From the NCBI GenBank assembly GCA_017541275.1, contig JAFXZM010000038.1, positions 1 through 55,238 on the forward strand: DNA of 55,238 nt. The letters are read 5' to 3'. The notes beneath the pieces are model-generated. The model was not told the DNA's origin and did not search any database. It saw nothing but the letters and a program-made list of their open reading frames with translations. The translations under genes and the position numbers were made by a program. Origin of the DNA: Oscillospiraceae bacterium. GTDB lineage: Bacteria; Bacillota; Clostridia; Oscillospirales; Ruminococcaceae. Below are positions 1-55,238 of the stretch, in pieces. Position 1 is the stretch's first letter, and each line of letters begins with the position of its first letter.

Positions 1-285
1 GGAGAAATTGCCCAGCATCTCGAAGAAGGTGCCATGGCGGGCGGTCTTGCCCACGCGCTCGATATCCGGTGTGCGGATGCACTTCTGGCAGGTCGTCACG
101 CGGACATTCGGCGGCACGGCCTGTCCGAGAAAGAATTTTTTGAGCGGCGCCATGCCGGAGTTAATCAGCAGCAGGGAGTTGTCGCCCTTCGGAATCAGTG
201 AAGCGCTGTCCATGCGGGTGTGATTTTTGCTTTCAAAGAATGAGAGATACTGCTCACGCAGATCATTCAGTCCTGTCCATTCCAT
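1..285 (-). CDS. alaS: Alanyl-tRNA synthetase, N-terminal 95 residues (partial)
   Basis: Charges tRNA-Ala in the cytoplasm. Only the first 95 codons are present; the gene runs off the left edge. The translation begins [20 protein letters not shown] and carries the class II synthetase signatures of AlaS: a motif 1 region with [14 protein letters not shown], then [20 protein letters not shown], which is highly conserved in AlaS. The ATG at 285 is preceded by AAAGGA and by a strong promoter at 353-381. No T-box signature was seen in the short leader, so control appears to be at the promoter only. Identification is near certain. Confidence 0.96.
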
Positions 286-352
286 GTTCTCAGGATTCCT
301 TTCGTATTCGGATATTTTTTGATATGCATTTGCACATAACAATACAGTATAC

Positions 353-381
353 AGTATAGCGCGTTTTTCGCTTTTTGTCAA
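353..381 (-). promoter_or_regulatory. Promoter of alaS
   Basis: Reading the minus strand, a perfect -35 TTGACA (376-381) is followed after 17 nt by -10 TATACT (353-358). A TATACTG direct repeat follows at once. The leader to the alaS ATG is about 65 nt. Confidence 0.85.
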
Positions 382-487
382 GGGATTTTGCACGGAGTGG
401 GGTGGTCAATCGGGGATTTTCAGCACGTAACCGGCGATGTCAAATAAGTACGTCAGCTTTGCTGGCGTTTCAGTCTGTCGAAAAGGA

Positions 488-690
488 TATCGCTGCGCGA
501 TGATCCGGAATGGGGACTCCGTCCCCAAGCCTCTGCCGGGGATATTATCCCCAGACCCCGATATGATGTCAAACGACGTTTTCGCGCCATTTTGATTTAT
601 ACTGGGATTTTTAAGGGCTAGCAGCCCATAAGCGGGGTTTGGGTGCGTTTGCGGTGCAAACTCATAGCGAAGCGAGCGAGAGCCCCATTA
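488..690. repeat. Dispersed intergenic repeat, copy 1
   Basis: The spacer between alaS and mntP holds no gene. It contains the 15-mer TATCGCTGCGCGATG (488-502), then AATGGGGACTCCGTCCCC (509-526), a CATTTTGAT...GGGATT block near 588-608, and TAGCGAAGCGAGCGAG (665-680) ending in GCCCCATTA (682-690). The same blocks recur in the same order at 15001-15178. The ends AATGGGG and CCCCATT are inverted copies of one another. The rest of 382-772 shows only a small hairpin near 450-469. Confidence 0.75.
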
Positions 691-772
691 CAAAATATAT
701 GTACCGCTCTTGTACAGACTGATATCTGGACAATAAAATCCCCGATCAGCCACTCCCCGCAATCTGCTTGTA

Positions 773-801
773 TTGCACTTTTCGACAGAATGTGTTATAA
801 T
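773..801 (+). promoter_or_regulatory. Promoter of mntP
   Basis: -35 TTGCAC (773-778), 17-nt spacer, perfect -10 TATAAT (796-801). The leader downstream contains a hairpin or twin-site element at 828-856. Confidence 0.85.
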
Positions 802-827
802 AAAACACGCTGCGTTTGAAAAAAACA

Positions 828-856
828 GTTCATGAACGGCTTTGGCGTCCATGAAC
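828..856 (+). promoter_or_regulatory. Leader inverted/direct repeat upstream of mntP
   Basis: GTTCATGAAC (828-837) and GTCCATGAAC (847-856) are separated by 9 nt. The first is a perfect 10-bp palindrome. The two copies can also pair with each other (9 of 10 bp) as an RNA stem with a GGCTTTGGC loop. The element lies between the promoter and the start codon, so it could be a repressor site or a leader hairpin. It does not resemble a complete yybP-ykoY manganese riboswitch. Confidence 0.5.
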
Positions 857-881
857 TTCGGATTATTGGAAGGGAAATATC

Positions 882-1469
882 ATGAATGGAATTCTGATTT
901 TCAACAGCCTCCTGCTCGGTGCGGGGCTTGCAATGGATGCTTTTACGGTTTCCCTTGCGAACGGACTGAACGAGCCGGACATGCCGCCGGCACGGCATCA
1001 CGGGATCGCGGGACTGTTTGCGGGCTTTCAGGCTGCAATGCCGCTGCTGGGCTGGCTTTGTGTCCGGACGGTCGCATCCTGCTTCAGCGCCTTTGAAAAA
1101 TGTATTCCGTGGATCGCGCTGCTGCTGCTCTCCTACATCGGCATCAAAATGCTGATTGAGGGGCTGCGGCCGGCACAGGGTACGGAATCGGAAATGCAGA
1201 AGCGGCCGGGGTTTCGCACGCTGATAACACAGGGTATCGCAACCTCGATCGACGCGCTGTCAGTCGGCTTCACGATCGCAGATTACAGCTTCCCGCAGGC
1301 GCTGCTTTCCGCCGGCATCATCGGTGCCGTGACCGATGCTGTCTGCCTCTGCGGACTGGTGATCGGGAAAAAGGCAGGCATGCGGCTCGCCGGAAAGGCA
1401 TCGGTTGTCGGCGGGCTGCTGCTCATCGGCATCGGCGCTGAAATATTCATCAGCCACATGCTCGCATAA
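882..1469 (+). CDS. mntP: Manganese efflux pump MntP
   Basis: Membrane exporter of Mn2+ (MntP/YebN, DUF204 family). The 195-residue length is normal. Two halves with internal similarity are visible, each with a conserved acidic motif in a membrane helix: MDAFTVSLANG (Asp19) and SIDALSVGF (Asp124). About six hydrophobic segments span residues 3-27, 41-65, 75-95, 117-135, 138-158 and 170-193. The ATG at 882 has GAAGGG about 9 nt upstream. It has its own promoter and converges with the SpoIID-like gene 10 nt beyond its stop. A metal-responsive leader is plausible but unproven. Confidence 0.93.
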   Translation: MNGILIFNSLLLGAGLAMDAFTVSLANGLNEPDMPPARHHGIAGLFAGFQAAMPLLGWLCVRTVASCFSAFEKCIPWIALLLLSYIGIKMLIEGLRPAQGTESEMQKRPGFRTLITQGIATSIDALSVGFTIADYSFPQALLSAGIIGAVTDAVCLCGLVIGKKAGMRLAGKASVVGGLLLIGIGAEIFISHMLA

Positions 1470-1479
1470 GCATGCGGGC

Positions 1480-2478
1480 TCACTCCGCCGTGAGATGCAC
1501 GGGCTCTGCGCCCGGATAGTAATGCGCAAGGATTTCGTCGCATGTACTGCCGTTTTTTGCCATGACATTCGCGCCGTACTGGCTCATGCCGACCGAATGG
1601 CCGAAGCCCTTGACCGTGAACACGAACTGCTGCCCGTCATAGCTGACCGTGAAGCAGGCGGAGCGCAGGCAGAGCGCATCGCGGAGCTCCTGCCCGGTCA
1701 GCTCCTCAGAGCCGCAGCGGATGTGCAGCACCGTTCCCGCTGTGCTTACATCCGGTGCTCCGAACCATGTTTCCGGTGCACCGCTGAATTCTGCTCCGGG
1801 TCTGACCGCCTGAACGGCCTCCCGCAGCATGTCCGGCTGGATACAGCGGACGGTCTCATATTCCGGCGCACCGGTATCGCCCTCTGAGCTGACCGATCTG
1901 AGATACGGCAGCTCCGTACCCCAGACGTTTTCAGAGGCCTCGGTCTGCCCTGCCGATACCGCATGAAACGCCGCAACAATCGGCTCGTCCGCATAATATA
2001 GCTGCTCATCGCTGACTGCATCTACTGCACCGGCGATTTTTTCATAGCTCTCTGCAAAGGCATCACCGTAAAATTTCCGGAGCTGCTCCTCCGAGTAAAA
2101 CGCCAGATAATGCGTGCTGTCATCGGAAAAATCGGCACCGTGCAGGGCGGGGTCCGGGTGTGCGGCGTTCTGCGCACGGATGCGCTCGGCATAGGTATGC
2201 ACCGCAACGGTCTGCGCCTTCAGCGCTTCCGGCTCATAGGATGCCGGCATTTCCGCGCCGACCGCCCCGATCAGGTAATCGCGCAGAGAGAGCGTTTCAA
2301 CATCGCCGGTCTCTGTGCGGTATACGCGGTAGCAGGCGGCGGACTGTGCCGGCTGCTGCGCCGCCGCTTCCTGCTGACCCGCTGCATCCGGCACCGCCGG
2401 AAGCCGCGCCGAGACCGCCGGCAGCGCCAGCATGGCTGCCGCGGAAAGCAGGTACAGACGGAATCTTGACTCTGCCAT
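1480..2478 (-). CDS. SpoIID/LytB-domain protein (peptidoglycan lytic transglycosylase-like)
   Basis: 332 residues. An N-terminal signal or anchor (residues 1-25) leads into an Ala/Gln-rich linker and a SpoIID domain from about residue 70. Family motifs are AVGAEMPASYEPEALKAQ, with the Glu that is catalytic in SpoIID, then AAFHAVSAGQT, and a C-terminal block starting FGHSVGMSQYGANVMAK. In sporulating Firmicutes SpoIID degrades the septal wall during engulfment; related proteins act in vegetative wall turnover. The ATG at 2478 was chosen over an upstream in-frame start because GGAGGT sits 6 nt before it. No other sporulation gene is nearby, so a true spoIID role is uncertain. Confidence 0.88.
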   Translation of the reverse strand: MAESRFRLYLLSAAAMLALPAVSARLPAVPDAAGQQEAAAQQPAQSAACYRVYRTETGDVETLSLRDYLIGAVGAEMPASYEPEALKAQTVAVHTYAERIRAQNAAHPDPALHGADFSDDSTHYLAFYSEEQLRKFYGDAFAESYEKIAGAVDAVSDEQLYYADEPIVAAFHAVSAGQTEASENVWGTELPYLRSVSSEGDTGAPEYETVRCIQPDMLREAVQAVRPGAEFSGAPETWFGAPDVSTAGTVLHIRCGSEELTGQELRDALCLRSACFTVSYDGQQFVFTVKGFGHSVGMSQYGANVMAKNGSTCDEILAHYYPGAEPVHLTAE

Positions 2479-2496
2479 AAGGATACCTCCAAATGC

Positions 2497-2525
2497 TTGA
2501 CATTCTGCCGGAAAAGCAGTATAAT
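2497..2525 (+). promoter_or_regulatory. Promoter of the citrate synthase operon
   Basis: Perfect TTGACA (2497-2502), 17-nt spacer, perfect TATAAT (2520-2525). It lies just upstream of the divergent SpoIID-like gene and about 60 nt before the citrate synthase ATG. Confidence 0.9.
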
Positions 2526-2583
2526 AAGAAAGAATGCACACTGTAAAATGGTATTGCCATGCACAGCAGAAAGGAAACCGTAT

Positions 2584-3948
2584 ATGAGCAAACTGGACAA
2601 CACTGATTACATTAACAGCTTATGCCGGGGACTGCGTGAATATTCCGCACTTGACCCGGAGCTGTTCCACAAATATCATGTCAACCGCGGCCTGCGCAGA
2701 CCCGACGGCACGGGTGTCGTGGCCGGCATCACCAAGATCTGCAATGTTCACGGATATATGCTCAACGAGGGCGAGATCGAGGCGATTCCCGGTGAGCTGA
2801 TCTACCGCGGCTATGAGATCACCGATCTGGTGCATGCCGCAGAGCAGGAAAACCGCTTCGGCTACGAAGAAACTGCCTATCTGCTGCTGTTCGGGAAGCT
2901 CCCGACGGCGGAGCAGCTTGCCGATTTCCGGCGCTATATCGCCGAGAGCCGCGAGCTGCCGGACGGCTTTGTGCTGGATATGATCGCAAAAGCACCGTCA
3001 AATAATATCATGAACAAGCTCGCGCGTTCCGTGCTGGCGCTGTATTCCTATGACGAGGAGTGTGAGGTGCGGACGCTTGAAAATGAGGTGCGCATCGCTG
3101 TCTCCATGATCGCGAGACTGCCGGTCATCATGTCTGCGGCCTATCAGGTCAAGCGGCAGCATTTCGACGGCGAAAGCCTTGTCATGCATCCGCTCAGACC
3201 GGAGGAGAGCAATGCGGAAACAATCCTCTCGCTGCTCCGTCTTGACCGGAAATATACTTCGGAGGAGGCGCATCTGCTCGATGTCTGCATGATGCTCCAT
3301 GCGGAGCACGGCGGCGGCAACAATTCCGCCTTCACCTGCCGTGTGCTGACATCATCCGGCACCGACCCGTATTCCGCCTATTCCGGCGCAATCGGTGCGC
3401 TCAAGGGCTTCCGTCACGGCGGCGCCAATATCAAGGTCATCGAGCAGCTTGAAATGTTCAAGCGCGAAATCAGCGATCCCGAAAACGAAGGACAGGTTGC
3501 CGATCTGATCCGCAGGGTGCTCCGTAAAGAAGCGGGCGACGGCGCCGGCCTCATTTACGGTATGGGACATGCCGTATACACGCTCTCCGACCCGCGCGCC
3601 GTGCTGCTGAAGGAAAAGGCCTTTGAGCTGGCAAAGGGCAGGGAGATCGAGGCGGATTTCCGTCTGCTGGAAACGATTGAACGCCTGACGCCGGAATTGA
3701 TTTCGGAAAAATCCGCGCACGCTGCCGCAAAGTATTTCTGCGCAAATGTTGACCTGTATTCCGGTCTTGTGTATCGGATGCTCGGCATCCCCGCAGACCT
3801 GCTGACGCCGATGTTCGCGGTCTCCCGCATTGCGGGCTGGGCGGCGCACCGCATTGAGGAGGTGCTGACCGGCGGCAGAATCATCCGGCCGGCATATAAA
3901 TCCCTTGCAAAGCGCGTCAGCTATATCCCGATGGCGGAGCGGAAATGA
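2584..3948 (+). CDS. gltA: Citrate synthase
   Basis: Condenses acetyl-CoA with oxaloacetate to citrate, here probably feeding glutamate synthesis in an anaerobe. 454 residues. The catalytic residues are visible: the oxaloacetate-side histidines in HAEHGGGNNSAF and GMGHAVYTLSDPRA, and the Asp in FCANVDLYSGLVYRMLGIP. A C-terminal SRIAGWAAH supplies the CoA-side arginine region. The ATG at 2584 follows AGAAAGGA and opens MSKLDNTDY; the frame is open further upstream, but that stretch overlaps the promoter. The stop overlaps the start of the next gene by 4 nt (ATGA), which indicates translational coupling. Confidence 0.95.
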   Translation: MSKLDNTDYINSLCRGLREYSALDPELFHKYHVNRGLRRPDGTGVVAGITKICNVHGYMLNEGEIEAIPGELIYRGYEITDLVHAAEQENRFGYEETAYLLLFGKLPTAEQLADFRRYIAESRELPDGFVLDMIAKAPSNNIMNKLARSVLALYSYDEECEVRTLENEVRIAVSMIARLPVIMSAAYQVKRQHFDGESLVMHPLRPEESNAETILSLLRLDRKYTSEEAHLLDVCMMLHAEHGGGNNSAFTCRVLTSSGTDPYSAYSGAIGALKGFRHGGANIKVIEQLEMFKREISDPENEGQVADLIRRVLRKEAGDGAGLIYGMGHAVYTLSDPRAVLLKEKAFELAKGREIEADFRLLETIERLTPELISEKSAHAAAKYFCANVDLYSGLVYRMLGIPADLLTPMFAVSRIAGWAAHRIEEVLTGGRIIRPAYKSLAKRVSYIPMAERK

Positions 3949-5285
3949 ACGCGAAGCTCACGCTGTTCTGCGGGCTGGCTGCGGCAATGACCGTGCAGCT
4001 CCCCGCGTGCAGCTTCTCTGCAAGCACCGAAACGATGCTCACACCCCCGCGCCTGACCGCCGAGCAGGAGGAGATTTATCAGGCGCTTCAGTCGGCGGCG
4101 GGCGCGCAGATCAGCCTGAAATATCCGAAATCCGGTGAGCGGCTCTCCGCATTTACCGTTGCCGACCTGGACAGCGACGGCCGCGATGAGGCGATCGTGT
4201 TCTATGAGACCGGCCGCAGCAGCAGCGAGGAAAACCCGCTGCGCGTCTGTCTGCTCGACCAGAGCGGCGGAAAATGGCGCGCCGTGCAGGAATATCCGAC
4301 CGCCGGCGCGGAGATTGAGCGCGTCGATATCGAAACGCTCGGCTCCAATCCGCGGAAAAACCTCATTCTGCGCTACAGCATGGTTGACGGCGCAGAGCAT
4401 GCCGCAACCGTCTGCCATTATGCCGACGGCGCACTGATCTCATCGCTTTCGCTTTCGTATTCTATGCTGGAGGTGCGCGACCTCGACCTCGACGGAACAA
4501 CGGAGCTCTTTATGACGTCCGCCGCCAAGGCGCCTGCACCGGCATTTGCAACGGTCTATGCGCTCGATGCGGACGGGAACTATATCCAGTCGCCGCAGAT
4601 GGATCTGCCCGACCCGTTTACCGATGTGACGCGCGTGTCCTACGGCATCCTGCCCGCAGAGAACGGCAGCAGCACTGCGGCAATCTATCTCGACGGCATG
4701 ACCGGCGCGACGACCGCGCAGACAACGGTTCTGACCTACAGCGAGCATCGGCTCTCTGCGGTCTATGCAGATGCCGCAGACCGCCTGAATACGGCGCGCT
4801 CCGCAGGCTGTCAGACCATGGATATCGACGGGGACGGGGAGCTGGAAATCCCCGGAAGCTCTGTTTTTTACGGCTATACCAACGCGGCGGAGAGTTCGCC
4901 GCTCAATATGACAAACTGGTATGTCTGCCGGAACGGCCTGCTGATCCGGGAGCATGCCTCCTATTACGCAGGAAAGGACGGCTATGTCTTTGTCATGCCG
5001 CAGCGCTGGGAAAAGCGCGTGACGGCTGTGCAGGAGAATGAGGAGATCGTGTTTTACGAATTCGACCCCGCACAGCAGAACAGGGACGGTACGCCGGTGC
5101 TGCTGGAGCAGCTTCTGCGGCTCTCGGTCGTGAATGACCCCGTGATCGCGGATGCGATGCAGTCGCAGGGCTATCTGCTTCTGCGGCAGCAGAACGGAAA
5201 CTATTACCTCGGCGCCATACAGAATACAGGTACCCGCATGCAGATGAAGGAGAGCGAGCTGCTCTTTGCCGTGCAGGTATTGTAA
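3945..5285 (+). CDS. FG-GAP/VCBS-like repeat lipoprotein
   Basis: Function unknown. The 446-residue product has a lipoprotein signal with lipobox LPAC (Cys22), so it should sit on the outer face of the membrane. At least three calcium-loop-like repeats of FG-GAP/VCBS type are visible: DLDSDGRDEAIVF (about residue 73), DLDLDGTTELFM (about 178) and DIDGDGELEIPG (about 295). These suggest a beta-propeller-like extracellular domain. It is coupled to citrate synthase by an ATGA overlap and followed 17 nt later by a two-component system, so it may be a sensor accessory or envelope protein. That role is inferred from position only. Confidence 0.75.
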   Translation: MNAKLTLFCGLAAAMTVQLPACSFSASTETMLTPPRLTAEQEEIYQALQSAAGAQISLKYPKSGERLSAFTVADLDSDGRDEAIVFYETGRSSSEENPLRVCLLDQSGGKWRAVQEYPTAGAEIERVDIETLGSNPRKNLILRYSMVDGAEHAATVCHYADGALISSLSLSYSMLEVRDLDLDGTTELFMTSAAKAPAPAFATVYALDADGNYIQSPQMDLPDPFTDVTRVSYGILPAENGSSTAAIYLDGMTGATTAQTTVLTYSEHRLSAVYADAADRLNTARSAGCQTMDIDGDGELEIPGSSVFYGYTNAAESSPLNMTNWYVCRNGLLIREHASYYAGKDGYVFVMPQRWEKRVTAVQENEEIVFYEFDPAQQNRDGTPVLLEQLLRLSVVNDPVIADAMQSQGYLLLRQQNGNYYLGAIQNTGTRMQMKESELLFAVQVL

Positions 5286-5302
5286 CAAAGGAGGATTTGC
5301 GC

Positions 5303-6016
5303 ATGAAACGGATACTGGTCTGCGAGGATGAGGAAGTCATCCGCGAGTTTGTTGTCATCAATCTGAAGCGTTCGGGCTACGACGTCGTGGATGTGGACTG
5401 CGGCGAGGCGGCGCTTCGCGTGTTTGAGCAGGAAAACGGCAATTTCGATATTGTCGTGCTCGATATCATGATGCCCGGTATCGACGGCATCACGGTTCTG
5501 AAGCGCCTGCGTGAGAAATCCAAAACCGTCGGCATTATTATGCTCTCGGCCAAGGCACAGGAAATGGATAAGGTCAATGCGCTGATGAATGAGGCGGATG
5601 ACTATATCACAAAGCCCTTTGCCCCCTCCGAGCTGACCGTGCGCGTCGATGCGCTCTACCGCAGGGTCATCATGAATTCGATCAGCAATGAGGGCGTGAA
5701 AATGCTCGAATCCGGGCCGTTCCAGATCGACCTGGACGGCAGAACCGTCACGAAGAACGGCGAGCCGATCGAGCTGACCGACGTAGAATACAAAATCCTG
5801 AGCTACTTCCTGCGCAATAAGAATACGGCGCTCGACCGCGCCAGCATCCTGACAAATGTCTGGAGCGATACCTATTACGGCGACAACAAGATCGTCGATG
5901 TCAATATCCGGCGCCTGCGCATGAAGATCGAGGATGACCCCTCCGACCCGAAATATATCATCACCATCTGGGGCTACGGCTACAAATGGGAGGAGAAGGC
6001 GGAGAGTCACCGCTAA
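5303..6016 (+). CDS. OmpR/PhoB-family response regulator
   Basis: DNA-binding response regulator, 237 residues. The receiver domain (1-120) shows the acidic pocket CEDEE (residues 7-11), the phospho-acceptor Asp54 in VVLDIMMPG, and the conserved Lys in YITKPFAPSE. The C-terminal winged helix ends IRRLRMKIEDDP...IWGYGYKW, typical of the OmpR group. The ATG at 5303 was chosen because AAAGGAGG lies 8 nt upstream. The partner histidine kinase starts 15 nt downstream. Confidence 0.93.
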   Translation: MKRILVCEDEEVIREFVVINLKRSGYDVVDVDCGEAALRVFEQENGNFDIVVLDIMMPGIDGITVLKRLREKSKTVGIIMLSAKAQEMDKVNALMNEADDYITKPFAPSELTVRVDALYRRVIMNSISNEGVKMLESGPFQIDLDGRTVTKNGEPIELTDVEYKILSYFLRNKNTALDRASILTNVWSDTYYGDNKIVDVNIRRLRMKIEDDPSDPKYIITIWGYGYKWEEKAESHR

Positions 6017-6031
6017 AAGGGGACGCACCAC

Positions 6032-7471
6032 ATGGCGAAAAAAAGCATCAAGCGCCGCTGGATTACCAACAATCTCGGCGTCATCGCGCTGATTCTGCTG
6101 GTGATCGAGCTGACGGTCATTTACGCGGTGCAGAACTACTTTTACAACTCCGCACGGCAGTATCTTGTCTCAAAGATCAATGCCGTCAACGGCGTTCTGA
6201 CGCGCTATGCCGCAGACAGCGGCACAAATCTCAATGCGGAGATCCGCAGCACGCTGGAGAGCTTTTCCGACAAGGACAAAATGGAGCTCATGGCAATCGA
6301 CTACAACGGCCGCATCGTGCTGACATCTTCGGGATTTACGCCGGATTTTACCATGGATATGCCCGACTATACCGAGGCGATGCAGGACGGCCATACCTAC
6401 GGCTACAGCACCGGCAGGACGGATAACGGCGAGCGCATCATGGCCGTCTGCTACCCGATTACGGGCATCAGCGGCGAATACAGCGCGATCCGCGTCGTGA
6501 CCTCGCTCGAAACGATCGACAGCACGATCCGCGGGTTTGTCTTTTTTGTTACGCTCATCGCGATTGCGGTGCTGCTGCTGCTCGGCCTCTCGAATCTCTA
6601 TTTCGTCGGCTCAATCCTGCGCCCGATCCGCGAGATCAATTCCAATACGGAAAAATTCGCACAGGGCGATTTCTCCGCACGCATCAATCAGGAGAGCGAG
6701 GATGAGATCGGCGAGCTCTGCGCCGGCATCAACCATATGGCCGACGAGCTCTCGACGGCTGAGGCGATGAAAAATGAATTCATCAGCTCCGTTTCGCACG
6801 AGCTGCGCACGCCGCTGACCGCAATCAAGGGCTGGGCCGATACCCTCAATGATATGGCGGGCGACAGCGTCCGCGGCGAGGCTCCGCCGGACCCCGAAAT
6901 GATGCAGAAGGGCCTGCGCATCATCGTCGGCGAGACAGAGCGCCTTTCCGAAATGGTCGAGGAGCTGCTCGATTTCTCCCGGATGCAGAGCGGCCATTTC
7001 AGCCTGCAAATGGATACGATGGATGTGCTCGCCGAGCTGGGCGATGCCGTGCTGATCTATATGGAGCGCGCGAAAAAGGACAAGATCCGCGTCATTTATG
7101 AGGAGCCGGAAATGCTGCCCTTTGTCTACGGCGACAAGAACCGCATCCGGCAGGTGTTTATCAATGTCATTGACAATGCGATCAAATATTCCGATCAGGA
7201 CGGCCTTGTCGAGATCAATGCAGAGGCCGCCGAGGACGGCAGTGCCGTGCGCATCATCGTCCGCGACCACGGCTGCGGCATCAAGAAATCCGACCTGAGC
7301 AAGGTCAAGACCAAATTCTATAAACCGAACCACACCCGCCGCGGCTCCGGCATCGGGCTGGCCGTTGCGGATGAGATTGTTTCCATGCACCACGGCAGCC
7401 TTGAGATCGACAGCGAGGAAAATGTCGGAACGACCGTGACGATCACGCTGCCCGCGAAGGACGCCAAATAA
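6032..7471 (+). CDS. HAMP-containing sensor histidine kinase
   Basis: 479 residues with the usual order: transmembrane helix 1 (about 15-35), extracellular sensor region (36-165), transmembrane helix 2 (168-190), HAMP (about 191-245), and a DHp helix with the phospho-acceptor His256 in SSVSHELRTPLTAIKGWAD. The catalytic domain carries an N-box (NVIDNAIKYS), G1 (RDHGCGI) and G2 (GSGIGLAVADEIV). It presumably phosphorylates the response regulator encoded just upstream. The signal is unknown. The layout resembles WalK/ResE/PhoR-type kinases but lacks a cytoplasmic PAS domain. Confidence 0.93.
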   Translation: MAKKSIKRRWITNNLGVIALILLVIELTVIYAVQNYFYNSARQYLVSKINAVNGVLTRYAADSGTNLNAEIRSTLESFSDKDKMELMAIDYNGRIVLTSSGFTPDFTMDMPDYTEAMQDGHTYGYSTGRTDNGERIMAVCYPITGISGEYSAIRVVTSLETIDSTIRGFVFFVTLIAIAVLLLLGLSNLYFVGSILRPIREINSNTEKFAQGDFSARINQESEDEIGELCAGINHMADELSTAEAMKNEFISSVSHELRTPLTAIKGWADTLNDMAGDSVRGEAPPDPEMMQKGLRIIVGETERLSEMVEELLDFSRMQSGHFSLQMDTMDVLAELGDAVLIYMERAKKDKIRVIYEEPEMLPFVYGDKNRIRQVFINVIDNAIKYSDQDGLVEINAEAAEDGSAVRIIVRDHGCGIKKSDLSKVKTKFYKPNHTRRGSGIGLAVADEIVSMHHGSLEIDSEENVGTTVTITLPAKDAK

Positions 7472-7492
7472 TATGGATCGGAGGGATCAATC

Positions 7493-7939
7493 ATGCCGCT
7501 GACCGCAGCATTGCTCCTGACAGAGGGCTACTGGAAGCATGGCGGGCATATTGCCGGCTTTGTGATTACGGTGTTTTTTACGGTCGTTCCGGGAATCGCA
7601 TTGTCCCTGTATCTGCGGAAGAAGCAGCGCTGCACCGCCGAGGTCGAGGCTGTTGTGGAGGATATCGACGTTCGGGAGGACAGCGACAGTGACGGCGGCA
7701 TTTCGATCACCTATGCGCCGGTCTACGGCTTTTATTTCGGCGGACAGATGCACAGGGTGACTTCCGGGATCTATACCGGCAAACGGCCGTATGAGATCGG
7801 GGAGCATGTGACGGTCTGTGTGGATCCGGAGAATCCCGAAAAGCTCTTTGATGCAAAGCGGGAACGGAGAACCGTGCTGTATATTTCAGCGATTTCCGCG
7901 GTATTTATTGTGAGCGGCATGATTGCGATGCTGAAATGA
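7493..7939 (+). CDS. DUF3592-like membrane protein
   Basis: 148 residues. Hydrophobic helices at about 17-40 and 125-145 flank an external beta-rich segment. The block PVYGFYFGGQMHRVTSG followed by YEIGEHVTVCVDPENPEKLF matches the DUF3592 pattern. Function unknown. GGAGG precedes the ATG, 21 nt after the histidine kinase stop, so it may belong to the same transcript. Confidence 0.75.
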   Translation: MPLTAALLLTEGYWKHGGHIAGFVITVFFTVVPGIALSLYLRKKQRCTAEVEAVVEDIDVREDSDSDGGISITYAPVYGFYFGGQMHRVTSGIYTGKRPYEIGEHVTVCVDPENPEKLFDAKRERRTVLYISAISAVFIVSGMIAMLK

Positions 7940-7961
7940 CCTGCCGCATCACACAGAAAGG

Positions 7962-9197
7962 ATGAACAAATTGTCCGAAGCAAGCGAAACCGAAAAGCAG
8001 GCTGCAAAGGCGGCCTATGCACATAAATCAAAGATCGGCGGTCAGGCACTGATCGAGGGCGTCATGATGAAGGGCGCGTTCCGCGGTGCAATGGCCTGCC
8101 GTCTGCCGAACGGCGAGATTGATCTCGAAACATGGGAGGAGAAGGTGCGCTGGCGGGATGACCCCAAAACCGGCAAGCCCGTCCTTGTGCGGCCGTGGTA
8201 CGCCAAGGTGCCGCTCGTGCGGGGATGCGTCAATTTCGTCACCTCCATGGTTACCGGCTACCGCTGCATGATGAAGGCCGCGGAAAAGCAGTACGATGAG
8301 GAGATCGACGCCTTCTGCGAATGGAAAAAGAAAAACAAAAAATTCGACAAGCTCTCCGAAGCCGAACAGAAGGAGCTGTTCATGCAGTGGTATCCCAAAA
8401 AGCGGCAGGAGCTTGACGAGGAAAAGAAAAAAGAAGATAAGAAGTTTGTTCCCGGCCCTGCACCCGATGCCGAAACAATCGAACGGCGCTGGGATTATCT
8501 CAGAAAAGCCTCGGAGCATTACGACTACGAGGAGCCGAGCAAATTCGAGAAGTGGCTCGATGACAAGCTCGGCGACAAGGTCTTTGGCATTATCTCTGTT
8601 CTGGCCATGATTATCGGCGTCGTGCTGGCGATCGGCCTGTTCATGTATCTGCCGAAGTGGATCGTGAGCTGGGTGCCGCCGCTCGGCAAAAACCGCATTG
8701 TCAAGTCAATCGCGGAGGGCGTCGTGAAGATCGTCCTGTTCGTGTCGTATATGGCGCTGACAGGCTGTGCAAAGAGCATCCGCCGAACCTATGAATATCA
8801 CGGCGCGGAGCATAAGACAATCGCCTGCTTTGAGGCGGCGCTCCCGCTGACCGTCGAAAATGTCAGAAAACAGGTGCGGTTTCATCCGCGCTGCGGCACG
8901 AGCTTTATCTTCCTTGTGCTGCTCATCAGCATTTTCTTCGGCTGCTTCAATCCGTATGTGATCGTCTGGAAGCGCGTGCTGTTCGGGTTCGCGCTGCTGC
9001 CGCTTATCATGGGCGTCAGCTATGAGCTGATCCGCATTGCGGGACGGTATACCAATGTCTGCACGAAAATACTGTCCGCGCCGGGTCTCTGGATCCAGCG
9101 CATCACGACAAAGGAGCCGCATGACGATCAGATCGAAATCGCGATTGCCGCGATGACCCCGTGCATCCCCGAAAATTTAGAGGATGACGAGTGGTGA
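7962..9197 (+). CDS. DUF1385 family membrane protein (YqhQ-like)
   Basis: 411 residues. The family signature GGQALIEGVMMKG is near residues 28-40, and the conserved HGAEHK and HPRCGTSF motifs are in the C-terminal half. A charged Lys-rich cytoplasmic loop lies at about residues 100-165, and four or so membrane helices follow from about residue 205. The role is not established. In many Clostridia this gene lies directly upstream of prmC, as here. Confidence 0.88.
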   Translation: MNKLSEASETEKQAAKAAYAHKSKIGGQALIEGVMMKGAFRGAMACRLPNGEIDLETWEEKVRWRDDPKTGKPVLVRPWYAKVPLVRGCVNFVTSMVTGYRCMMKAAEKQYDEEIDAFCEWKKKNKKFDKLSEAEQKELFMQWYPKKRQELDEEKKKEDKKFVPGPAPDAETIERRWDYLRKASEHYDYEEPSKFEKWLDDKLGDKVFGIISVLAMIIGVVLAIGLFMYLPKWIVSWVPPLGKNRIVKSIAEGVVKIVLFVSYMALTGCAKSIRRTYEYHGAEHKTIACFEAALPLTVENVRKQVRFHPRCGTSFIFLVLLISIFFGCFNPYVIVWKRVLFGFALLPLIMGVSYELIRIAGRYTNVCTKILSAPGLWIQRITTKEPHDDQIEIAIAAMTPCIPENLEDDEW

Positions 9198-9258
9198 GCC
9201 GGCAGCCGCAGTGTTTTTCTGAAAACATGATTGATTCAGTTTCCGCAACGGAGATCAT

Positions 9259-10053
9259 ATGAAACAAACAGACACCGCGCTGCTGCGCGAACTGACTGAA
9301 ATACTCCGCGCAGGCGGCATCGAAGATGCCGGACTCGAAGCACAGTGGATATGCGGGGATATGCCTGATGCGGAGCGGGCGCGTGAAACCGCAAAGCGCC
9401 GCGCTGCACATGAACCGCTGCAATATCTGCTCGGAACTTGGGAATTCTACGGGCTGCCGATGCAGGTCGGTCCGGGGGTGCTGATTCCCAGAGCCGACAC
9501 GGAAACGCTGGTCGATGCCGTGCTCGAACGGCAGCAGCATTTGCCGCAGACCCCCGCTGCCGCCGATCTCTGTACCGGAAGCGGCTGCATCGCGCTCGCG
9601 CTGAAGTCGCGGCTGCCGCAGCTCACGGTCACGGGCATCGACAAAAGCGAGACCGCACTCGGTTATGCAAGACGCAATGCCGGGGCGAACCGGCTGGATG
9701 TGCAGTGGTGCTGCGATGATGTGCTGGCACCGGCGAATCTGCCCGGAATGCTTGACCTGATTGTCTGCAATCCGCCCTATCTGACGGCGGATGACATGGC
9801 GAACCTTCAGCAGGAGGTCGCCTTTGAACCGGAAGAGGCGCTGTTCGGCGGCGCGGACGGGCTTGATTTTTACCGGAGCATCACGGCGCTCTGGAAGGAT
9901 GTGCTGCGGCAGGGCGGGCTGCTCGCCTATGAGATCGGCTGCACACAGGGCGCGGCGGTTGAGGCAATTCTGCGGCAGAACGGCTTTCGGGATACGGAGA
10001 TCATCCGCGACCTGAGCGGGCTGGAGCGCGTGGTGCTCGGATACCGCAGTTAA
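9259..10053 (+). CDS. prmC: Release factor glutamine N5-methyltransferase PrmC
   Basis: Methylates the GGQ glutamine of peptide chain release factors using SAM. 264 residues. The N-terminal helical substrate domain (1-75) is followed by the Rossmann domain with DLCTGSGC (103-110) for SAM binding and the NPPY motif (171-174) that positions the target amide. The usual neighbour prfA is not present here. AACGGAG precedes the ATG. Confidence 0.94.
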   Translation: MKQTDTALLRELTEILRAGGIEDAGLEAQWICGDMPDAERARETAKRRAAHEPLQYLLGTWEFYGLPMQVGPGVLIPRADTETLVDAVLERQQHLPQTPAAADLCTGSGCIALALKSRLPQLTVTGIDKSETALGYARRNAGANRLDVQWCCDDVLAPANLPGMLDLIVCNPPYLTADDMANLQQEVAFEPEEALFGGADGLDFYRSITALWKDVLRQGGLLAYEIGCTQGAAVEAILRQNGFRDTEIIRDLSGLERVVLGYRS

Positions 10054-10143
10054 TACAAATCTGAACATCTGATGTGCTATGATATCCATGAGCCGCAGAG
10101 GAGAACAGCGGTGCAAAATCATGCACAGAAAGGAATATATCGA

Positions 10144-11334
10144 ATGGCTAAGCAGGATCTGAAGAAGAAGAATGTCGGTCTGGTTATCCCGGCCACACAG
10201 GAGGAGCGTCAGAAGGCGCTGAAGAATGCGATCGCACAGATCGAAAAGCAGTACGGCGCAGGCGCGGTCATGCGTCTGGGTCAGAATACCGTGCAGAATG
10301 TGCAGTCGATCTCGACCGGCTCCCTGACACTGGACATGGCACTGGGCATCGGCGGCGTGCCGCGCGGCAGAATTGTTGAGATCTACGGGCCGGAGAGCTC
10401 CGGCAAAACAACCGTCGCGCTCCAGATTATCGCGGAGGCGCAGAAGCTCGGCGGTGAGGCGGCGTTTGTGGACGTTGAGCACGCACTTGACCCGACCTAT
10501 GCGGCTGCACTCGGCGTCAAAACCGACGATCTGCTGGTCTCGCAGCCGGACAGCGGCGAGCAGGCACTTGAGATCGCAGAGGCGCTTGTGCGCTCCGGCG
10601 CGATCGACGTCATCGTCATCGACTCTGTTGCAGCCATGACGACCCGCGCCGAGATCGAGGGCGAAATGGGCGATTCGCATGTCGGTATGCTCGCGAGACT
10701 GATGTCGCAGGCAATGCGGAAGCTGACGCCGGTTATCGCAAAATCGAACTGTGTTGCGATCTTCATCAATCAGGTGCGCGAGAAGATCGGCGTCATGTAC
10801 GGCAACCCGGAGACAACGACCGGCGGCCGTGCGCTGAAATTCTATGCATCCGTCCGTATGGAGGTGCGCAAGGGCGAGGCGATCAAGGACGGCGCTGAGA
10901 TCATCGGCAACCGCACCCGCGTCAAGATCGTCAAGAACAAGGTCGCACCGCCGTTCAAGGAGTGCGAATTCGACATGATGTACGGGCACGGCATTTCCCG
11001 TGTCGGAGAGGTGCTCGATCTGGCCGTCGAGCTGGATATCATTCACAAGAGCGGCTCGTGGTTCAGCTACGGCGAGCGCAAGCTCGGTCAGGGCCGCGAT
11101 GCGGTCAAGAATCTGCTGGAGACCGAGCCGGATTTCGCCGCTGAGGTCGAGCAGAAGATCATGGCACAGAAGGACAGCATCGTGATGGCCTCCAAAAAGA
11201 ACAAGAAAGAAGCCGCTGTTTCCGGTGCAAAGGCCAAGGCGGAGAATGCCGCAGCCGATACCGGCGCAGCGCTCGAAGCCGCACCGGATGACCTCATGGA
11301 CGACAATTTTGAGGAATTTGCACCGGAGGAATGA
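10144..11334 (+). CDS. recA: Recombinase RecA
   Basis: Strand-exchange ATPase for homologous recombination and SOS signalling. 396 residues, slightly long because of an acidic, Ala-rich C-terminal tail ending [14 protein letters not shown]. Walker A is GPESSGKTT (82-90), the Walker B region is [10 protein letters not shown], and loop L2 is visible as [20 protein letters not shown]. The ATG at 10144 ([10 protein letters not shown]) follows AGAAAGGA; an upstream in-frame extension is not RecA-like. No clear GAAC-N4-GTTC SOS box was seen upstream. recX follows 18 nt later. Confidence 0.97.
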
Positions 11335-11352
11335 GCCGGAAGGCTGTGACTT

Positions 11353-11994
11353 ATGAAAATTGAAGCGATTACGCCGGGAAAAGGGCAGCTCTGCGAGGTG
11401 CTGCTCGACAGCGGCGATAAGCTCTGGCTGCACGCGGAGCTGGTGCAGGCCGAGGGGCTGCATGCCGGCAGTGCGCTTGACGAAGCGGAACTCGCCGGAC
11501 TGAAGCAGCGTGCAGCGGAGCGCCGCGCTTATGAATACGGGCTTTACCTGCTCGAAAAGCGCGGCTATTCCTACCGCGAGCTTTACAAAAAGCTCATGGA
11601 TGCGAAGCATTCGGAGGAGGAAGCGGTGCTGGCGGCGCTCGAAAAGCTGACGCGCTACGGCTTTCTCAACGATGCGCGCTATGCAGAGCAGCTCGCGCGG
11701 CATTACGTGGAAACGAAGAAATACGGCATCCGCCGCGCAGCATATGAGATGCGGCACCGCGGGCTTTCGCAGGAGGACATCGACGATGCCCTTGCCGCAT
11801 ACGACGATGCAGAGCAGATTTCGGCGCAGCTTCTTGAAATTCTGCAAAAGAAATATGCGCGGTATCTTACCGATCCGGATGACCGGAAAATGACGGAAAA
11901 GGTCACGGCGGCGCTCGTGCGGCGCGGCTACACCTATCAGCAGATCCGTTATGCGATCGAAGACTACTACGCTGCGGCCGAGGATGCGGAATAA
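11353..11994 (+). CDS. recX: RecA regulator RecX
   Basis: Small helical protein that binds RecA filaments and modulates their activity. 213 residues, made of tandem three-helix repeats: the YGLYLLEKRGYSYRELYKKL block, then KLTRYGFLNDARYAEQLARH, then YEMRHRGLSQEDIDDAL and a C-terminal ALVRRGYTYQQIRYAI. Its place directly after recA supports the call and suggests co-transcription. Confidence 0.93.
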   Translation: MKIEAITPGKGQLCEVLLDSGDKLWLHAELVQAEGLHAGSALDEAELAGLKQRAAERRAYEYGLYLLEKRGYSYRELYKKLMDAKHSEEEAVLAALEKLTRYGFLNDARYAEQLARHYVETKKYGIRRAAYEMRHRGLSQEDIDDALAAYDDAEQISAQLLEILQKKYARYLTDPDDRKMTEKVTAALVRRGYTYQQIRYAIEDYYAAAEDAE

Positions 11995-12088
11995 CAGAAT
12001 CTGCGGCGTTTTATGAAGGGCGCGCAGCCTATTGTCAATCCGTCCGCACAGCGGACACATCATTTACTTTTCACTCTCGGAGGCGTTT

Positions 12089-13420
12089 ATGAACGTCAGC
12101 ATGATCTCGCTGGGATGCTCCAAGAATCTGGTGGATTCCGAGCGGATGCTGCACAAGCTGAAACAGGCCGGCTTTGTACTGACCCCCGACCCCGCGGATG
12201 CGGATGTCGCGGTCGTCAACACCTGCGGCTTCATTCAGGCAGCAAAGGAAGAAGCAATCGAACAGATCCTTTCGCTCATTCAGCGCAAGGAGGAAGGCAG
12301 TCTGAAGCGCATTGTCGTGACGGGCTGCCTTGCGGAGCGTTATAAGGACGAAGTTGCGGAGCAGTTTCCGGAGGTCGATGCCGTCATCGGCATCGGCGAC
12401 CAGAACGACATCTGCGCGGTGCTGGAACGGGTTACAGAAGGTGACCGCGTGACACAGTTTGCGCCGAAAAGCTGCATGCCGCTGACGGGCGAACGGATGC
12501 TTTCGACGCTGCCCTTCTTTGCATATCTGAAAATTGCGGAGGGCTGCTCGAACGGCTGCACCTACTGTGCGATTCCGGCGATCCGCGGAAAATTCCGGTC
12601 GGTGCCGATGGAGGATGTGCTGAACGAGGCACAGTCGCTGGCGCAGTCCGGCGTCACGGAGCTTGCGGTCATCGCGCAGGATACCTCCCGCTACGGCGAG
12701 GATCTGTACGGCGCCTCAAAGCTGCCGGAGCTGCTCAGAAGGCTCTGCCGGATTGACGGCCTCCGCTGGATCCGCGTGCTGTACTGCTATCCGGAGCGCC
12801 TCACGGATGAGCTGATTGACGTCATCGCGCAGGAGTCGAAGATCGTCAAATATCTCGATATCCCGCTCCAGCACTGCAATGCCGATATCCTGAAGCGGAT
12901 GCGCCGCGCAGGCGACCGCGAATCGCTCCGCACGCTGATACAAAAGCTGCGCAGCCGCATTCCCGGCCTGACGCTCCGCACGACGCTGCTGGTCGGTTTT
13001 CCCGGCGAAACGGAGGAGCAGTTCAATGAGCTGGCAGAATTTGTGCAGGAGATGCGCTTTGACCGCATGGGCTGCTTTGCGTACTCCGAGGAGGAGAACA
13101 CCGCCGCCGCCCGGATGCCCGATCAGGTTGATGAGGAAGTCCGCATTCACCGTGCCGAGCTTCTCATGGAACAGCAGATGACCGTTGCAGCGGAAAAAAG
13201 CGCCGCCCGGATCGGAGAGATCACAGAGGCGGTCATCGAGGATTATGATGAAGATGCCGGCGCATGGCTTGGCCGCACGCCCGCAGAGGCGCCGGATGTA
13301 GACGGCAGACTGTATCTGCCGGGAACACCGGAGGACGGCTATGAGATCGGACAGTATGTGACCGTCCGCATTACGGATGCGGCGGATTATGATGTGATAG
13401 GGGAGGTGACAGCCCGGTGA
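12089..13420 (+). CDS. rimO: Ribosomal protein S12 methylthiotransferase RimO
   Basis: Radical SAM enzyme that adds a methylthio group to an aspartate of ribosomal protein S12. 443 residues. The N-terminal UPF0004 domain has its cluster cysteines at C10, C46 and C80. The radical SAM motif CSNGCTYC uses C153, C157 and C160. A TRAM domain closes the C-terminus (about 375-443). Opening MNVSMISLGCSKNLVDSERM is RimO-like rather than MiaB-like. The start at 12089 has CGGAGG 5 nt upstream. It overlaps pgsA by 4 nt (GTGA). Confidence 0.95.
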   Translation: MNVSMISLGCSKNLVDSERMLHKLKQAGFVLTPDPADADVAVVNTCGFIQAAKEEAIEQILSLIQRKEEGSLKRIVVTGCLAERYKDEVAEQFPEVDAVIGIGDQNDICAVLERVTEGDRVTQFAPKSCMPLTGERMLSTLPFFAYLKIAEGCSNGCTYCAIPAIRGKFRSVPMEDVLNEAQSLAQSGVTELAVIAQDTSRYGEDLYGASKLPELLRRLCRIDGLRWIRVLYCYPERLTDELIDVIAQESKIVKYLDIPLQHCNADILKRMRRAGDRESLRTLIQKLRSRIPGLTLRTTLLVGFPGETEEQFNELAEFVQEMRFDRMGCFAYSEEENTAAARMPDQVDEEVRIHRAELLMEQQMTVAAEKSAARIGEITEAVIEDYDEDAGAWLGRTPAEAPDVDGRLYLPGTPEDGYEIGQYVTVRITDAADYDVIGEVTAR

Positions 13421-14001
13421 ATACGCCGAATAAGCTGACGCTGCTGCGCGTCCTGCTGGTACCGGTTTTTGTTCTGTTTTTCTATTGGAGCATTCCGGGG
13501 CATTATCTGATTGCGACGGTCGTATTTGTTGCCGCGTCGATCACCGATGCAGTTGACGGGCATCTCGCAAGAAAGAATCATCAGATCACAGATTTCGGTA
13601 AATTTCTCGATCCGCTGGCGGACAAGGTGCTGGTGATTGCGGCGCTGTCCTGTCTGCTTCAGCAGCAGAAGGTCAATATCATTGCCTTTTTGCTGATTGT
13701 CTCGCGGGAGTTCATGGTTTCTGCACTGCGGCTGGTTGTCGCGGGCAAGGGAACCGTCGTGCCGGCGGGCTTTGCGGGCAAGCTCAAGACCGCCTTTACG
13801 ATGATCGCGCTGATTGCTGCGCTGGTTTACTGGTCATTCCGGCTGGACTTCCATGCATTCGGCCTGTCGATTCCCGGTGCGGTCTATACCGGTGCAGAGA
13901 TCGTCATTCAGGTGCTGTTCTGGATCGCAACCCTGCTGACAGTCTGGTCCGGCACGGAGTATCTGGTGCATTACTGGAAAGATATTGACCCGAATGCGTG
14001 A
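13417..14001 (+). CDS. pgsA: CDP-diacylglycerol-glycerol-3-phosphate 3-phosphatidyltransferase
   Basis: First committed enzyme of phosphatidylglycerol synthesis, in the membrane. 194 residues with about four to five membrane helices. The CDP-alcohol phosphatidyltransferase motif is clear: DAVDGHLARKN, then DFGKFLDPLADK. The start is GTG, overlapping the rimO stop (GTGA), which implies translational coupling. Confidence 0.94.
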   Translation: MNTPNKLTLLRVLLVPVFVLFFYWSIPGHYLIATVVFVAASITDAVDGHLARKNHQITDFGKFLDPLADKVLVIAALSCLLQQQKVNIIAFLLIVSREFMVSALRLVVAGKGTVVPAGFAGKLKTAFTMIALIAALVYWSFRLDFHAFGLSIPGAVYTGAEIVIQVLFWIATLLTVWSGTEYLVHYWKDIDPNA

Positions 14002-14073
14002 TTTCTTCAGGCCTGTTTCAGAAACTTATGCGAGAATGAGAACAGGCAATACTGCAATCAGGAGGGAACTCTT

Positions 14074-14964
14074 ATGCCACTCAGAATCAAATGGAAGCGT
14101 TTTGCTGCTTTATTCTCCGCAGCGGCTGCCCTGCTGACCGGCTGTACCGGGAAGAACAGCGGCGGACAAAGCCCTGTAAGCAAGGCGGATGTTCCGGCCG
14201 TGACCGGCGAGGTCTCAGTAACGGTTTTTGACGTCGGAAAAGCGGACGCGATGGTCATTCAGACTGCGAACAGCGTGACGGTCGTGGATGCCGGAAACAA
14301 AGGCGACGGCAAGGAGATCGAGCGCTTTCTGACTGCACAGGGCATCGACACGATCAATACCCTGATGATTACGCATTATGACAAGGATCATGTCGGCGGC
14401 GCCGCGCGGCTGGTCAACCGCATGAATGTCGAAACAATCTATGTACCGGATTATACGGGTACATCAGAGGAATATCAGAGCTTCTTGGAGAAGATCGGCG
14501 AAAAGGGCAAGGAGCTGACAAAGCTGGCAGCAGGTACCGAGCAGTCATGGGTCAGTGACGATGCAGCATTTCAGCTTTTTGCCGCGAATAAGTCCAATTA
14601 CGGCAAAAATGAGGAAAATGACTTTTCGCTGGTGCTGTATATTCAGCACGGTGAGAATACGCTGCTGTTTGCAGGCGATGCAGAGGAAGCACGTCAGCAG
14701 GAGATTATGGCGATGTCGCTCGGAGAAGTGACCTTCCTGAAATTCCCGTATCACGGAAACTACCTCTCGACAACCGAGAATTTCCTGAATTCGGTCAAGC
14801 CAAAATATGCAGTTATCTGCTGCTCGAATCAGGAGTATGCGGACCCTTCGACGGTGCAGACGCTGAAGGACAGAGGCGTTGCGGCATATTACACCCCGGA
14901 CGGCACGGTGACAGCCGTCAGCGACGGAAAAAGCATTACCGTCACACAGGCGGCGGAGAAATAA
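14074..14964 (+). CDS. ComEC-like metallo-beta-lactamase-fold lipoprotein
   Basis: 296 residues. A lipoprotein signal with lipobox LTGC (Cys24) precedes an MBL-fold domain of the ComEC/Rec2 C-terminal type: VTVFDVGKADAMVIQT, then the metal ligands THYDKDHVGG (His111, Asp113, Asp115, His116), LLFAGDAEEARQ and FPYHGNYLST. It lacks the competence membrane domain of ComEC. It is probably a secreted, membrane-tethered hydrolase, perhaps a phosphodiesterase or nuclease; the substrate cannot be told from sequence. GGAGG precedes the ATG. Confidence 0.82.
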   Translation: MPLRIKWKRFAALFSAAAALLTGCTGKNSGGQSPVSKADVPAVTGEVSVTVFDVGKADAMVIQTANSVTVVDAGNKGDGKEIERFLTAQGIDTINTLMITHYDKDHVGGAARLVNRMNVETIYVPDYTGTSEEYQSFLEKIGEKGKELTKLAAGTEQSWVSDDAAFQLFAANKSNYGKNEENDFSLVLYIQHGENTLLFAGDAEEARQQEIMAMSLGEVTFLKFPYHGNYLSTTENFLNSVKPKYAVICCSNQEYADPSTVQTLKDRGVAAYYTPDGTVTAVSDGKSITVTQAAEK

Positions 14965-15000
14965 CAATATCGCAGAGAAAAGTGTCTCCGACAGATTTAT

Positions 15001-15178
15001 AATGGGGACTCCGTCCCCCAAACCCCTGCTTAAGGGCTACTGGCCCTTAAGAATCCCATATTATAAAAAGCATGTACTTCCTATCATTTTGATGAATATG
15101 GGATTCCAAAGGGACAGTGTCCCTTTGGTGGGTTAGCGAAGCGAGCGAGGGCCCATTATCAATCATCGCGCAGCGATA
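15001..15178. repeat. Dispersed intergenic repeat, copy 2
   Basis: AATGGGGACTCCGTCCCC (15001-15018), a hairpin CTTAAGGGC/GCCCTTAAG (15029-15051), a CATTTTGAT...GGGATT block, a second palindrome (15106-15128), TAGCGAAGCGAGCGAG (15134-15149) and the end GGCCCATTAT (15150-15159). CATCGCGCAGCGATA (15164-15178) follows, which is the reverse complement of the 15-mer that precedes copy 1. The spacer is between convergent genes and has no coding signal. Confidence 0.75.
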
Positions 15179-15194
15179 CCTTTTTCTACAAGCT

Positions 15195-15222
15195 GAGGCG
15201 GTTCCGTAAAAGGAACCGCCTC
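15195..15222. terminator. Bidirectional terminator between convergent genes
   Basis: Perfect 11-bp stem GAGGCGGTTCC/GGAACCGCCTC with a 6-nt loop, followed by TTTGTGTGTT. It lies directly after the stop of the minus-strand membrane protein gene and downstream of the MBL lipoprotein. Confidence 0.85.
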
Positions 15223-15230
15223 TTTGTGTG

Positions 15231-17003
15231 TTATTTCTTTTTCTTGCCCTTCTTTTTCTGATTTTTCTTCGGAGCGGCGGGCTTTTCGGGTGCAGTCCTG
15301 ACCGGTTCCGATTCGGCCTTACGCGCCGGCTCAGACGGAGCCGCGGCTGTCTTTTTCGCAGACTTTGCGGCAGGTGCTTTCTCCTCCAGCGGATCGCCTG
15401 CCAGAACGCCCAGCAATATCCAGAAAACCGGCGCGACCGTCAGCACGGAAATGCCGACTGCCGCCGTACAGCAGTACAGCACTGCTGCTGCACAGGCGCC
15501 TGCCAGCACCCAGCCCGGCATGCGTTTCCGCTGCTGCCATGCAAGCACAAGGCAGACTGCCAGCAATGCAATGTGCAGCACCAGCGCGGGAATGCCGCGG
15601 GTCGCAGCGATATAGATGTAATCATTGTACGGCCGGTCAACGAGGTTTGCATGGTTGGTCGGCTCCATACTGATGTGAAGCTGCGGGAAATAGAAATTAT
15701 CGGGGCCGACACCGAACAGCGGGTCGATCTTCAGCGCCTCCCAGCCGACTTTCCGCGTATATTTCAGCGCCGAGCCGGCATCGTAAATATTGAAGTCACC
15801 ATCCTTGCGGACATACGGGCCGGCAGTGCTGAGGCGATAGTTGCCGTCATCCCAGATCAGATTGCCGTCATAGAGTGCCCAGAGCGATTGCCCTTCGGTG
15901 GACTCATTCAGATCGGGAAATCTGAAGCCGTTGGGGAGTTCAGCTTCTTTTGCATCGGTTTCCCATGCGTTGATCGTCAGGCCGTTCTCCGGCTGCCGGA
16001 AAGACGTTTTATTCGGGCGGTAATAGGTATGGTTGAGGGACGGGGTGACATACACCCAGCTGATGGAAAGCGCTGCTGCCGCGAGCACGACAGGCAATGC
16101 GATTACGCTGCCCCTGACCGCTTTGTGTTTGAAAATGAAGATCAGCAGTGTCAGCAGGACTGCGCCGCAGCCCGCGATCAGGCCGGCGATCGTCTGTGTC
16201 TTGAATACGATCAGCAGGGCAAGTGCCGTGCAGAAAACGCCGTGGAGGCGGGTCTTTTTCTCCTCTGCCAGCAGCATGGCCGGCACAGAGATGCCCAGCA
16301 GCATGGCCAGCAGCATCGCGAAGGTAATCGGACTGTCCGTAAGACCGGCAGGCAGCCGGATATTCCAGATCAGCAGCGGCTCCGCATTGCGATACGCATT
16401 CAGCCCCTTGTTCGGGTTGAGATAATCGAGGAACGGAAGCGCCTGAAGGATGCCCCAGATGCACTGCACGATGCCGAATTTCATCAGGCCGCAGAGCAGC
16501 TTTTCCTGATTCTCCTTCCGGCGGAGCATGGTGCCGAGGAAAAACATTGCGGCATACATCAGCAGGGCGATCCAGCCCTCATCGCGGCCGTCCTGCCCGA
16601 ACACGGCAGTTGAATAGTCATAGGCCAGCATCATGGAGACCAGCCCCCAGATCAAAGACGCGCCGGTGATGATATAGAGGATCGCGGTGCCCTTTGTCCA
16701 CTGCTGCCGCATCAGGCCGATCACAGCGAAAATCAGCGCAAGCACGCCGCCGATCGAAAAGATCGTTGCGACGCTGCGCAGACCGACGATCAGGAATGCG
16801 AACAGCGCGCCGATGCCGCCGCCGTGTACCGTTTCATTCAGGGAGGAGTTTGCAGCGTTTGTAAGCTGGTTGATGCCCTCAGCGGCGGCAGTCGCCCAGA
16901 GGACGATCAGCAGCAGCTTTGTACAGAATTTGCGGTACCATTCCAGATCCATATTCAGGATAAAATTCGATTTTTCAGTAGTTCCGAAGATTGTTTTTGC
17001 CAT
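15231..17003 (-). CDS. O-antigen ligase-like polytopic membrane protein
   Basis: 590 residues with roughly ten or more hydrophobic helices. A large extracellular loop (about residues 305-425) and the GVGPDNFYFPQLH motif near its end resemble the Wzy/WaaL O-antigen ligase family. A Lys/Pro/Ala-rich cytoplasmic tail ends in a run of lysines. The likely role is polymerising or attaching surface polysaccharide, but no glycan gene lies nearby, so the function is open. The start at 17003 (MAKTIFGTTEK) was chosen over a short upstream in-frame extension that runs through a hairpin; the ribosome site is weak. Confidence 0.75.
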   Translation of the reverse strand: MAKTIFGTTEKSNFILNMDLEWYRKFCTKLLLIVLWATAAAEGINQLTNAANSSLNETVHGGGIGALFAFLIVGLRSVATIFSIGGVLALIFAVIGLMRQQWTKGTAILYIITGASLIWGLVSMMLAYDYSTAVFGQDGRDEGWIALLMYAAMFFLGTMLRRKENQEKLLCGLMKFGIVQCIWGILQALPFLDYLNPNKGLNAYRNAEPLLIWNIRLPAGLTDSPITFAMLLAMLLGISVPAMLLAEEKKTRLHGVFCTALALLIVFKTQTIAGLIAGCGAVLLTLLIFIFKHKAVRGSVIALPVVLAAAALSISWVYVTPSLNHTYYRPNKTSFRQPENGLTINAWETDAKEAELPNGFRFPDLNESTEGQSLWALYDGNLIWDDGNYRLSTAGPYVRKDGDFNIYDAGSALKYTRKVGWEALKIDPLFGVGPDNFYFPQLHISMEPTNHANLVDRPYNDYIYIAATRGIPALVLHIALLAVCLVLAWQQRKRMPGWVLAGACAAAVLYCCTAAVGISVLTVAPVFWILLGVLAGDPLEEKAPAAKSAKKTAAAPSEPARKAESEPVRTAPEKPAAPKKNQKKKGKKKK

Positions 17004-17023
17004 AATTCTCACTCTTTTACAGC

Positions 17024-17059
17024 GATGCGCATGACCCTGCAAAAAGAATCATGCGCATC
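17024..17059 (-). terminator. Intercistronic hairpin between rny and the O-antigen ligase-like gene
   Basis: Perfect 11-bp inverted repeat GATGCGCATGA/TCATGCGCATC with a 14-nt loop, between the rny stop and the next start codon. It has no clear T-run, so it may be a weak terminator, a processing site or an operator. Confidence 0.5.
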
Positions 17060-17078
17060 TGATTTGCATTATGCGGTT

Positions 17079-18761
17079 TTATTTTGCGACATCGACAGCG
17101 CGGCTTTCGCGGATAAGGTTGACCTTGATCTGGCCGGGATATTCCATATCATTTTCGATCTGCTGTGCGATCTGGCGTGCGACCAGAATCATGCGCTCAT
17201 CGTCGATGACCTCCGGCTTGACCATGATGCGAACCTCACGGCCTGCCTGCATGGCATAGCATTTCTCCACGCCCTCATAGGACATGCAGATCTCCTCCAG
17301 CTTTTGCAGGCGCTTGATGTAGCTTTCAAGGTTCTCGCTGCGGGCGCCGGGTCTTGCGGCAGAGATCGCGTCAGCGGCCTGAACGATGCAGGCGATTGCG
17401 GTGCGCGGCTCGACGTCGTTGTGGTGTGCTTCAACCGCGTGGATGACCTCAGCGGGCTCCTTGTACTTGCGGCAGACATCCACGCCGATCGCGACATGCG
17501 AGCCTTCGATCTCGGCGGTCAGCGCCTTGCCGATATCATGCAGCAGGCCGGCGCGTCTTGCCATATTGGCATCAACGCCGAGCTCTGCGGCAAGAATGCC
17601 GGAGAGTGTAGCGACCTCGATGCTGTGATTGAGCACATTCTGTCTGTAGCTGGTACGGAAGGTCAGTCTGCCCAGCAGCTTGACCAGCTCCGGATTGAGG
17701 CCGTGAACATTCGTTTCGAGGACAGCTCTTTCGCCCTCCTGCTTGATGCGCTTCTCGACCTCTCTGCGCGCTTTATCGACCTTTTCCTCAATGCTTGCCG
17801 GATGGATTCTGCCGTCCACGATGAGCTTTTCGAGCGCAATGCGGGCGACCTCGCGGCGAACGGGGTCAAAGCACGAAAGGGTAATTGCTTCGGGTGTATC
17901 GTCGATGATGAGATCGACGCCGGTGAGGGACTCGATCGAGCGGATATTTCTGCCCTCTCTGCCGATGATGCGTCCCTTCATTTCGTCATTGGGGAGCGGG
18001 ACGACCGAAACCGCGACCTCAGAGACCTGCTCTGCGGCACATTTTGCGATTGCCATGGAGATGTGGCTGCGAGCGATATCGTCGCAGGCTGATTTGATTT
18101 GCTGCTCATAGGCACTGACCTTGACGGCTTTTTCGTGAACAAGGTCTGCATCGAGCTGCTTCAGGAGATAATCCTTTGCCTGATCCTTGGTGAATTCGGA
18201 AATGCGTTCGAGAATATCGAGCTCAGAGCGCTTGATGCGTTCGATTTCCTCCGTACCGGCCTTTTTGATTTCCTCGGCCTCAGCGAGGCGTTCGTCCGCG
18301 GCATGGAGCTTATTCTGGAGCTGCTCCTCGCGGCGCTCAAAGTGCTCGGTTTTTTTGTCAAGGGATTCTTCCTTCTGCTGGATTCTGCGTTCCTGCCGGC
18401 TCATATCGGCTCTGCGGTCTTTAATCTCCTTTTCTGCTTCGGTGCGCAGCTTGAAGATCTCGTCCTTTGCCTCAACGAGAGCGGCTTTTTTCTTGTCCTC
18501 TGCTTCCTTGGAAGCAGCGCTGCGGATACGTTCCGCCTCCTTTTCGGCGCTTCCGATTGCAGCCTCCGCCTCGCGCTTGCGCTGCTCGATACCCTTCGAG
18601 ACACCGCGCGCTTCGGCCTTCTCGACCTGCTCTGCGACATCGCGCTTGGCTCTTGAGGAGCCGACGGCCGCACCGATTGCGACACCGGCGATCAGCGCAG
18701 CAAGGATGAGCAGGACAGAGACGGGCGTCGGAATCGCCAGCATCATTGCCATGAATGCCAT
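17079..18761 (-). CDS. rny: Ribonuclease Y
   Basis: Membrane-anchored endoribonuclease that starts mRNA decay. 560 residues, slightly longer than average. The order is typical: N-terminal membrane helix (about 12-34), long charged coiled coil (36-210), KH domain with [12 protein letters not shown] (263-274), and an HD domain with LLHDIGKA (His408, Asp409) and [13 protein letters not shown] is 11 nt upstream of the ATG at 18761. Its promoter lies about 340 nt upstream, leaving a long leader. Confidence 0.96.
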
Positions 18762-19090
18762 ACCTGTGTTTTCCTCCTAACATCATCAGAATAGAATGGG
18801 ACTTGCCAGTTGTATATCATCTGATTCTGCGGCAGGAAACACGCCGTTTGATGATTCTTTCTTTGCAATTTTCAAGGTGGGGAAAAACGGGGAAGCCGCA
18901 GCGTCCGTGATACCGGTGCTGCGTCACTCATAAAAAAACAGCCGTTTCCCAATATTACAAGCCGGAGCGGATTCCACACCCCTTTCCGGCAAAAAAAGGA
19001 GATCAACAGCGGCATCTGCCGCAAAACACCATCGGAAGCGGGACGCAAAACAGAAACAGTCCCCGGCTTCCGGTGCAATGCAATAATACA
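18762..19090 (-). promoter_or_regulatory. Long untranslated leader of rny
   Basis: About 330 nt between the promoter and the rny ATG with no convincing coding frame. It contains a GC-rich hairpin (arms GCCGGA near 18961-18966 and TCCGGC near 18985-18990) and A/U-rich runs. It matches no riboswitch I can name. A structured or autoregulatory 5' UTR is plausible. Confidence 0.4.
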
Positions 19091-19097
19091 CAACTTT

Positions 19098-19126
19098 AGT
19101 ATACTATATTTTTGCCCGAAAGTCAA
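19098..19126 (-). promoter_or_regulatory. Promoter upstream of rny
   Basis: Minus-strand TTGACT (19121-19126), 17-nt spacer, TATACT (19098-19103). Confidence 0.85.
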
Positions 19127-19173
19127 GGACTATTTCATATTTTTCTCATTTGACAGCGGATTCCGCGATGCTG

Positions 19174-19745
19174 TCATTCCGTGACGGAAACGGTTCCGAA
19201 ATCGGTTTCGGCCGGAAGAAACGTCTGGCCGAAACCGCTGACGATGCACACCGTATTTGCCGGAAAGGCGATCACGGTGCCGGGGGCATATCCGCAGGGA
19301 CGGTGAACTGTACGGTCATGAGGGCAGTTCCGGCCGGAATCTGCATCGGATTCAGGGAAGCAGCGACAGCGACCAGCGTCAGCATATCCGCCTGTACGTT
19401 CAGAATGATATCCGCTTTGTCTGTGTTCGTCAGCTCTGTACTGAGGCGGAAATCCGGGAGGGCAGCTCCATGCGTGCAGTACGGCTGCAAATAGATCTGT
19501 ATGCCGCTGAACGTACACGAATTCTTTGTTGTTACCCGCAGTGTCACGGTCACAAGCCAGGCCCGTGCCTGTGCCGCCTCCGGAAGTCCGTCCCGTGCTC
19601 AAAGAGCCGGACAAACGCCTCTCCGGTCATATCCTCGGCATCCTCGCGGTTCTGCATATAAGAGTATGCGATGCTGTAAATCAGTGCCGCATACTGCTGA
19701 TAGGGCATTGAACCGATCTGTACCGGGGTTGCTGTGATCCGGCAT
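19174..19745 (-). pseudogene. Decayed ECF sigma factor fused to a cohesin-like domain
   Basis: From a good start (AAGGGAG then ATG at 19745) the frame reads MPDHSNPGTDRFNAL, shifts, and continues as an ECF sigma region 2 (YQQYAALIYSIAYSYMQNRE, then DAEDMTGEAFVRLFEHGTDF). A second shift leads into EAAQARAWLVTVTLRV. The text then turns into a beta-rich cohesin-like domain (SGIQIYLQPY, then PAGTALMTVQFTVPADMPP), shifts again at a five-C run, and ends with GTVIAFPANTVCIVSGFGQ and a stop at 19174. At least three frameshifts and the abrupt junction show a dead, internally deleted gene. The sigma assignment is solid; the cohesin assignment is tentative. Confidence 0.7.
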
Positions 19746-19922
19746 TCCGCACACTCCCTTCCGTTCCGTGGATTGCATGATCTTGCCGTTATAAGTAAAA
19801 CATCCTGCGGCACAAAATGTCCCGCGCCGGAGCAAAAATCAGCGAAATGCACAAAGCAGAGCACGCCGGCTTGTGCTGATCATGGTGCAGTGACCCGCTG
19901 CACAGTGAGAGGGCAGAGAACA

Positions 19923-19956
19923 CCCGCCCGCCTGATTCCGATATCAGGCGGGCGGG
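19923..19956. terminator. Terminator downstream of rubrerythrin
   Basis: Perfect 14-bp stem CCCGCCCGCCTGAT/ATCAGGCGGGCGGG with a 6-nt loop, starting 7 nt beyond the rubrerythrin stop. Confidence 0.8.
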
Positions 19957-19963
19957 CTGATTT

Positions 19964-20503
19964 TTAGTAGTTTTCTGCGCGGAGCTTGAAATAGGCCTGC
20001 GGGTGCTTGCAGACCGGACATACTGCCGGTGCCTTCGGGCCGATCACGATATGGCCGCAGTTCATGCACTCCCAGATCATGTCACCGTCGCGGGAGAAGA
20101 CTAGTCCGCCCTCGACATTGGCGAGCAGCTTGCGGTAGCGCTCCTCATGCGCCTTCTCGATCTTGCCGACCATCTCAAACAGTGCCGCGATTCTGGTGAA
20201 GCCCTCCTCGCGTGCGACCTTCGCAAACTCGACATACATGTCAGTCCACTCGAAGTTTTCGCCGTCTGCGGCTGCCTTGAGGTTTTCGGCAGTGTCCGGG
20301 ATATCGCCGCCGTGCAGCTCCTTAAACCAGAGCTTGGCGTGTTCCTTCTCATTGTTCGCAGTCTCCTCAAAGATTTCTGCGATCTGGACATAGCCCTCCT
20401 TGCGCGCCTTGGACGCAAAGTAGGTATACTTGTTGCGTGCCTGCGACTCTCCTGCGAAAGCTGCCTGCAAATTTGCTTCGGTTCTTGAGCCCTTCAGTTC
20501 CAT
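19964..20503 (-). CDS. rbr: Rubrerythrin
   Basis: Non-haem di-iron peroxidase that protects anaerobes from hydrogen peroxide. 179 residues. The ferritin-like domain shows the di-iron ligands GES (Glu19), NEKEH (Glu52...His55) and IEKAH. The C-terminal rubredoxin domain has CMNC and CPVC, giving a Cys4 iron site. It has its own strong promoter and a terminator, so it is a single-gene unit. Confidence 0.97.
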
Positions 20504-20564
20504 TGCTGTTTCCTCCTTGAATGATTGATAGAATCGGGATGTACGCGCAGCACATCTTCATTTT

Positions 20565-20593
20565 ATTATACATATATTTGCGCGTTTTGTCAA
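20565..20593 (-). promoter_or_regulatory. Promoter of rubrerythrin
   Basis: Minus-strand TTGACA (20588-20593), 17-nt spacer, TATAAT (20565-20570): a full consensus promoter. No clear PerR box was recognised. Confidence 0.9.
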
Positions 20594-20653
20594 TGGACAT
20601 TTTGTGAAAATCGGAAAAATCACGGGCGCGGCACGTTTCCGCGGGTGCGCCAC

Positions 20654-20682
20654 TTGACAAATCCCGCAAAATCGAATAAAAT
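20654..20682 (+). promoter_or_regulatory. Promoter of the T-box-aspS unit
   Basis: TTGACA (20654-20659), 17-nt spacer, TAAAAT (20677-20682), divergent from the rubrerythrin promoter. Confidence 0.8.
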
Positions 20683-20689
20683 AAGTGTC

Positions 20690-20950
20690 AGGAGACCCGC
20701 GCTCCGAATGGGAAACGGTCAGAGAGACAGCGCCCGCAGGCTGAAAGCGCGTCACGGAGCCCGGCAGCAGCGGCAACACTCCCGCGCAGCGATCTGCGCA
20801 CAAATCCAAATGCCCCATAAAAAAGTGAACCGTGTCTCCGCAGAAGCGGGATGCCGGTTAAATCGGGTGGCACCGCGGGTTTTCATGAAAATGAAACGCT
20901 CGTCCCGAAGCAGTCTGCAAATGCAGGCAGCTTTGGGGCGTTTTATTTTT
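20690..20950 (+). promoter_or_regulatory. T-box leader of aspS
   Basis: tRNA-sensing leader. The T-box core TGGCACCGCG is at 20868-20877 within GGGTGGCACCGCGGG. The stem I region has AGAGAGACAG and GGCTGAAAG elements upstream. An intrinsic terminator with a T-run lies at 20894-20950, just before aspS. Uncharged tRNA should stabilise the antiterminator. GAC (Asp) triplets occur at 20694-20696 and 20726-20728, but I could not fix which, if either, is the specifier. Confidence 0.9.
20894..20950 (+). terminator. Regulated terminator of the aspS T-box
   Basis: Stem AAACGC..CCCGAAGC (20894-20911) pairs with GCTTTGGGGCGTTT (20930-20943), with an inner CTGC/GCAG hairpin, then a T-rich tract to 20950. 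Confidence 0.85.
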
Positions 20951-20966
20951 TACAGGAGGAATGTTT

Positions 20967-22712
20967 ATGTACCGTACTGTCATGTGCAATGCGCTCCGCA
21001 AGGAGCACATCGGCCAGACTGTCTCGCTGGCGGGCTGGGTCGATACGATCCGCGACCACGGCGGCGTGCTGTTTCTGGCGCTGCGCGATGAGACCGGCAT
21101 CACGCAGGTCGTCTTTCACGACGACGAAATGCTGAAGGGCGTCGGCAGAGAGACCGTCATCTCCGTGACCGGCAAGGTTGTCGAGCGCGATGCCGAGACC
21201 GTTGACCCGAAGCTGGAGACCGGTCTGGTCGAGGTTCTGGTCGAGAAGATGGAGCTGCTGGGACCGTCGAAGTCGATGCTGCCGTTCATTCCGGCAGAGT
21301 CGCTGGATACCCGCGAGGAGGTGCGCCTGAAGTACCGCTATCTCGACCTGAGAAATCCGAAGATTCACGAGAATATCATTCTCCGCTCGAAGGTCATCAC
21401 CTTCCTGCGCCGGAAAATGGAGGAGCTGGGCTTCCTCGATATCCAGACCCCGATCCTGACGGCATCCTCTCCGGAGGGTGCACGCGACTTCCTTGTGCCG
21501 AGCAGAAAGCACAAGGGCAAGTTCTATGCGCTGCCGCAGGCGCCGCAGCAGTTCAAGCAGCTTCTCATGGTGTCCGGCTTCAACAAGTATTATCAGATCG
21601 CACCGTGCTTCCGTGATGAGGATGCGCGGCAGGACCGCTCCCCCGGAGAGTTCTATCAGCTCGATTTTGAAATGGCTTTTGCCACGCAGGATGAGGTTCT
21701 GGCTGTCTGCGAGGAGGTCATTTCCGAGACCTTCCGCAAGTTCAAGCCCGATGCCGTCATTTCCGATGCGCCGTTCGAGCGCATTACCTACCGCGATGCA
21801 ATGATGAAATACGGCTCGGATAAGCCCGATCTGCGCAACCCGCTCCGGATTATTGACCTGACGGATTTCTTTGCAAATGTTGACTTCCCGATCTTCAAGG
21901 GCAAGCCGGTGCGCGGCATTGTCGCAGACTGCGCAGGCTGCTCCAAGAAGTTCTTTGAGGATTCGCTGAAATTCGCGACCTCGATCGGCATGAAGGGTCT
22001 GGGCTATCTGACCGCCGTGGAGGGTCAGGCGAATTTCAAGGGCCCGATCGACAAATTCCTGTCCGATGCGCAGCGTGACGAGATTCGTCAGCTTTCCGGC
22101 ATCAAGGACGGCGAAACCGTGTTCTTCATCTCCGACAAGAAGGGCATCGTGGACAGCTATGCCGGACAGATCCGGAACTGGCTGGGCGAGCGGCTTGACC
22201 TGATCGAGAAAAACGCATTCCGCTTCTGCTTTGTGGTCGATTTCCCGATGTACGAGATCAACGAGGAGACCAAGAAGCTCGACTTTACGCACAATCCGTT
22301 CTCGATGCCGCAGGGCGGTCTCGATGCGCTGGAAAAACAGGACCCGCTGGAGATTCTGGCATATCAGTATGACCTTGTCTGCAACGGCATTGAGCTGGCA
22401 TCGGGCGCTGTCAGAAACCACAGCGTTGATATTATGAAGAAGGCCTTTGCACTGGCCGGTTATACGGAGGAGGAGCTTGCGGCACGGTTCTCCGCACTGT
22501 ATACAGCATTCCAGTACGGTGCGCCGCCGCATGCAGGCATGGCACCCGGCATTGACCGCATGATCATGCTGCTGGCGGATACCGAGACGATCCGCAACGT
22601 CATCGCCTTCCCGCTGAACGGCAATGCACAGGATCTGCTGCTCGGCGCACCGTCGCAGGTGACGGAGCAGCAGCTCCGCGAGGCAAACATCCAGATTCGC
22701 GAAGAAAGCTGA
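20967..22712 (+). CDS. aspS: Aspartyl-tRNA synthetase
   Basis: Class II synthetase, 581 residues. The N-terminal OB-fold anticodon domain (1-110) begins MYRTVMCNALRKEHIGQTVS. Class II motif 2 is seen in PCFRDEDARQDRSPGEFYQL and motif 3 in GMAPGIDRMIMLL; a GAD insertion lies between. The ATG at 20967 is preferred over the one at 20961, because AGGAGGA ends at 20960, directly against the earlier ATG. GatCAB at 49133-53120 suggests that tRNA-Gln, and perhaps tRNA-Asn, is charged indirectly, so this enzyme could be non-discriminating; sequence alone does not decide. Confidence 0.95.
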   Translation: MYRTVMCNALRKEHIGQTVSLAGWVDTIRDHGGVLFLALRDETGITQVVFHDDEMLKGVGRETVISVTGKVVERDAETVDPKLETGLVEVLVEKMELLGPSKSMLPFIPAESLDTREEVRLKYRYLDLRNPKIHENIILRSKVITFLRRKMEELGFLDIQTPILTASSPEGARDFLVPSRKHKGKFYALPQAPQQFKQLLMVSGFNKYYQIAPCFRDEDARQDRSPGEFYQLDFEMAFATQDEVLAVCEEVISETFRKFKPDAVISDAPFERITYRDAMMKYGSDKPDLRNPLRIIDLTDFFANVDFPIFKGKPVRGIVADCAGCSKKFFEDSLKFATSIGMKGLGYLTAVEGQANFKGPIDKFLSDAQRDEIRQLSGIKDGETVFFISDKKGIVDSYAGQIRNWLGERLDLIEKNAFRFCFVVDFPMYEINEETKKLDFTHNPFSMPQGGLDALEKQDPLEILAYQYDLVCNGIELASGAVRNHSVDIMKKAFALAGYTEEELAARFSALYTAFQYGAPPHAGMAPGIDRMIMLLADTETIRNVIAFPLNGNAQDLLLGAPSQVTEQQLREANIQIREES

Positions 22713-22716
22713 AAAA

Positions 22717-22790
22717 AGTATCGCTGCGCGATGCATTGGCAATGAGGCAGAGCCCTCATCACTAATCATCGCGCAGCGATATCTTTTTTT
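22717..22790. terminator. Bidirectional terminator made from the 15-mer repeat
   Basis: TATCGCTGCGCGATG (22719-22733) and its exact reverse complement CATCGCGCAGCGATA (22767-22781) flank a 33-nt loop. An A-run precedes and a T-run follows, so the hairpin reads as a terminator on both strands between convergent aspS and queA. The 15-mer is the same one found beside the dispersed repeats near 488 and 15164. Confidence 0.8.
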
Positions 22791-22873
22791 AAGTCCCTTT
22801 TAGGAATCGTGCTGCATATATACAATCGGGATTCAGCGGGCAGTGTTCGCTTCCGTGCGAATGCAGGCGCTGT

Positions 22874-23914
22874 TCAAAGGATGAGCATAGCGTCGCCGAA
22901 GCTGAAGAACCGGTATTTCTCCTGCACGGCGATCTGATATGCATTCATGACATGCTCATAGCCTGCAAAGGCCGAGACCAGCATAATCAGTGTCGATTCC
23001 GGCAGATGAAAATTGGTGATGAGGCCGTCGATGCAGCGGAATTCGTAGGGCGGATAGATAAAGATGCCGGTGTCGCCCTCGCAGGGGATGACACTGCCGT
23101 GTGCGGCGGCAGCACCCTCCAGCGTCCGGCAGGAGGTTGTGCCGACTGCGATGACGCGGCCGCCGTTTTCCTTGGTTCTGCGGATTTTCTCCGCAGTTTC
23201 CGCAGGAATGGAATAATGCTCGACGTGCATATGATGCCTGCGGATGTCATCCTCCTTGACGGGGCGGAAGGTGCCGAGGCCGACGTGCAGCGTGACATAT
23301 GCCTCATCGACGCCCTGTTTTTTCAGCGATTGCAGCAGCTCCGGCGTAAAATGCAGACCGGCGGTCGGTGCGGCAGAGGAGCCGGGCTCTCTGGCATAGA
23401 CGGTCTGATAGCGGTTTTTGTCGCGGAGCTTTTCGGTGATATAGGGCGGAAGCGGCATCTGCCCGATTTCATCGAGCACGGCATAGAGGCTGCCCTCACA
23501 GGCAAACCGCACGGTGCGGCCGCCGTCCTCGGTAATGCCGATGACCTCTGCTTCGAGCTTTCCGTCACCGAAGGAAAAGCGCGTGCCGGGCTTTGCCTTT
23601 TTCGCGGGCTTGCAGATGATCTCCCAGACCTTCTCCCCGACGGGCTTCAGCAGCAGGAATTCGATCGGCGTCTGATTTTCGGTTTTTACGCCGTAGAGCC
23701 GTGCCGGAAGCACGCGGGAGTCATTCATCACCAGCAGATCGCCCGGGCGCAGAAAATCGCCGAGCTCATAGAAGTGATGATGCGACACCGCGCCGGTATT
23801 CCGGTCAAGGCAGAGCATTCGCGATGCGCTCCGCGGCTCGACCGGTGTCTGCGCGATGCGTTCCTGCGGCAGATCATAGTAATATGTGCTTTTTTTCGTG
23901 TAATCAATCTCCAT
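22874..23914 (-). CDS. queA: S-adenosylmethionine:tRNA ribosyltransferase-isomerase QueA
   Basis: Converts preQ1 in tRNA to epoxyqueuosine using SAM as ribosyl donor. 346 residues, normal length. Family signatures: YDLPQERIAQTPVEPRSASR at the N-terminus, LLVMNDSRVLPARLYG, PTAGLHFTPELL, HVGLGTFRPVKEDDI, EHYSIP and NFHLPESTLIMLVSAFAGYE. The start at 23914 has GGAAAGGA upstream; an earlier in-frame ATG gives a non-homologous extension. No other queuosine genes are in the window. Confidence 0.96.
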   Translation of the reverse strand: MEIDYTKKSTYYYDLPQERIAQTPVEPRSASRMLCLDRNTGAVSHHHFYELGDFLRPGDLLVMNDSRVLPARLYGVKTENQTPIEFLLLKPVGEKVWEIICKPAKKAKPGTRFSFGDGKLEAEVIGITEDGGRTVRFACEGSLYAVLDEIGQMPLPPYITEKLRDKNRYQTVYAREPGSSAAPTAGLHFTPELLQSLKKQGVDEAYVTLHVGLGTFRPVKEDDIRRHHMHVEHYSIPAETAEKIRRTKENGGRVIAVGTTSCRTLEGAAAAHGSVIPCEGDTGIFIYPPYEFRCIDGLITNFHLPESTLIMLVSAFAGYEHVMNAYQIAVQEKYRFFSFGDAMLIL

Positions 23915-23972
23915 AGGAGCTGTTCCTTTCCGATGGCCGTTTATAAGTTTTTCCGGCGGCCTTCCTGAATTG

Positions 23973-24010
23973 AAAGGCGGAGCTGTACGCTGCGGCACAG
24001 CCCCGCCTTT
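23973..24010 (-). terminator. Hairpin downstream of the substrate-binding protein gene
   Basis: 14-bp stem (AAAGGCGGAGCTGT with ACAGCCCCGCCTTT, one mismatch) with a 10-nt loop, just beyond the stop of the 24028-24813 gene and upstream of queA. It is symmetric and has short A/T ends. Confidence 0.65.
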
Positions 24011-24027
24011 GATGTCGTTCCTTTTTG

Positions 24028-24813
24028 TTATTTCTTGCGTACAACGATCACCTGATGCGTCACGGCGTAATTGTCCGTGAACAGAACATCCTTCTCGCGT
24101 TCAGGCGTGACGGAAAGGCCGGCGACACCGACATCCGCCTTCTCGTTCTGCACCGCAGGCAGCACGGAATTGAAATCCATATCCTCGATCTTCAGCTCAT
24201 AGCCAAGATAATCGCAGACCGCGTTCATCATATCGACGTCGAAGCCGACGACTGTTTTGCCGTCATAGCTCTCATAGGGCGGAAACTCCGCATTTGTCGC
24301 CATAATCAGTGTTTTGCTCCGCTCAATGCCGATCTTGATCTCATAGGGATGCTGTCCCTTTTCGTCGCCTTCATAGTTCGCCTTGATCGCGGCCAATGTG
24401 CCGTCCTCGTCAAGTGCACGCAGTGCACCGTTGAGTTCGTCGCGGAGCGCGCTGTTTTCGAGGTTCACGGCAATCGCATATTCCTCATCGGCGAACGACT
24501 CATCCAGCACCATGATATCGTCATTTTTCTCGACAAATGCATTTGCGGTTTCGAGGTCAACAATCACGGCGTCGATCGTCCCCTGCTTCAGTGCCTTTAC
24601 GGCATCGGCAGCCTTATTGTATTTCTCAACATTGGTATCCTCCAGATCGGAGGCAAGGGTATCACCGGTTGTGCCGAGCTGCACGCCGATATGCTTGCCC
24701 TTCAGGTCCGCTGCCGAATGAACCGGATTCGGGGGCGGGCCGCCGCAGCCTGTCAGCATTACAGCGGAAAGCGCCAGCATCGAAAAACCGGCGAAGAGTC
24801 TGTTCATTTTCAT
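24028..24813 (-). CDS. Circularly permuted amino-acid-type substrate-binding lipoprotein
   Basis: 261 residues with lipobox LTGC (Cys23), so membrane-tethered. Both halves match polar amino acid binding proteins (SBP_bac_3) closely, but in swapped order. Residues 36-148 (DLKGKHIGVQLGTTGD, VIVDLETANAFV, DEEYAIAV, LDEDGTLAAIKANYEG) are the part that is normally C-terminal. Residues 168-261 (TLIMATNAEFPPYESYDGK, VVGFDVDMMNAV, VAGLSVTPERE, NYAVTHQVIVVRKK) are normally N-terminal. The break falls within lobe II. The frame is intact with its own promoter and terminator. No permease or ATPase gene adjoins it, so it may serve a transporter elsewhere or act as a sensor. Confidence 0.85.
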   Translation of the reverse strand: MKMNRLFAGFSMLALSAVMLTGCGGPPPNPVHSAADLKGKHIGVQLGTTGDTLASDLEDTNVEKYNKAADAVKALKQGTIDAVIVDLETANAFVEKNDDIMVLDESFADEEYAIAVNLENSALRDELNGALRALDEDGTLAAIKANYEGDEKGQHPYEIKIGIERSKTLIMATNAEFPPYESYDGKTVVGFDVDMMNAVCDYLGYELKIEDMDFNSVLPAVQNEKADVGVAGLSVTPEREKDVLFTDNYAVTHQVIVVRKK

Positions 24814-24899
24814 TTCATCTGCATCCTTTCTGTTGACCGGGCTGACATCAGGTACAGTTCCGGTATGATTCTGCCGCCTGAAACAAACAGGATACCTTG

Positions 24900-24928
24900 A
24901 TTATAGCACAGCTTCGCGGAAGAATCAA
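24900..24928 (-). promoter_or_regulatory. Promoter of the substrate-binding protein gene
   Basis: Minus-strand TTGATT (24923-24928), 17-nt spacer, TATAAT (24900-24905). Confidence 0.85.
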
Positions 24929-24975
24929 GTGCTTTTGCTGAAAATTAACCGTTATGTAACAAATAGGACAGTGAT

Positions 24976-26781
24976 TTACAGGCTCCAGTTCAGCAGCCGG
25001 AGCAGATCGGTATTCAGGAGCTGCATTTCGTGATTGCGCATCGGGTATCCGCCGGTGAGCAATGCCTGAATGTAAAGAATTTCGAGGCAGCAGTGCAGCT
25101 TTTCGCTGTCATGCACCTGCATGAGCCGCTGAATGAGCGCATTGTCGGTATTGAGGTAGAGCTTCGCGGCGGCATCCTCGCGGTATTCCTCGGCAAAGGA
25201 ATTGAGCATGCCGCGGAACATTTCGGCGGTTTTCTCCATTGAGCGGCGGATATCCCGGAGCAGCAGGGCTTCCTCATTGACGGTATAGAGCACAGGCAGG
25301 CTTGCAGGCTCAAACCGCTTCAGCGCGGCGGAGCAGTCATAGGGGCGGAGCAGCTCATTGCATTCCGCCAGCACGACCAATGCCGCAGCGGTATCATCGA
25401 GCTTGGGGTTTTCGAGCATCGCATCGACGCGCTCCATTTTGAGCTGCCTGACGGAAATCTCCGGCTTCAGCAGTGTCATGCGTGTAAGGAGCTGCGCAAC
25501 ATAGGTATATCCGGCATTGACCAGCAGGGTGTTTTTCGCGCGGGAGATTGCCGAGAGCTGCCGGAATTCATCGAGATAGGCGGTGTACATCACCGGCATC
25601 TCCATTTCGAGGAGATGCGAGCCGGTCAGCGTACCGAAGGAGGTCTCGAAGGTCAGATACGGGAAAAAGGCGCGGTAGAGGTCGTCATCCTCAACGGCAA
25701 CGGACTGCACGGCGAGCCGGTGAATGCGGACAATGCGCTGAAGCAGTGTATCGTTATGCAGTGCAAGGCGCTTGAGGTGCCGCGTGATGCAGTCGGAAAT
25801 CTCCTGCCGTGCGCGGAGCAGCGCCTCATTTTCATAGAAATCCTCACGCGAGGCGGTCGGCTGAAGACCGTTCGTGTTGATGAAGCAGCGCAGGAAAAAC
25901 GCCCATTTCGGGAGCAGCTTTGTGCCGTCCTCAGTCAGCAGCATATTTTTGAGATAGATGCGGTGTGAATGCTTGGCGGTCGGGGCGGTCTCCGAGGCGA
26001 GGATATATGCCACGCCGGAGAACAGCCCGCTTGGGGAATCCAGCGGAATAAAGCTAAGGAATCCCGTATGAAACAGTGCTTCGCCGAGGCGCATGACCTG
26101 TTCGGTCTGCGTATCGCCCTCCGGGAAGGGCGGGTTCAGGCGGGTGACGGTTTCGCCCTGCACAAGCCGGATCGGTTCGGGCAGCGGCAGTCCGTAATAC
26201 TGCACCAGCTCCGTGAGGCGCTCGGCGGTGAAGTAGGATTCCGCGTCTTTTTTCGGCATCAGCAGAATGCGCGTACCGGGCTGCGGGAGCGGCTCGCAGG
26301 GGCGGATTGTGTAAGTGCCGTCCGGTTTTCCGACCCATTCCAGCGACTGCTCCGGCGACTGCACGGAGCAGGTCTGCACGGTAATCTCATCCGACACGAG
26401 AAAGCACGACAGCAGCCCGATGCCGAATCTGCCGATATAATCGGACTGCACGCTGCCGTTCGTGAGATCGTGCTTCGAGGACTGTCCGATGACCGCGAGA
26501 AACCGGTGAATTTCGGCCTCAGTCAGTCCGGTGCCGGTGTCTGCAAAGATCAGCAGCGGCCTGCCGTCCTGCTCGGTAAGCGTCAGCGTAACCGCATTTT
26601 CGGAGCGGTCGCCGGGATATTTCAGCCGCTTGGCCGCGATCGCGTCAACGGCATTTTGCAGCAGCTCCCGGACAAATACATCCGGGGAGCTGTAAAGATG
26701 ATTCGATAAAATGTCGATCATGCCGCCGAGATTGACCTGAAACAGATAGGGCTCTCCGGCATTCTTTTTTTCGTCCGGCAT
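24976..26781 (-). CDS. HSP90-family chaperone-like ATPase
   Basis: 601 residues. The GHKL ATP site is intact: ELLQNAVDAI (Glu39, Asn43, Asp46), ADTGTGLT (Asp81) and IGRFGIGLLSCF. The middle domain continues with RIYLKNMLL, and NTNGLQPTASREDFYEN holds the Arg corresponding to the catalytic-loop arginine. The C-terminal third is divergent from HtpG. This is the shorter HSP90-family group distinct from canonical htpG. It starts 13 nt after the macro-domain gene, so the two are co-transcribed. Client proteins are unknown. Confidence 0.87.
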   Translation of the reverse strand: MPDEKKNAGEPYLFQVNLGGMIDILSNHLYSSPDVFVRELLQNAVDAIAAKRLKYPGDRSENAVTLTLTEQDGRPLLIFADTGTGLTEAEIHRFLAVIGQSSKHDLTNGSVQSDYIGRFGIGLLSCFLVSDEITVQTCSVQSPEQSLEWVGKPDGTYTIRPCEPLPQPGTRILLMPKKDAESYFTAERLTELVQYYGLPLPEPIRLVQGETVTRLNPPFPEGDTQTEQVMRLGEALFHTGFLSFIPLDSPSGLFSGVAYILASETAPTAKHSHRIYLKNMLLTEDGTKLLPKWAFFLRCFINTNGLQPTASREDFYENEALLRARQEISDCITRHLKRLALHNDTLLQRIVRIHRLAVQSVAVEDDDLYRAFFPYLTFETSFGTLTGSHLLEMEMPVMYTAYLDEFRQLSAISRAKNTLLVNAGYTYVAQLLTRMTLLKPEISVRQLKMERVDAMLENPKLDDTAAALVVLAECNELLRPYDCSAALKRFEPASLPVLYTVNEEALLLRDIRRSMEKTAEMFRGMLNSFAEEYREDAAAKLYLNTDNALIQRLMQVHDSEKLHCCLEILYIQALLTGGYPMRNHEMQLLNTDLLRLLNWSL

Positions 26782-26794
26782 AACAGCCTCCCTT

Positions 26795-27892
26795 TTATGC
26801 GCCGATCAGGAGCTGATCGTATTCAAACAGCGCCTCATTGATTTCATACACATTATAATTGCCCTTGCGGATAAAATACTCGACGATCAGGTCGAAGGTA
26901 TTGCTCGGAGAGAGCGCAAAGCCGGCCTTTTGCAGCATATCGTTTGTTTCGTCGAGGGGTAGCTCCAGTGCGATTGCAAAGGCCAGCACCGTGACCTTTT
27001 TCGGCTGATAGTGCAGATCGCTGCGGATTTTCGAGAACAGCTTGCGGTCGATGTTCGCCTTTTTGTAGCACTGCGCATCGGTCATGCCGCGCTCGTCGAT
27101 CTTCCGCAGAAGCATCTGTGAGAAGCTCTCGTCCGGCGACTGCAAAATGCTTTTGAGCGTTGATGGGATGGCGGCGGGCGCAGCAAAGCTCTGCATGTCC
27201 GTATCCTCCCGCAGATATTCTGCGGGCGCGGACGCAATTTCCTTTCTTCGGCGGAACAGTGACCGGCGCGGCTTGGGTTCGGCGGCATCCTCTGCGCATT
27301 CCTCCGCCGGCGCAGCCGCTGCGCGAAATGCCGCAAGCGGCACAGAGCAGTTCATGCCGGACGCAGCCATGCCCGACATTCTGTGAACAGCCAGCCAGCG
27401 CTCGATTTCCGGATTTGCGGGATATCCGGCCGGCGGCGTAAACAGCACCAGATACACGGTCATTTCATGCGCGGCGAGAAATTCCGCGATTGCCCTGATC
27501 GCAGCGGACTGTGCCTGCTGTCTGGGGTAGCCGTAAGCGCCCGCAGAGATCAGCGGAAAGGCAACGGTCTCACAGCCGTACTGCTCCGCGAGCGCAAGGC
27601 TGTTCCGGTAGCAGGCGGCGAGAAGCTGCGGCTCCCCATTTGTGCCGCCCTGCCAGATCGGCCCGACCGTGTGGATAACGTAGCGGCAGGGGAGGCGGTA
27701 GCCCCTGGTGATCTTCGCCTGACCGGTTTCGCAGCCGCCGAGCGTCCGGCATTCTGCGAGCAGCTCCGGCCCCGCGGCGCGGTGAATGGCACCGTCCACG
27801 CCCCCGCCGCCGAGCAGCGAGCTGTTTGCGGCATTGACGATCGCGTCGCAGTGAACGGTCGTGATATCTCCGCGGATCATGTGCAGCGGCAT
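26795..27892 (-). CDS. Macro domain fused to a C-terminal helical (HTH-like) domain
   Basis: 365 residues. The macro domain (1-165) has [20 protein letters not shown] (Asn20, Asn23, glycine-rich loop) and [11 protein letters not shown], typical of ADP-ribose or O-acetyl-ADP-ribose hydrolases. A low-complexity Ala/Arg linker (about 166-260) joins it to a conserved-looking helical domain (262-365: [57 protein letters not shown]). The second part reads like a helix-turn-helix or DNA/RNA-binding module. The gene is probably an ADP-ribose-handling regulator. GGAAAGGGGAG precedes the ATG. It pairs with the HSP90-family gene. Confidence 0.85.
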
Positions 27893-27918
27893 AATATGTC
27901 TCCCCTTTCCTACAGGCA

Positions 27919-27940
27919 GGGCGGGTCATATCACCCGCCC
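27919..27940 (-). terminator. Hairpin upstream of the macro-domain gene
   Basis: Perfect 8-bp stem GGGCGGGT/ACCCGCCC with a 6-nt loop, between the stop of the 27974 gene and the macro-domain start. There is no strong T-run, so it may only attenuate transcription. Confidence 0.5.
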
Positions 27941-27973
27941 GGAATGCTGCATTTGTGATTGTCCGGATCCGCT

Positions 27974-28486
27974 TTACCCTGTATAGGTATCGTATCCCCA
28001 GATATACCAGTTTTTACTGAAGGCCTCTTTGGAATGCTTCGGGTACTCCCCGTCGTAGTTGTCGGCCGCATAGACGAGCTGATAAATCCGGATATCCGGC
28101 TTTTCACGGCCGTTACCGTTTTTCAGCCGATCCGCCTTCACCTGAACCGTGAATGCGACATCATCTTCTTTATCATAATAAATGTCAACTGCTGTAAAAA
28201 CCGGATACTCGTTTTCAGGCTGATACTGCTCACGCAGTGTGCGCAGCGCCGTCCGCAGTGCATCCGGCGCGTCGGATCCGTCCACTTTTATATGTGAGTT
28301 CGGCTCATGTGCCTGCGTTTCTGCAAGCGTTACAATCGTCCGGAAAGTATCCTGATTGTCATAATAGCAGTTCCTGATATAACGCTCCGCTGCATGTGAA
28401 TCCCGGATCAGGAAGCAGATCACGCCGGCAGCCGGCAATGAAACAGACAAAAATGCGAACAGGCATCCCTTTTCCCGTCTGTTCAC
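27974..28486 (-). CDS. Small membrane-anchored protein of unknown function
   Basis: Not recognised. About 170 residues: a basic N-terminus (MNRREKGC), one hydrophobic helix (about 6-28), then a polar extracytoplasmic domain with YPVFTAVDIYYDKEDDVAFT and a Trp/Tyr-rich end NWYIWGYDTYTG. The GTG at 28486 is preferred because GGAGGTG lies 6 nt upstream and inside the alternative ATG-initiated frame starting at 28501. Minus-strand neighbours on both sides suggest read-through from trmL/degV. Confidence 0.6.
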   Translation of the reverse strand: MNRREKGCLFAFLSVSLPAAGVICFLIRDSHAAERYIRNCYYDNQDTFRTIVTLAETQAHEPNSHIKVDGSDAPDALRTALRTLREQYQPENEYPVFTAVDIYYDKEDDVAFTVQVKADRLKNGNGREKPDIRIYQLVYAADNYDGEYPKHSKEAFSKNWYIWGYDTYTG

Positions 28487-28517
28487 GGACTGCACCTCCA
28501 TTCATCAGAAGCCGCGG

Positions 28518-29402
28518 TTACACCGTTTCCTCTCTGCGCTTGATGACAAAGCCGACGACATCCGCGCCGGCGTTGCAGCAGATTGCGGCGCCGATGCTGC
28601 AATACTGCTCCGGCGGATAGCCGAGCTCCTTCGTGAGTGCGGCACCGAGCTCCTGTGCGATCTTGGGGTTCTTTCCCTGCATCACGATATAGGGTGTATG
28701 CGGCTGGATATCCTCCTTGACCGCCGCGACCAGCTTCGGAATGATATTCTGCTCGCCGCGAATCTTTGTCAGCACGGTCGATTTGCAGTTGACGATGCGG
28801 CAGAAGGGCTTGAGGCCGAGCAGCTCACCGGCGAAAGCGGCGGCCGCGCTGACTCTGCCGGAGCGCTTGACATATTTCAGCGTCATCGGGACAAAGTACA
28901 GTCCGGCATGGCGCGACCAGTCCTCCAGATAATCAATGACCTCCGCAGCACTTGCCCCGCGCGCGAGCTTTTTTGCGGCCTCCGTGACCGAATAGCCATA
29001 TGCGGCAGTATAATTGCGGCCGTCAACCAGATGAATTTTCATACGGTTTTCGGCATCGGGGTGTGCCTCATAGAACTGTTCTCTTGCCATAGCGGCATTG
29101 GCATAGGTGCCCGAGCCGCCGGAGCCGATCGTGACAAAAATGAGGTCGGTCGTGCCCTCTGCGGCGGTCTGTTCATATGCCTCCAGCATTTCAAACGGGG
29201 TGAGCTGTGCAGTCGAGGGGAATTCCTTTGCCGTGTCGATCATCTGATAGAATTCCTCTTTGGTGAAGTCCTCCTCCTCACGCAGCGCCTTGCCGTCCAC
29301 GGTGACCGGCATGCAGAGCAGACGGATGCCGAGTGCCTCGGCGCGTTCCTTTCCGATATCGCTGACGGAATCGGTCATGAGTTTGATTTTCGGTTTCAGC
29401 AT
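28518..29402 (-). CDS. DegV family fatty-acid-binding protein
   Basis: 294 residues. The N-terminus KIKLMTDSVSDIGKERAEAL and the block TSQL-like FPSTAQLTPFEMLEAYEQ match DegV proteins, which bind a fatty acid and present it to FakA kinase in Gram-positives. The lipid contact region DGRNYTAAYGYSVTEAAKK and the C-terminal IGAAICCNAGADVVGFVIKR are also present. No fakA is seen in the window. It follows trmL by 18 nt. Confidence 0.9.
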   Translation of the reverse strand: MLKPKIKLMTDSVSDIGKERAEALGIRLLCMPVTVDGKALREEEDFTKEEFYQMIDTAKEFPSTAQLTPFEMLEAYEQTAAEGTTDLIFVTIGSGGSGTYANAAMAREQFYEAHPDAENRMKIHLVDGRNYTAAYGYSVTEAAKKLARGASAAEVIDYLEDWSRHAGLYFVPMTLKYVKRSGRVSAAAAFAGELLGLKPFCRIVNCKSTVLTKIRGEQNIIPKLVAAVKEDIQPHTPYIVMQGKNPKIAQELGAALTKELGYPPEQYCSIGAAICCNAGADVVGFVIKRREETV

Positions 29403-29420
29403 AGGTTTCAGTATCCTTTC

Positions 29421-29972
29421 TCAGATTTGGCTGATATCGTATGAACGGGGTGCTTTCGGCTCCCATTCAGCGTTTGCCATGCGCCCGTCGCGGGTCAGGC
29501 CGGCGAAGTCGTGCTGCCGCAGCACCTCATAGGCCGCGACTGCGACCGAATTCGAGAGGTTGAGGCAGCGCAGTGTTTCGCGCATCGGAATGCGCACGCA
29601 GCGTTCGGGGTGTGCGGCAAGGATTGCCTCATCGAGGCCGAGATCCTCGCGCCCGAACAGCAAAAAGGTCTCCTCGGGATAGGTCACATCGGTATAGAGC
29701 GTACCGGTTTTTGCAGTGAAGTAGAAGAAGGGCGCCGGTGCGCCCGCTGCTGCAGGATATGCCGCAAAAAAAGCGCCGAGATTTTCATGATGTATGATTT
29801 CCAGTTTGTCCCAGTAATCCAGACCGGCGCGTTTGAGCTTTGCGTCGTCGATTTTGAAGCCGAGCGGATGCACCAGATGCAGAACGGCGCCGGTGACGGC
29901 ACAGGTGCGTGCGATGCTGCCGGTATTCTGCGGGATGCGCGGCTCGACGAGTACGAGATGCAGTTTAAGCAA
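29421..29972 (-). CDS. trmL: tRNA (cytidine(34)-2'-O)-methyltransferase TrmL
   Basis: SPOUT-fold SAM enzyme that 2'-O-methylates the wobble base of tRNA-Leu. 183 residues. Motifs: HLVLVEPRIPQNTGSIARTC at the N-terminus, then LLFGREDLGLDEAIL and RIPMRETLRCLNLSNSVAVA, which form the knot. The start is TTG at 29972, with AAGGA about 8 nt upstream; the longer open frame reaching 30188 has no homologous N-terminus and would run through the divergent small gene. Confidence 0.92.
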   Translation of the reverse strand: MLKLHLVLVEPRIPQNTGSIARTCAVTGAVLHLVHPLGFKIDDAKLKRAGLDYWDKLEIIHHENLGAFFAAYPAAAGAPAPFFYFTAKTGTLYTDVTYPEETFLLFGREDLGLDEAILAAHPERCVRIPMRETLRCLNLSNSVAVAAYEVLRQHDFAGLTRDGRMANAEWEPKAPRSYDISQI

Positions 29973-30069
29973 AATGAAACATCCTTTTTTCCGAAAAAAT
30001 TTGCCTTGAATAAGCGGAAAGCACCGCGAAAAAATAGAAATATCCAATGCAGAAAGGAGCGATGTGCAG

Positions 30070-30243
30070 ATGCAGCTTTCCGCGATTGCAAAGGGTGTTG
30101 CGGTCGGTGCTGCGGCAGGAACGGTCGGATATTTTGTCAGCACGGCCTCCGCAGGCAAGACAGCGAAGCTGAAGCGCCGGACGGTCAAGGCCGTTCACGC
30201 GATCGGCGCGGTGATGGACAGCGTCGCCGAATTCTGGCGATAA
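30070..30243 (+). CDS. Small hydrophobic/basic protein, 57 residues
   Basis: ATG at 30070 with AAAGGAG 10 nt upstream. The product begins MQLSAIAKGVAVGAAAGTVG, giving one Gly/Ala-rich membrane helix, followed by a basic stretch KTAKLKRRTVKA and the end VMDSVAEFWR. The pattern resembles small YtxH-like membrane proteins of Clostridia. It is divergent from trmL and ends 3 nt before the convergent ruvX stop. Function unknown. Confidence 0.65.
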   Translation: MQLSAIAKGVAVGAAAGTVGYFVSTASAGKTAKLKRRTVKAVHAIGAVMDSVAEFWR

Positions 30244-30246
30244 GCG

Positions 30247-30681
30247 TTATTCTGCGGGCGCGGCGGGGCGGTTCTTCCGGAAGCCCATGTAGCTTTCGAG
30301 GATCAGCACCGCCGCAACGGCATCGACGACGCCCTTGCGCTTTTTGCCGCGTGTATTTGTCGTATTGAGAATCTGATGCGCGGAAACGGTCGTGCAGCGC
30401 TCGTCCCAGAGCGTGACGGGCAGACTGGTCAGTTCTCTGAGCTTTTCGGCGAAGGCCGCGCATTTTTCGGCACGCGGGCCTCTGGTGCCGTTCATATTGA
30501 TCGGGTGCCCGACGACGATCTCCTCCGCCTTCGCATTGACGGCCGCCTCAGCAGTTTTCTCCGCACAGACCGCGAAGCAGCGCTCTGTCAGGACGCCTGC
30601 GGGTGAGGCGATCATCTCAGATTTGTCGCAGACCGCCCAGCCTGTGCGCGTGTCTCCGAAATCCACACCGAATAAGATCAT
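30247..30681 (-). CDS. ruvX: Putative pre-16S rRNA nuclease / Holliday junction resolvase RuvX (YqgF)
   Basis: 144 residues, RNase H-like fold. The conserved GVDFGDTRTGWAV holds the first catalytic Asp; GHPINMNGTRGPRAEK and LWDERCTTVSAH supply the remaining family motifs. YqgF proteins mature 16S rRNA or resolve junctions depending on species. It overlaps the upstream histidine phosphatase by 4 nt and ends the pyrimidine operon transcript. Confidence 0.92.
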   Translation of the reverse strand: MILFGVDFGDTRTGWAVCDKSEMIASPAGVLTERCFAVCAEKTAEAAVNAKAEEIVVGHPINMNGTRGPRAEKCAAFAEKLRELTSLPVTLWDERCTTVSAHQILNTTNTRGKKRKGVVDAVAAVLILESYMGFRKNRPAAPAE

Positions 30682-31352
30682 GCTTTCTCCTTTTCATAGC
30701 GGTTCCATGCGGAATTGCGCAGGGTTGAGAGCGCCGGCGGCAGATGCGTGGAATCATTCTTGTAAATCAAAGTCCATGCGCCGCTGCCGCAGTCATATTC
30801 AACGAGCGAAACGGCCGTATTATCTGACCAGCCGACATCCGGCAGTCCTTCGATGCAGCCGGATTCGGCAAACGCCAGAAAATTCCGCAGTGCGCAGCCG
30901 TGCGACACGACCGCGATCGTCCTGCCGGGGTTTTCCGCCGCAATGCGCGTCAGCGCCACCCGCATTCTGTTGTATACATCTGTCATTGCATCGCCGTCCG
31001 GCGCATGAAACTGCTTCATGTTCTGTGTCCAGCATGCATACTGCTGCGGATAAAGCTGCGGGAGATCCGCCCATTTTTTGCCCTCCCAGCAGCCGCCGCT
31101 GATCTCACGCAGGGCAAAATCTTTGTGCAGCTCCAGCCCGTGATGCAGGTTGACGGCCTCTGCCGTTTGCAGCGCACGCTGAAACGGGCTGGTATATACA
31201 GCCTCCAGCGGAACATCCCGGAAGCGCTCTGCGAGGCATGCAAGCTGCGCCCGTCCCTTTTCGGTCAGATCAGTGTCGATATTGCCCTGAAAGAACTCTC
31301 TGACATTGCCCTCTGCCTCGGCATGACGAACCAGATACAGTCTTGTTACCAT
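30678..31352 (-). CDS. Histidine phosphatase family protein
   Basis: 224 residues, phosphoglycerate-mutase-like fold. The catalytic LVRHAEAEGN is at the N-terminus, YTSPFQRALQTAEA follows, and the second catalytic His is in VVSHGCALRNFLAF. Such enzymes include alpha-ribazole phosphatases and broad phosphatases; the substrate cannot be assigned. It overlaps pyrD by 7 nt and ruvX by 4 nt. Confidence 0.88.
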   Translation of the reverse strand: MVTRLYLVRHAEAEGNVREFFQGNIDTDLTEKGRAQLACLAERFRDVPLEAVYTSPFQRALQTAEAVNLHHGLELHKDFALREISGGCWEGKKWADLPQLYPQQYACWTQNMKQFHAPDGDAMTDVYNRMRVALTRIAAENPGRTIAVVSHGCALRNFLAFAESGCIEGLPDVGWSDNTAVSLVEYDCGSGAWTLIYKNDSTHLPPALSTLRNSAWNRYEKEKA

Positions 31353-32257
31353 GCCCTGACGCTTCCTGTCAGCTCGGCCGCGGATGCAATATGATTGCTG
31401 TCGAGCCAGTCATTCAGCTCGTCAATGATGCGCAGGGGCGCATAGGGGTCCTGCACGATCGCCGTGCCGACCTGCACCGCCGAAGCGCCTGCTATCATCA
31501 GTTCGGCCGCGTCCTCACCGGAGGCCACGCCGCCCATGCCGATGACCGGCAGCCGGACTGCGTTCGCGACCTGCCAGACCATGCGCACCGCGACCGGGAA
31601 GATCGCCGGGCCGGATAATCCGCCCATGTTGTTGTGCAGGATCGGTCTGCGCGTTCTGAGGTCGATGCGCATGCCGAGCAGGGTGTTGATGAGGGAAATT
31701 GCGTCCGCACCCTCTGCCTCGACAGCCTTGGCGATCTCGGTGATGCTCGTGACATTCGGGGAGAGCTTGACGCAGAGTGGCTTTTTCGTTGCTCTGCGGA
31801 CAGCCGCCGTAACCTGCGCTGCCGCCGCGCATGAGGTACCGAAGGCCGCGCCGCCCTGCTTGACGTTCGGGCAGGAAATATTCAGCTCGATCATATGTAC
31901 ATCGGTTTGATCGAGCTTTTCGGCGACCTCCGCGCATTCCTCCGGCGTTGAGCCCGCGATATTCGCGAGAACGACGGTATCGCAGGAAAGCAGATGCGGC
32001 AGCTCATTTGCGAGAAAAGCGTCGATGCCGGGATTTTGCAGGCCGACGGAATTCAGCATGCCGGACGGTGTCTCTGCGACACGCGGCGCGAGATTGCCGG
32101 TGCGCTTCGTGCCGGTCGTGCCCTTTGTGGCGATGCCGCCGAGCTTTGAGAGCGGATAATACTGCTCATATTCCCGGCCGTAGCCGAATACGCCCGATGC
32201 GGGAATGATCGGGTTTTTGAACGGAATTCCGCAGATATTGACAGACAGATCAGCCAT
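31346..32257 (-). CDS. pyrD: Dihydroorotate dehydrogenase, class 1B catalytic subunit
   Basis: Oxidises dihydroorotate to orotate, passing electrons through PyrK to NAD+. 303 residues, FMN-binding TIM barrel. The catalytic Cys is in LNISCPNVKQGGAAFG; FMN-phosphate motifs VIGMGGVASGEDA and ASAVQVGTA are present. The pairing with pyrK directly upstream (1-nt overlap) identifies the 1B class. Confidence 0.96.
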   Translation of the reverse strand: MADLSVNICGIPFKNPIIPASGVFGYGREYEQYYPLSKLGGIATKGTTGTKRTGNLAPRVAETPSGMLNSVGLQNPGIDAFLANELPHLLSCDTVVLANIAGSTPEECAEVAEKLDQTDVHMIELNISCPNVKQGGAAFGTSCAAAAQVTAAVRRATKKPLCVKLSPNVTSITEIAKAVEAEGADAISLINTLLGMRIDLRTRRPILHNNMGGLSGPAIFPVAVRMVWQVANAVRLPVIGMGGVASGEDAAELMIAGASAVQVGTAIVQDPYAPLRIIDELNDWLDSNHIASAAELTGSVRAW

Positions 32258-33045
32258 TACCAGACAACCTCCTCCGCATTGAATACCGGGCCGTTCTTGC
32301 AGACATGCAAAAACTGCTCGTCACCGTTTTTGTCCTTTGTTCTGCATGCGCAGACCAGACATGCGCCGATGCCGCAGCCCATGCGCTCCTCCAGCGAAAC
32401 CTGACACGGAATCTCATAGGTCTGCGCGAGCGCCGCAACGGCACGCAGCATCGGCATCGGGCCGCAGGCGCAGATCAGCGCGGGCTTTTCTGCCGTGATC
32501 TCCTCCTCAAGCGGAAGTGTCACCAGACCGTAGCGTCCCGCAGAGCCGTCGTCGGTGCAGAGGATCGTCTTTGCGCCGGTTTCCTCGAAATCTGCCTGCA
32601 AAATTGCTGCATCCGCACTGCGGAAGCCGGTGATGACGACCGCGTTTTTGCCGGAATACGCCGCGAGCGGGAGCATCGGCGGCGTGCCGATTCCGCCGCC
32701 GATCAGAATGACGCGGGCGTTTTTGTCAGGCAGCGTGAAGCCGTGGCCGAGCGGCGCGAGCATGTTGACGGTATCGCCTGCACGCAGCGCAGAGAGGGCT
32801 TTTGTGCCCTTGCCGCGCACCTCAAAGACGATGCGCAGTGTGCCCTGCTCTTTGTCAATGCCGCAGATCGAAATGGGTCTGCGCAGTGTAAAATTGCCGT
32901 CCGGCAGCAGGTTCACGAACTGTCCGGGCTGTGCCTTTGCGGCGGCCTCCGGGCATTCGATCACCATGCTCCATGCAGCCTCCGTGAGCTGCACCATAGA
33001 GCGAATCCGGTATGTCAGCTTTTCGGTATACCTGTCCTGTTTCAT
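32257..33045 (-). CDS. pyrK: Dihydroorotate dehydrogenase electron transfer subunit PyrK
   Basis: 262 residues. It has an FAD domain (FVNLLPDGNFTLRRPISI), an NAD domain (IGGGIGTPPMLPLA) and a C-terminal [2Fe-2S] site in VSLEERMGCGIGACLVCACR with the later HVCKNGPVF cysteine. It transfers electrons from PyrD to NAD+. It lies 4 nt after the NUDIX gene. Confidence 0.95.
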   Translation of the reverse strand: MKQDRYTEKLTYRIRSMVQLTEAAWSMVIECPEAAAKAQPGQFVNLLPDGNFTLRRPISICGIDKEQGTLRIVFEVRGKGTKALSALRAGDTVNMLAPLGHGFTLPDKNARVILIGGGIGTPPMLPLAAYSGKNAVVITGFRSADAAILQADFEETGAKTILCTDDGSAGRYGLVTLPLEEEITAEKPALICACGPMPMLRAVAALAQTYEIPCQVSLEERMGCGIGACLVCACRTKDKNGDEQFLHVCKNGPVFNAEEVVW

Positions 33046-33049
33046 TGTA

Positions 33050-33595
33050 TCACCGTTCCTTCATGGAAAATAACTGCGGGTATTCTTCGGCAAGCAGCTC
33101 CAGCACGCGGTTTTCGCGTTCGAGCATAAACGGAAACTGCGGATGCGTGTCCATTTCGCCGTGCGGATGCGTGCGGTTGACAGCGATGATTTCATGCAGC
33201 GGAAGAAACCGCAGCGTAAACTGCTCCTCCGCCTCATAGTCATCGAGCATCTGCGCCGTGCTGCTGCCGTCTGCTTCACAGAAGTAGTAGAAATTATCCT
33301 GCACGAACATATCCTCATGCAGTCCCTTCTGCACTCTGTGTACATAGCCGAACGGCACGGCGGATTCCGGGATGACGGTCAGGCCGGTTTCCTCGCGCAC
33401 CTCGCGGACGAGTGCCTGCACCTGTGTTTCGCCCGGCTCGATGCCGCCGCCGGGGAATTTACAGTAATCGTACTTCCGGCTGTAGACCGCTGCAAGCAGT
33501 CCCCCGCGCACGATGATGCCGCGCACGGAGGGTCTGCTGTATACGGTGCCGTTCGGGTTATAGTCCTTTGTGTCGATCTCAAACAGCAGGCGCAT
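33050..33595 (-). CDS. NUDIX hydrolase
   Basis: 181 residues. A complete NUDIX box is visible as GGIEPGETQVQALVREVREE followed by TGL. The N-terminus RLLFEIDTKDYNPNGTVYSR and the late YEAEEQFTLRFLPL are typical of small NTP/NDP-sugar hydrolases. Its position between pyrF and pyrK suggests nucleotide housekeeping. The start at 33595 lies directly after the pyrF stop, without a strong ribosome site, so translational coupling is likely. Confidence 0.85.
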   Translation of the reverse strand: MRLLFEIDTKDYNPNGTVYSRPSVRGIIVRGGLLAAVYSRKYDYCKFPGGGIEPGETQVQALVREVREETGLTVIPESAVPFGYVHRVQKGLHEDMFVQDNFYYFCEADGSSTAQMLDDYEAEEQFTLRFLPLHEIIAVNRTHPHGEMDTHPQFPFMLERENRVLELLAEEYPQLFSMKER

Positions 33596-33596
33596 C

Positions 33597-34520
33597 TTAT
33601 TTGAGGTTGATGTAAGCTGTGAGATCCTCGCGCATGCGGAGCGCCTCTCTGCGTGCTGCACCGGCGAAGTCCTGCTCATCGCAGCCTTCTTTTTTATATG
33701 CACAGAGGATTGCACGGGAGCTGTTGACAATCGCGCCGAGACCGTTTTCATCGAAGCCGCCGGCGATGCCCTGCGCACCGCCGCCCTGCGCGCCGTAGCC
33801 CGGCACGAGGAACATGGTATGCGGCATCCGCTTTCTGAGCTCTGTGAGCTGTTCGGGGTAGGTCGCGCCGACGACCGCGCCGACTGCACTGTAGCCGAAC
33901 TGTCCGACCGTATCAGCGCCCCATTCCTCACATTTGTCGCCCATTCTGGCATAGAGCGGCACACCGTCGATCAGGAGATCCTGAAATTCGCCGGACGAGG
34001 GATTGGAGGTCTTGCAGAGGACAAAGATGCCCTTGTCGTTAGCGCGGCAGACATTCAGCAGCGGCGAGATGCCGTCTGTGCCGAGGTAGCCGTTGACGGT
34101 CAGTGCATCCGCGCCGAACGGCTCATATTCGCATTCGCCGATTTTCACGGAGCCGAGATGCGCAGCGGTATAGGCTTCCATGGTTGCGCCGATGTCGTTG
34201 CGCTTTCCGTCGGTGATGACATACATCCCCTTGAGGCGGGCATAGCGAATGGTACGCTCCATAGTTTTGACGCCGTGATGTCCGTACATTTCGTAGTAGG
34301 CGGCCTGCAATTTGACGGCAGGCACGATATCACAGAGCGCGTCAATCAGCATTTGATTATAACGGAAGATTGCCTTTGCGGCGGCTTTGAGGGTTTCGCC
34401 GTCTTCGTCGAGGAAGCTGCGGCGGAGATACGCCGGGACATAATCGAGCTTGGGGTCGAGGCCGGCGACGGTCGGGTTTTTCATTTCAATGATTTTTGTA
34501 ATTAAGCGATCGAAAGACAT
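33597..34520 (-). CDS. pyrF: Orotidine 5'-phosphate decarboxylase (type 2)
   Basis: Last step of UMP synthesis. 307 residues, the longer type 2 form. Catalytic residues are in YVITDGKRNDIGAT (Asp-Lys-Asp); the barrel start is PTVAGLDPKLDYVP and the phosphate-binding end FLVPGYGAQGGG. The ATG at 34520 has GGAGG 6 nt upstream. It is the first gene of the minus-strand pyrimidine operon. I saw no PyrR-binding attenuator in the roughly 60-nt leader. Confidence 0.95.
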   Translation of the reverse strand: MSFDRLITKIIEMKNPTVAGLDPKLDYVPAYLRRSFLDEDGETLKAAAKAIFRYNQMLIDALCDIVPAVKLQAAYYEMYGHHGVKTMERTIRYARLKGMYVITDGKRNDIGATMEAYTAAHLGSVKIGECEYEPFGADALTVNGYLGTDGISPLLNVCRANDKGIFVLCKTSNPSSGEFQDLLIDGVPLYARMGDKCEEWGADTVGQFGYSAVGAVVGATYPEQLTELRKRMPHTMFLVPGYGAQGGGAQGIAGGFDENGLGAIVNSSRAILCAYKKEGCDEQDFAGAARREALRMREDLTAYINLK

Positions 34521-34581
34521 GGTCTGCCTCCTGTGATCTGAAGTTTTCGCATGAACTGCTTTCGGCAGTACATACACTGTT

Positions 34582-34611
34582 ATTATATCACATTTCAAGG
34601 AACCGCGTCAA
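34582..34611 (-). promoter_or_regulatory. Promoter of the pyrF operon
   Basis: Minus-strand TTGACG (34606-34611), 18-nt spacer, TATAAT (34582-34587). Confidence 0.82.
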
Positions 34612-34619
34612 GTACTACT

Positions 34620-34963
34620 TGAAAAATGGGAGCGGGCGCGGAGCCCGCGGGGAGCCCCCGCGGGCGATTTGCTAAAGCAGCGCATAGGCTCATTCTCCGC
34701 AGCAGCCTTGCCAAGCGGCGCAGGAGTGCGCCGCAATTTACGTGTATACTCCCATGATCGGGAGCATACGCATATCTGCTGCGTTTTCGTTTTATGATTC
34801 AATCAGCGAACGCAGTGAGCGCTTCCCCCTGTCCCTCTGGGTTGTCACCCCCGATTTGCGGAGAGAAATCAGCCTTCTGTTTTTACGAGGCCGATTGGGT
34901 GTATTTCTCCCGCAAATTCCGTTTTATCTTAACAGACGAATAAAAATTTACAGGCGCAAAATC
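34620..34963. repeat. GC-rich structured intergenic segment
   Basis: No gene. It begins AAAAATGGGAGCGGGC and contains a perfect 10-bp stem GCCCGCGGGG/CCCCGCGGGC with a 3-nt loop (34643-34665), an alternative GCGGGC/GCCCGC pairing (34632-34648), AGCGAACGCAGTGAGCGCT (34806-34823) and a long inverted repeat ATTTGCGGAGAGAAAT/ATTTCTCCCGCAAAT (34854-34869 with 34903-34917). The outer ends (AATGGGAG and CTCTCCATTAT) echo the dispersed repeat ends seen at 509 and 15001. It could be a mobile structured repeat or a non-coding RNA. Confidence 0.5.
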
Positions 34964-34992
34964 GCCCGCTCTCCATTATCCGAAGAACGGGC
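34964..34992 (-). terminator. Terminator-like hairpin after the TerB-like gene
   Basis: 9-bp stem GCCCGTTCT/AGAGCGGGC on the minus strand, with an 11-nt loop, followed by GATTTTG. It begins 8 nt after the stop. Confidence 0.65.
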
Positions 34993-35000
34993 AATTTATG

Positions 35001-35513
35001 TTATTCCTCAGCAGGTGCATCCCCCGGCTCAGCAGGGAGATCCGCATCCTCCGGCTGCTCGGCGGGAATCTCTGCATCCGGCAGCTCATTCGTGACTCTG
35101 ACAGCGGCGGGCTCTGCTCCGAGCGTTTCTTCAATCTCATCATACACGGCGAACAGATCCTCCGCACATTCCTCCAGCCGCTTGCAAATGTGTGAATCCA
35201 GCTCCAGCGCATCCCGCAGAGCATTCAGCGCGCGCCGTTCCTCAGGGGCTTCAAAACCGTCGCAGACAGCAAATGAATAAAGCTCCATGTATACCTTCCG
35301 CTTGCTGGTTTCATTGAGCTGCGACATGGTAAAGCGCGCAGCCGCAGATGCCGCAGCATCATAGGTAAAGCCGGTGACACCCAGCGCCGCTGCATATTCC
35401 TCAAGCAGCGCATCCTCCTCAGCGGTCACGATGCCGTCCTCCTCGATCAGCTCTGCCGCCAGAGTCAGAAACGCCTCCGCCTCGATCCGTTCAAATTCGT
35501 GTAAAAAAAGCAT
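35001..35513 (-). CDS. TerB-like helical protein
   Basis: 170 residues, acidic and almost wholly helical. The middle reads LAAELIEEDGIVTAEEDALL, then KVYMELYSFAVCDGFEAPEE. Paired acidic helix-loop motifs of this kind are seen in TerB/DUF533-type proteins linked to tellurite and envelope stress. The C-terminus (130-170) is a Pro/Glu/Asp-rich disordered tail. The ATG at 35513 has AAGGAAGGGA upstream. The assignment rests on motif pattern only. It has its own promoter, divergent from nadE. Confidence 0.6.
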   Translation of the reverse strand: MLFLHEFERIEAEAFLTLAAELIEEDGIVTAEEDALLEEYAAALGVTGFTYDAAASAAARFTMSQLNETSKRKVYMELYSFAVCDGFEAPEERRALNALRDALELDSHICKRLEECAEDLFAVYDEIEETLGAEPAAVRVTNELPDAEIPAEQPEDADLPAEPGDAPAEE

Positions 35514-35575
35514 TGGGTAATCCCTTCCTTTCCTCATTTCAGACGGCTTGCCCGCAGGCAGATTCCGTTATTCTT

Positions 35576-35604
35576 AGTATAGCACACTCCGGCAAAAAAA
35601 GCAA
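35576..35604 (-). promoter_or_regulatory. Promoter of the TerB-like gene
   Basis: Minus-strand TTGCTT (35599-35604), 17-nt spacer, TATACT (35576-35581). Confidence 0.75.
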
Positions 35605-35611
35605 GACCCTC

Positions 35612-35641
35612 TTGACGAACTGCCGTTCTATGTGTTATAGT
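35612..35641 (+). promoter_or_regulatory. Promoter of nadE
   Basis: TTGACG (35612-35617), 18-nt spacer, TATAGT (35636-35641). Its -35 lies 7 bp from the -35 of the divergent TerB-like promoter, so the two probably compete. Confidence 0.78.
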
Positions 35642-35686
35642 ATACACATGAAAGACCCGCTTTTATTGCAGAAAGGATGAATTGCT

Positions 35687-36430
35687 ATGTATCATTTTGA
35701 TGTGGCGCGTGCGATTGAGGATTGCTGCCGGTGGGTGCAGGACTGGTTTGCAGAAAACGGCGACGGTTGTAAGGCAGTGCTGGGCATTTCCGGCGGTAAG
35801 GACAGCTCTGTCTGTGCGGCACTGCTTTGCCGGGCGCTCGGTGTTCACCGCGTGATCGGCGTGCTGATGCCGCGGGGTGAGCAGTCCGATATTGACGATG
35901 CCAGGCTGCTGTGCAGGCATCTGGGCATTACCAATGTCACAATCAATATCGGTGAGGCGGCGGATGCCGTGGAGAAAAGCGTTGCCGCAGTGACGCCGCT
36001 CTCAAATCAGACCGTTGTAAACATTCCGCCGCGCATCCGCATGACGACCCTTTATGCGGTTTCGCAGAGCGTCAACGGCCGCGTTGCCAATACCTGCAAT
36101 CTCTCGGAGGACTGGGTCGGCTATTCGACACGCTGGGGCGACAGTGTCGGCGACTTTGCGCCGCTTGCGCAGTTTACCGTCACCGAGGTCAAGGCGATCG
36201 GCCGCGCACTCGGCCTGCCGGCATCGCTTGTTGACAAAGCACCTTCCGACGGACTCTGCGGAAAAACCGATGAAGACAATCTCGGCTTTACCTATGCCGA
36301 GCTGGATGCCTATATCCGGGAGGGCATCGAGCCGCCTGAGGAACACAAAAATCTCATCGACCGCAAGCACCGGCAGAATCTTTTTAAGCTGAAAATGATG
36401 CCGGCTTTCCCCTTTGATCCCGAAGCATAA
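35687..36430 (+). CDS. nadE: Ammonia-dependent NAD+ synthetase
   Basis: Amidates nicotinic acid adenine dinucleotide to NAD+. 247 residues. The PP-loop SGGKDS (35-40) binds ATP; VANTCNLSEDWVGYSTRWGD and KAPSDGLCGKTDEDNLGFTY are conserved substrate-site segments. There is no N-terminal glutaminase domain, so free ammonia is the donor. AGAAAGGA precedes the ATG. Confidence 0.95.
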   Translation: MYHFDVARAIEDCCRWVQDWFAENGDGCKAVLGISGGKDSSVCAALLCRALGVHRVIGVLMPRGEQSDIDDARLLCRHLGITNVTINIGEAADAVEKSVAAVTPLSNQTVVNIPPRIRMTTLYAVSQSVNGRVANTCNLSEDWVGYSTRWGDSVGDFAPLAQFTVTEVKAIGRALGLPASLVDKAPSDGLCGKTDEDNLGFTYAELDAYIREGIEPPEEHKNLIDRKHRQNLFKLKMMPAFPFDPEA

Positions 36431-36437
36431 TCAATTT

Positions 36438-36468
36438 GCCCCGCCTGTGAACAGAACACAGGCGGGGC
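36438..36468. terminator. Bidirectional terminator after nadE
   Basis: Perfect 12-bp stem GCCCCGCCTGTG/CACAGGCGGGGC with a 7-nt loop, followed on the plus strand by ATTCGTTTTC. It also lies downstream of the minus-strand eight-gene cluster, which ends at 36556, and is the only terminator seen for it. Confidence 0.88.
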
Positions 36469-36555
36469 ATTCGTTTTCAAAAACAGGTTGAGAACAGACA
36501 TCGCAGAGGCCGCATAATATGCAGATGATGCTGCCGCGGCCGCGCTCTGCTGCTG

Positions 36556-37743
36556 TCAGTTTTCAAGCGGCTGCTGCTGTACGTTCGGGCGCGGGTAGCC
36601 GTTGTGCTCGGTCGCATTGACCTGAAGTCTGCATACCGGACGGAGCTGCTTTGCAAATTCCCGCACGGCCGATGGCTTGTCAAGCGACTCCGCAACCGAT
36701 TTGACCGGTTCTTTATCATGCTTCTGCTCCTGCGGCGGCTCCTCCGGACGGTCCGGCGGGGGCGGCGGCGCACTGTGCGGGAATTCTCCCGGCGCAGGCG
36801 ACATGAACTGCATCATTTCACGCGGCTTCGGCGGCTGCCGGCGCAGCTCTGCACGCACATTTTGCAGAATAAAACCGCAGACCTTTGCAGGTACCGTAAA
36901 CGACCGCAGCGCCTTGCCGGTGATGAAATCCTCCGGCTTGCAGTCCTGCTCCTGAAGTGCGGTCATTGTCCATGAAAAAAACAGCTCCGATACCCGGTGC
37001 AGCATTCTGAAGCTGAAGCCAGCCGTTTTATCGGCAAGCTCCTCCGGCTGCATTTCGCAGATCACAAGCGGGTAACGCTTTGTCATTTTCGTGAAGAAGA
37101 CTCTGCGCTGCGGGGTATCCGGCTGCTCCAGATGCAGCACGGTAAAGACCCGGCGCAGGCAGTCGGGCAGATCGCCCGGCGCACACTCGCAGCGTCCCGT
37201 TACAATGCACATGCGGTCGGGGTCTTCGAGCATGCCCTCCAGCCAGTCTGCGAGCCGCTCCGCCAGACGCTTCTTCCGGAGAACCGGCTTCAGATCGCCG
37301 AGCGACAGATACAGGCAGACCTCACTGTAGCTTTCTTTTTTCCGGAGCGCCTCCAGCGCGGTAAGATAAGCCTCCAGGCGCTGTGCGGTCTCCTCCTTTG
37401 TTCCGCCGCGGATCCGCCGGAGCGGAATGCCGTAATACCGGAAGCTGTTCTTTCCGTAATCATCAAATACGCGGAAGGCCAGCGCTGTATCAAGCGTGCG
37501 CTTGCCGCTGCCCTCCTGTCCGGTGAACAGGAAGGCGCGGCCCGGTGTAAAGGAGGGCGCACTGTTTAAGAACGGGTGAAATGCGGCGGGCTGCTCGCTG
37601 TCATCCAGATAAGGGAGTGACCCCATGAGGATGCGCGCATGCTCTGTGCGGCCGATCAGCGTATCAAATTCCCATTCGGGATCGGGCGACAGATTCAGAT
37701 CGACAAAGCAGCTCTCCGGGTCGAAGGTAAACCGTTCAGCCAT
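36556..37743 (-). CDS. AAA-like ATPase with degenerate Walker B (cluster gene 8)
   Basis: 395 residues. Walker A is GQEGSGKR (75-82), preceded by EFDTLIGRTEHARILMGSL, an AAA N-terminal region. At the Walker B position the strand reads CLYLSLGDLKP, without the usual Asp-Glu pair; CIVTGRCE could be sensor 1. A helical lid region follows (about 225-310), then a Pro/Glu-rich disordered tail (320-395). It may bind ATP but hydrolyse it poorly. It starts 6 nt after the partner AAA+ gene, suggesting a catalytic/regulatory ATPase pair. Last gene of the cluster. Confidence 0.6.
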   Translation of the reverse strand: MAERFTFDPESCFVDLNLSPDPEWEFDTLIGRTEHARILMGSLPYLDDSEQPAAFHPFLNSAPSFTPGRAFLFTGQEGSGKRTLDTALAFRVFDDYGKNSFRYYGIPLRRIRGGTKEETAQRLEAYLTALEALRKKESYSEVCLYLSLGDLKPVLRKKRLAERLADWLEGMLEDPDRMCIVTGRCECAPGDLPDCLRRVFTVLHLEQPDTPQRRVFFTKMTKRYPLVICEMQPEELADKTAGFSFRMLHRVSELFFSWTMTALQEQDCKPEDFITGKALRSFTVPAKVCGFILQNVRAELRRQPPKPREMMQFMSPAPGEFPHSAPPPPPDRPEEPPQEQKHDKEPVKSVAESLDKPSAVREFAKQLRPVCRLQVNATEHNGYPRPNVQQQPLEN

Positions 37744-37749
37744 GGCAGC

Positions 37750-39030
37750 TTAGTCCTGCATCTGGAACGGCTCGTCATCCTCCTCGTCCAGCGGTTCATC
37801 ATCCTCATTGAGATTGCGGCGCTTCCAGTCGGCGATCGCATCGAGGATATCCTTCTTCGGCGAGGGCTTGAATTTCGAGAGTGCCTGCTCCCACTTTGCG
37901 CGGGTGAGCTGATAGGAGCCGTTCCGCAGTGCGCCGATCGCGGCAAACTGGTTATCGTACTGCTCCAGCACATCCTTGAACGCCATGCGCTTGATGCGCG
38001 TCGAAAGGCGCTCGATGTCACGGTAATTGTAGTCCGGAGTCTCGGCGGCCATTTCGCCGTAGCCGAGGCCCTTTTCGTTAATCAGGATATTCTCGAACCG
38101 CTTGCGGAGCGCAGCCTCTCTTGCCTCAAGGTCGGGCAGCGGCACCTCAATGACCTCCACACGGTCGAGCATTGCGGAATCCACACGCTGCGGATAGTTT
38201 GTCGCACCGATGAAGATGACCTTGGAATCAGAGCTGTGGATGCGGTTGAAGCCCGTCAGGAATGATGTCGTGATGTTCGCGGCATATTCCGGCAGGTTGG
38301 GCAGAGAACGGTTTTTGCACACGCTGTCGATTTCGTCGATGAACACGATGCACGGGGCGTTTTTCTCCGCCTCCTCGAACAGTCTTGTCACGATCTTTTC
38401 CGCATCGCCGACATAGCGGCTGATGATATCGGAGCCCTGAAGCGAGAGGAACTTGTAATCCTTTTCCATGAGCTCATGTGCAAAGGCCTCGATGATATAG
38501 GTCTTGCCGCAGCCGGGAGGGCCGACGAAGAAATAGGAATTCAGATGCGGAATTTGCAGGAAATCCATCAGCTCCTCGGATTTGGCATCGGAGAGGCAGC
38601 TCTGGAGCTTTTTCTTCAGCTCGATCATACCGGACACATCCTCAAACGAATGCCGCGGCGCCTCCTTATACCATGTTCTTGCGGTACGGTCGAGCGCCTC
38701 CTCATCCTTGGTCTTTTCGTCCTTGGCTGCGCCGTCATCCTTGCCGTTCTTCTTGGCATCGCCGCCCTTGGCTGCGGTCGGATTCAGCTCCTGCCGGATC
38801 TTCATGATCTCGTAATCCAGACGGTTTTTCTCGCGGGTATGGCGTGCCTGCTCCGCACCGATCGAGATCTGCGCCATTTCAAATTCAAGGTCGGCTGCCA
38901 TTTGCAGAAAACGGCACTCCTGCTCACTCGCGGCATTGTTATTCTGCGCACGGGTCGCTCTGGCCTGCTTCTGATAGTTGGCGCTCATGGTCTCCTTTTT
39001 CAGAAAATTGGTCGTGAATTTACTTTCCAT
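37750..39030 (-). CDS. AAA+ ATPase of the VPS4/p97/FtsH type (cluster gene 7)
   Basis: 426 residues. The N-terminal part (16-85) is helical and charged, followed by a Lys/Asp-rich linker (86-115). The AAA+ core begins SFEDVSGMIELKKKLQ and has Walker A GPPGCGKT (170-177), a pore-loop-like RYVGDAEK, Walker B CIVFIDEIDS (227-236), sensor 1 in IGATNYP (Asn278) and Arg290 in SAMLDRVEVIEVPLPD. The tail is strongly acidic. No protease or membrane domain is present, so it is probably an unfoldase or remodelling motor. An alternative start at 38988 (MSANYQKQ) is possible: GGAGA lies close before it, while GGAGG lies 12 nt before 39030. Confidence 0.87.
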   Translation of the reverse strand: MESKFTTNFLKKETMSANYQKQARATRAQNNNAASEQECRFLQMAADLEFEMAQISIGAEQARHTREKNRLDYEIMKIRQELNPTAAKGGDAKKNGKDDGAAKDEKTKDEEALDRTARTWYKEAPRHSFEDVSGMIELKKKLQSCLSDAKSEELMDFLQIPHLNSYFFVGPPGCGKTYIIEAFAHELMEKDYKFLSLQGSDIISRYVGDAEKIVTRLFEEAEKNAPCIVFIDEIDSVCKNRSLPNLPEYAANITTSFLTGFNRIHSSDSKVIFIGATNYPQRVDSAMLDRVEVIEVPLPDLEAREAALRKRFENILINEKGLGYGEMAAETPDYNYRDIERLSTRIKRMAFKDVLEQYDNQFAAIGALRNGSYQLTRAKWEQALSKFKPSPKKDILDAIADWKRRNLNEDDEPLDEEDDEPFQMQD

Positions 39031-39052
39031 AATGACTTAACGCCTCCGTTCA

Positions 39053-39937
39053 TCAATGATTTCTGATATAATCCAGACACGCAGCAGCATTTGCGCCTTC
39101 CATTTCTGCGGTTGTCATGTCAATATTGCTGAGTGAAACCGGTGCAGTCTGCCCGTGTGCTGCCATTTCCTTTTCCGCATTTTCGGTTGCCTGAACCAGC
39201 TCTGCGGGCTGCACGCTGAGAAATACGCCGTTCTTTGCGGCATCCTCGATTGCCTCCTTGCTCAGTCCCTGCATATCGGCGTTCTGCGCCGTCACGAGCA
39301 GATCGGTGGCGGACTGGGAAAGGCCCTCCTCCTCCATCAGCTTGTCGATCGGCGTCATGAAATAGCGCTCGGAGTTGATCGCGGATACATCACTCTTGAT
39401 GCCGAACTTGAACTTCTGATACCAGAGCGAAATGCGCGTCATCCAGTCGGAGCCTGTTGAGATTGCATTGATTGTTTTGTAGCCCTTGGTGAGATCGCGC
39501 ATGATCTGCCGCCACTCATGCTCCTGCGGCATTTCCTTCAGGCGCTCAAGCGTCTGCTGCACCAGTGCAAGCGCATAATACGCATTCTTCCACTTCGTTT
39601 CGAGCTTGCGGAGCTGCGCATCACGACCCGGCGAGGGCGGCTGCTTCTGCCGGAAGGCAATCTCCTTCTGTGCAGAAAAGATAATCTCGGAGAGCTGGTC
39701 CTTGATGACCCACATCTCACCCTTTGTCTTATCAACCTGCTCGATCAGCTCTGTTTTGGAGAGCTGCCGGTCCACGAAATCCAGATCGGAGGCGCGCTTG
39801 ACCTGCTCGCGCTTGCGGTTTGCCGCCTCCATGCGGGCATTGTTCAGATCCTCCAGCGTATTGAGGCGTCTGTCCTCTTTATCTGCGGCCTTTTTGACCT
39901 TTTTTGCTTCGCGCTTCATGCGGAATTCATCAAACAT
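39053..39937 (-). CDS. Helical coiled-coil protein (cluster gene 6)
   Basis: 294 residues, not recognised. The N-terminal third is very basic (EFRMKREAKKVKKAADKEDR) and predicted helical, the middle is a heptad-rich coiled coil (KTELIEQVDKTKGEMWVIKD), and the C-terminal third is acidic. A short conserved-looking end LDYIRNH closes the protein. The basic-then-acidic helical layout next to a VPS4-like ATPase recalls ESCRT-III and PspA proteins, but I see no diagnostic motif, so this is only a hypothesis. Confidence 0.6.
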   Translation of the reverse strand: MFDEFRMKREAKKVKKAADKEDRRLNTLEDLNNARMEAANRKREQVKRASDLDFVDRQLSKTELIEQVDKTKGEMWVIKDQLSEIIFSAQKEIAFRQKQPPSPGRDAQLRKLETKWKNAYYALALVQQTLERLKEMPQEHEWRQIMRDLTKGYKTINAISTGSDWMTRISLWYQKFKFGIKSDVSAINSERYFMTPIDKLMEEEGLSQSATDLLVTAQNADMQGLSKEAIEDAAKNGVFLSVQPAELVQATENAEKEMAAHGQTAPVSLSNIDMTTAEMEGANAAACLDYIRNH

Positions 39938-39961
39938 GGTTCAGATTCTCCTTTCTTCGCA

Positions 39962-41263
39962 TCAGCCCATATCGGCAAGAATGCGGTTGTCCTCATCGTT
40001 TTCGACCACCTGCGGCTCATTGTCGATCGGAGGCGGTGCATTGAGATTTTCGGTGTGCTGCCGGTTGAAATCGTTGTTGGCCTTTTCCATATCCTTGCGG
40101 AGCTGTCTGTGCTCACGCGATTCGACCGCGGCCTTGCCCCATTCCTCATTGTTTGCGGCGGCGGCGACAAGGCTCGAAAGCCGGCGGCTCATCTCATAGG
40201 CCTGCATCTCGGAGCGGTACATTTCGTTGATATCCTGAATGGTCTGCTCCGTGATGCGGTTGAGCTCTCTTGCGACCTCCTCCTCGCTGTAGGTCTCGCC
40301 CTGTTCATTGAAGCGCTTTCTCGCTTCGCCGAGGAAGGTGATGAGCTGGGAGCGGAGCTTCAGGATATCCGCCTCGCGGCGCTCAATTTCAAGCCCCTGA
40401 AGCTCAACCTGCGAGAGACAGGTGCGGGCAAAAAGCTCCTGATCGAGGAACGGACGGATCGGATGCCCGATCGGATACTTTTCGAGCACGCCGCTGAAGC
40501 CGAGCGTTTCAAATTCCTCCTGATAATTCTCCGGAATCGCCGAAAGCGATTTATCTGCCTCCTTGTATTCGCCCATGACCTTTTCGTAGTTGCCCTCGAC
40601 CGTGGTCAGCGATGCCACATCGCCGTAAATTTTATCGGCGGTCTGGATTGCTGCCCAGAAGGTCTTTTGGATGACATCCTTGCGGCGTTCGAGGCTCTTT
40701 CTGCGCTCCTCGTCATTTCTGCCCTCGGGGGCTCTGTTATGCACCACAAAAACCGCATACTTCAGCACATCCCAGCAGACGTCGGCCTTCAGCTTCTGTC
40801 CGTCCTCCAGTGCCTCGCGGAATTTTTTGATGTACGGCCGGATCAGCGGGTCGATCTCGTCGGCGCCCAGCAGGCGGGATTCCGCTGCCGAATAGGATTG
40901 ATACACGCCGATCAGCGCATCGACCTGATTGCGGTATGCCTGAAGCTCCGGCGGCATGATATAGAGATCGTCCTCCAGATGCGAACGGCGTTCGAGCTTA
41001 TAAGCCGTATCCGGATTCTGCTCCTTTGCGGCATCCAGTGCGGCGCGGTTTGCATCTGCCGTTGCTTCGTTATTCCGTGCGGCATTGGCCATTGCATCGT
41101 GAAATGCCGGCGACTGAAGCTCTGCAAGATCCTCGATCAGATCATCGAGCTTGACGCGGGCATCCTTCATGCCCTGCTGCTCCTCCTGAATTGTCGGCTC
41201 CAGCGGTGCAGGCTCCGGGATCGGTGCTGTGTTGGCTTGTTTCTTCTTTCCGAACAGTCCCAT
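39962..41263 (-). CDS. Long helical protein (cluster gene 5)
   Basis: 433 residues, unknown family. Starts MGLFGKKKQ, then a Pro-rich stretch (10-25), and is helical to about residue 390 with several coiled-coil segments (LDDLIEDLAELQSPAFHDAM; VELQGLEIERREADILKLRS). The end (400-433) is Asn/Pro/Asp-rich and disordered. It has no signal peptide or membrane helix. It precedes gene 6 by 24 nt and is probably a structural partner in the same complex. Confidence 0.6.
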   Translation of the reverse strand: MGLFGKKKQANTAPIPEPAPLEPTIQEEQQGMKDARVKLDDLIEDLAELQSPAFHDAMANAARNNEATADANRAALDAAKEQNPDTAYKLERRSHLEDDLYIMPPELQAYRNQVDALIGVYQSYSAAESRLLGADEIDPLIRPYIKKFREALEDGQKLKADVCWDVLKYAVFVVHNRAPEGRNDEERRKSLERRKDVIQKTFWAAIQTADKIYGDVASLTTVEGNYEKVMGEYKEADKSLSAIPENYQEEFETLGFSGVLEKYPIGHPIRPFLDQELFARTCLSQVELQGLEIERREADILKLRSQLITFLGEARKRFNEQGETYSEEEVARELNRITEQTIQDINEMYRSEMQAYEMSRRLSSLVAAAANNEEWGKAAVESREHRQLRKDMEKANNDFNRQHTENLNAPPPIDNEPQVVENDEDNRILADMG

Positions 41264-41284
41264 AAGATATTCCTCCGTATGATA

Positions 41285-41773
41285 TTATGATAGCATCCTG
41301 ACCGCATCAGACAGGATGTAGTCGTCCTTGCTGCCGACTGCCAGCCGGAATGTGAAGGCATCGTCGCCGGACAGCCCGATGCACGAGCGGCTCACGGCGT
41401 GATCCGGCGAAAATGTGACGGCCTGCTCCCGCGGCATTCCGCCGTTCTGAATGCGGAGCCGCACCGTAAAGCTGCGGTCTGAGGTCAGCGGCTCGCATTC
41501 CAGATCCGACCAGAGTATTTCGCCCGGCTTCAGTGCTGCGGCCGTGCCGACCGTGTGCCATGAAGTGCCGGATTCCGTTACGCCGGATCCGCTGACCTCA
41601 TAGCTGTAAATCTGCATTTCAATGATGATCTGCGCGCGCTTTCTGCTGCGGAAGTCTTCGAGCATTTTCGTATATTCCGGTGAGCTGTCTCCGGCGACAA
41701 GCACCGGAAATCCGCAGGCCGGGCATTTTGCCACGCCCTCTGCGACCGCTGCATGACAGCAGTTACATTGCAT
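41285..41773 (-). CDS. Zinc-ribbon protein with beta-rich C-terminal domain (cluster gene 4)
   Basis: 162 residues. The N-terminus has a zinc ribbon: MQCNCC (Cys3, Cys5, Cys6) and CPACG (about 18-22). Residues 25-50 look helical, and 50-162 form a beta-strand-rich domain (IIIEMQIYSYEVSGSG; DRSFTVRLRIQNGG). Such ribbons often mediate protein contacts. It overlaps the end of the 844-residue coiled-coil gene by 11 nt, showing tight coupling. Confidence 0.65.
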   Translation of the reverse strand: MQCNCCHAAVAEGVAKCPACGFPVLVAGDSSPEYTKMLEDFRSRKRAQIIIEMQIYSYEVSGSGVTESGTSWHTVGTAAALKPGEILWSDLECEPLTSDRSFTVRLRIQNGGMPREQAVTFSPDHAVSRSCIGLSGDDAFTFRLAVGSKDDYILSDAVRMLS

Positions 41774-44297
41774 ATTGATTCACCCTGCTTTCTGTTTCTT
41801 CGATGATATTGATGTATTCTGTTTGCAGCCCTGCCATGGCTGCGGATATGCTTTCAAGCTGCTGCTGCAAAAACACCTGCTTTTCCTTCAGCAGCGGCAT
41901 GCCCTCCTGCATGAAATACTCTGCGGGGATGTTCTTGCCGCAGAGGTCTGCAACCGCATCCTGATAGATCTGAAGCACTGCCCCGCAGCGTCGGATCTCC
42001 TGCTTTGCCGCAGCATACTGCTCCGGATTGAAGGCTCTCTGGAATTCCGCGATATCGGCGGAATAGGTCTCAAGCTGCTGCTTGACCGTCCGCGAATCCG
42101 ATTCCAGCTCATAGAGCTTTGCCTTTTCGTCCTCCGCCTGCTTTTTCAGCGCCTCATACTGCTGCGCGGCATTCCGGCTGCTGACCCGCACGCCCTCGAT
42201 CTCCTGCGTTACTGCGGCGATCTGTGTGTTCGTTTCTTCACATTCCCGCTGCAGTGCCGCGAGCTCGTCATTCAGCGTATTGAGCTGCGCCTGAAGCTGT
42301 GCGGCATCGGAATTATCGCGCATATGCTGCTTTTCGTTAATTTCCCGGATGAGGCTCTGCTGCTTCTCGCCGAGCTGCTGTATCTCGGCATCGACCTGCT
42401 CTGCCTCTGCCTGCTTCTGCCCGACTGCCGCCTGAAGCTCGCTGCGCGTCTGCTCTTTCGCCTGATGCGCCGCTGCGGCCTCCTCGTATTCCGCCTGCAC
42501 GGCGGCGAGCGCCTGCTCCAAAGCGACCTTTTCCTCCAGCAGCTTGGTTTTCTGCCCTTCCTGATAGCTGATGCTGTATTTGAGCGTCGCCTTTTCCTTC
42601 TCGCATGCTTCGTTCTTTTCCTTCAGCTCGTTCATCAGCGATTTCTGGCTGTCGCGCTCCGCCTCAGACTGCTGAAGCGCATCCTGCATGGCCGCTGCCT
42701 CACTGCGGAGCTGCTCCGTTTCGCCGCGCAGCGCTTCCAGCTCTGCGCTCAGACGGCTGTGCGTCTGTTCTGCCGCATCGTGCTCCGCCTGAACGGCCTC
42801 CCGCGAGGCCTGCATTTCCTCCGTCCCGGCGGTGAGCTCTGTAAGCCGCTTCCGGAGCGCTTCAAGCTGCTCCTCCGTGTTTCTGCGGTTTTCCTCCGCC
42901 TCCGGAAGAAGCTGGTCGCTGAGTGCTCTGCATTCATCACATGCGCACCGGTATGCTTCCTCGGCCTCATCGCGCTTCTGCCGGATGTCAGAGATCATCA
43001 GCTCGTTCGTCCGGTAGGATTCCTGCGCGACCTGCAATGCCTGCTCGGCAGCGTCCTTTTCGGCATTCTGTTTTTCGATCTGTTCCTGCAATCCGGCCTG
43101 CCTTGTCTGAATTGCCTCAAGTTGTTCTGCAGCTTCATCGGCCAGAGCCTGAAGGCGGTCTGTCTCATCCTGCTTCAGCTTCAGTTCGACCTTTCTGCCG
43201 TTCAGAACGTTCAGCGCCTCCGCATATTGTTTCTGCGCATCCGGAAGCTCCTCCGTGTCGATCGCATCTGTTTCTTCCCTGATGCGAACGAGTGCGGCCT
43301 CCGCATCATCGCGCCGCATTTTCGCGGCTGCAACGGCCTGCTCCGCATTCAGAAACGCCTGCTCTGCATCGGCGCGGGCCTGCTCGGCGGCGGCCTCCTC
43401 GGCCTTTTGCTTTTCAATCGCCGCCTGTATCTCGCTGCACCGTTCGCACAGCTCCGCAAGCCGGCCGCCTGTCTCATCGGCTGCTTCTGTCAGCGCTGCG
43501 GTTTTCGCCTGGAGCTGCTCCAGCTCCGCATTTTTTGATGCCAGCGCGTGCTGTGCGTCTGTCAGCGCATGCTGTGCTGCCGGGAGCTGTGCGTCCTCGA
43601 TTTCCGCATGCGTCTGCCGCAGCCGTTCTGTTTCCTCATTCAGCGACTGAAGCTGCCCGTGCAGGTCATTCAGTGCGCTCTCAGCGGAATCCCGTGCGGC
43701 CCGTGCGGCATCTGCCTCTGCCTGCATCTCTGCGGCCTGTGTCCGGAGCGATTCCAGCTCGGCCTGCTGCTGCTTCCGGCTTTGCAGCTCCTGCTCGATC
43801 ACCGCCCGCTGCTTCATCAGCGCATCGGCATCCGTTTCCGGCATTGCGTCGAGTGACTTTTGCAGCGATTCGACCTCTCTGCGGGCATCCTCCAGATCGG
43901 CTGCCTGCATTTCCCGCTGCTGCTTCAGCTTTTGCAGAGCGGCTGCCTCGGCATTCAGCCGTTCCAGCTCCGCAGCGCCCTGTTCCAGCTCTGTCTGCAT
44001 CTCTGCGGTTCCCGCATGCCGCTCCGACAGCTCCTTCTGAAGCATCTGCATCCGCTGCTGCTGCTTTTCGGAGAGCTGCACTGCTGCATCCTCCATCGGC
44101 ATCCGCAGCAGCGCATGTGCGACCGTCCGCCATTTTTGCAGCGCGGTATCGTCGGGCGGAAGCTGCGCCGGGCCGCTGCCTGTCTCATCCTGTATATCCT
44201 GCATCACATCCTGCATGACCGCGAACATCTCACCGAGCGTGAGGCTGCTCTGCCGCTGCAAATTTTGCAGGCTTTGCTTTGTTCTCGAAAATATCAC
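41763..44297 (-). CDS. Very long coiled-coil (SMC-like) protein (cluster gene 3)
   Basis: 844 residues, dominated by heptad repeats rich in Glu, Gln, Ala and Leu from about residue 70 to the end, for example QLSEKQQQRMQMLQKELSER. The first 65 residues (IFSRTKQSLQNLQRQSSLTL, then EMFAVMQDVMQDIQD) are a distinct helical head. Unlike SMC or Rad50 it has no Walker motifs, so it is a rod or filament protein and not an ATPase. It begins 1 nt after the Hsp70-like gene ends. Confidence 0.7.
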   Translation of the reverse strand: MIFSRTKQSLQNLQRQSSLTLGEMFAVMQDVMQDIQDETGSGPAQLPPDDTALQKWRTVAHALLRMPMEDAAVQLSEKQQQRMQMLQKELSERHAGTAEMQTELEQGAAELERLNAEAAALQKLKQQREMQAADLEDARREVESLQKSLDAMPETDADALMKQRAVIEQELQSRKQQQAELESLRTQAAEMQAEADAARAARDSAESALNDLHGQLQSLNEETERLRQTHAEIEDAQLPAAQHALTDAQHALASKNAELEQLQAKTAALTEAADETGGRLAELCERCSEIQAAIEKQKAEEAAAEQARADAEQAFLNAEQAVAAAKMRRDDAEAALVRIREETDAIDTEELPDAQKQYAEALNVLNGRKVELKLKQDETDRLQALADEAAEQLEAIQTRQAGLQEQIEKQNAEKDAAEQALQVAQESYRTNELMISDIRQKRDEAEEAYRCACDECRALSDQLLPEAEENRRNTEEQLEALRKRLTELTAGTEEMQASREAVQAEHDAAEQTHSRLSAELEALRGETEQLRSEAAAMQDALQQSEAERDSQKSLMNELKEKNEACEKEKATLKYSISYQEGQKTKLLEEKVALEQALAAVQAEYEEAAAAHQAKEQTRSELQAAVGQKQAEAEQVDAEIQQLGEKQQSLIREINEKQHMRDNSDAAQLQAQLNTLNDELAALQRECEETNTQIAAVTQEIEGVRVSSRNAAQQYEALKKQAEDEKAKLYELESDSRTVKQQLETYSADIAEFQRAFNPEQYAAAKQEIRRCGAVLQIYQDAVADLCGKNIPAEYFMQEGMPLLKEKQVFLQQQLESISAAMAGLQTEYINIIEETESRVNQYAM

Positions 44298-44298
44298 A

Positions 44299-45936
44299 TC
44301 AAGCGCCTCCCGACCCGCTCAGAACAATGTTCTCGAACATATCCTTCAATGTGGAAAGCCGCAGGGATGCGATCGGCTTTTCCTCGCGCCGTTCGAGATT
44401 CATGTCATAATTATACACATGTACCGTGATGCGCTCGCCCGCATCCATTGAGAAGCCGATTACCACGACATAGCCCGAATGAATCGACTTGAGCTGCGCG
44501 GCAAATTCCGGCTTTGGCTTCATCGGCATGGCGGTTTCTGCCCGCTTGCCGAAGTTCAGAAGGAATTTGTCAATATTGCCTGCGATCATATGGAACGGTG
44601 CGCCGTTGTCATCCAGTGCGAAATAGACGCGGTCGGCGACGATCTCCTGTCCGAAGTTGATCGCAAAGCGGTTGAACAGAGAGCCGTCCGGATAGCGGGC
44701 ATAGGTACCGATCGAGAACTGCGCGATGTTGCAGACCGTCAGCACATTGTCCGCAAACAGTGCCGCGCCGTGTGCGATCGCGGTCTCGCGCTGCTCCTCC
44801 TCACGGATCATGCCCTTCGTGCGCTCGTCGATCTGTGCGATCTTGAAATAATCGTAGATCTGCTTGCGGACCAGATAGAAATTGCAGAAGCCGCCGACCA
44901 GCGCAATCCGGAGCTTTGAGATATCCTTCATGTCTGCCGTGGTTTCATCGAGCACGCGCTGAAGCACCGGCGCGATGACATTCTGATAGCAGGCATAAAG
45001 CTGATAGTAGCTGATTTCGACCGGTTCTCCGTGATATTCGACATCGCAGAACAGCTCATCGCGCAGGCCGTCGGTATCGAAGCTGTATTCGTCCATTGTT
45101 TCCGCGATCTCGGCCGTTGCGGAGAGAAGCTGCTCCTCCAGCGATTTCAAAAACTGGTTGAAGTGGGAATCGCAGGGAATCTCCTCGGGCTTTCCGCCCA
45201 GCGCCTCACTGATCGCCATGCGCGCAACCGCCTCCTGAAAGGCGATGCCGGCTTCGCCGATCTCATTGTCGCGGTTTTCGCCGGCGCCGCTGCGCATCTC
45301 CGGCTTGATCTGCATTTTCCCGCCGTTCTGCCGCACATCGACCAAAGCGGTATCCAGCGTGCCGCCGCCGTAATCGACGACAAGAATCTTGCCGTTGAGC
45401 GGCTCCTTGTATTCCTGCTCGTAATTCCAGACGCAGAACGCTGCGGCATTTGTCGGCTCACTGACGATGCGCACCCGCTCGACCAGATCGGTCATGCTGC
45501 TGCATATTTCACGGAGCGTGCCGCGCGCATCGACCGTCCGGAGACTCTGAAACCAGCATTCCGGCGCGCCGATGACTGCCGTGCCGACCTTATCCTCTCC
45601 TCTGACGCGCAGCGTGTTGGAGATCACATAGCGCAGAAATTCTGCGGTAATGCGCTCCGGCGTGTGCTCGCTGTCATAGCCCCGCAGCGCCAGATTTTCA
45701 GCGCTCATCTGCTGATTCAGCAGCATTTTGAAGCCGCGGAACGCAATCGTCTGGCTGCTGCCGATCTTCGAGCGTGCCGCCTTGCCGCAGATGTATTTTT
45801 CCTTTCGTTTATCGTATACAACCACCGACGGATAACTGTAGGATAACCCGTCCGGCTGTACGGTCGCCGGCGCGCTGCCCTCATAGACCGATACCATTGT
45901 ATAGGTGCTTCCGAAGTCAATGCCGATATTGATCAT
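44299..45936 (-). CDS. Hsp70/actin-fold ATPase (cluster gene 2)
   Basis: 545 residues, shorter than DnaK. The actin-fold ATP motifs are clear: phosphate 1 IGIDFGSTYTMVSVY (4-18), the connect motif SEPTNAAAF, phosphate 2 VVDYGGGTLDTALVDV, and the adenosine motif RIALVGGFCNFYLVRKQ. After the ATPase domain, a beta-rich C-terminal part (about 400-545) may be a reduced substrate-binding domain; the helical lid of DnaK seems absent. No dnaJ or grpE is nearby, so it is a specialised Hsp70 homologue serving this cluster. Confidence 0.85.
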   Translation of the reverse strand: MINIGIDFGSTYTMVSVYEGSAPATVQPDGLSYSYPSVVVYDKRKEKYICGKAARSKIGSSQTIAFRGFKMLLNQQMSAENLALRGYDSEHTPERITAEFLRYVISNTLRVRGEDKVGTAVIGAPECWFQSLRTVDARGTLREICSSMTDLVERVRIVSEPTNAAAFCVWNYEQEYKEPLNGKILVVDYGGGTLDTALVDVRQNGGKMQIKPEMRSGAGENRDNEIGEAGIAFQEAVARMAISEALGGKPEEIPCDSHFNQFLKSLEEQLLSATAEIAETMDEYSFDTDGLRDELFCDVEYHGEPVEISYYQLYACYQNVIAPVLQRVLDETTADMKDISKLRIALVGGFCNFYLVRKQIYDYFKIAQIDERTKGMIREEEQRETAIAHGAALFADNVLTVCNIAQFSIGTYARYPDGSLFNRFAINFGQEIVADRVYFALDDNGAPFHMIAGNIDKFLLNFGKRAETAMPMKPKPEFAAQLKSIHSGYVVVIGFSMDAGERITVHVYNYDMNLERREEKPIASLRLSTLKDMFENIVLSGSGGA

Positions 45937-45954
45937 GTCTGCCGTTCTCCCTTT

Positions 45955-47475
45955 TTATCTGACCGGATAATTCCGGATCGTATTATAATCCCTTGTGTGG
46001 AATACCTCCGCCGTTTTCTGTGTAAAGCGCACGGCCTCCTCCTCCTCGAAGGGCGCCTCCGCGGATTTCTTCATGCAGAAGCGCACTGCCTCCGCTGCCT
46101 TCAGGAAGGTCTTGTCGCATGTGAGATGATAGTCGTCCGTACCGGGTGCGGCCTTTGCATCCTCCCGGCACATCGTAAACAGCACGAACAGCAGATACAT
46201 AATCCCGCTGTCCCAGTGATTCCATTCGTTTTTTCGCCGCAGCGAATCAAACAGCTCCGAAAAAGGCTTCCGGCTTTCGGCATTGCGGAATTTGCAGAAG
46301 GTCGGCTCACTCGTGTTTTTGACATGCAGGAAATCCGGTGCGCGGAATTCCTCGGTCATGTCTGTGATCGCGGTCAGCTCGCCGGCCTCAAGCAGGTCCT
46401 CATGGCCGCGCAGCAGTGCCCGGTACTGCGTCAGGATGCTGACGATATCCTGTGCGGTCTCCGCCCGCCGGATACAGAGCGGCGGCGCCTCTGCAAACTG
46501 TGTCACAAACTGCGCCGGATCGGTCAGCATTTCCTGCTGCACGGTCTCTGCCAGACGCATCCGGAAGGCAGGATCGCTGAGGTTTTCGATCAGAACACTG
46601 CGCTTGCGGAGCGGGTTTTCCCGGCAGCCGAGCTGAAAATGCTTATCGCGGAAATGCGGGTCGGTGTGCCATGCCCAGAGAACTGCTGCTGCCACATCCG
46701 CCCGGCCGCAGTCCTGCTGCTCCGGGTGACGGATATAGGCATACCGCGCCGCCGCCTGCACATCCGCATAGCTGAGACTGTTCCAGCAGACCATGCGGCT
46801 GCCCAGCGCCCGCTGGATTGCCGCGTAGCGGTCTATGCGGTATGAGGACTGTCCGCCAAGCGCCGACGCAATCTCCGGAAACAGCTCCGGACGGCACAGA
46901 AATCCCGGCGGAAGCGCTGAATTTGCCCCGCCGATCTCCGCGGACGGAACCCGGAACATCGCATCGGTCTCCGCGGCCTTGGGCTGCATTGTCAGAATCA
47001 TGACACTGCCGCGGCGGTGCGTCTGACCCGCAAGCTGCTGCATCAGCGACGGGTTCTGCTGCACGAGCTTCTCAAGCAGTGCCGCAGGCATCGCAACGGC
47101 CGTGCTGCCCTTCATCGCACTCAGAACCGCCGAGAGCCGTTCAGCCAGCTTTTCTTCCGGGAGCACCTCACGGTCCACTGCACAGTCCGTGAGCGTGCTG
47201 TTTTCGGATTTATTCTTGAAAATAGACGAGAAAAAGCCCTTTTTCTGCTCATTCATCAGCAGCCCGTAGCTCTGGCTGCCCACCCACTGCATCTGATAAT
47301 CCTCCGCGCTGCTTTTTTCTGACGGGAAAAACAGAAAAACATTGCGGAAGCCTGCGCTGTACATCTGCCAGCGGAGGTGTGCCAGAAAGTGCATCCGGAT
47401 ATAGCCCGGCGTGTAATAGTCATCATCGTAATTTGCAAACAGCAAATGAAAAAAGCCGTCGGCCGCATCAAACAT
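45955..47475 (-). CDS. Unknown 506-residue cytoplasmic protein (cluster gene 1)
   Basis: Not recognised. No signal peptide or membrane helix. Alternating strands and helices such as NVFLFFPSEKSS, GSTAVAMPAALLEKLVQQN and RGSVMILTMQPKA recall a degenerate P-loop/AAA-type fold, but I see no Walker A. The middle and C-terminal parts are helical. The start at 47475 (MFDAADGF) was chosen because GGAGAGG lies upstream and the longer frame to 47526 would run through the operator-like palindrome and begin almost at the transcription start. It is the first gene of the eight-gene unit. Confidence 0.6.
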   Translation of the reverse strand: MFDAADGFFHLLFANYDDDYYTPGYIRMHFLAHLRWQMYSAGFRNVFLFFPSEKSSAEDYQMQWVGSQSYGLLMNEQKKGFFSSIFKNKSENSTLTDCAVDREVLPEEKLAERLSAVLSAMKGSTAVAMPAALLEKLVQQNPSLMQQLAGQTHRRGSVMILTMQPKAAETDAMFRVPSAEIGGANSALPPGFLCRPELFPEIASALGGQSSYRIDRYAAIQRALGSRMVCWNSLSYADVQAAARYAYIRHPEQQDCGRADVAAAVLWAWHTDPHFRDKHFQLGCRENPLRKRSVLIENLSDPAFRMRLAETVQQEMLTDPAQFVTQFAEAPPLCIRRAETAQDIVSILTQYRALLRGHEDLLEAGELTAITDMTEEFRAPDFLHVKNTSEPTFCKFRNAESRKPFSELFDSLRRKNEWNHWDSGIMYLLFVLFTMCREDAKAAPGTDDYHLTCDKTFLKAAEAVRFCMKKSAEAPFEEEEAVRFTQKTAEVFHTRDYNTIRNYPVR

Positions 47476-47492
47476 GGCTCCGCATCCTCTCC

Positions 47493-47514
47493 GGACTGCC
47501 CGATCGGGTAGTCC
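47493..47514. promoter_or_regulatory. Operator-like palindrome upstream of the eight-gene cluster
   Basis: GGACTGCCCGATCGGGTAGTCC is a 22-bp palindrome with a single mismatched pair, centred on GATC. It lies between the promoter -10 (47542) and the start codon (47475), a typical place for a repressor site. It could also form a short leader hairpin. Confidence 0.65.
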
Positions 47515-47541
47515 TAAATAGTACATGAATAATCAATCTTA

Positions 47542-47570
47542 ATTATAGCATATTTTGTGAATTGAGTCAA
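47542..47570 (-). promoter_or_regulatory. Promoter of the eight-gene cluster
   Basis: Minus-strand TTGACT (47565-47570), 17-nt spacer, TATAAT (47542-47547). No comparable promoter was noticed inside the cluster. Confidence 0.87.
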
Positions 47571-47620
47571 TCCCGAAATCGCATGTTTTTGCATTTTTCC
47601 GGGAGCGGTGCGCCCTCCGG

Positions 47621-47650
47621 CCGGAATTCGGCGGATTTGCCGAATTCCGG
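47621..47650. repeat. Perfect hairpin in the spacer upstream of the cluster
   Basis: 12-bp stem CCGGAATTCGGC/GCCGAATTCCGG with a 6-nt loop. It is distinct from the terminator at 47698 and has no T-run. It may be a second terminator or a structured repeat. Confidence 0.55.
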
Positions 47651-47697
47651 GCGAGAATGTCATATGGAAACAGCTTCTTCCGAATCAAGGATAGGAT

Positions 47698-47733
47698 GAA
47701 CGCGCCGCCCGATTTTCACCGGGCGGCGCGTTC
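47698..47733 (-). terminator. Terminator downstream of the 380-residue lipoprotein gene
   Basis: Perfect 14-bp stem GAACGCGCCGCCCG/CGGGCGGCGCGTTC with an 8-nt loop, 33 nt beyond the stop codon. Confidence 0.82.
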
Positions 47734-47766
47734 TGTACATCCGTATTCTTTTTGATATTCAAACGG

Positions 47767-48909
47767 TCAGCCGCCGTTTTCTGCGAATTGAATCGCGTCC
47801 TCAAATGAGATGCTCTCCTGTCTGTCCAAGGGCAGAATATTCGGATAAGTACCGGTCAGCAGTTTTTTCTCTCCGGTGATGTAATCCACATAAACGCACT
47901 CCTGAACTACAGCGGCTGTACATGTATCCAGGCTACTTCCGCCGCTCTGTGTGGTTTCTGGGCCGATTACGATAGCTACCCTATCCGCTTCTGTAATCTC
48001 AGAAAAATAGCCCTGAACTTTGAATTTGAATCGCTCAAAAGCAGGTGCTGACAGACTGGGCGCGGAGGATATATTGAAGTCTGTACCCTTCAGAGTATAT
48101 ACGCCCCCCAGATCAGCTGCATCTTCAGCATATAAATCAATTAGTGAACTGTAGGAAGCATTATAAACCGAGCGCGCATGTTGGGTAACCTGATTTTCAA
48201 GGCTTTCCTTGCTTGCTTCAAAAATACTGTAGGCATAACCGAGATTGACCTGCATTTCATCGCCTCTCTGCACCACAAATAAATACGGTCTGATTCGTTC
48301 GCCCTCGCTGTTTACCGTTTCTGCCTCAACCACATAGAGCCTGTCAGCCTGCTGAAAATATGAATTCAGCGCTGTGTAATCTTCGCCTTCCCTGCGGTTA
48401 ACCCCATATGTCTGCCCGCCATGCTTTTCTGTATACGCATTGAATACCTCACAAAGCTCCGGATGCTCCGCACAATCCGTAATGCTGCACTCCGTTATCT
48501 CGTAATCTGAATCGCCAAACATCTTGTTGTACAACCGTTGAAACATACGTTTGTTTTCGTATGCTATACCATTTAAATTATACTTATTCCATAATAACGC
48601 ATCTTGCCAATCGGATACAGGACTGATCTTATCGGTCTTTTTCGCTTGCAGCCCCTCCAGTGCAGCAGCCGCAACCAACATTGCGTGATCCGGGTCACTT
48701 TCTGGAATTACTGTTTTCGGTTCACGCTCTGTTTCAGATTGCCCGGCTTCTGTTACAGTCTCCGCATCGCTCACAGATTCCTGTTTCTCCGCAATACTGC
48801 TGTCATATACATCAGGTGCAGCCTTTGATGCTGTATCGCTGCTGCATGCCGTAAGTGATACCGACGCAAGAACTGCCAGAATTGCCGCTGTCAAACTTTT
48901 GTGTTTCAT
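47767..48909 (-). CDS. Lipoprotein of unknown function
   Basis: 380 residues. Signal peptide with lipobox LTAC (Cys22), then a Ser/Thr/Glu-rich linker (23-75) and a globular domain. No family recognised. Base composition is visibly more AT-rich than the neighbouring cluster, as are its codons, which hints at separate origin. It has its own promoter and terminator, so it is a single-gene unit divergent from the gat operon. Confidence 0.75.
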   Translation of the reverse strand: MKHKSLTAAILAVLASVSLTACSSDTASKAAPDVYDSSIAEKQESVSDAETVTEAGQSETEREPKTVIPESDPDHAMLVAAAALEGLQAKKTDKISPVSDWQDALLWNKYNLNGIAYENKRMFQRLYNKMFGDSDYEITECSITDCAEHPELCEVFNAYTEKHGGQTYGVNRREGEDYTALNSYFQQADRLYVVEAETVNSEGERIRPYLFVVQRGDEMQVNLGYAYSIFEASKESLENQVTQHARSVYNASYSSLIDLYAEDAADLGGVYTLKGTDFNISSAPSLSAPAFERFKFKVQGYFSEITEADRVAIVIGPETTQSGGSSLDTCTAAVVQECVYVDYITGEKKLLTGTYPNILPLDRQESISFEDAIQFAENGG

Positions 48910-48977
48910 GATGTTTTACTCCTTGTTTATATTTACTCTGCGTTTCTGGTGTGAGCCGTTTTCCTTGGCTTGATTTT

Positions 48978-49006
48978 ATTATAGCATACGCTACCAGAAT
49001 AATCAA
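48978..49006 (-). promoter_or_regulatory. Promoter of the 380-residue lipoprotein gene
   Basis: Minus-strand TTGATT (49001-49006), 17-nt spacer, TATAAT (48978-48983). Confidence 0.85.
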
Positions 49007-49064
49007 GGGGAGTACAGCGAAAAAAAAAGACAAAGGAATGCCGATTTATTCACTCGCCGGTGTC

Positions 49065-49093
49065 TTGCATTTTGCGGGAAATTATGGTATACT
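49065..49093 (+). promoter_or_regulatory. Promoter of the gat operon
   Basis: TTGCAT (49065-49070), 17-nt spacer, TATACT (49088-49093), 40 nt before gatC. Confidence 0.82.
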
Positions 49094-49132
49094 GTATTTG
49101 TATTGCTATATCCGAAGAAAAGGAGAACTGTT

Positions 49133-49420
49133 ATGCAATTAGATGCCAAAACACTGGACACGCTCGCGTGGCTTTCCAGACTGGACATTCCTGCTGACGA
49201 GGAGGCGGCGCTTTCCGCAAGCATTGCGGATATGCTCACCTTTTTCCAGCAGCTTTCCGCACTTGATACCGAGGGCGTCCCGCCGACTGCGCATATCGCG
49301 CCGCTCGAAAACGTGCTCCGCGAGGACGAACCGTTTTCCGAGCGCCTTGACCGCGATCTGCTGCTCTCCGGCACGGAGTCTGAGGACGGCCTGATTACGC
49401 TGCCGAAGGTCATCGGTTGA
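49133..49420 (+). CDS. gatC: Asp-tRNA(Asn)/Glu-tRNA(Gln) amidotransferase subunit C
   Basis: 95 residues. Small subunit that wraps around GatA and stabilises the complex. Opens MQLDAKTLDTLAWLSRLDIP with the conserved helix and the late PLENVLREDEP motif. The ATG at 49133 follows AAAGGAG; an upstream in-frame codon adds only a non-conserved basic stretch. gatA follows 13 nt later. Confidence 0.93.
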   Translation: MQLDAKTLDTLAWLSRLDIPADEEAALSASIADMLTFFQQLSALDTEGVPPTAHIAPLENVLREDEPFSERLDRDLLLSGTESEDGLITLPKVIG

Positions 49421-49433
49421 AAGGAGCGCGGAA

Positions 49434-50879
49434 ATGAAATACAGCGAAATGGATATCGCGGCGCTTTCGGCGCTGCTGCAAAAACGGGAGGTCTCTGCGC
49501 GTGAGCTCGCAGAGGATGCGCTCAGAACAATCGCGGAAACGGACGGCACTGTCGGCGCGTATCTGACCGTTGCGCAGGATGAGGCGTACCGTCAGGCCGA
49601 TGCCGCAGACGAAATGCGCAGAAACGGCTCCGCCGGCGCGCTGACAGGCATTCCCTTTGCCATGAAGGACAATATCTGCACCAAGGGCGTCCGCACGACC
49701 TGCGCCTCGAAAATGCTCGAAAACTGGCTGCCGGTCTATGATGCCTGCGTCACTGAACAGCTCAAAAAAGCCGGTGCGGTCATGCTCGGCAAAACCAATA
49801 TGGACGAATTCGCCATGGGCAGCTCCTCGGAGAATTCCGCGCTTCAGATCACAAGGAATCCCGCCGCGCCCGACTATGTGCCCGGCGGCTCCTCCGGCGG
49901 CTCTGCGGCTGCTGTTGCTGCAAATGAATGCGCCTTCGCGATCGGCTCCGATACCGGCGGCTCGATCCGTCAGCCGGCATCGTTCTGCGGCGTTGTCGGC
50001 ATGAAGCCGACCTACGGCACCGTTTCCCGCTACGGCCTTGTCGCATATGCTTCCAGCTTCGACCAGATCGGCCCGCTGACCAAAACCGTTGCGGACAATG
50101 CAAAGGTGCTCGAAGCAATCTCCTGCCATGACCGCCGCGATTCGACCTCGCTGCCGGAATTTGATACGAATTATTCCGCACTGATCGGCAAGGACCTTTC
50201 CGGCATGAAGATCGGTATGCCGAAGGAGTATTTCGGCAAGGGCATCCATGCCGATGTCGCTGCACTTGTGCAGAATGCCGCGAAGCAGCTCGAAAAAGCA
50301 GGCGCGGTCATTGAGGAATGCTCGCTGCCTGCCGTGGAATATGCGCTGCCGGCCTACTATGTGCTGTGCTGCGCGGAGGCCTCCTCGAACCTTGCCAGAT
50401 TCGACGGCATCCGCTACGGCTTCCGGGCTGAGGGCATCGAAGACCTCGACCAGCTTTACCGCAAGACCCGCACGCAGGGCTTCGGGCGCGAGGTGCGCAG
50501 ACGCATCCTGCTCGGAAACTATGTGCTCTCCGCCGGCTATTATGATGCCTACTACAAGAAGGCGCAGCAGGCCAGAACCCTGCTGATCCGCGCCTTTGCG
50601 GAGCTGTTCAAGTCCTATGACATGCTGCTGACGCCGGTCGCGCCGACGCCCGCCTATAAGATCGGCGAAAAGGCCAGCGACCCCATGGAAATGGCACTCG
50701 GCGATATCTGCACCGTGCCGGTCAATCTCGGCGGCCTGCCTGCGATCTCCGTCCCCTGCGGTACATCCGCTGCCGCAGACGGCGCTAATCTCCCCGTCGG
50801 CTTCCAGCTTATCGGTCCCGCATTCTCCGAGGCAAAGCTCTATCAGGCTGCTTCAGCGTATGAGAGCGCAGTGAAGTAA
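49434..50879 (+). CDS. gatA: Asp-tRNA(Asn)/Glu-tRNA(Gln) amidotransferase subunit A
   Basis: Glutaminase of the amidase-signature family that releases ammonia for GatB. 481 residues. The Ser-cisSer-Lys triad is intact: Lys78 in FAMKDNI, Ser153 in PGGSSGGSAAAVAA and Ser177 in DTGGSIRQPASFCG. Together with GatB and GatC it corrects misacylated tRNA-Gln and possibly tRNA-Asn. Confidence 0.96.
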   Translation: MKYSEMDIAALSALLQKREVSARELAEDALRTIAETDGTVGAYLTVAQDEAYRQADAADEMRRNGSAGALTGIPFAMKDNICTKGVRTTCASKMLENWLPVYDACVTEQLKKAGAVMLGKTNMDEFAMGSSSENSALQITRNPAAPDYVPGGSSGGSAAAVAANECAFAIGSDTGGSIRQPASFCGVVGMKPTYGTVSRYGLVAYASSFDQIGPLTKTVADNAKVLEAISCHDRRDSTSLPEFDTNYSALIGKDLSGMKIGMPKEYFGKGIHADVAALVQNAAKQLEKAGAVIEECSLPAVEYALPAYYVLCCAEASSNLARFDGIRYGFRAEGIEDLDQLYRKTRTQGFGREVRRRILLGNYVLSAGYYDAYYKKAQQARTLLIRAFAELFKSYDMLLTPVAPTPAYKIGEKASDPMEMALGDICTVPVNLGGLPAISVPCGTSAAADGANLPVGFQLIGPAFSEAKLYQAASAYESAVK

Positions 50880-50896
50880 AGAGTCGGAAAAGCATT

Positions 50897-51676
50897 ATGG
50901 GATTGTTCAAGGATTATATTAACGCGATTCTTTTTCAGGAATACGGAGGTCTTGGAGAATCTCTTTCAGAGAAAAAACTGAAACATATGCGTTTGTTCGG
51001 ATATGACGGCATGATTCTTCGGAATCTTTATCTTCCGGCTGATCGGGATCAAACATCAGAAATCGACCTTGTATATATCACGCAAAAGGGCATTTTTGTA
51101 ATCGAGAGCAAAAATTATTCCGGTTGGATTTTCGGCAACGACAAAGATCAGTTCTGGACGCAAATGCTGCCGAACAGACAGAAAAACCGTTTTTATAATC
51201 CGATCAAACAGAATCAGACGCATATCAAATGGCTTTTGTCCTATCTGGAATCAGAGGTTCCGGTGTTTTCTCTGATTGTGTTCTCTGAGCGCTGTGAACT
51301 GAAGCGGATTGATTTTGAGACACAGCGTACAGGAATCTGTAAACGCGATGAATTGTCCGGAACGATCAGCGAATTCTGGAAGCATACAGAGGACGTCCTT
51401 TCGTCTGAACAAATACAGCAAATCTACAAAAAACTCGAACCGCTAACCCAAGCGGACGAAGCAACCAAACAGGCTCACATTGACAATATCCAAGAGAAAT
51501 ATGCGGCGAAACCAGTTGAAAAAACTGATGCGGAGATACCGCAGCAAAGTCGCATTTGTCCTCGCTGCGGTGCGCCGCTTATTTTGAGAACGGCACGAAA
51601 AGGAACACGCGCTGGAAAGCAGTTTTACGGCTGTTCTTCATTTCCAAAATGCAGATATATCGAAAATATTGAGTGA
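50897..51676 (+). CDS. NERD-domain protein with C-terminal topoisomerase-type zinc finger
   Basis: 259 residues. The NERD (nuclease-related) domain covers about 15-130, with EIDLVYITQKGIFVIESKNY carrying the Asp...Glu-x-Lys pattern of PD-(D/E)xK folds. A helical linker follows, then a zinc ribbon (about 220-250: CPRCGAPL, then CSSFPKC) of the DNA topoisomerase I C-terminal type. It probably binds or cuts nucleic acid. It sits between gatA and gatB, is clearly AT-richer than both, and lacks a strong ribosome site, all suggesting insertion into the operon. Confidence 0.87.
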   Translation: MGLFKDYINAILFQEYGGLGESLSEKKLKHMRLFGYDGMILRNLYLPADRDQTSEIDLVYITQKGIFVIESKNYSGWIFGNDKDQFWTQMLPNRQKNRFYNPIKQNQTHIKWLLSYLESEVPVFSLIVFSERCELKRIDFETQRTGICKRDELSGTISEFWKHTEDVLSSEQIQQIYKKLEPLTQADEATKQAHIDNIQEKYAAKPVEKTDAEIPQQSRICPRCGAPLILRTARKGTRAGKQFYGCSSFPKCRYIENIE

Positions 51677-51722
51677 GAAATCTCTCACGGCAAACTCCTA
51701 AATTTCAACGGAGGCTGAATCT

Positions 51723-53120
51723 ATGGCAAAATATGAATCCGTCATCGGTCTGGAGGTACACATCGAGCTGCGTACCAAGACCAAGATCTTCTGCGACTGC
51801 CCCGCCGATCACGGCGGCGACCCGAACACGCGCTGCTGTCCGGTCTGCATGGGTATGCCGGGCACACTGCCGGTGCTGAATAAACAGGTTGTCGAATATG
51901 CGGCGCGTGCGGGCATGATGCTCAACTGCGAGATCGCGCACTTCTCCAAAATGGACAGAAAGAACTATTTTTATCCTGATCTGCCCAAGGCGTATCAGAT
52001 CTCCCAGCTCGATCACCCGCTCTGTGAGCACGGTTATATTGACGTCAATGTCAACGGCGAGGAAAAGCGCATCGGCATCACCCGCATCCATATCGAGGAG
52101 GATGCCGGCAAGCTCGTCCATACCGAGAGCGGCTCCGGCGCCGACTGCAACCGCTGCGGCGTCCCGCTGATCGAAATTGTCTCTGAGCCCGATATCCGTA
52201 CCGCGGCACAGGCCAGAGCGTATCTCGAACGCCTGCGCGAGCTGGTGCGCTGGTGCGGCGTCTCCGACTGCCAGATGGAGGTCGGCTCGATGCGCTGCGA
52301 CGTCAATCTCTCAATCCGTCCGGTCGGCGACACGAAGCTCTATACCCGCACCGAAATCAAGAACCTCAACAGCTTAAAGCATATTGCTGCGGCGATCGAC
52401 GCGGAAAAGGCACGCCAGATCGACGAAACCGAGGCCGGCCGAGAGCTCGTGCAGGAGACCAGACGCTATGACCCCGAAAAGGATAAGACCTATTCGATGC
52501 GCGTCAAGGAGAATGCCAACGACTACCGCTATTTCCCCGACCCCGATCTCGTGCCGATCATCCTCACGGACGAAGACCACGCACGCATCCGTTCGGCGAT
52601 CATTGATCTGCCGGAGGAGCGCCTTGCAAAGTATATCAATGACCTGAAGCTGCCGGAATCTACCGCAAAATCACTCTGCGATGAACCGAAGCTGGCAAAT
52701 CTCTACAGCGCCGCTGCGGAACAGGTGAAGCAGCCAAAGCTGCTGGCAAATCTCATGCTCGCAGATACCGATGCCGTGAGCATTCCTGCGGCGGTATGGG
52801 CTGAGCTGACAAATCTCTGTGCGGACGGGAAAATCAACCGTTCGGCGCCCGCAAAGCTGCTCGATGCATACCGCGAATCCGGAAAGGAAATCGCAGTGCT
52901 TGTCAGAGAGCTGGGCCTGGAGCAGGTGCAGGATTCCGGCCTGCTGAACAGCGTGGCTGATGAGGTCATTGCAGCAAATCCCAAGGCCGTCGCCGATTAC
53001 AAGGCCGGCAAGGAGGCCGCGATCAAGGCCCTCATGGGACAGATCATGAAGCGTACCAAGGGCGCCGCAAATCCGCAGGAGGCAACCGAGCTGCTCAAGG
53101 AAAAACTCGCAAAGCTGTAA
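51723..53120 (+). CDS. gatB: Asp-tRNA(Asn)/Glu-tRNA(Gln) amidotransferase subunit B
   Basis: Kinase/transamidase subunit: phosphorylates the tRNA-bound Glu/Asp and amidates it. 465 residues. Opens YESVIGLEVHIELRTKTKIF, with zinc ligands CDCPA and CCPVCMGMPG. MDRKNYFYPDLPKAYQISQ and SMRCDVNLSIRP are conserved family blocks, and a C-terminal YqeY-like helical domain binds tRNA. CGGAGG precedes the ATG by 8 nt. Confidence 0.96.
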   Translation: MAKYESVIGLEVHIELRTKTKIFCDCPADHGGDPNTRCCPVCMGMPGTLPVLNKQVVEYAARAGMMLNCEIAHFSKMDRKNYFYPDLPKAYQISQLDHPLCEHGYIDVNVNGEEKRIGITRIHIEEDAGKLVHTESGSGADCNRCGVPLIEIVSEPDIRTAAQARAYLERLRELVRWCGVSDCQMEVGSMRCDVNLSIRPVGDTKLYTRTEIKNLNSLKHIAAAIDAEKARQIDETEAGRELVQETRRYDPEKDKTYSMRVKENANDYRYFPDPDLVPIILTDEDHARIRSAIIDLPEERLAKYINDLKLPESTAKSLCDEPKLANLYSAAAEQVKQPKLLANLMLADTDAVSIPAAVWAELTNLCADGKINRSAPAKLLDAYRESGKEIAVLVRELGLEQVQDSGLLNSVADEVIAANPKAVADYKAGKEAAIKALMGQIMKRTKGAANPQEATELLKEKLAKL

Positions 53121-53132
53121 CATTAAGGCGGC

Positions 53133-53152
53133 ACCGCCGGACTTTGGGCGGT
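53133..53152 (+). terminator. Possible weak terminator after gatB
   Basis: 6-bp stem ACCGCC/GGCGGT with an 8-nt loop followed by CTTT. Short, so termination may be partial. Confidence 0.35.
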
Positions 53153-53223
53153 CTTTGCGCGATGCTGCCTTGTGTTTCCGTCTGAACGGAAAATATATTC
53201 ATATATTCAAAGGAGGATATCAC

Positions 53224-53898
53224 ATGCAAATCGAAGTAAAAGGCACACCGTTGCCGGTAGCAATCTGTAATCTTGCGCCCGGCGAGTCAATCATCACCGA
53301 AAAGGGCGCGATGAGCTGGATGACCCCGAATCTGCAAATGGAGACAAAGGGCGGCGGAATCGGCAAAATGTTCTCCCGTGCATTGCAGGGTGAGGCGATG
53401 TTCCAGAATGTCTATACTGCCGTCGGCAGCCCGGGTATGATCGCAATGGGCTCGTCGTTCCCCGGCGATATCATGGTCGTTGATGTTGCAACAATGCCGA
53501 TTATTGCCCAGAAATCAGCATTTCTTGCCTCTGAAGTGACAGTTGTAAACGAGCTCTTTTTCCGCAAAAAGCTCACGGCCGGATTCTTCGGCGGCGAGGG
53601 CTTCGTTATGCAGAAGTTCAGCGGCACCGGAAAGGTCATTCTTGAGATCGACGGCTCCGTCATGATGTATCAGCTTGCAGCCGGTCAGTCCATGCTGGTC
53701 GATACCGGCTGTCTGGCGGCGATGGAGGGAAGCGTCACCATGGAGATCGAAACCGTGAAGGGACTGGGCAACAAGCTGTTCGGCGGCGAGGGCTTCTTCA
53801 ATACGAAAGTGACCGGCCCCGGCAAAATCTGGCTCCAGACCATGCCTGTCAGCAATCTCGCAACGCTGATTGCCGGCTTCATTCCCGGAAAGAGCTGA
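53224..53898 (+). CDS. AIM24/TIGR00266 family protein
   Basis: 224 residues, made of repeated beta-strand units. Begins MQIEVKGTPLPVAICNLAPG and contains the family-typical GAMSWMTPNLQMETKGGG and FFGGEGFVMQKFSGTG, with a second FGGEGFFNTKVTGPG repeat. No enzymatic residues are known for the family, and the bacterial role is undefined. The ATG at 53224 follows AAAGGAGG by 7 nt. Confidence 0.92.
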   Translation: MQIEVKGTPLPVAICNLAPGESIITEKGAMSWMTPNLQMETKGGGIGKMFSRALQGEAMFQNVYTAVGSPGMIAMGSSFPGDIMVVDVATMPIIAQKSAFLASEVTVVNELFFRKKLTAGFFGGEGFVMQKFSGTGKVILEIDGSVMMYQLAAGQSMLVDTGCLAAMEGSVTMEIETVKGLGNKLFGGEGFFNTKVTGPGKIWLQTMPVSNLATLIAGFIPGKS

Positions 53899-53968
53899 TA
53901 ATCCGCTGCTTTGTACCGTGAATACGAATACCGGGTCTGCATAAGTGCGATGCTGATATAGAAGTTTT

Positions 53969-54016
53969 ACGCCATAGTATTTCTGATGTAAGGTCAGAAG
54001 TACTATGGCGTTTTTT
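53969..54016 (+). terminator. Terminator after the AIM24-family gene
   Basis: 11-bp stem ACGCCATAGTA/TACTATGGCGT extended by an inner TTCTGA/TCAGAA pair, followed by TTTTTT. Confidence 0.9.
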
Positions 54017-54019
54017 CTA

Positions 54020-54048
54020 TTGACAGTACAGAGATGATGTGCTATAAT
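54020..54048 (+). promoter_or_regulatory. Promoter of the esterase-type lipoprotein gene
   Basis: TTGACA (54020-54025), 17-nt spacer, TATAAT (54043-54048): a full consensus promoter 3 nt after the upstream terminator T-run. Confidence 0.9.
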
Positions 54049-54095
54049 TGTTACTGGCAAAAATCGGAATTTACAGCAGAAAGGTATATTACAGT

Positions 54096-55238
54096 ATGAA
54101 GAAATCTGTCACACTTCTTTTGATCCTTGCAATGACCTTATCCATGACTGCCTGCGCAGGCAAGCAGGAAAGCACTTCACAAGCCGAAAGCAGTCCCACC
54201 ACGGCGCAGACCGAAATCAGTACTGCTGAACCAATACAAACACAGTCATCAGCGCCCACAAAGCTAACCAACAAAATGACGGAAAACGAGCTTCAATTTG
54301 TAAACAAGCATGAGCTGACCCTGCTGGATGAATTTGAAAAACCAAATGCTGATCCGAACACTGAGCACAAGGTAAGCATCGAGTTTATAAAAGGCGACAC
54401 GGAGACGACCCGTAAATATCTGGACGATAATCGTGATATGTTTACCGATGAAGAATATGATCATGAACTGCGTAAACTTCAAAAGAGAGAAGGAAAAGGC
54501 GATGAAGACCTTTTCCCGTCAGTTATTCTTGTGGATGGGTATCACCTGCCGTATCTTATCCCCACGGAGGAGGATTTTGATGACGGCGGTTCATTCTGGT
54601 TTACGATGTCTCAGTCTGATCAAAACGGCGAGCCTGAACTTGTAAAAGAGTCATTCCGGTCTTTTGAGGAATATCTGAAATATGTCCGTGAAAGAGACAC
54701 GGAGTGGGGATATTCCGCAGAACTGGTCGAGACAGAAACTGTGTTCATGCAGATCGCATATGATGCACTGAAAAACGGAGAATATGAAACACTTCCCGAG
54801 GGAAGCGTTGATCTGCAAGATCCGTCTGTCAGTCTTTGGCGCGCTTTCAATGATCACAGAAGCGACTGGGAATTTGACCGTTCTGCCGTTGAGGCAATCA
54901 GGGATGCCGTTGACGAAATCAGCATCTATGACGAAGAAATGGGCAAGGAATTTACGGTACACGTTACGCTTCCGCCTGATTACGACAAGGAGAAAACCTA
55001 TCCCGTTTTCTTCCTGACGGACGGTATATGGCGCTTCGGCAACTGTCCCGCACTGAGGAAATGCATGGAGAACGGCGAGGCTGCACCCGTTATCCTTGTC
55101 AGCCTGTATTACAGCTATGATATCACCGACCCGGATCAGGAACTGCGCTATGAGGATCTTGTTATTAACCGCAGCGAGCTGCTGGATTTTATCACCGACA
55201 ACCTGATGCCGTATCTCTGCGAGAATTACAACATCGAC
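54096..55238 (+). CDS. Putative esterase-type (alpha/beta hydrolase) lipoprotein, partial
   Basis: The first 381 codons; the frame is open to the window edge. It starts MKKSVTLLLILAMTLSMTAC, with a lipobox at Cys20, then a Ser/Thr-rich linker (21-65). The region from about residue 285 (FTVHVTLPPDYDKEKTYPVF, then APVILVSLYYSYD) resembles the esterase D/enterochelin esterase fold. The stretch NRSELLDFITDNLMPYLCEN is the segment that precedes the nucleophile in that family. The catalytic serine lies beyond the window. The gene is AT-richer than the core genes. AGAAAGG precedes the ATG. Confidence 0.75.
   Translation, partial: MKKSVTLLLILAMTLSMTACAGKQESTSQAESSPTTAQTEISTAEPIQTQSSAPTKLTNKMTENELQFVNKHELTLLDEFEKPNADPNTEHKVSIEFIKGDTETTRKYLDDNRDMFTDEEYDHELRKLQKREGKGDEDLFPSVILVDGYHLPYLIPTEEDFDDGGSFWFTMSQSDQNGEPELVKESFRSFEEYLKYVRERDTEWGYSAELVETETVFMQIAYDALKNGEYETLPEGSVDLQDPSVSLWRAFNDHRSDWEFDRSAVEAIRDAVDEISIYDEEMGKEFTVHVTLPPDYDKEKTYPVFFLTDGIWRFGNCPALRKCMENGEAAPVILVSLYYSYDITDPDQELRYEDLVINRSELLDFITDNLMPYLCENYNID

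Follow-up and report, generated by a model that had tools for sequence, protein, structure and literature searches.

Eight adjoining genes, named g1 to g8 here in downstream order, lie on the minus strand of the window (the whole stretch of DNA that was analysed, a contig of 55,238 nucleotides from an Oscillospiraceae bacterium) and almost certainly form one system. This system is probably a protein-remodelling machine, and we lean slightly towards a role in defence; the full reading, one ATP-driven remodelling machine that most likely acts against phages or plasmids, we hold at about even confidence. The block of eight genes, nine in some relatives, occurs in some gut and rumen bacteria and looks like an undescribed machine.

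The open reading frame list of the window places the genes at 36556-47475 with intergenic gaps of 18, 1, -11, 21, 24, 22 and 6 nt from g1 to g8, so the tight gaps and overlaps reported by the first-pass annotation were seen again. Its one strong promoter was also found: the TTGACT-17-TATAAT site with an extended TG at 47570-47542 ranks first among the 12 sites of the scanned stretch, in which 6.4 sites were expected by chance. For g1, the start at 47475 fits better than the start of the longest open reading frame at 47526, because a GGAGAGG-like site lies upstream of the former while the latter leaves few bases after the promoter, and because MFxA is found there in seven of the eight orthologues (MFNH in L019). 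The proposed single terminator held in part, since a strong hairpin is present at the operon end, but its T-run is good only toward nadE; the tail read on the operon strand, AATTGATTAT, barely passes the terminator scan, and termination of the operon is weakly supported.

Table 1 Features of the operon in the window
Feature	Position	Strand	Basis or remark
Promoter, sigma-70-type, TTGACT-17-TATAAT with extended TG	47542..47570	minus	11/12 matches
g1, 506 aa	45955..47475	minus	Residues 8-168 weakly like SpoVK-like AAA N-terminal region (L010, L011, L012)
g2, Hsp70 nucleotide-binding domain and beta substrate domain, 545 aa	44299..45936	minus	Pfam, DnaK alignment
g3, coiled-coil rod, 844 aa (relatives 624-1066 aa)	41763..44297	minus	Profile searches, composition
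g4, zinc-ribbon-like N-terminus and ~130 residues of unknown fold, 162 aa	41285..41773	minus	Paired cysteines
g5, helical-looking, 433 aa	39962..41263	minus	No family
g6, helical-looking, 294 aa, conserved central block	39053..39937	minus	No family
g7, classical AAA+ ATPase (p97/VPS4-like), conserved N-terminal domain	37750..39030	minus	Pfam, PDB, motifs
g8, degenerate AAA-type protein	36556..37743	minus	P-loop motifs, hhalign to g7
Hairpin common to operon end and nadE	36437..36469		13 pairs, strong; T-run good for plus strand (nadE) only

Seven loci besides the window encode orthologues of the Hsp70 g2. The eight genes are complete and in identical order in seven of the eight loci (the window, L013-L016, L017/L027 and L019), and at the eighth (L018/L026) the set is spread over two contigs. 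This order persists where g1, g3, g5 and g8 fall to 22-26% identity. In comparison with L015, the closest relative, dN/dS was 0.04-0.26 across all eight genes, and this purifying selection implies that none of them is a chance open reading frame. Scattered homologues or a match to a described system had been named at the outset as what would count against a single new machine; the order is kept, and no named system with this gene set was found in the literature searched. The operon is present in 4 of the 30 genomes of the genus, where it is accessory and patchy, and no other genome in the family, order and class samples had an operon of this close kind.

The flanking genes differ by locus: nadE and gatCA (Pfam) in the window, scpA (Pfam) with an rpoC-like gene (by eye) at L013, and gyrase-like genes (by eye) at L014. 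None of g1, g2, g7, g8, a lipoprotein gene and gatCA was found in the seven congeneric nadE regions compared, out of ten such regions found. An exact empty site is not demonstrable because the right-hand neighbours in the window lie away from nadE in all seven congeners, and there is no att-like boundary, as no exact words of 10-40 nt are common to both operon flanks, direct or inverted. Many defence systems travel on mobile DNA. The mobile DNA searched speaks against defence: no relative of g2 turned up in viral contigs, nor at E 1e-15 among phage and plasmid records, and g7 had none in plasmids (1e-25) and only distant ones in phages (27-34% identity for the 20 listed of 35 matches; those annotated are mostly FtsH).

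Pfam confirmed the AAA domain of g7 (114.6 bits), which had been read from the sequence as a VPS4/p97-like AAA+ protein; the CDC48 model gave 115.3 bits and CdvC 104 against a cut-off of 650. It matches VPS4B in the PDB, its nearest AAA relatives are CDC48/VCP-like unfoldases, and GPPGCGKT, SRYVG, the Walker B DE, ATN and R290 are invariant in all eight orthologues; these motifs mark g7 as a complete ATPase of the classical AAA+ type, with the catalytic motifs that a threading AAA+ hexamer has. Its neighbour g8, annotated at first as a second AAA-like ATPase, is related to g7 by profile comparison (hhalign probability 97.5, E 5.8e-12) and went unrecognised as AAA in Pfam (best E 0.12). The residue after the P-loop Lys is Arg or His instead of Ser/Thr in all eight copies, the Lys itself is Arg in two of them, and inspection of the Walker B area by eye showed no DE pair. 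The protein is a degenerate AAA relative and probably not an active ATPase. Its similarity to the delta' subunit of DNA polymerase III (E 0.087) covered the P-loop area alone and was rejected.

The assignment of g2 as an Hsp70-family ATPase without a lid was borne out. It scored 68.6 bits with PF00012 (cut-off 20.6) and just 19.1 with MreB, its phosphate motifs DFGST, EPT and DYGGGT are present in all eight copies when aligned to the DnaK of the window genome, and all seven complete orthologues stop after the beta domain (the L018 copy is cut by the contig end). The column of the catalytic Lys70 of DnaK is Gly in 8/8, within an invariant RGFKM in which Arg directly precedes this Gly and Lys stands two positions after it, and g2 may therefore hydrolyse ATP poorly. 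The protein g1, first described as unknown, showed a weak likeness to tandem SpoVK-like AAA proteins at other Hsp70 loci, in their N-terminal region (hhalign score 38 with E 5.4e-4 and probability 30; five column-shuffled controls scored 13.0-21.8), and a GxxxxGK[ST] P-loop is absent from g1 in all eight loci.

The 844-residue rod stands as described, with 5 Pro and 13 Gly among the 685 residues of the core of g3; its similarity to SMC, JetC and crescentin models was discounted as an effect of coiled-coil composition. For the zinc ribbon of g4, the paired cysteines (CxCC...CPxCG) recur in 8/8 orthologues, but Pfam Zn_Ribbon_1 reached only E 0.02, under its cut-off. F4, G5 and K7 at the start of g5 (window numbering) are invariant in all eight loci, and one g5 relative matched HEPN_Apea at chance level (E 0.024). 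PDB profile searches with g5, g6 and the N-terminus of g7 gave chance-level matches only, and the fold readings for g1, g5, g6 and g8 come from sequence comparison.

Three of the eight loci carry a ninth gene, BrxL, between g7 and g8. BrxL is a known anti-virus protein that forms a ring encircling DNA in other settings; within BREX it occurs in types 1 and 4 only, and its part there is still debated. The L019 copy scored 417.6 bits with TIGR02688 (cut-off 329.3) and 666.8 bits with the PADLOC BrxL model over profile positions 4-481 of 482, the P-loop and DE are retained in all three operon copies, and the best plasmid match, at 42% identity over 98%, is the BrxL from a BREX-4 locus of Methanosphaera. 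No BrxL match was found in the window genome, whose operon is also without it. The nine-gene variant shares with BREX type 4 the short BrxL form, an N-terminal domain and ATPase without the C-terminal domain, but differs from BREX in having no PAPS-reductase-like match in g1-g8 and no PglZ (PF08665) over the cut-off in any of the eight genomes, which are drafts; two weak PF08665 matches (in G000 and the genome of L013) lie on contigs other than that of the operon. As no genome has PglZ over the cut-off, the operon BrxL lies outside BREX. Type-4 BrxL is described as free of C-terminal extensions (PMC12839542), and BrxL in general as a ring that binds DNA in an ATP-dependent way and needs its ATPase site to restrict phage (PMC10164562).

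The operon was compared with other known systems. As far as the accessible text goes, GTPase-centred conflict systems include Hsp70 in multi-gene conflict operons, a subset of it without the peptide-binding domain (eLife 2020, PMC7159879), and CoCoNuT systems combine Hsp70-like domains, coiled coils, zinc ribbons and AAA ATPases (PMC11090510); however, neither TRAFAC GTPase, GAP1, vWA and tubulin of the former nor the McrC domain (DUF2357) and HEPN nuclease of the latter were matched in the eight window proteins (Pfam). Although g7 is partly similar to IetA (PADLOC, 93.6 bits), it scored 73.8 bits against an NCBIfam cut-off of 510, and no protease match, as would be expected of an IetS, was found in the eight proteins. 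Three loci, L010, L011 and L012, have an Hsp70 near short coiled-coil and zinc-ribbon-like proteins and a weakly g1-like N-terminus, but g5, g6, g7 and g8 are unmatched there at E 1e-4. The order in L010 is g1-like, one extra gene, Hsp70, rod and zinc-ribbon-like gene, the last being a g4 homologue (E 6.6e-8) that adjoins the short rod. In L010 and L012 the g1-like region belongs to a longer protein that also carries two SpoVK-like AAA domains and a trypsin-like domain (in L011 the examined stretch ends within the protein), and an NrdG-like gene is found in L012 and, by eye, in L011. The N-terminus of the g3 rod gave no profile match to the short rods, whose kinship is thus by position only. 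In PADLOC, g1-g8 gave only generic AAA or coiled-coil models or chance-level matches, and of ten proteins from the neighbourhood or elsewhere, BrxL alone gave an end-to-end match; the partial domain matches of window frames 50897-51676 (PglW, 1.2e-8), 24976-26781 (TmtA, 8.6e-13) and 35001-35537 (PDC-S48, 1.6e-5) make no defence island. No recognisable nuclease was found by Pfam in the eight proteins.

A single machine for stress, membrane remodelling or defence had been proposed; the one conserved system stands, and among the three functions, none of them proven, defence is the one favoured by the patchy distribution and by the variant that bears BrxL. DnaK hands clients to ClpB, and a quality-control or stress module could work likewise, with the Hsp70 passing clients to the AAA+ unfoldase while the rod and the zinc-ribbon protein serve as adaptors. 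The pairing of an Hsp70 with an AAA+ protein, the unfoldase relatives of g7 and an Hsp90-like gene in the window (by eye) agree with such a module, but the genome encodes a DnaK of its own (804 bits), DnaJ, GrpE and a protease are unmatched in the eight proteins (Pfam), and for a housekeeping chaperone both the sparse occurrence in the genus and the BrxL variant would be unusual; we consider it unlikely.

Less probable again is bacterial membrane remodelling of the ESCRT/Cdv kind, in which g5 and g6 would form an ESCRT-III-like polymer at the membrane, g7, by way of its N-terminal domain, would disassemble it as Vps4 does, and the Hsp70 and rod would recruit. It draws on the CdvC and VPS4B matches of g7, on the pore-loop block SDIISRYVG-x-AEK, which we take to resemble VPS4/katanin, on the FGKKK start of g5, presumably like that of CHMP proteins, and on the g6 sequence, which starts basic and contains long helix-like stretches. 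The operon resembles such systems in setting a classical AAA+ protein with a conserved N-terminal domain beside two helical-looking proteins with basic starts, but it adds genes for an Hsp70, a rod, a zinc-ribbon-like protein and a degenerate AAA protein, and the insensitive sequence tests gave no ESCRT-III or MIT homology. Snf7, PspA and MIT were unmatched in Pfam (eight members each of g6, the g7 N-terminus and g5), and PF03357 and PF04212, run on the eight genomes with E up to 10, gave weak sub-cut-off matches, none recognisably at the operon. In hhalign against reversed controls, g6 scored 24.5 vs 24.9 with PspA and 15.6 vs 14.5 with Snf7, and g5 14.4 vs 19.3 and 17.4 vs 21.0, respectively; the positive control, PspA with Snf7, which are true relatives, also failed, so that these scores do not count as a true negative. 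The CdvC score of g7 is far under its cut-off and below that of CDC48. The accessible part of one study reports that VPS4-like ATPases were transferred to bacteria and that snf7 was swapped there for an unrelated gene (PMC11237479).

An apparatus in which AAA+ proteins move the long rod to position or segregate a chromosome region, mobile element or cell structure is marginally less probable still. In its favour are the length of the rod and its weak SMC and crescentin-like scores, which are such as many coiled coils give; against it, no ParA-like or DNA-binding family was matched in the eight proteins, and g2 scores far higher as Hsp70 than as MreB.

In the remodelling machine with a defence role that we prefer, g3, g4, g5 and g6 would assemble into a scaffold around which an invading complex is held, a nucleotide-dependent sensor or loader would be formed by g1 and the lidless Hsp70, and the g7 pore, with g8 as a non-catalytic partner, would pull in scaffold or target proteins. 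BrxL would act on invading DNA in the nine-gene variant, and the eight-gene variant would have to use something else. A bolder version, to which we give little credence, is an ESCRT-like defence machine in which g5 and g6 polymerise at the infection site, the Vps4-like g7 and inactive g8 remodel the polymer, the lidless Hsp70 and the sensor protein trigger it, and a BREX-derived BrxL ring is the DNA-acting part in one group.

If the defence reading is true, these bacteria would have an undescribed system that joins Hsp70 and p97/VPS4, ATPase families famed in eukaryotes, in one operon, and BrxL would be at work outside BREX, in a setting without PglZ or a methyltransferase that would allow tests of BrxL in isolation from both. 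If the operon is real and defence is wrong, it would still be a conserved eight-protein machine without an assigned function.

The operon consists of eight consecutive ORFs (g1 to g8 in transcription order) separated by 18, 1, −11, 21, 24, 22, and 6 nt, and the ORF listing agrees with the first-pass annotation on this arrangement. The single strong promoter claimed there, TTGACT-17-TATAAT with a TG, is borne out, ranking first among the 12 matches that the scanned stretch contains. The claim of one terminator is weakly supported: the terminator scan and the sequence place a hairpin at the operon end, but its T-run is good only toward the convergent gene nadE.

Feature coordinates in the window and in related loci.
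Sequence	Coordinates	Feature
Window	47475-36556 (minus strand)	Operon g1 to g8
Window	47570-47542	Promoter
Window	36437-36469	End hairpin
Window	35001-35537	ORF adjoining nadE
Window	24976-27892	Hsp90-like gene and macro-domain-like gene
Window	50897-51676	ORF between gatA and gatB-like gene
L017	461-2287	Large protein upstream of operon
L018	5706-7541	Large protein upstream of operon
L010	5870-14085	Second Hsp70-locus family
L011	1-10491	Second Hsp70-locus family
L012	9866-19756	Second Hsp70-locus family
L015 genome	G477:C250:5608-5934	Broken BrxL-like fragment

When the genome collection was scanned with the Hsp70 gene g2, 30 stretches matched and eight encode a relative, giving seven loci (L013-L019) in records labelled Oscillospiraceae, Ruminococcus, Clostridia, or Clostridiales, three of them with a stated source (roe deer duodenum, sheep omasum, and water buffalo rumen). 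The proposed check, whether the genes stay together elsewhere, came out positive: g1 to g8 are all present and in the same order in seven of the eight loci (the window, L013, L014, L015, L016, L017 with its extra contig L027, and L019). The L018 contig stops inside g2, and g3 to g8 lie on L026, another contig of the same genome; we infer that the two pieces adjoin. In L019 the coiled-coil rod (g3) was recognised from its position and its resemblance to the L026 rod (E 7.6e-17), not from resemblance to the window rod. Gaps are −11 to 35 nt in the four other eight-gene loci, and L017 has a single interval of 769 nt, which separates g4 from g5. The eight genes are a conserved unit that travels together under purifying selection, with dN/dS of 0.04-0.26 for every gene between the window and L015. 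Between the window and L019, g7 is 61% and g2 50% identical and the remaining six genes 22-30%; the two ATPases are tightly held while the others drift.

In the AAA+ protein g7, GPPGCGKT, SRYVG, FIDEID, ATN, and R290 are invariant in all eight loci. It scores 114.6 bits against AAA, and the NCBIfam ranking runs CDC48 (115), CdvC (104), and FtsH (98), each below its cut-off. For g8, described earlier as a second AAA-like ATPase, the AAA kinship stands but the ATPase part probably does not. The profiles of g8 and g7 align across 254 columns with a probability of 97.5 and an E of 5.8e-12 (figures without a shuffled control). We read g8 as probably non-catalytic because its P-loop has Arg or His at the usual Ser/Thr position after Lys in 8/8 loci, L016 and L019 have Arg in place of that Lys, and inspection by eye shows no DE pair after the next hydrophobic strand. 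The description of g2 as a lidless Hsp70-family protein is supported: DFGST, EPT, and DYGGGT are present in 8/8, and the beta domain is present and the lid missing in all seven complete copies. As a putative ATPase it may hydrolyse ATP poorly, since the column of DnaK Lys70, the catalytic lysine, is Gly in 8/8 inside an invariant RGFKM; shifting the alignment by one or two residues would place Arg or Lys in that column.

Family-profile searches gave no match above chance for g5 or g6. The large SpoVK-like proteins of L010-L012 have an N-terminal region to which g1 residues 8-168 are weakly similar (E 5.4e-4, probability only 30, score 38 against 13.0-21.8 in shuffled controls), a lead to possible kinship rather than proof. 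A core of four parts may predate the operon as it now stands, because L010 has, in order, a g1-like gene, one extra coiled-coil gene, Hsp70, a rod, and a zinc-ribbon-like gene, whose product matches g4 with E 6.6e-8. The L010-L012 loci form another family of Hsp70 loci, one that seems to be undescribed. Besides Hsp70 they encode zinc-ribbon-like proteins (with LRR in L012) and a short coiled coil. Their large protein has a weakly g1-like N-terminal region, and in L010 and L012 it also carries a pair of SpoVK-like AAA domains and one trypsin-like domain. An NrdG-like radical SAM gene is present in L012 and, by eye, in L011.

The operon is accessory. Among 30 genomes from the genus, four carry g2 at E 1e-60 or better: the window's own and three congeners that match L013-L015 by identity. 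Hsp70 of the wider kind (E 1e-20) was found in 2/196 other genomes of the family sample and 1/294 of the order sample, and g5-g8 in none of those three loci; g5 (1/197 family genomes) and g6 (1/391 class genomes) were found only in the window's own genome. Operon neighbourhoods vary from locus to locus, and seven congeneric nadE regions (of 10 found) contain none of g1, g2, g7, g8, the lipoprotein gene, or gatCA. Relatives of g2 were absent from phage and plasmid records at E 1e-15 and from viral contigs, those of g7 from plasmids at 1e-25, and g7 matches in phages were distant only.

The ORF adjoining nadE, TerB-like by eye, has no Pfam match (PADLOC PDC-S48, 1.6e-5) and recurs beside nadE in one of seven congeners (L069, 89% identity). 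The ORF after gatA breaks the gatCAB order and is NERD-like by eye, with partial PADLOC matches to PglW (E 1.2e-8) and MkoA (5.6e-7). Elsewhere in the window, inspection by eye shows an Hsp90-like gene, which PADLOC matches in part to TmtA (8.6e-13), directly adjoining a macro-domain-like one. The large proteins upstream of two nine-gene loci are related, that of L017 having RCC1 repeats (Pfam), and no relative was recognised in L019.

In L017/L027, L026, and L019, a ninth gene of 486-491 aa starts 12-31 nt after g7 and precedes g8, and g7 itself has an additional C-terminal stretch of roughly 130 residues. By profile comparison the L019 copy is BrxL over its length, with 417.6 bits against TIGR02688 (cut-off 329.3) and 666.8 bits against PADLOC BrxL (profile positions 4-481 of 482). 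The other two copies are 61-62% identical to it, and all three retain the APKETGKS motif and the DE pair. The best match among 298 plasmid records is a Methanosphaera BREX-4 BrxL, whose gene neighbours pglZ and a PAPS-reductase-family gene. PF13337 was not found in the genomes of the window, L013, L014, or L016, and PglZ exceeded the cut-off in none of the eight genomes (two weak matches lie away from the operon); absence within the operons examined is firm, whereas genome-wide absence is weak evidence because the genomes are drafts, the window's being 75.6% complete. BrxL here would lie outside BREX, which would make this operon an exception. The L015 genome has one BrxL-like fragment with several stops, on another contig outside the operon.

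The earlier statement that no named system has this set agrees with the papers listed in the literature searches, including the parts compared of PMC7159879, PMC11090510, PMC11237479, PMC12839542, and PMC10164562; subscription papers and supplements, thinly covered, may hold a description. We lean slightly toward a putative role in defence, which BrxL, the patchy presence, and the differing neighbourhoods favour; against it, mobile carriers, a nuclease, and a defence island were not found. An ESCRT-like machine is an attractive but less likely reading, based on a presumed likeness of the operon proteins to ESCRT components. In the probable mechanism, g3-g6 would form a scaffold, g1 and g2 would act as a sensor or loader, and g7 would be a threading motor with g8 as its inactive partner; in the nine-gene group, the BrxL DNA ring would be the DNA-acting part.
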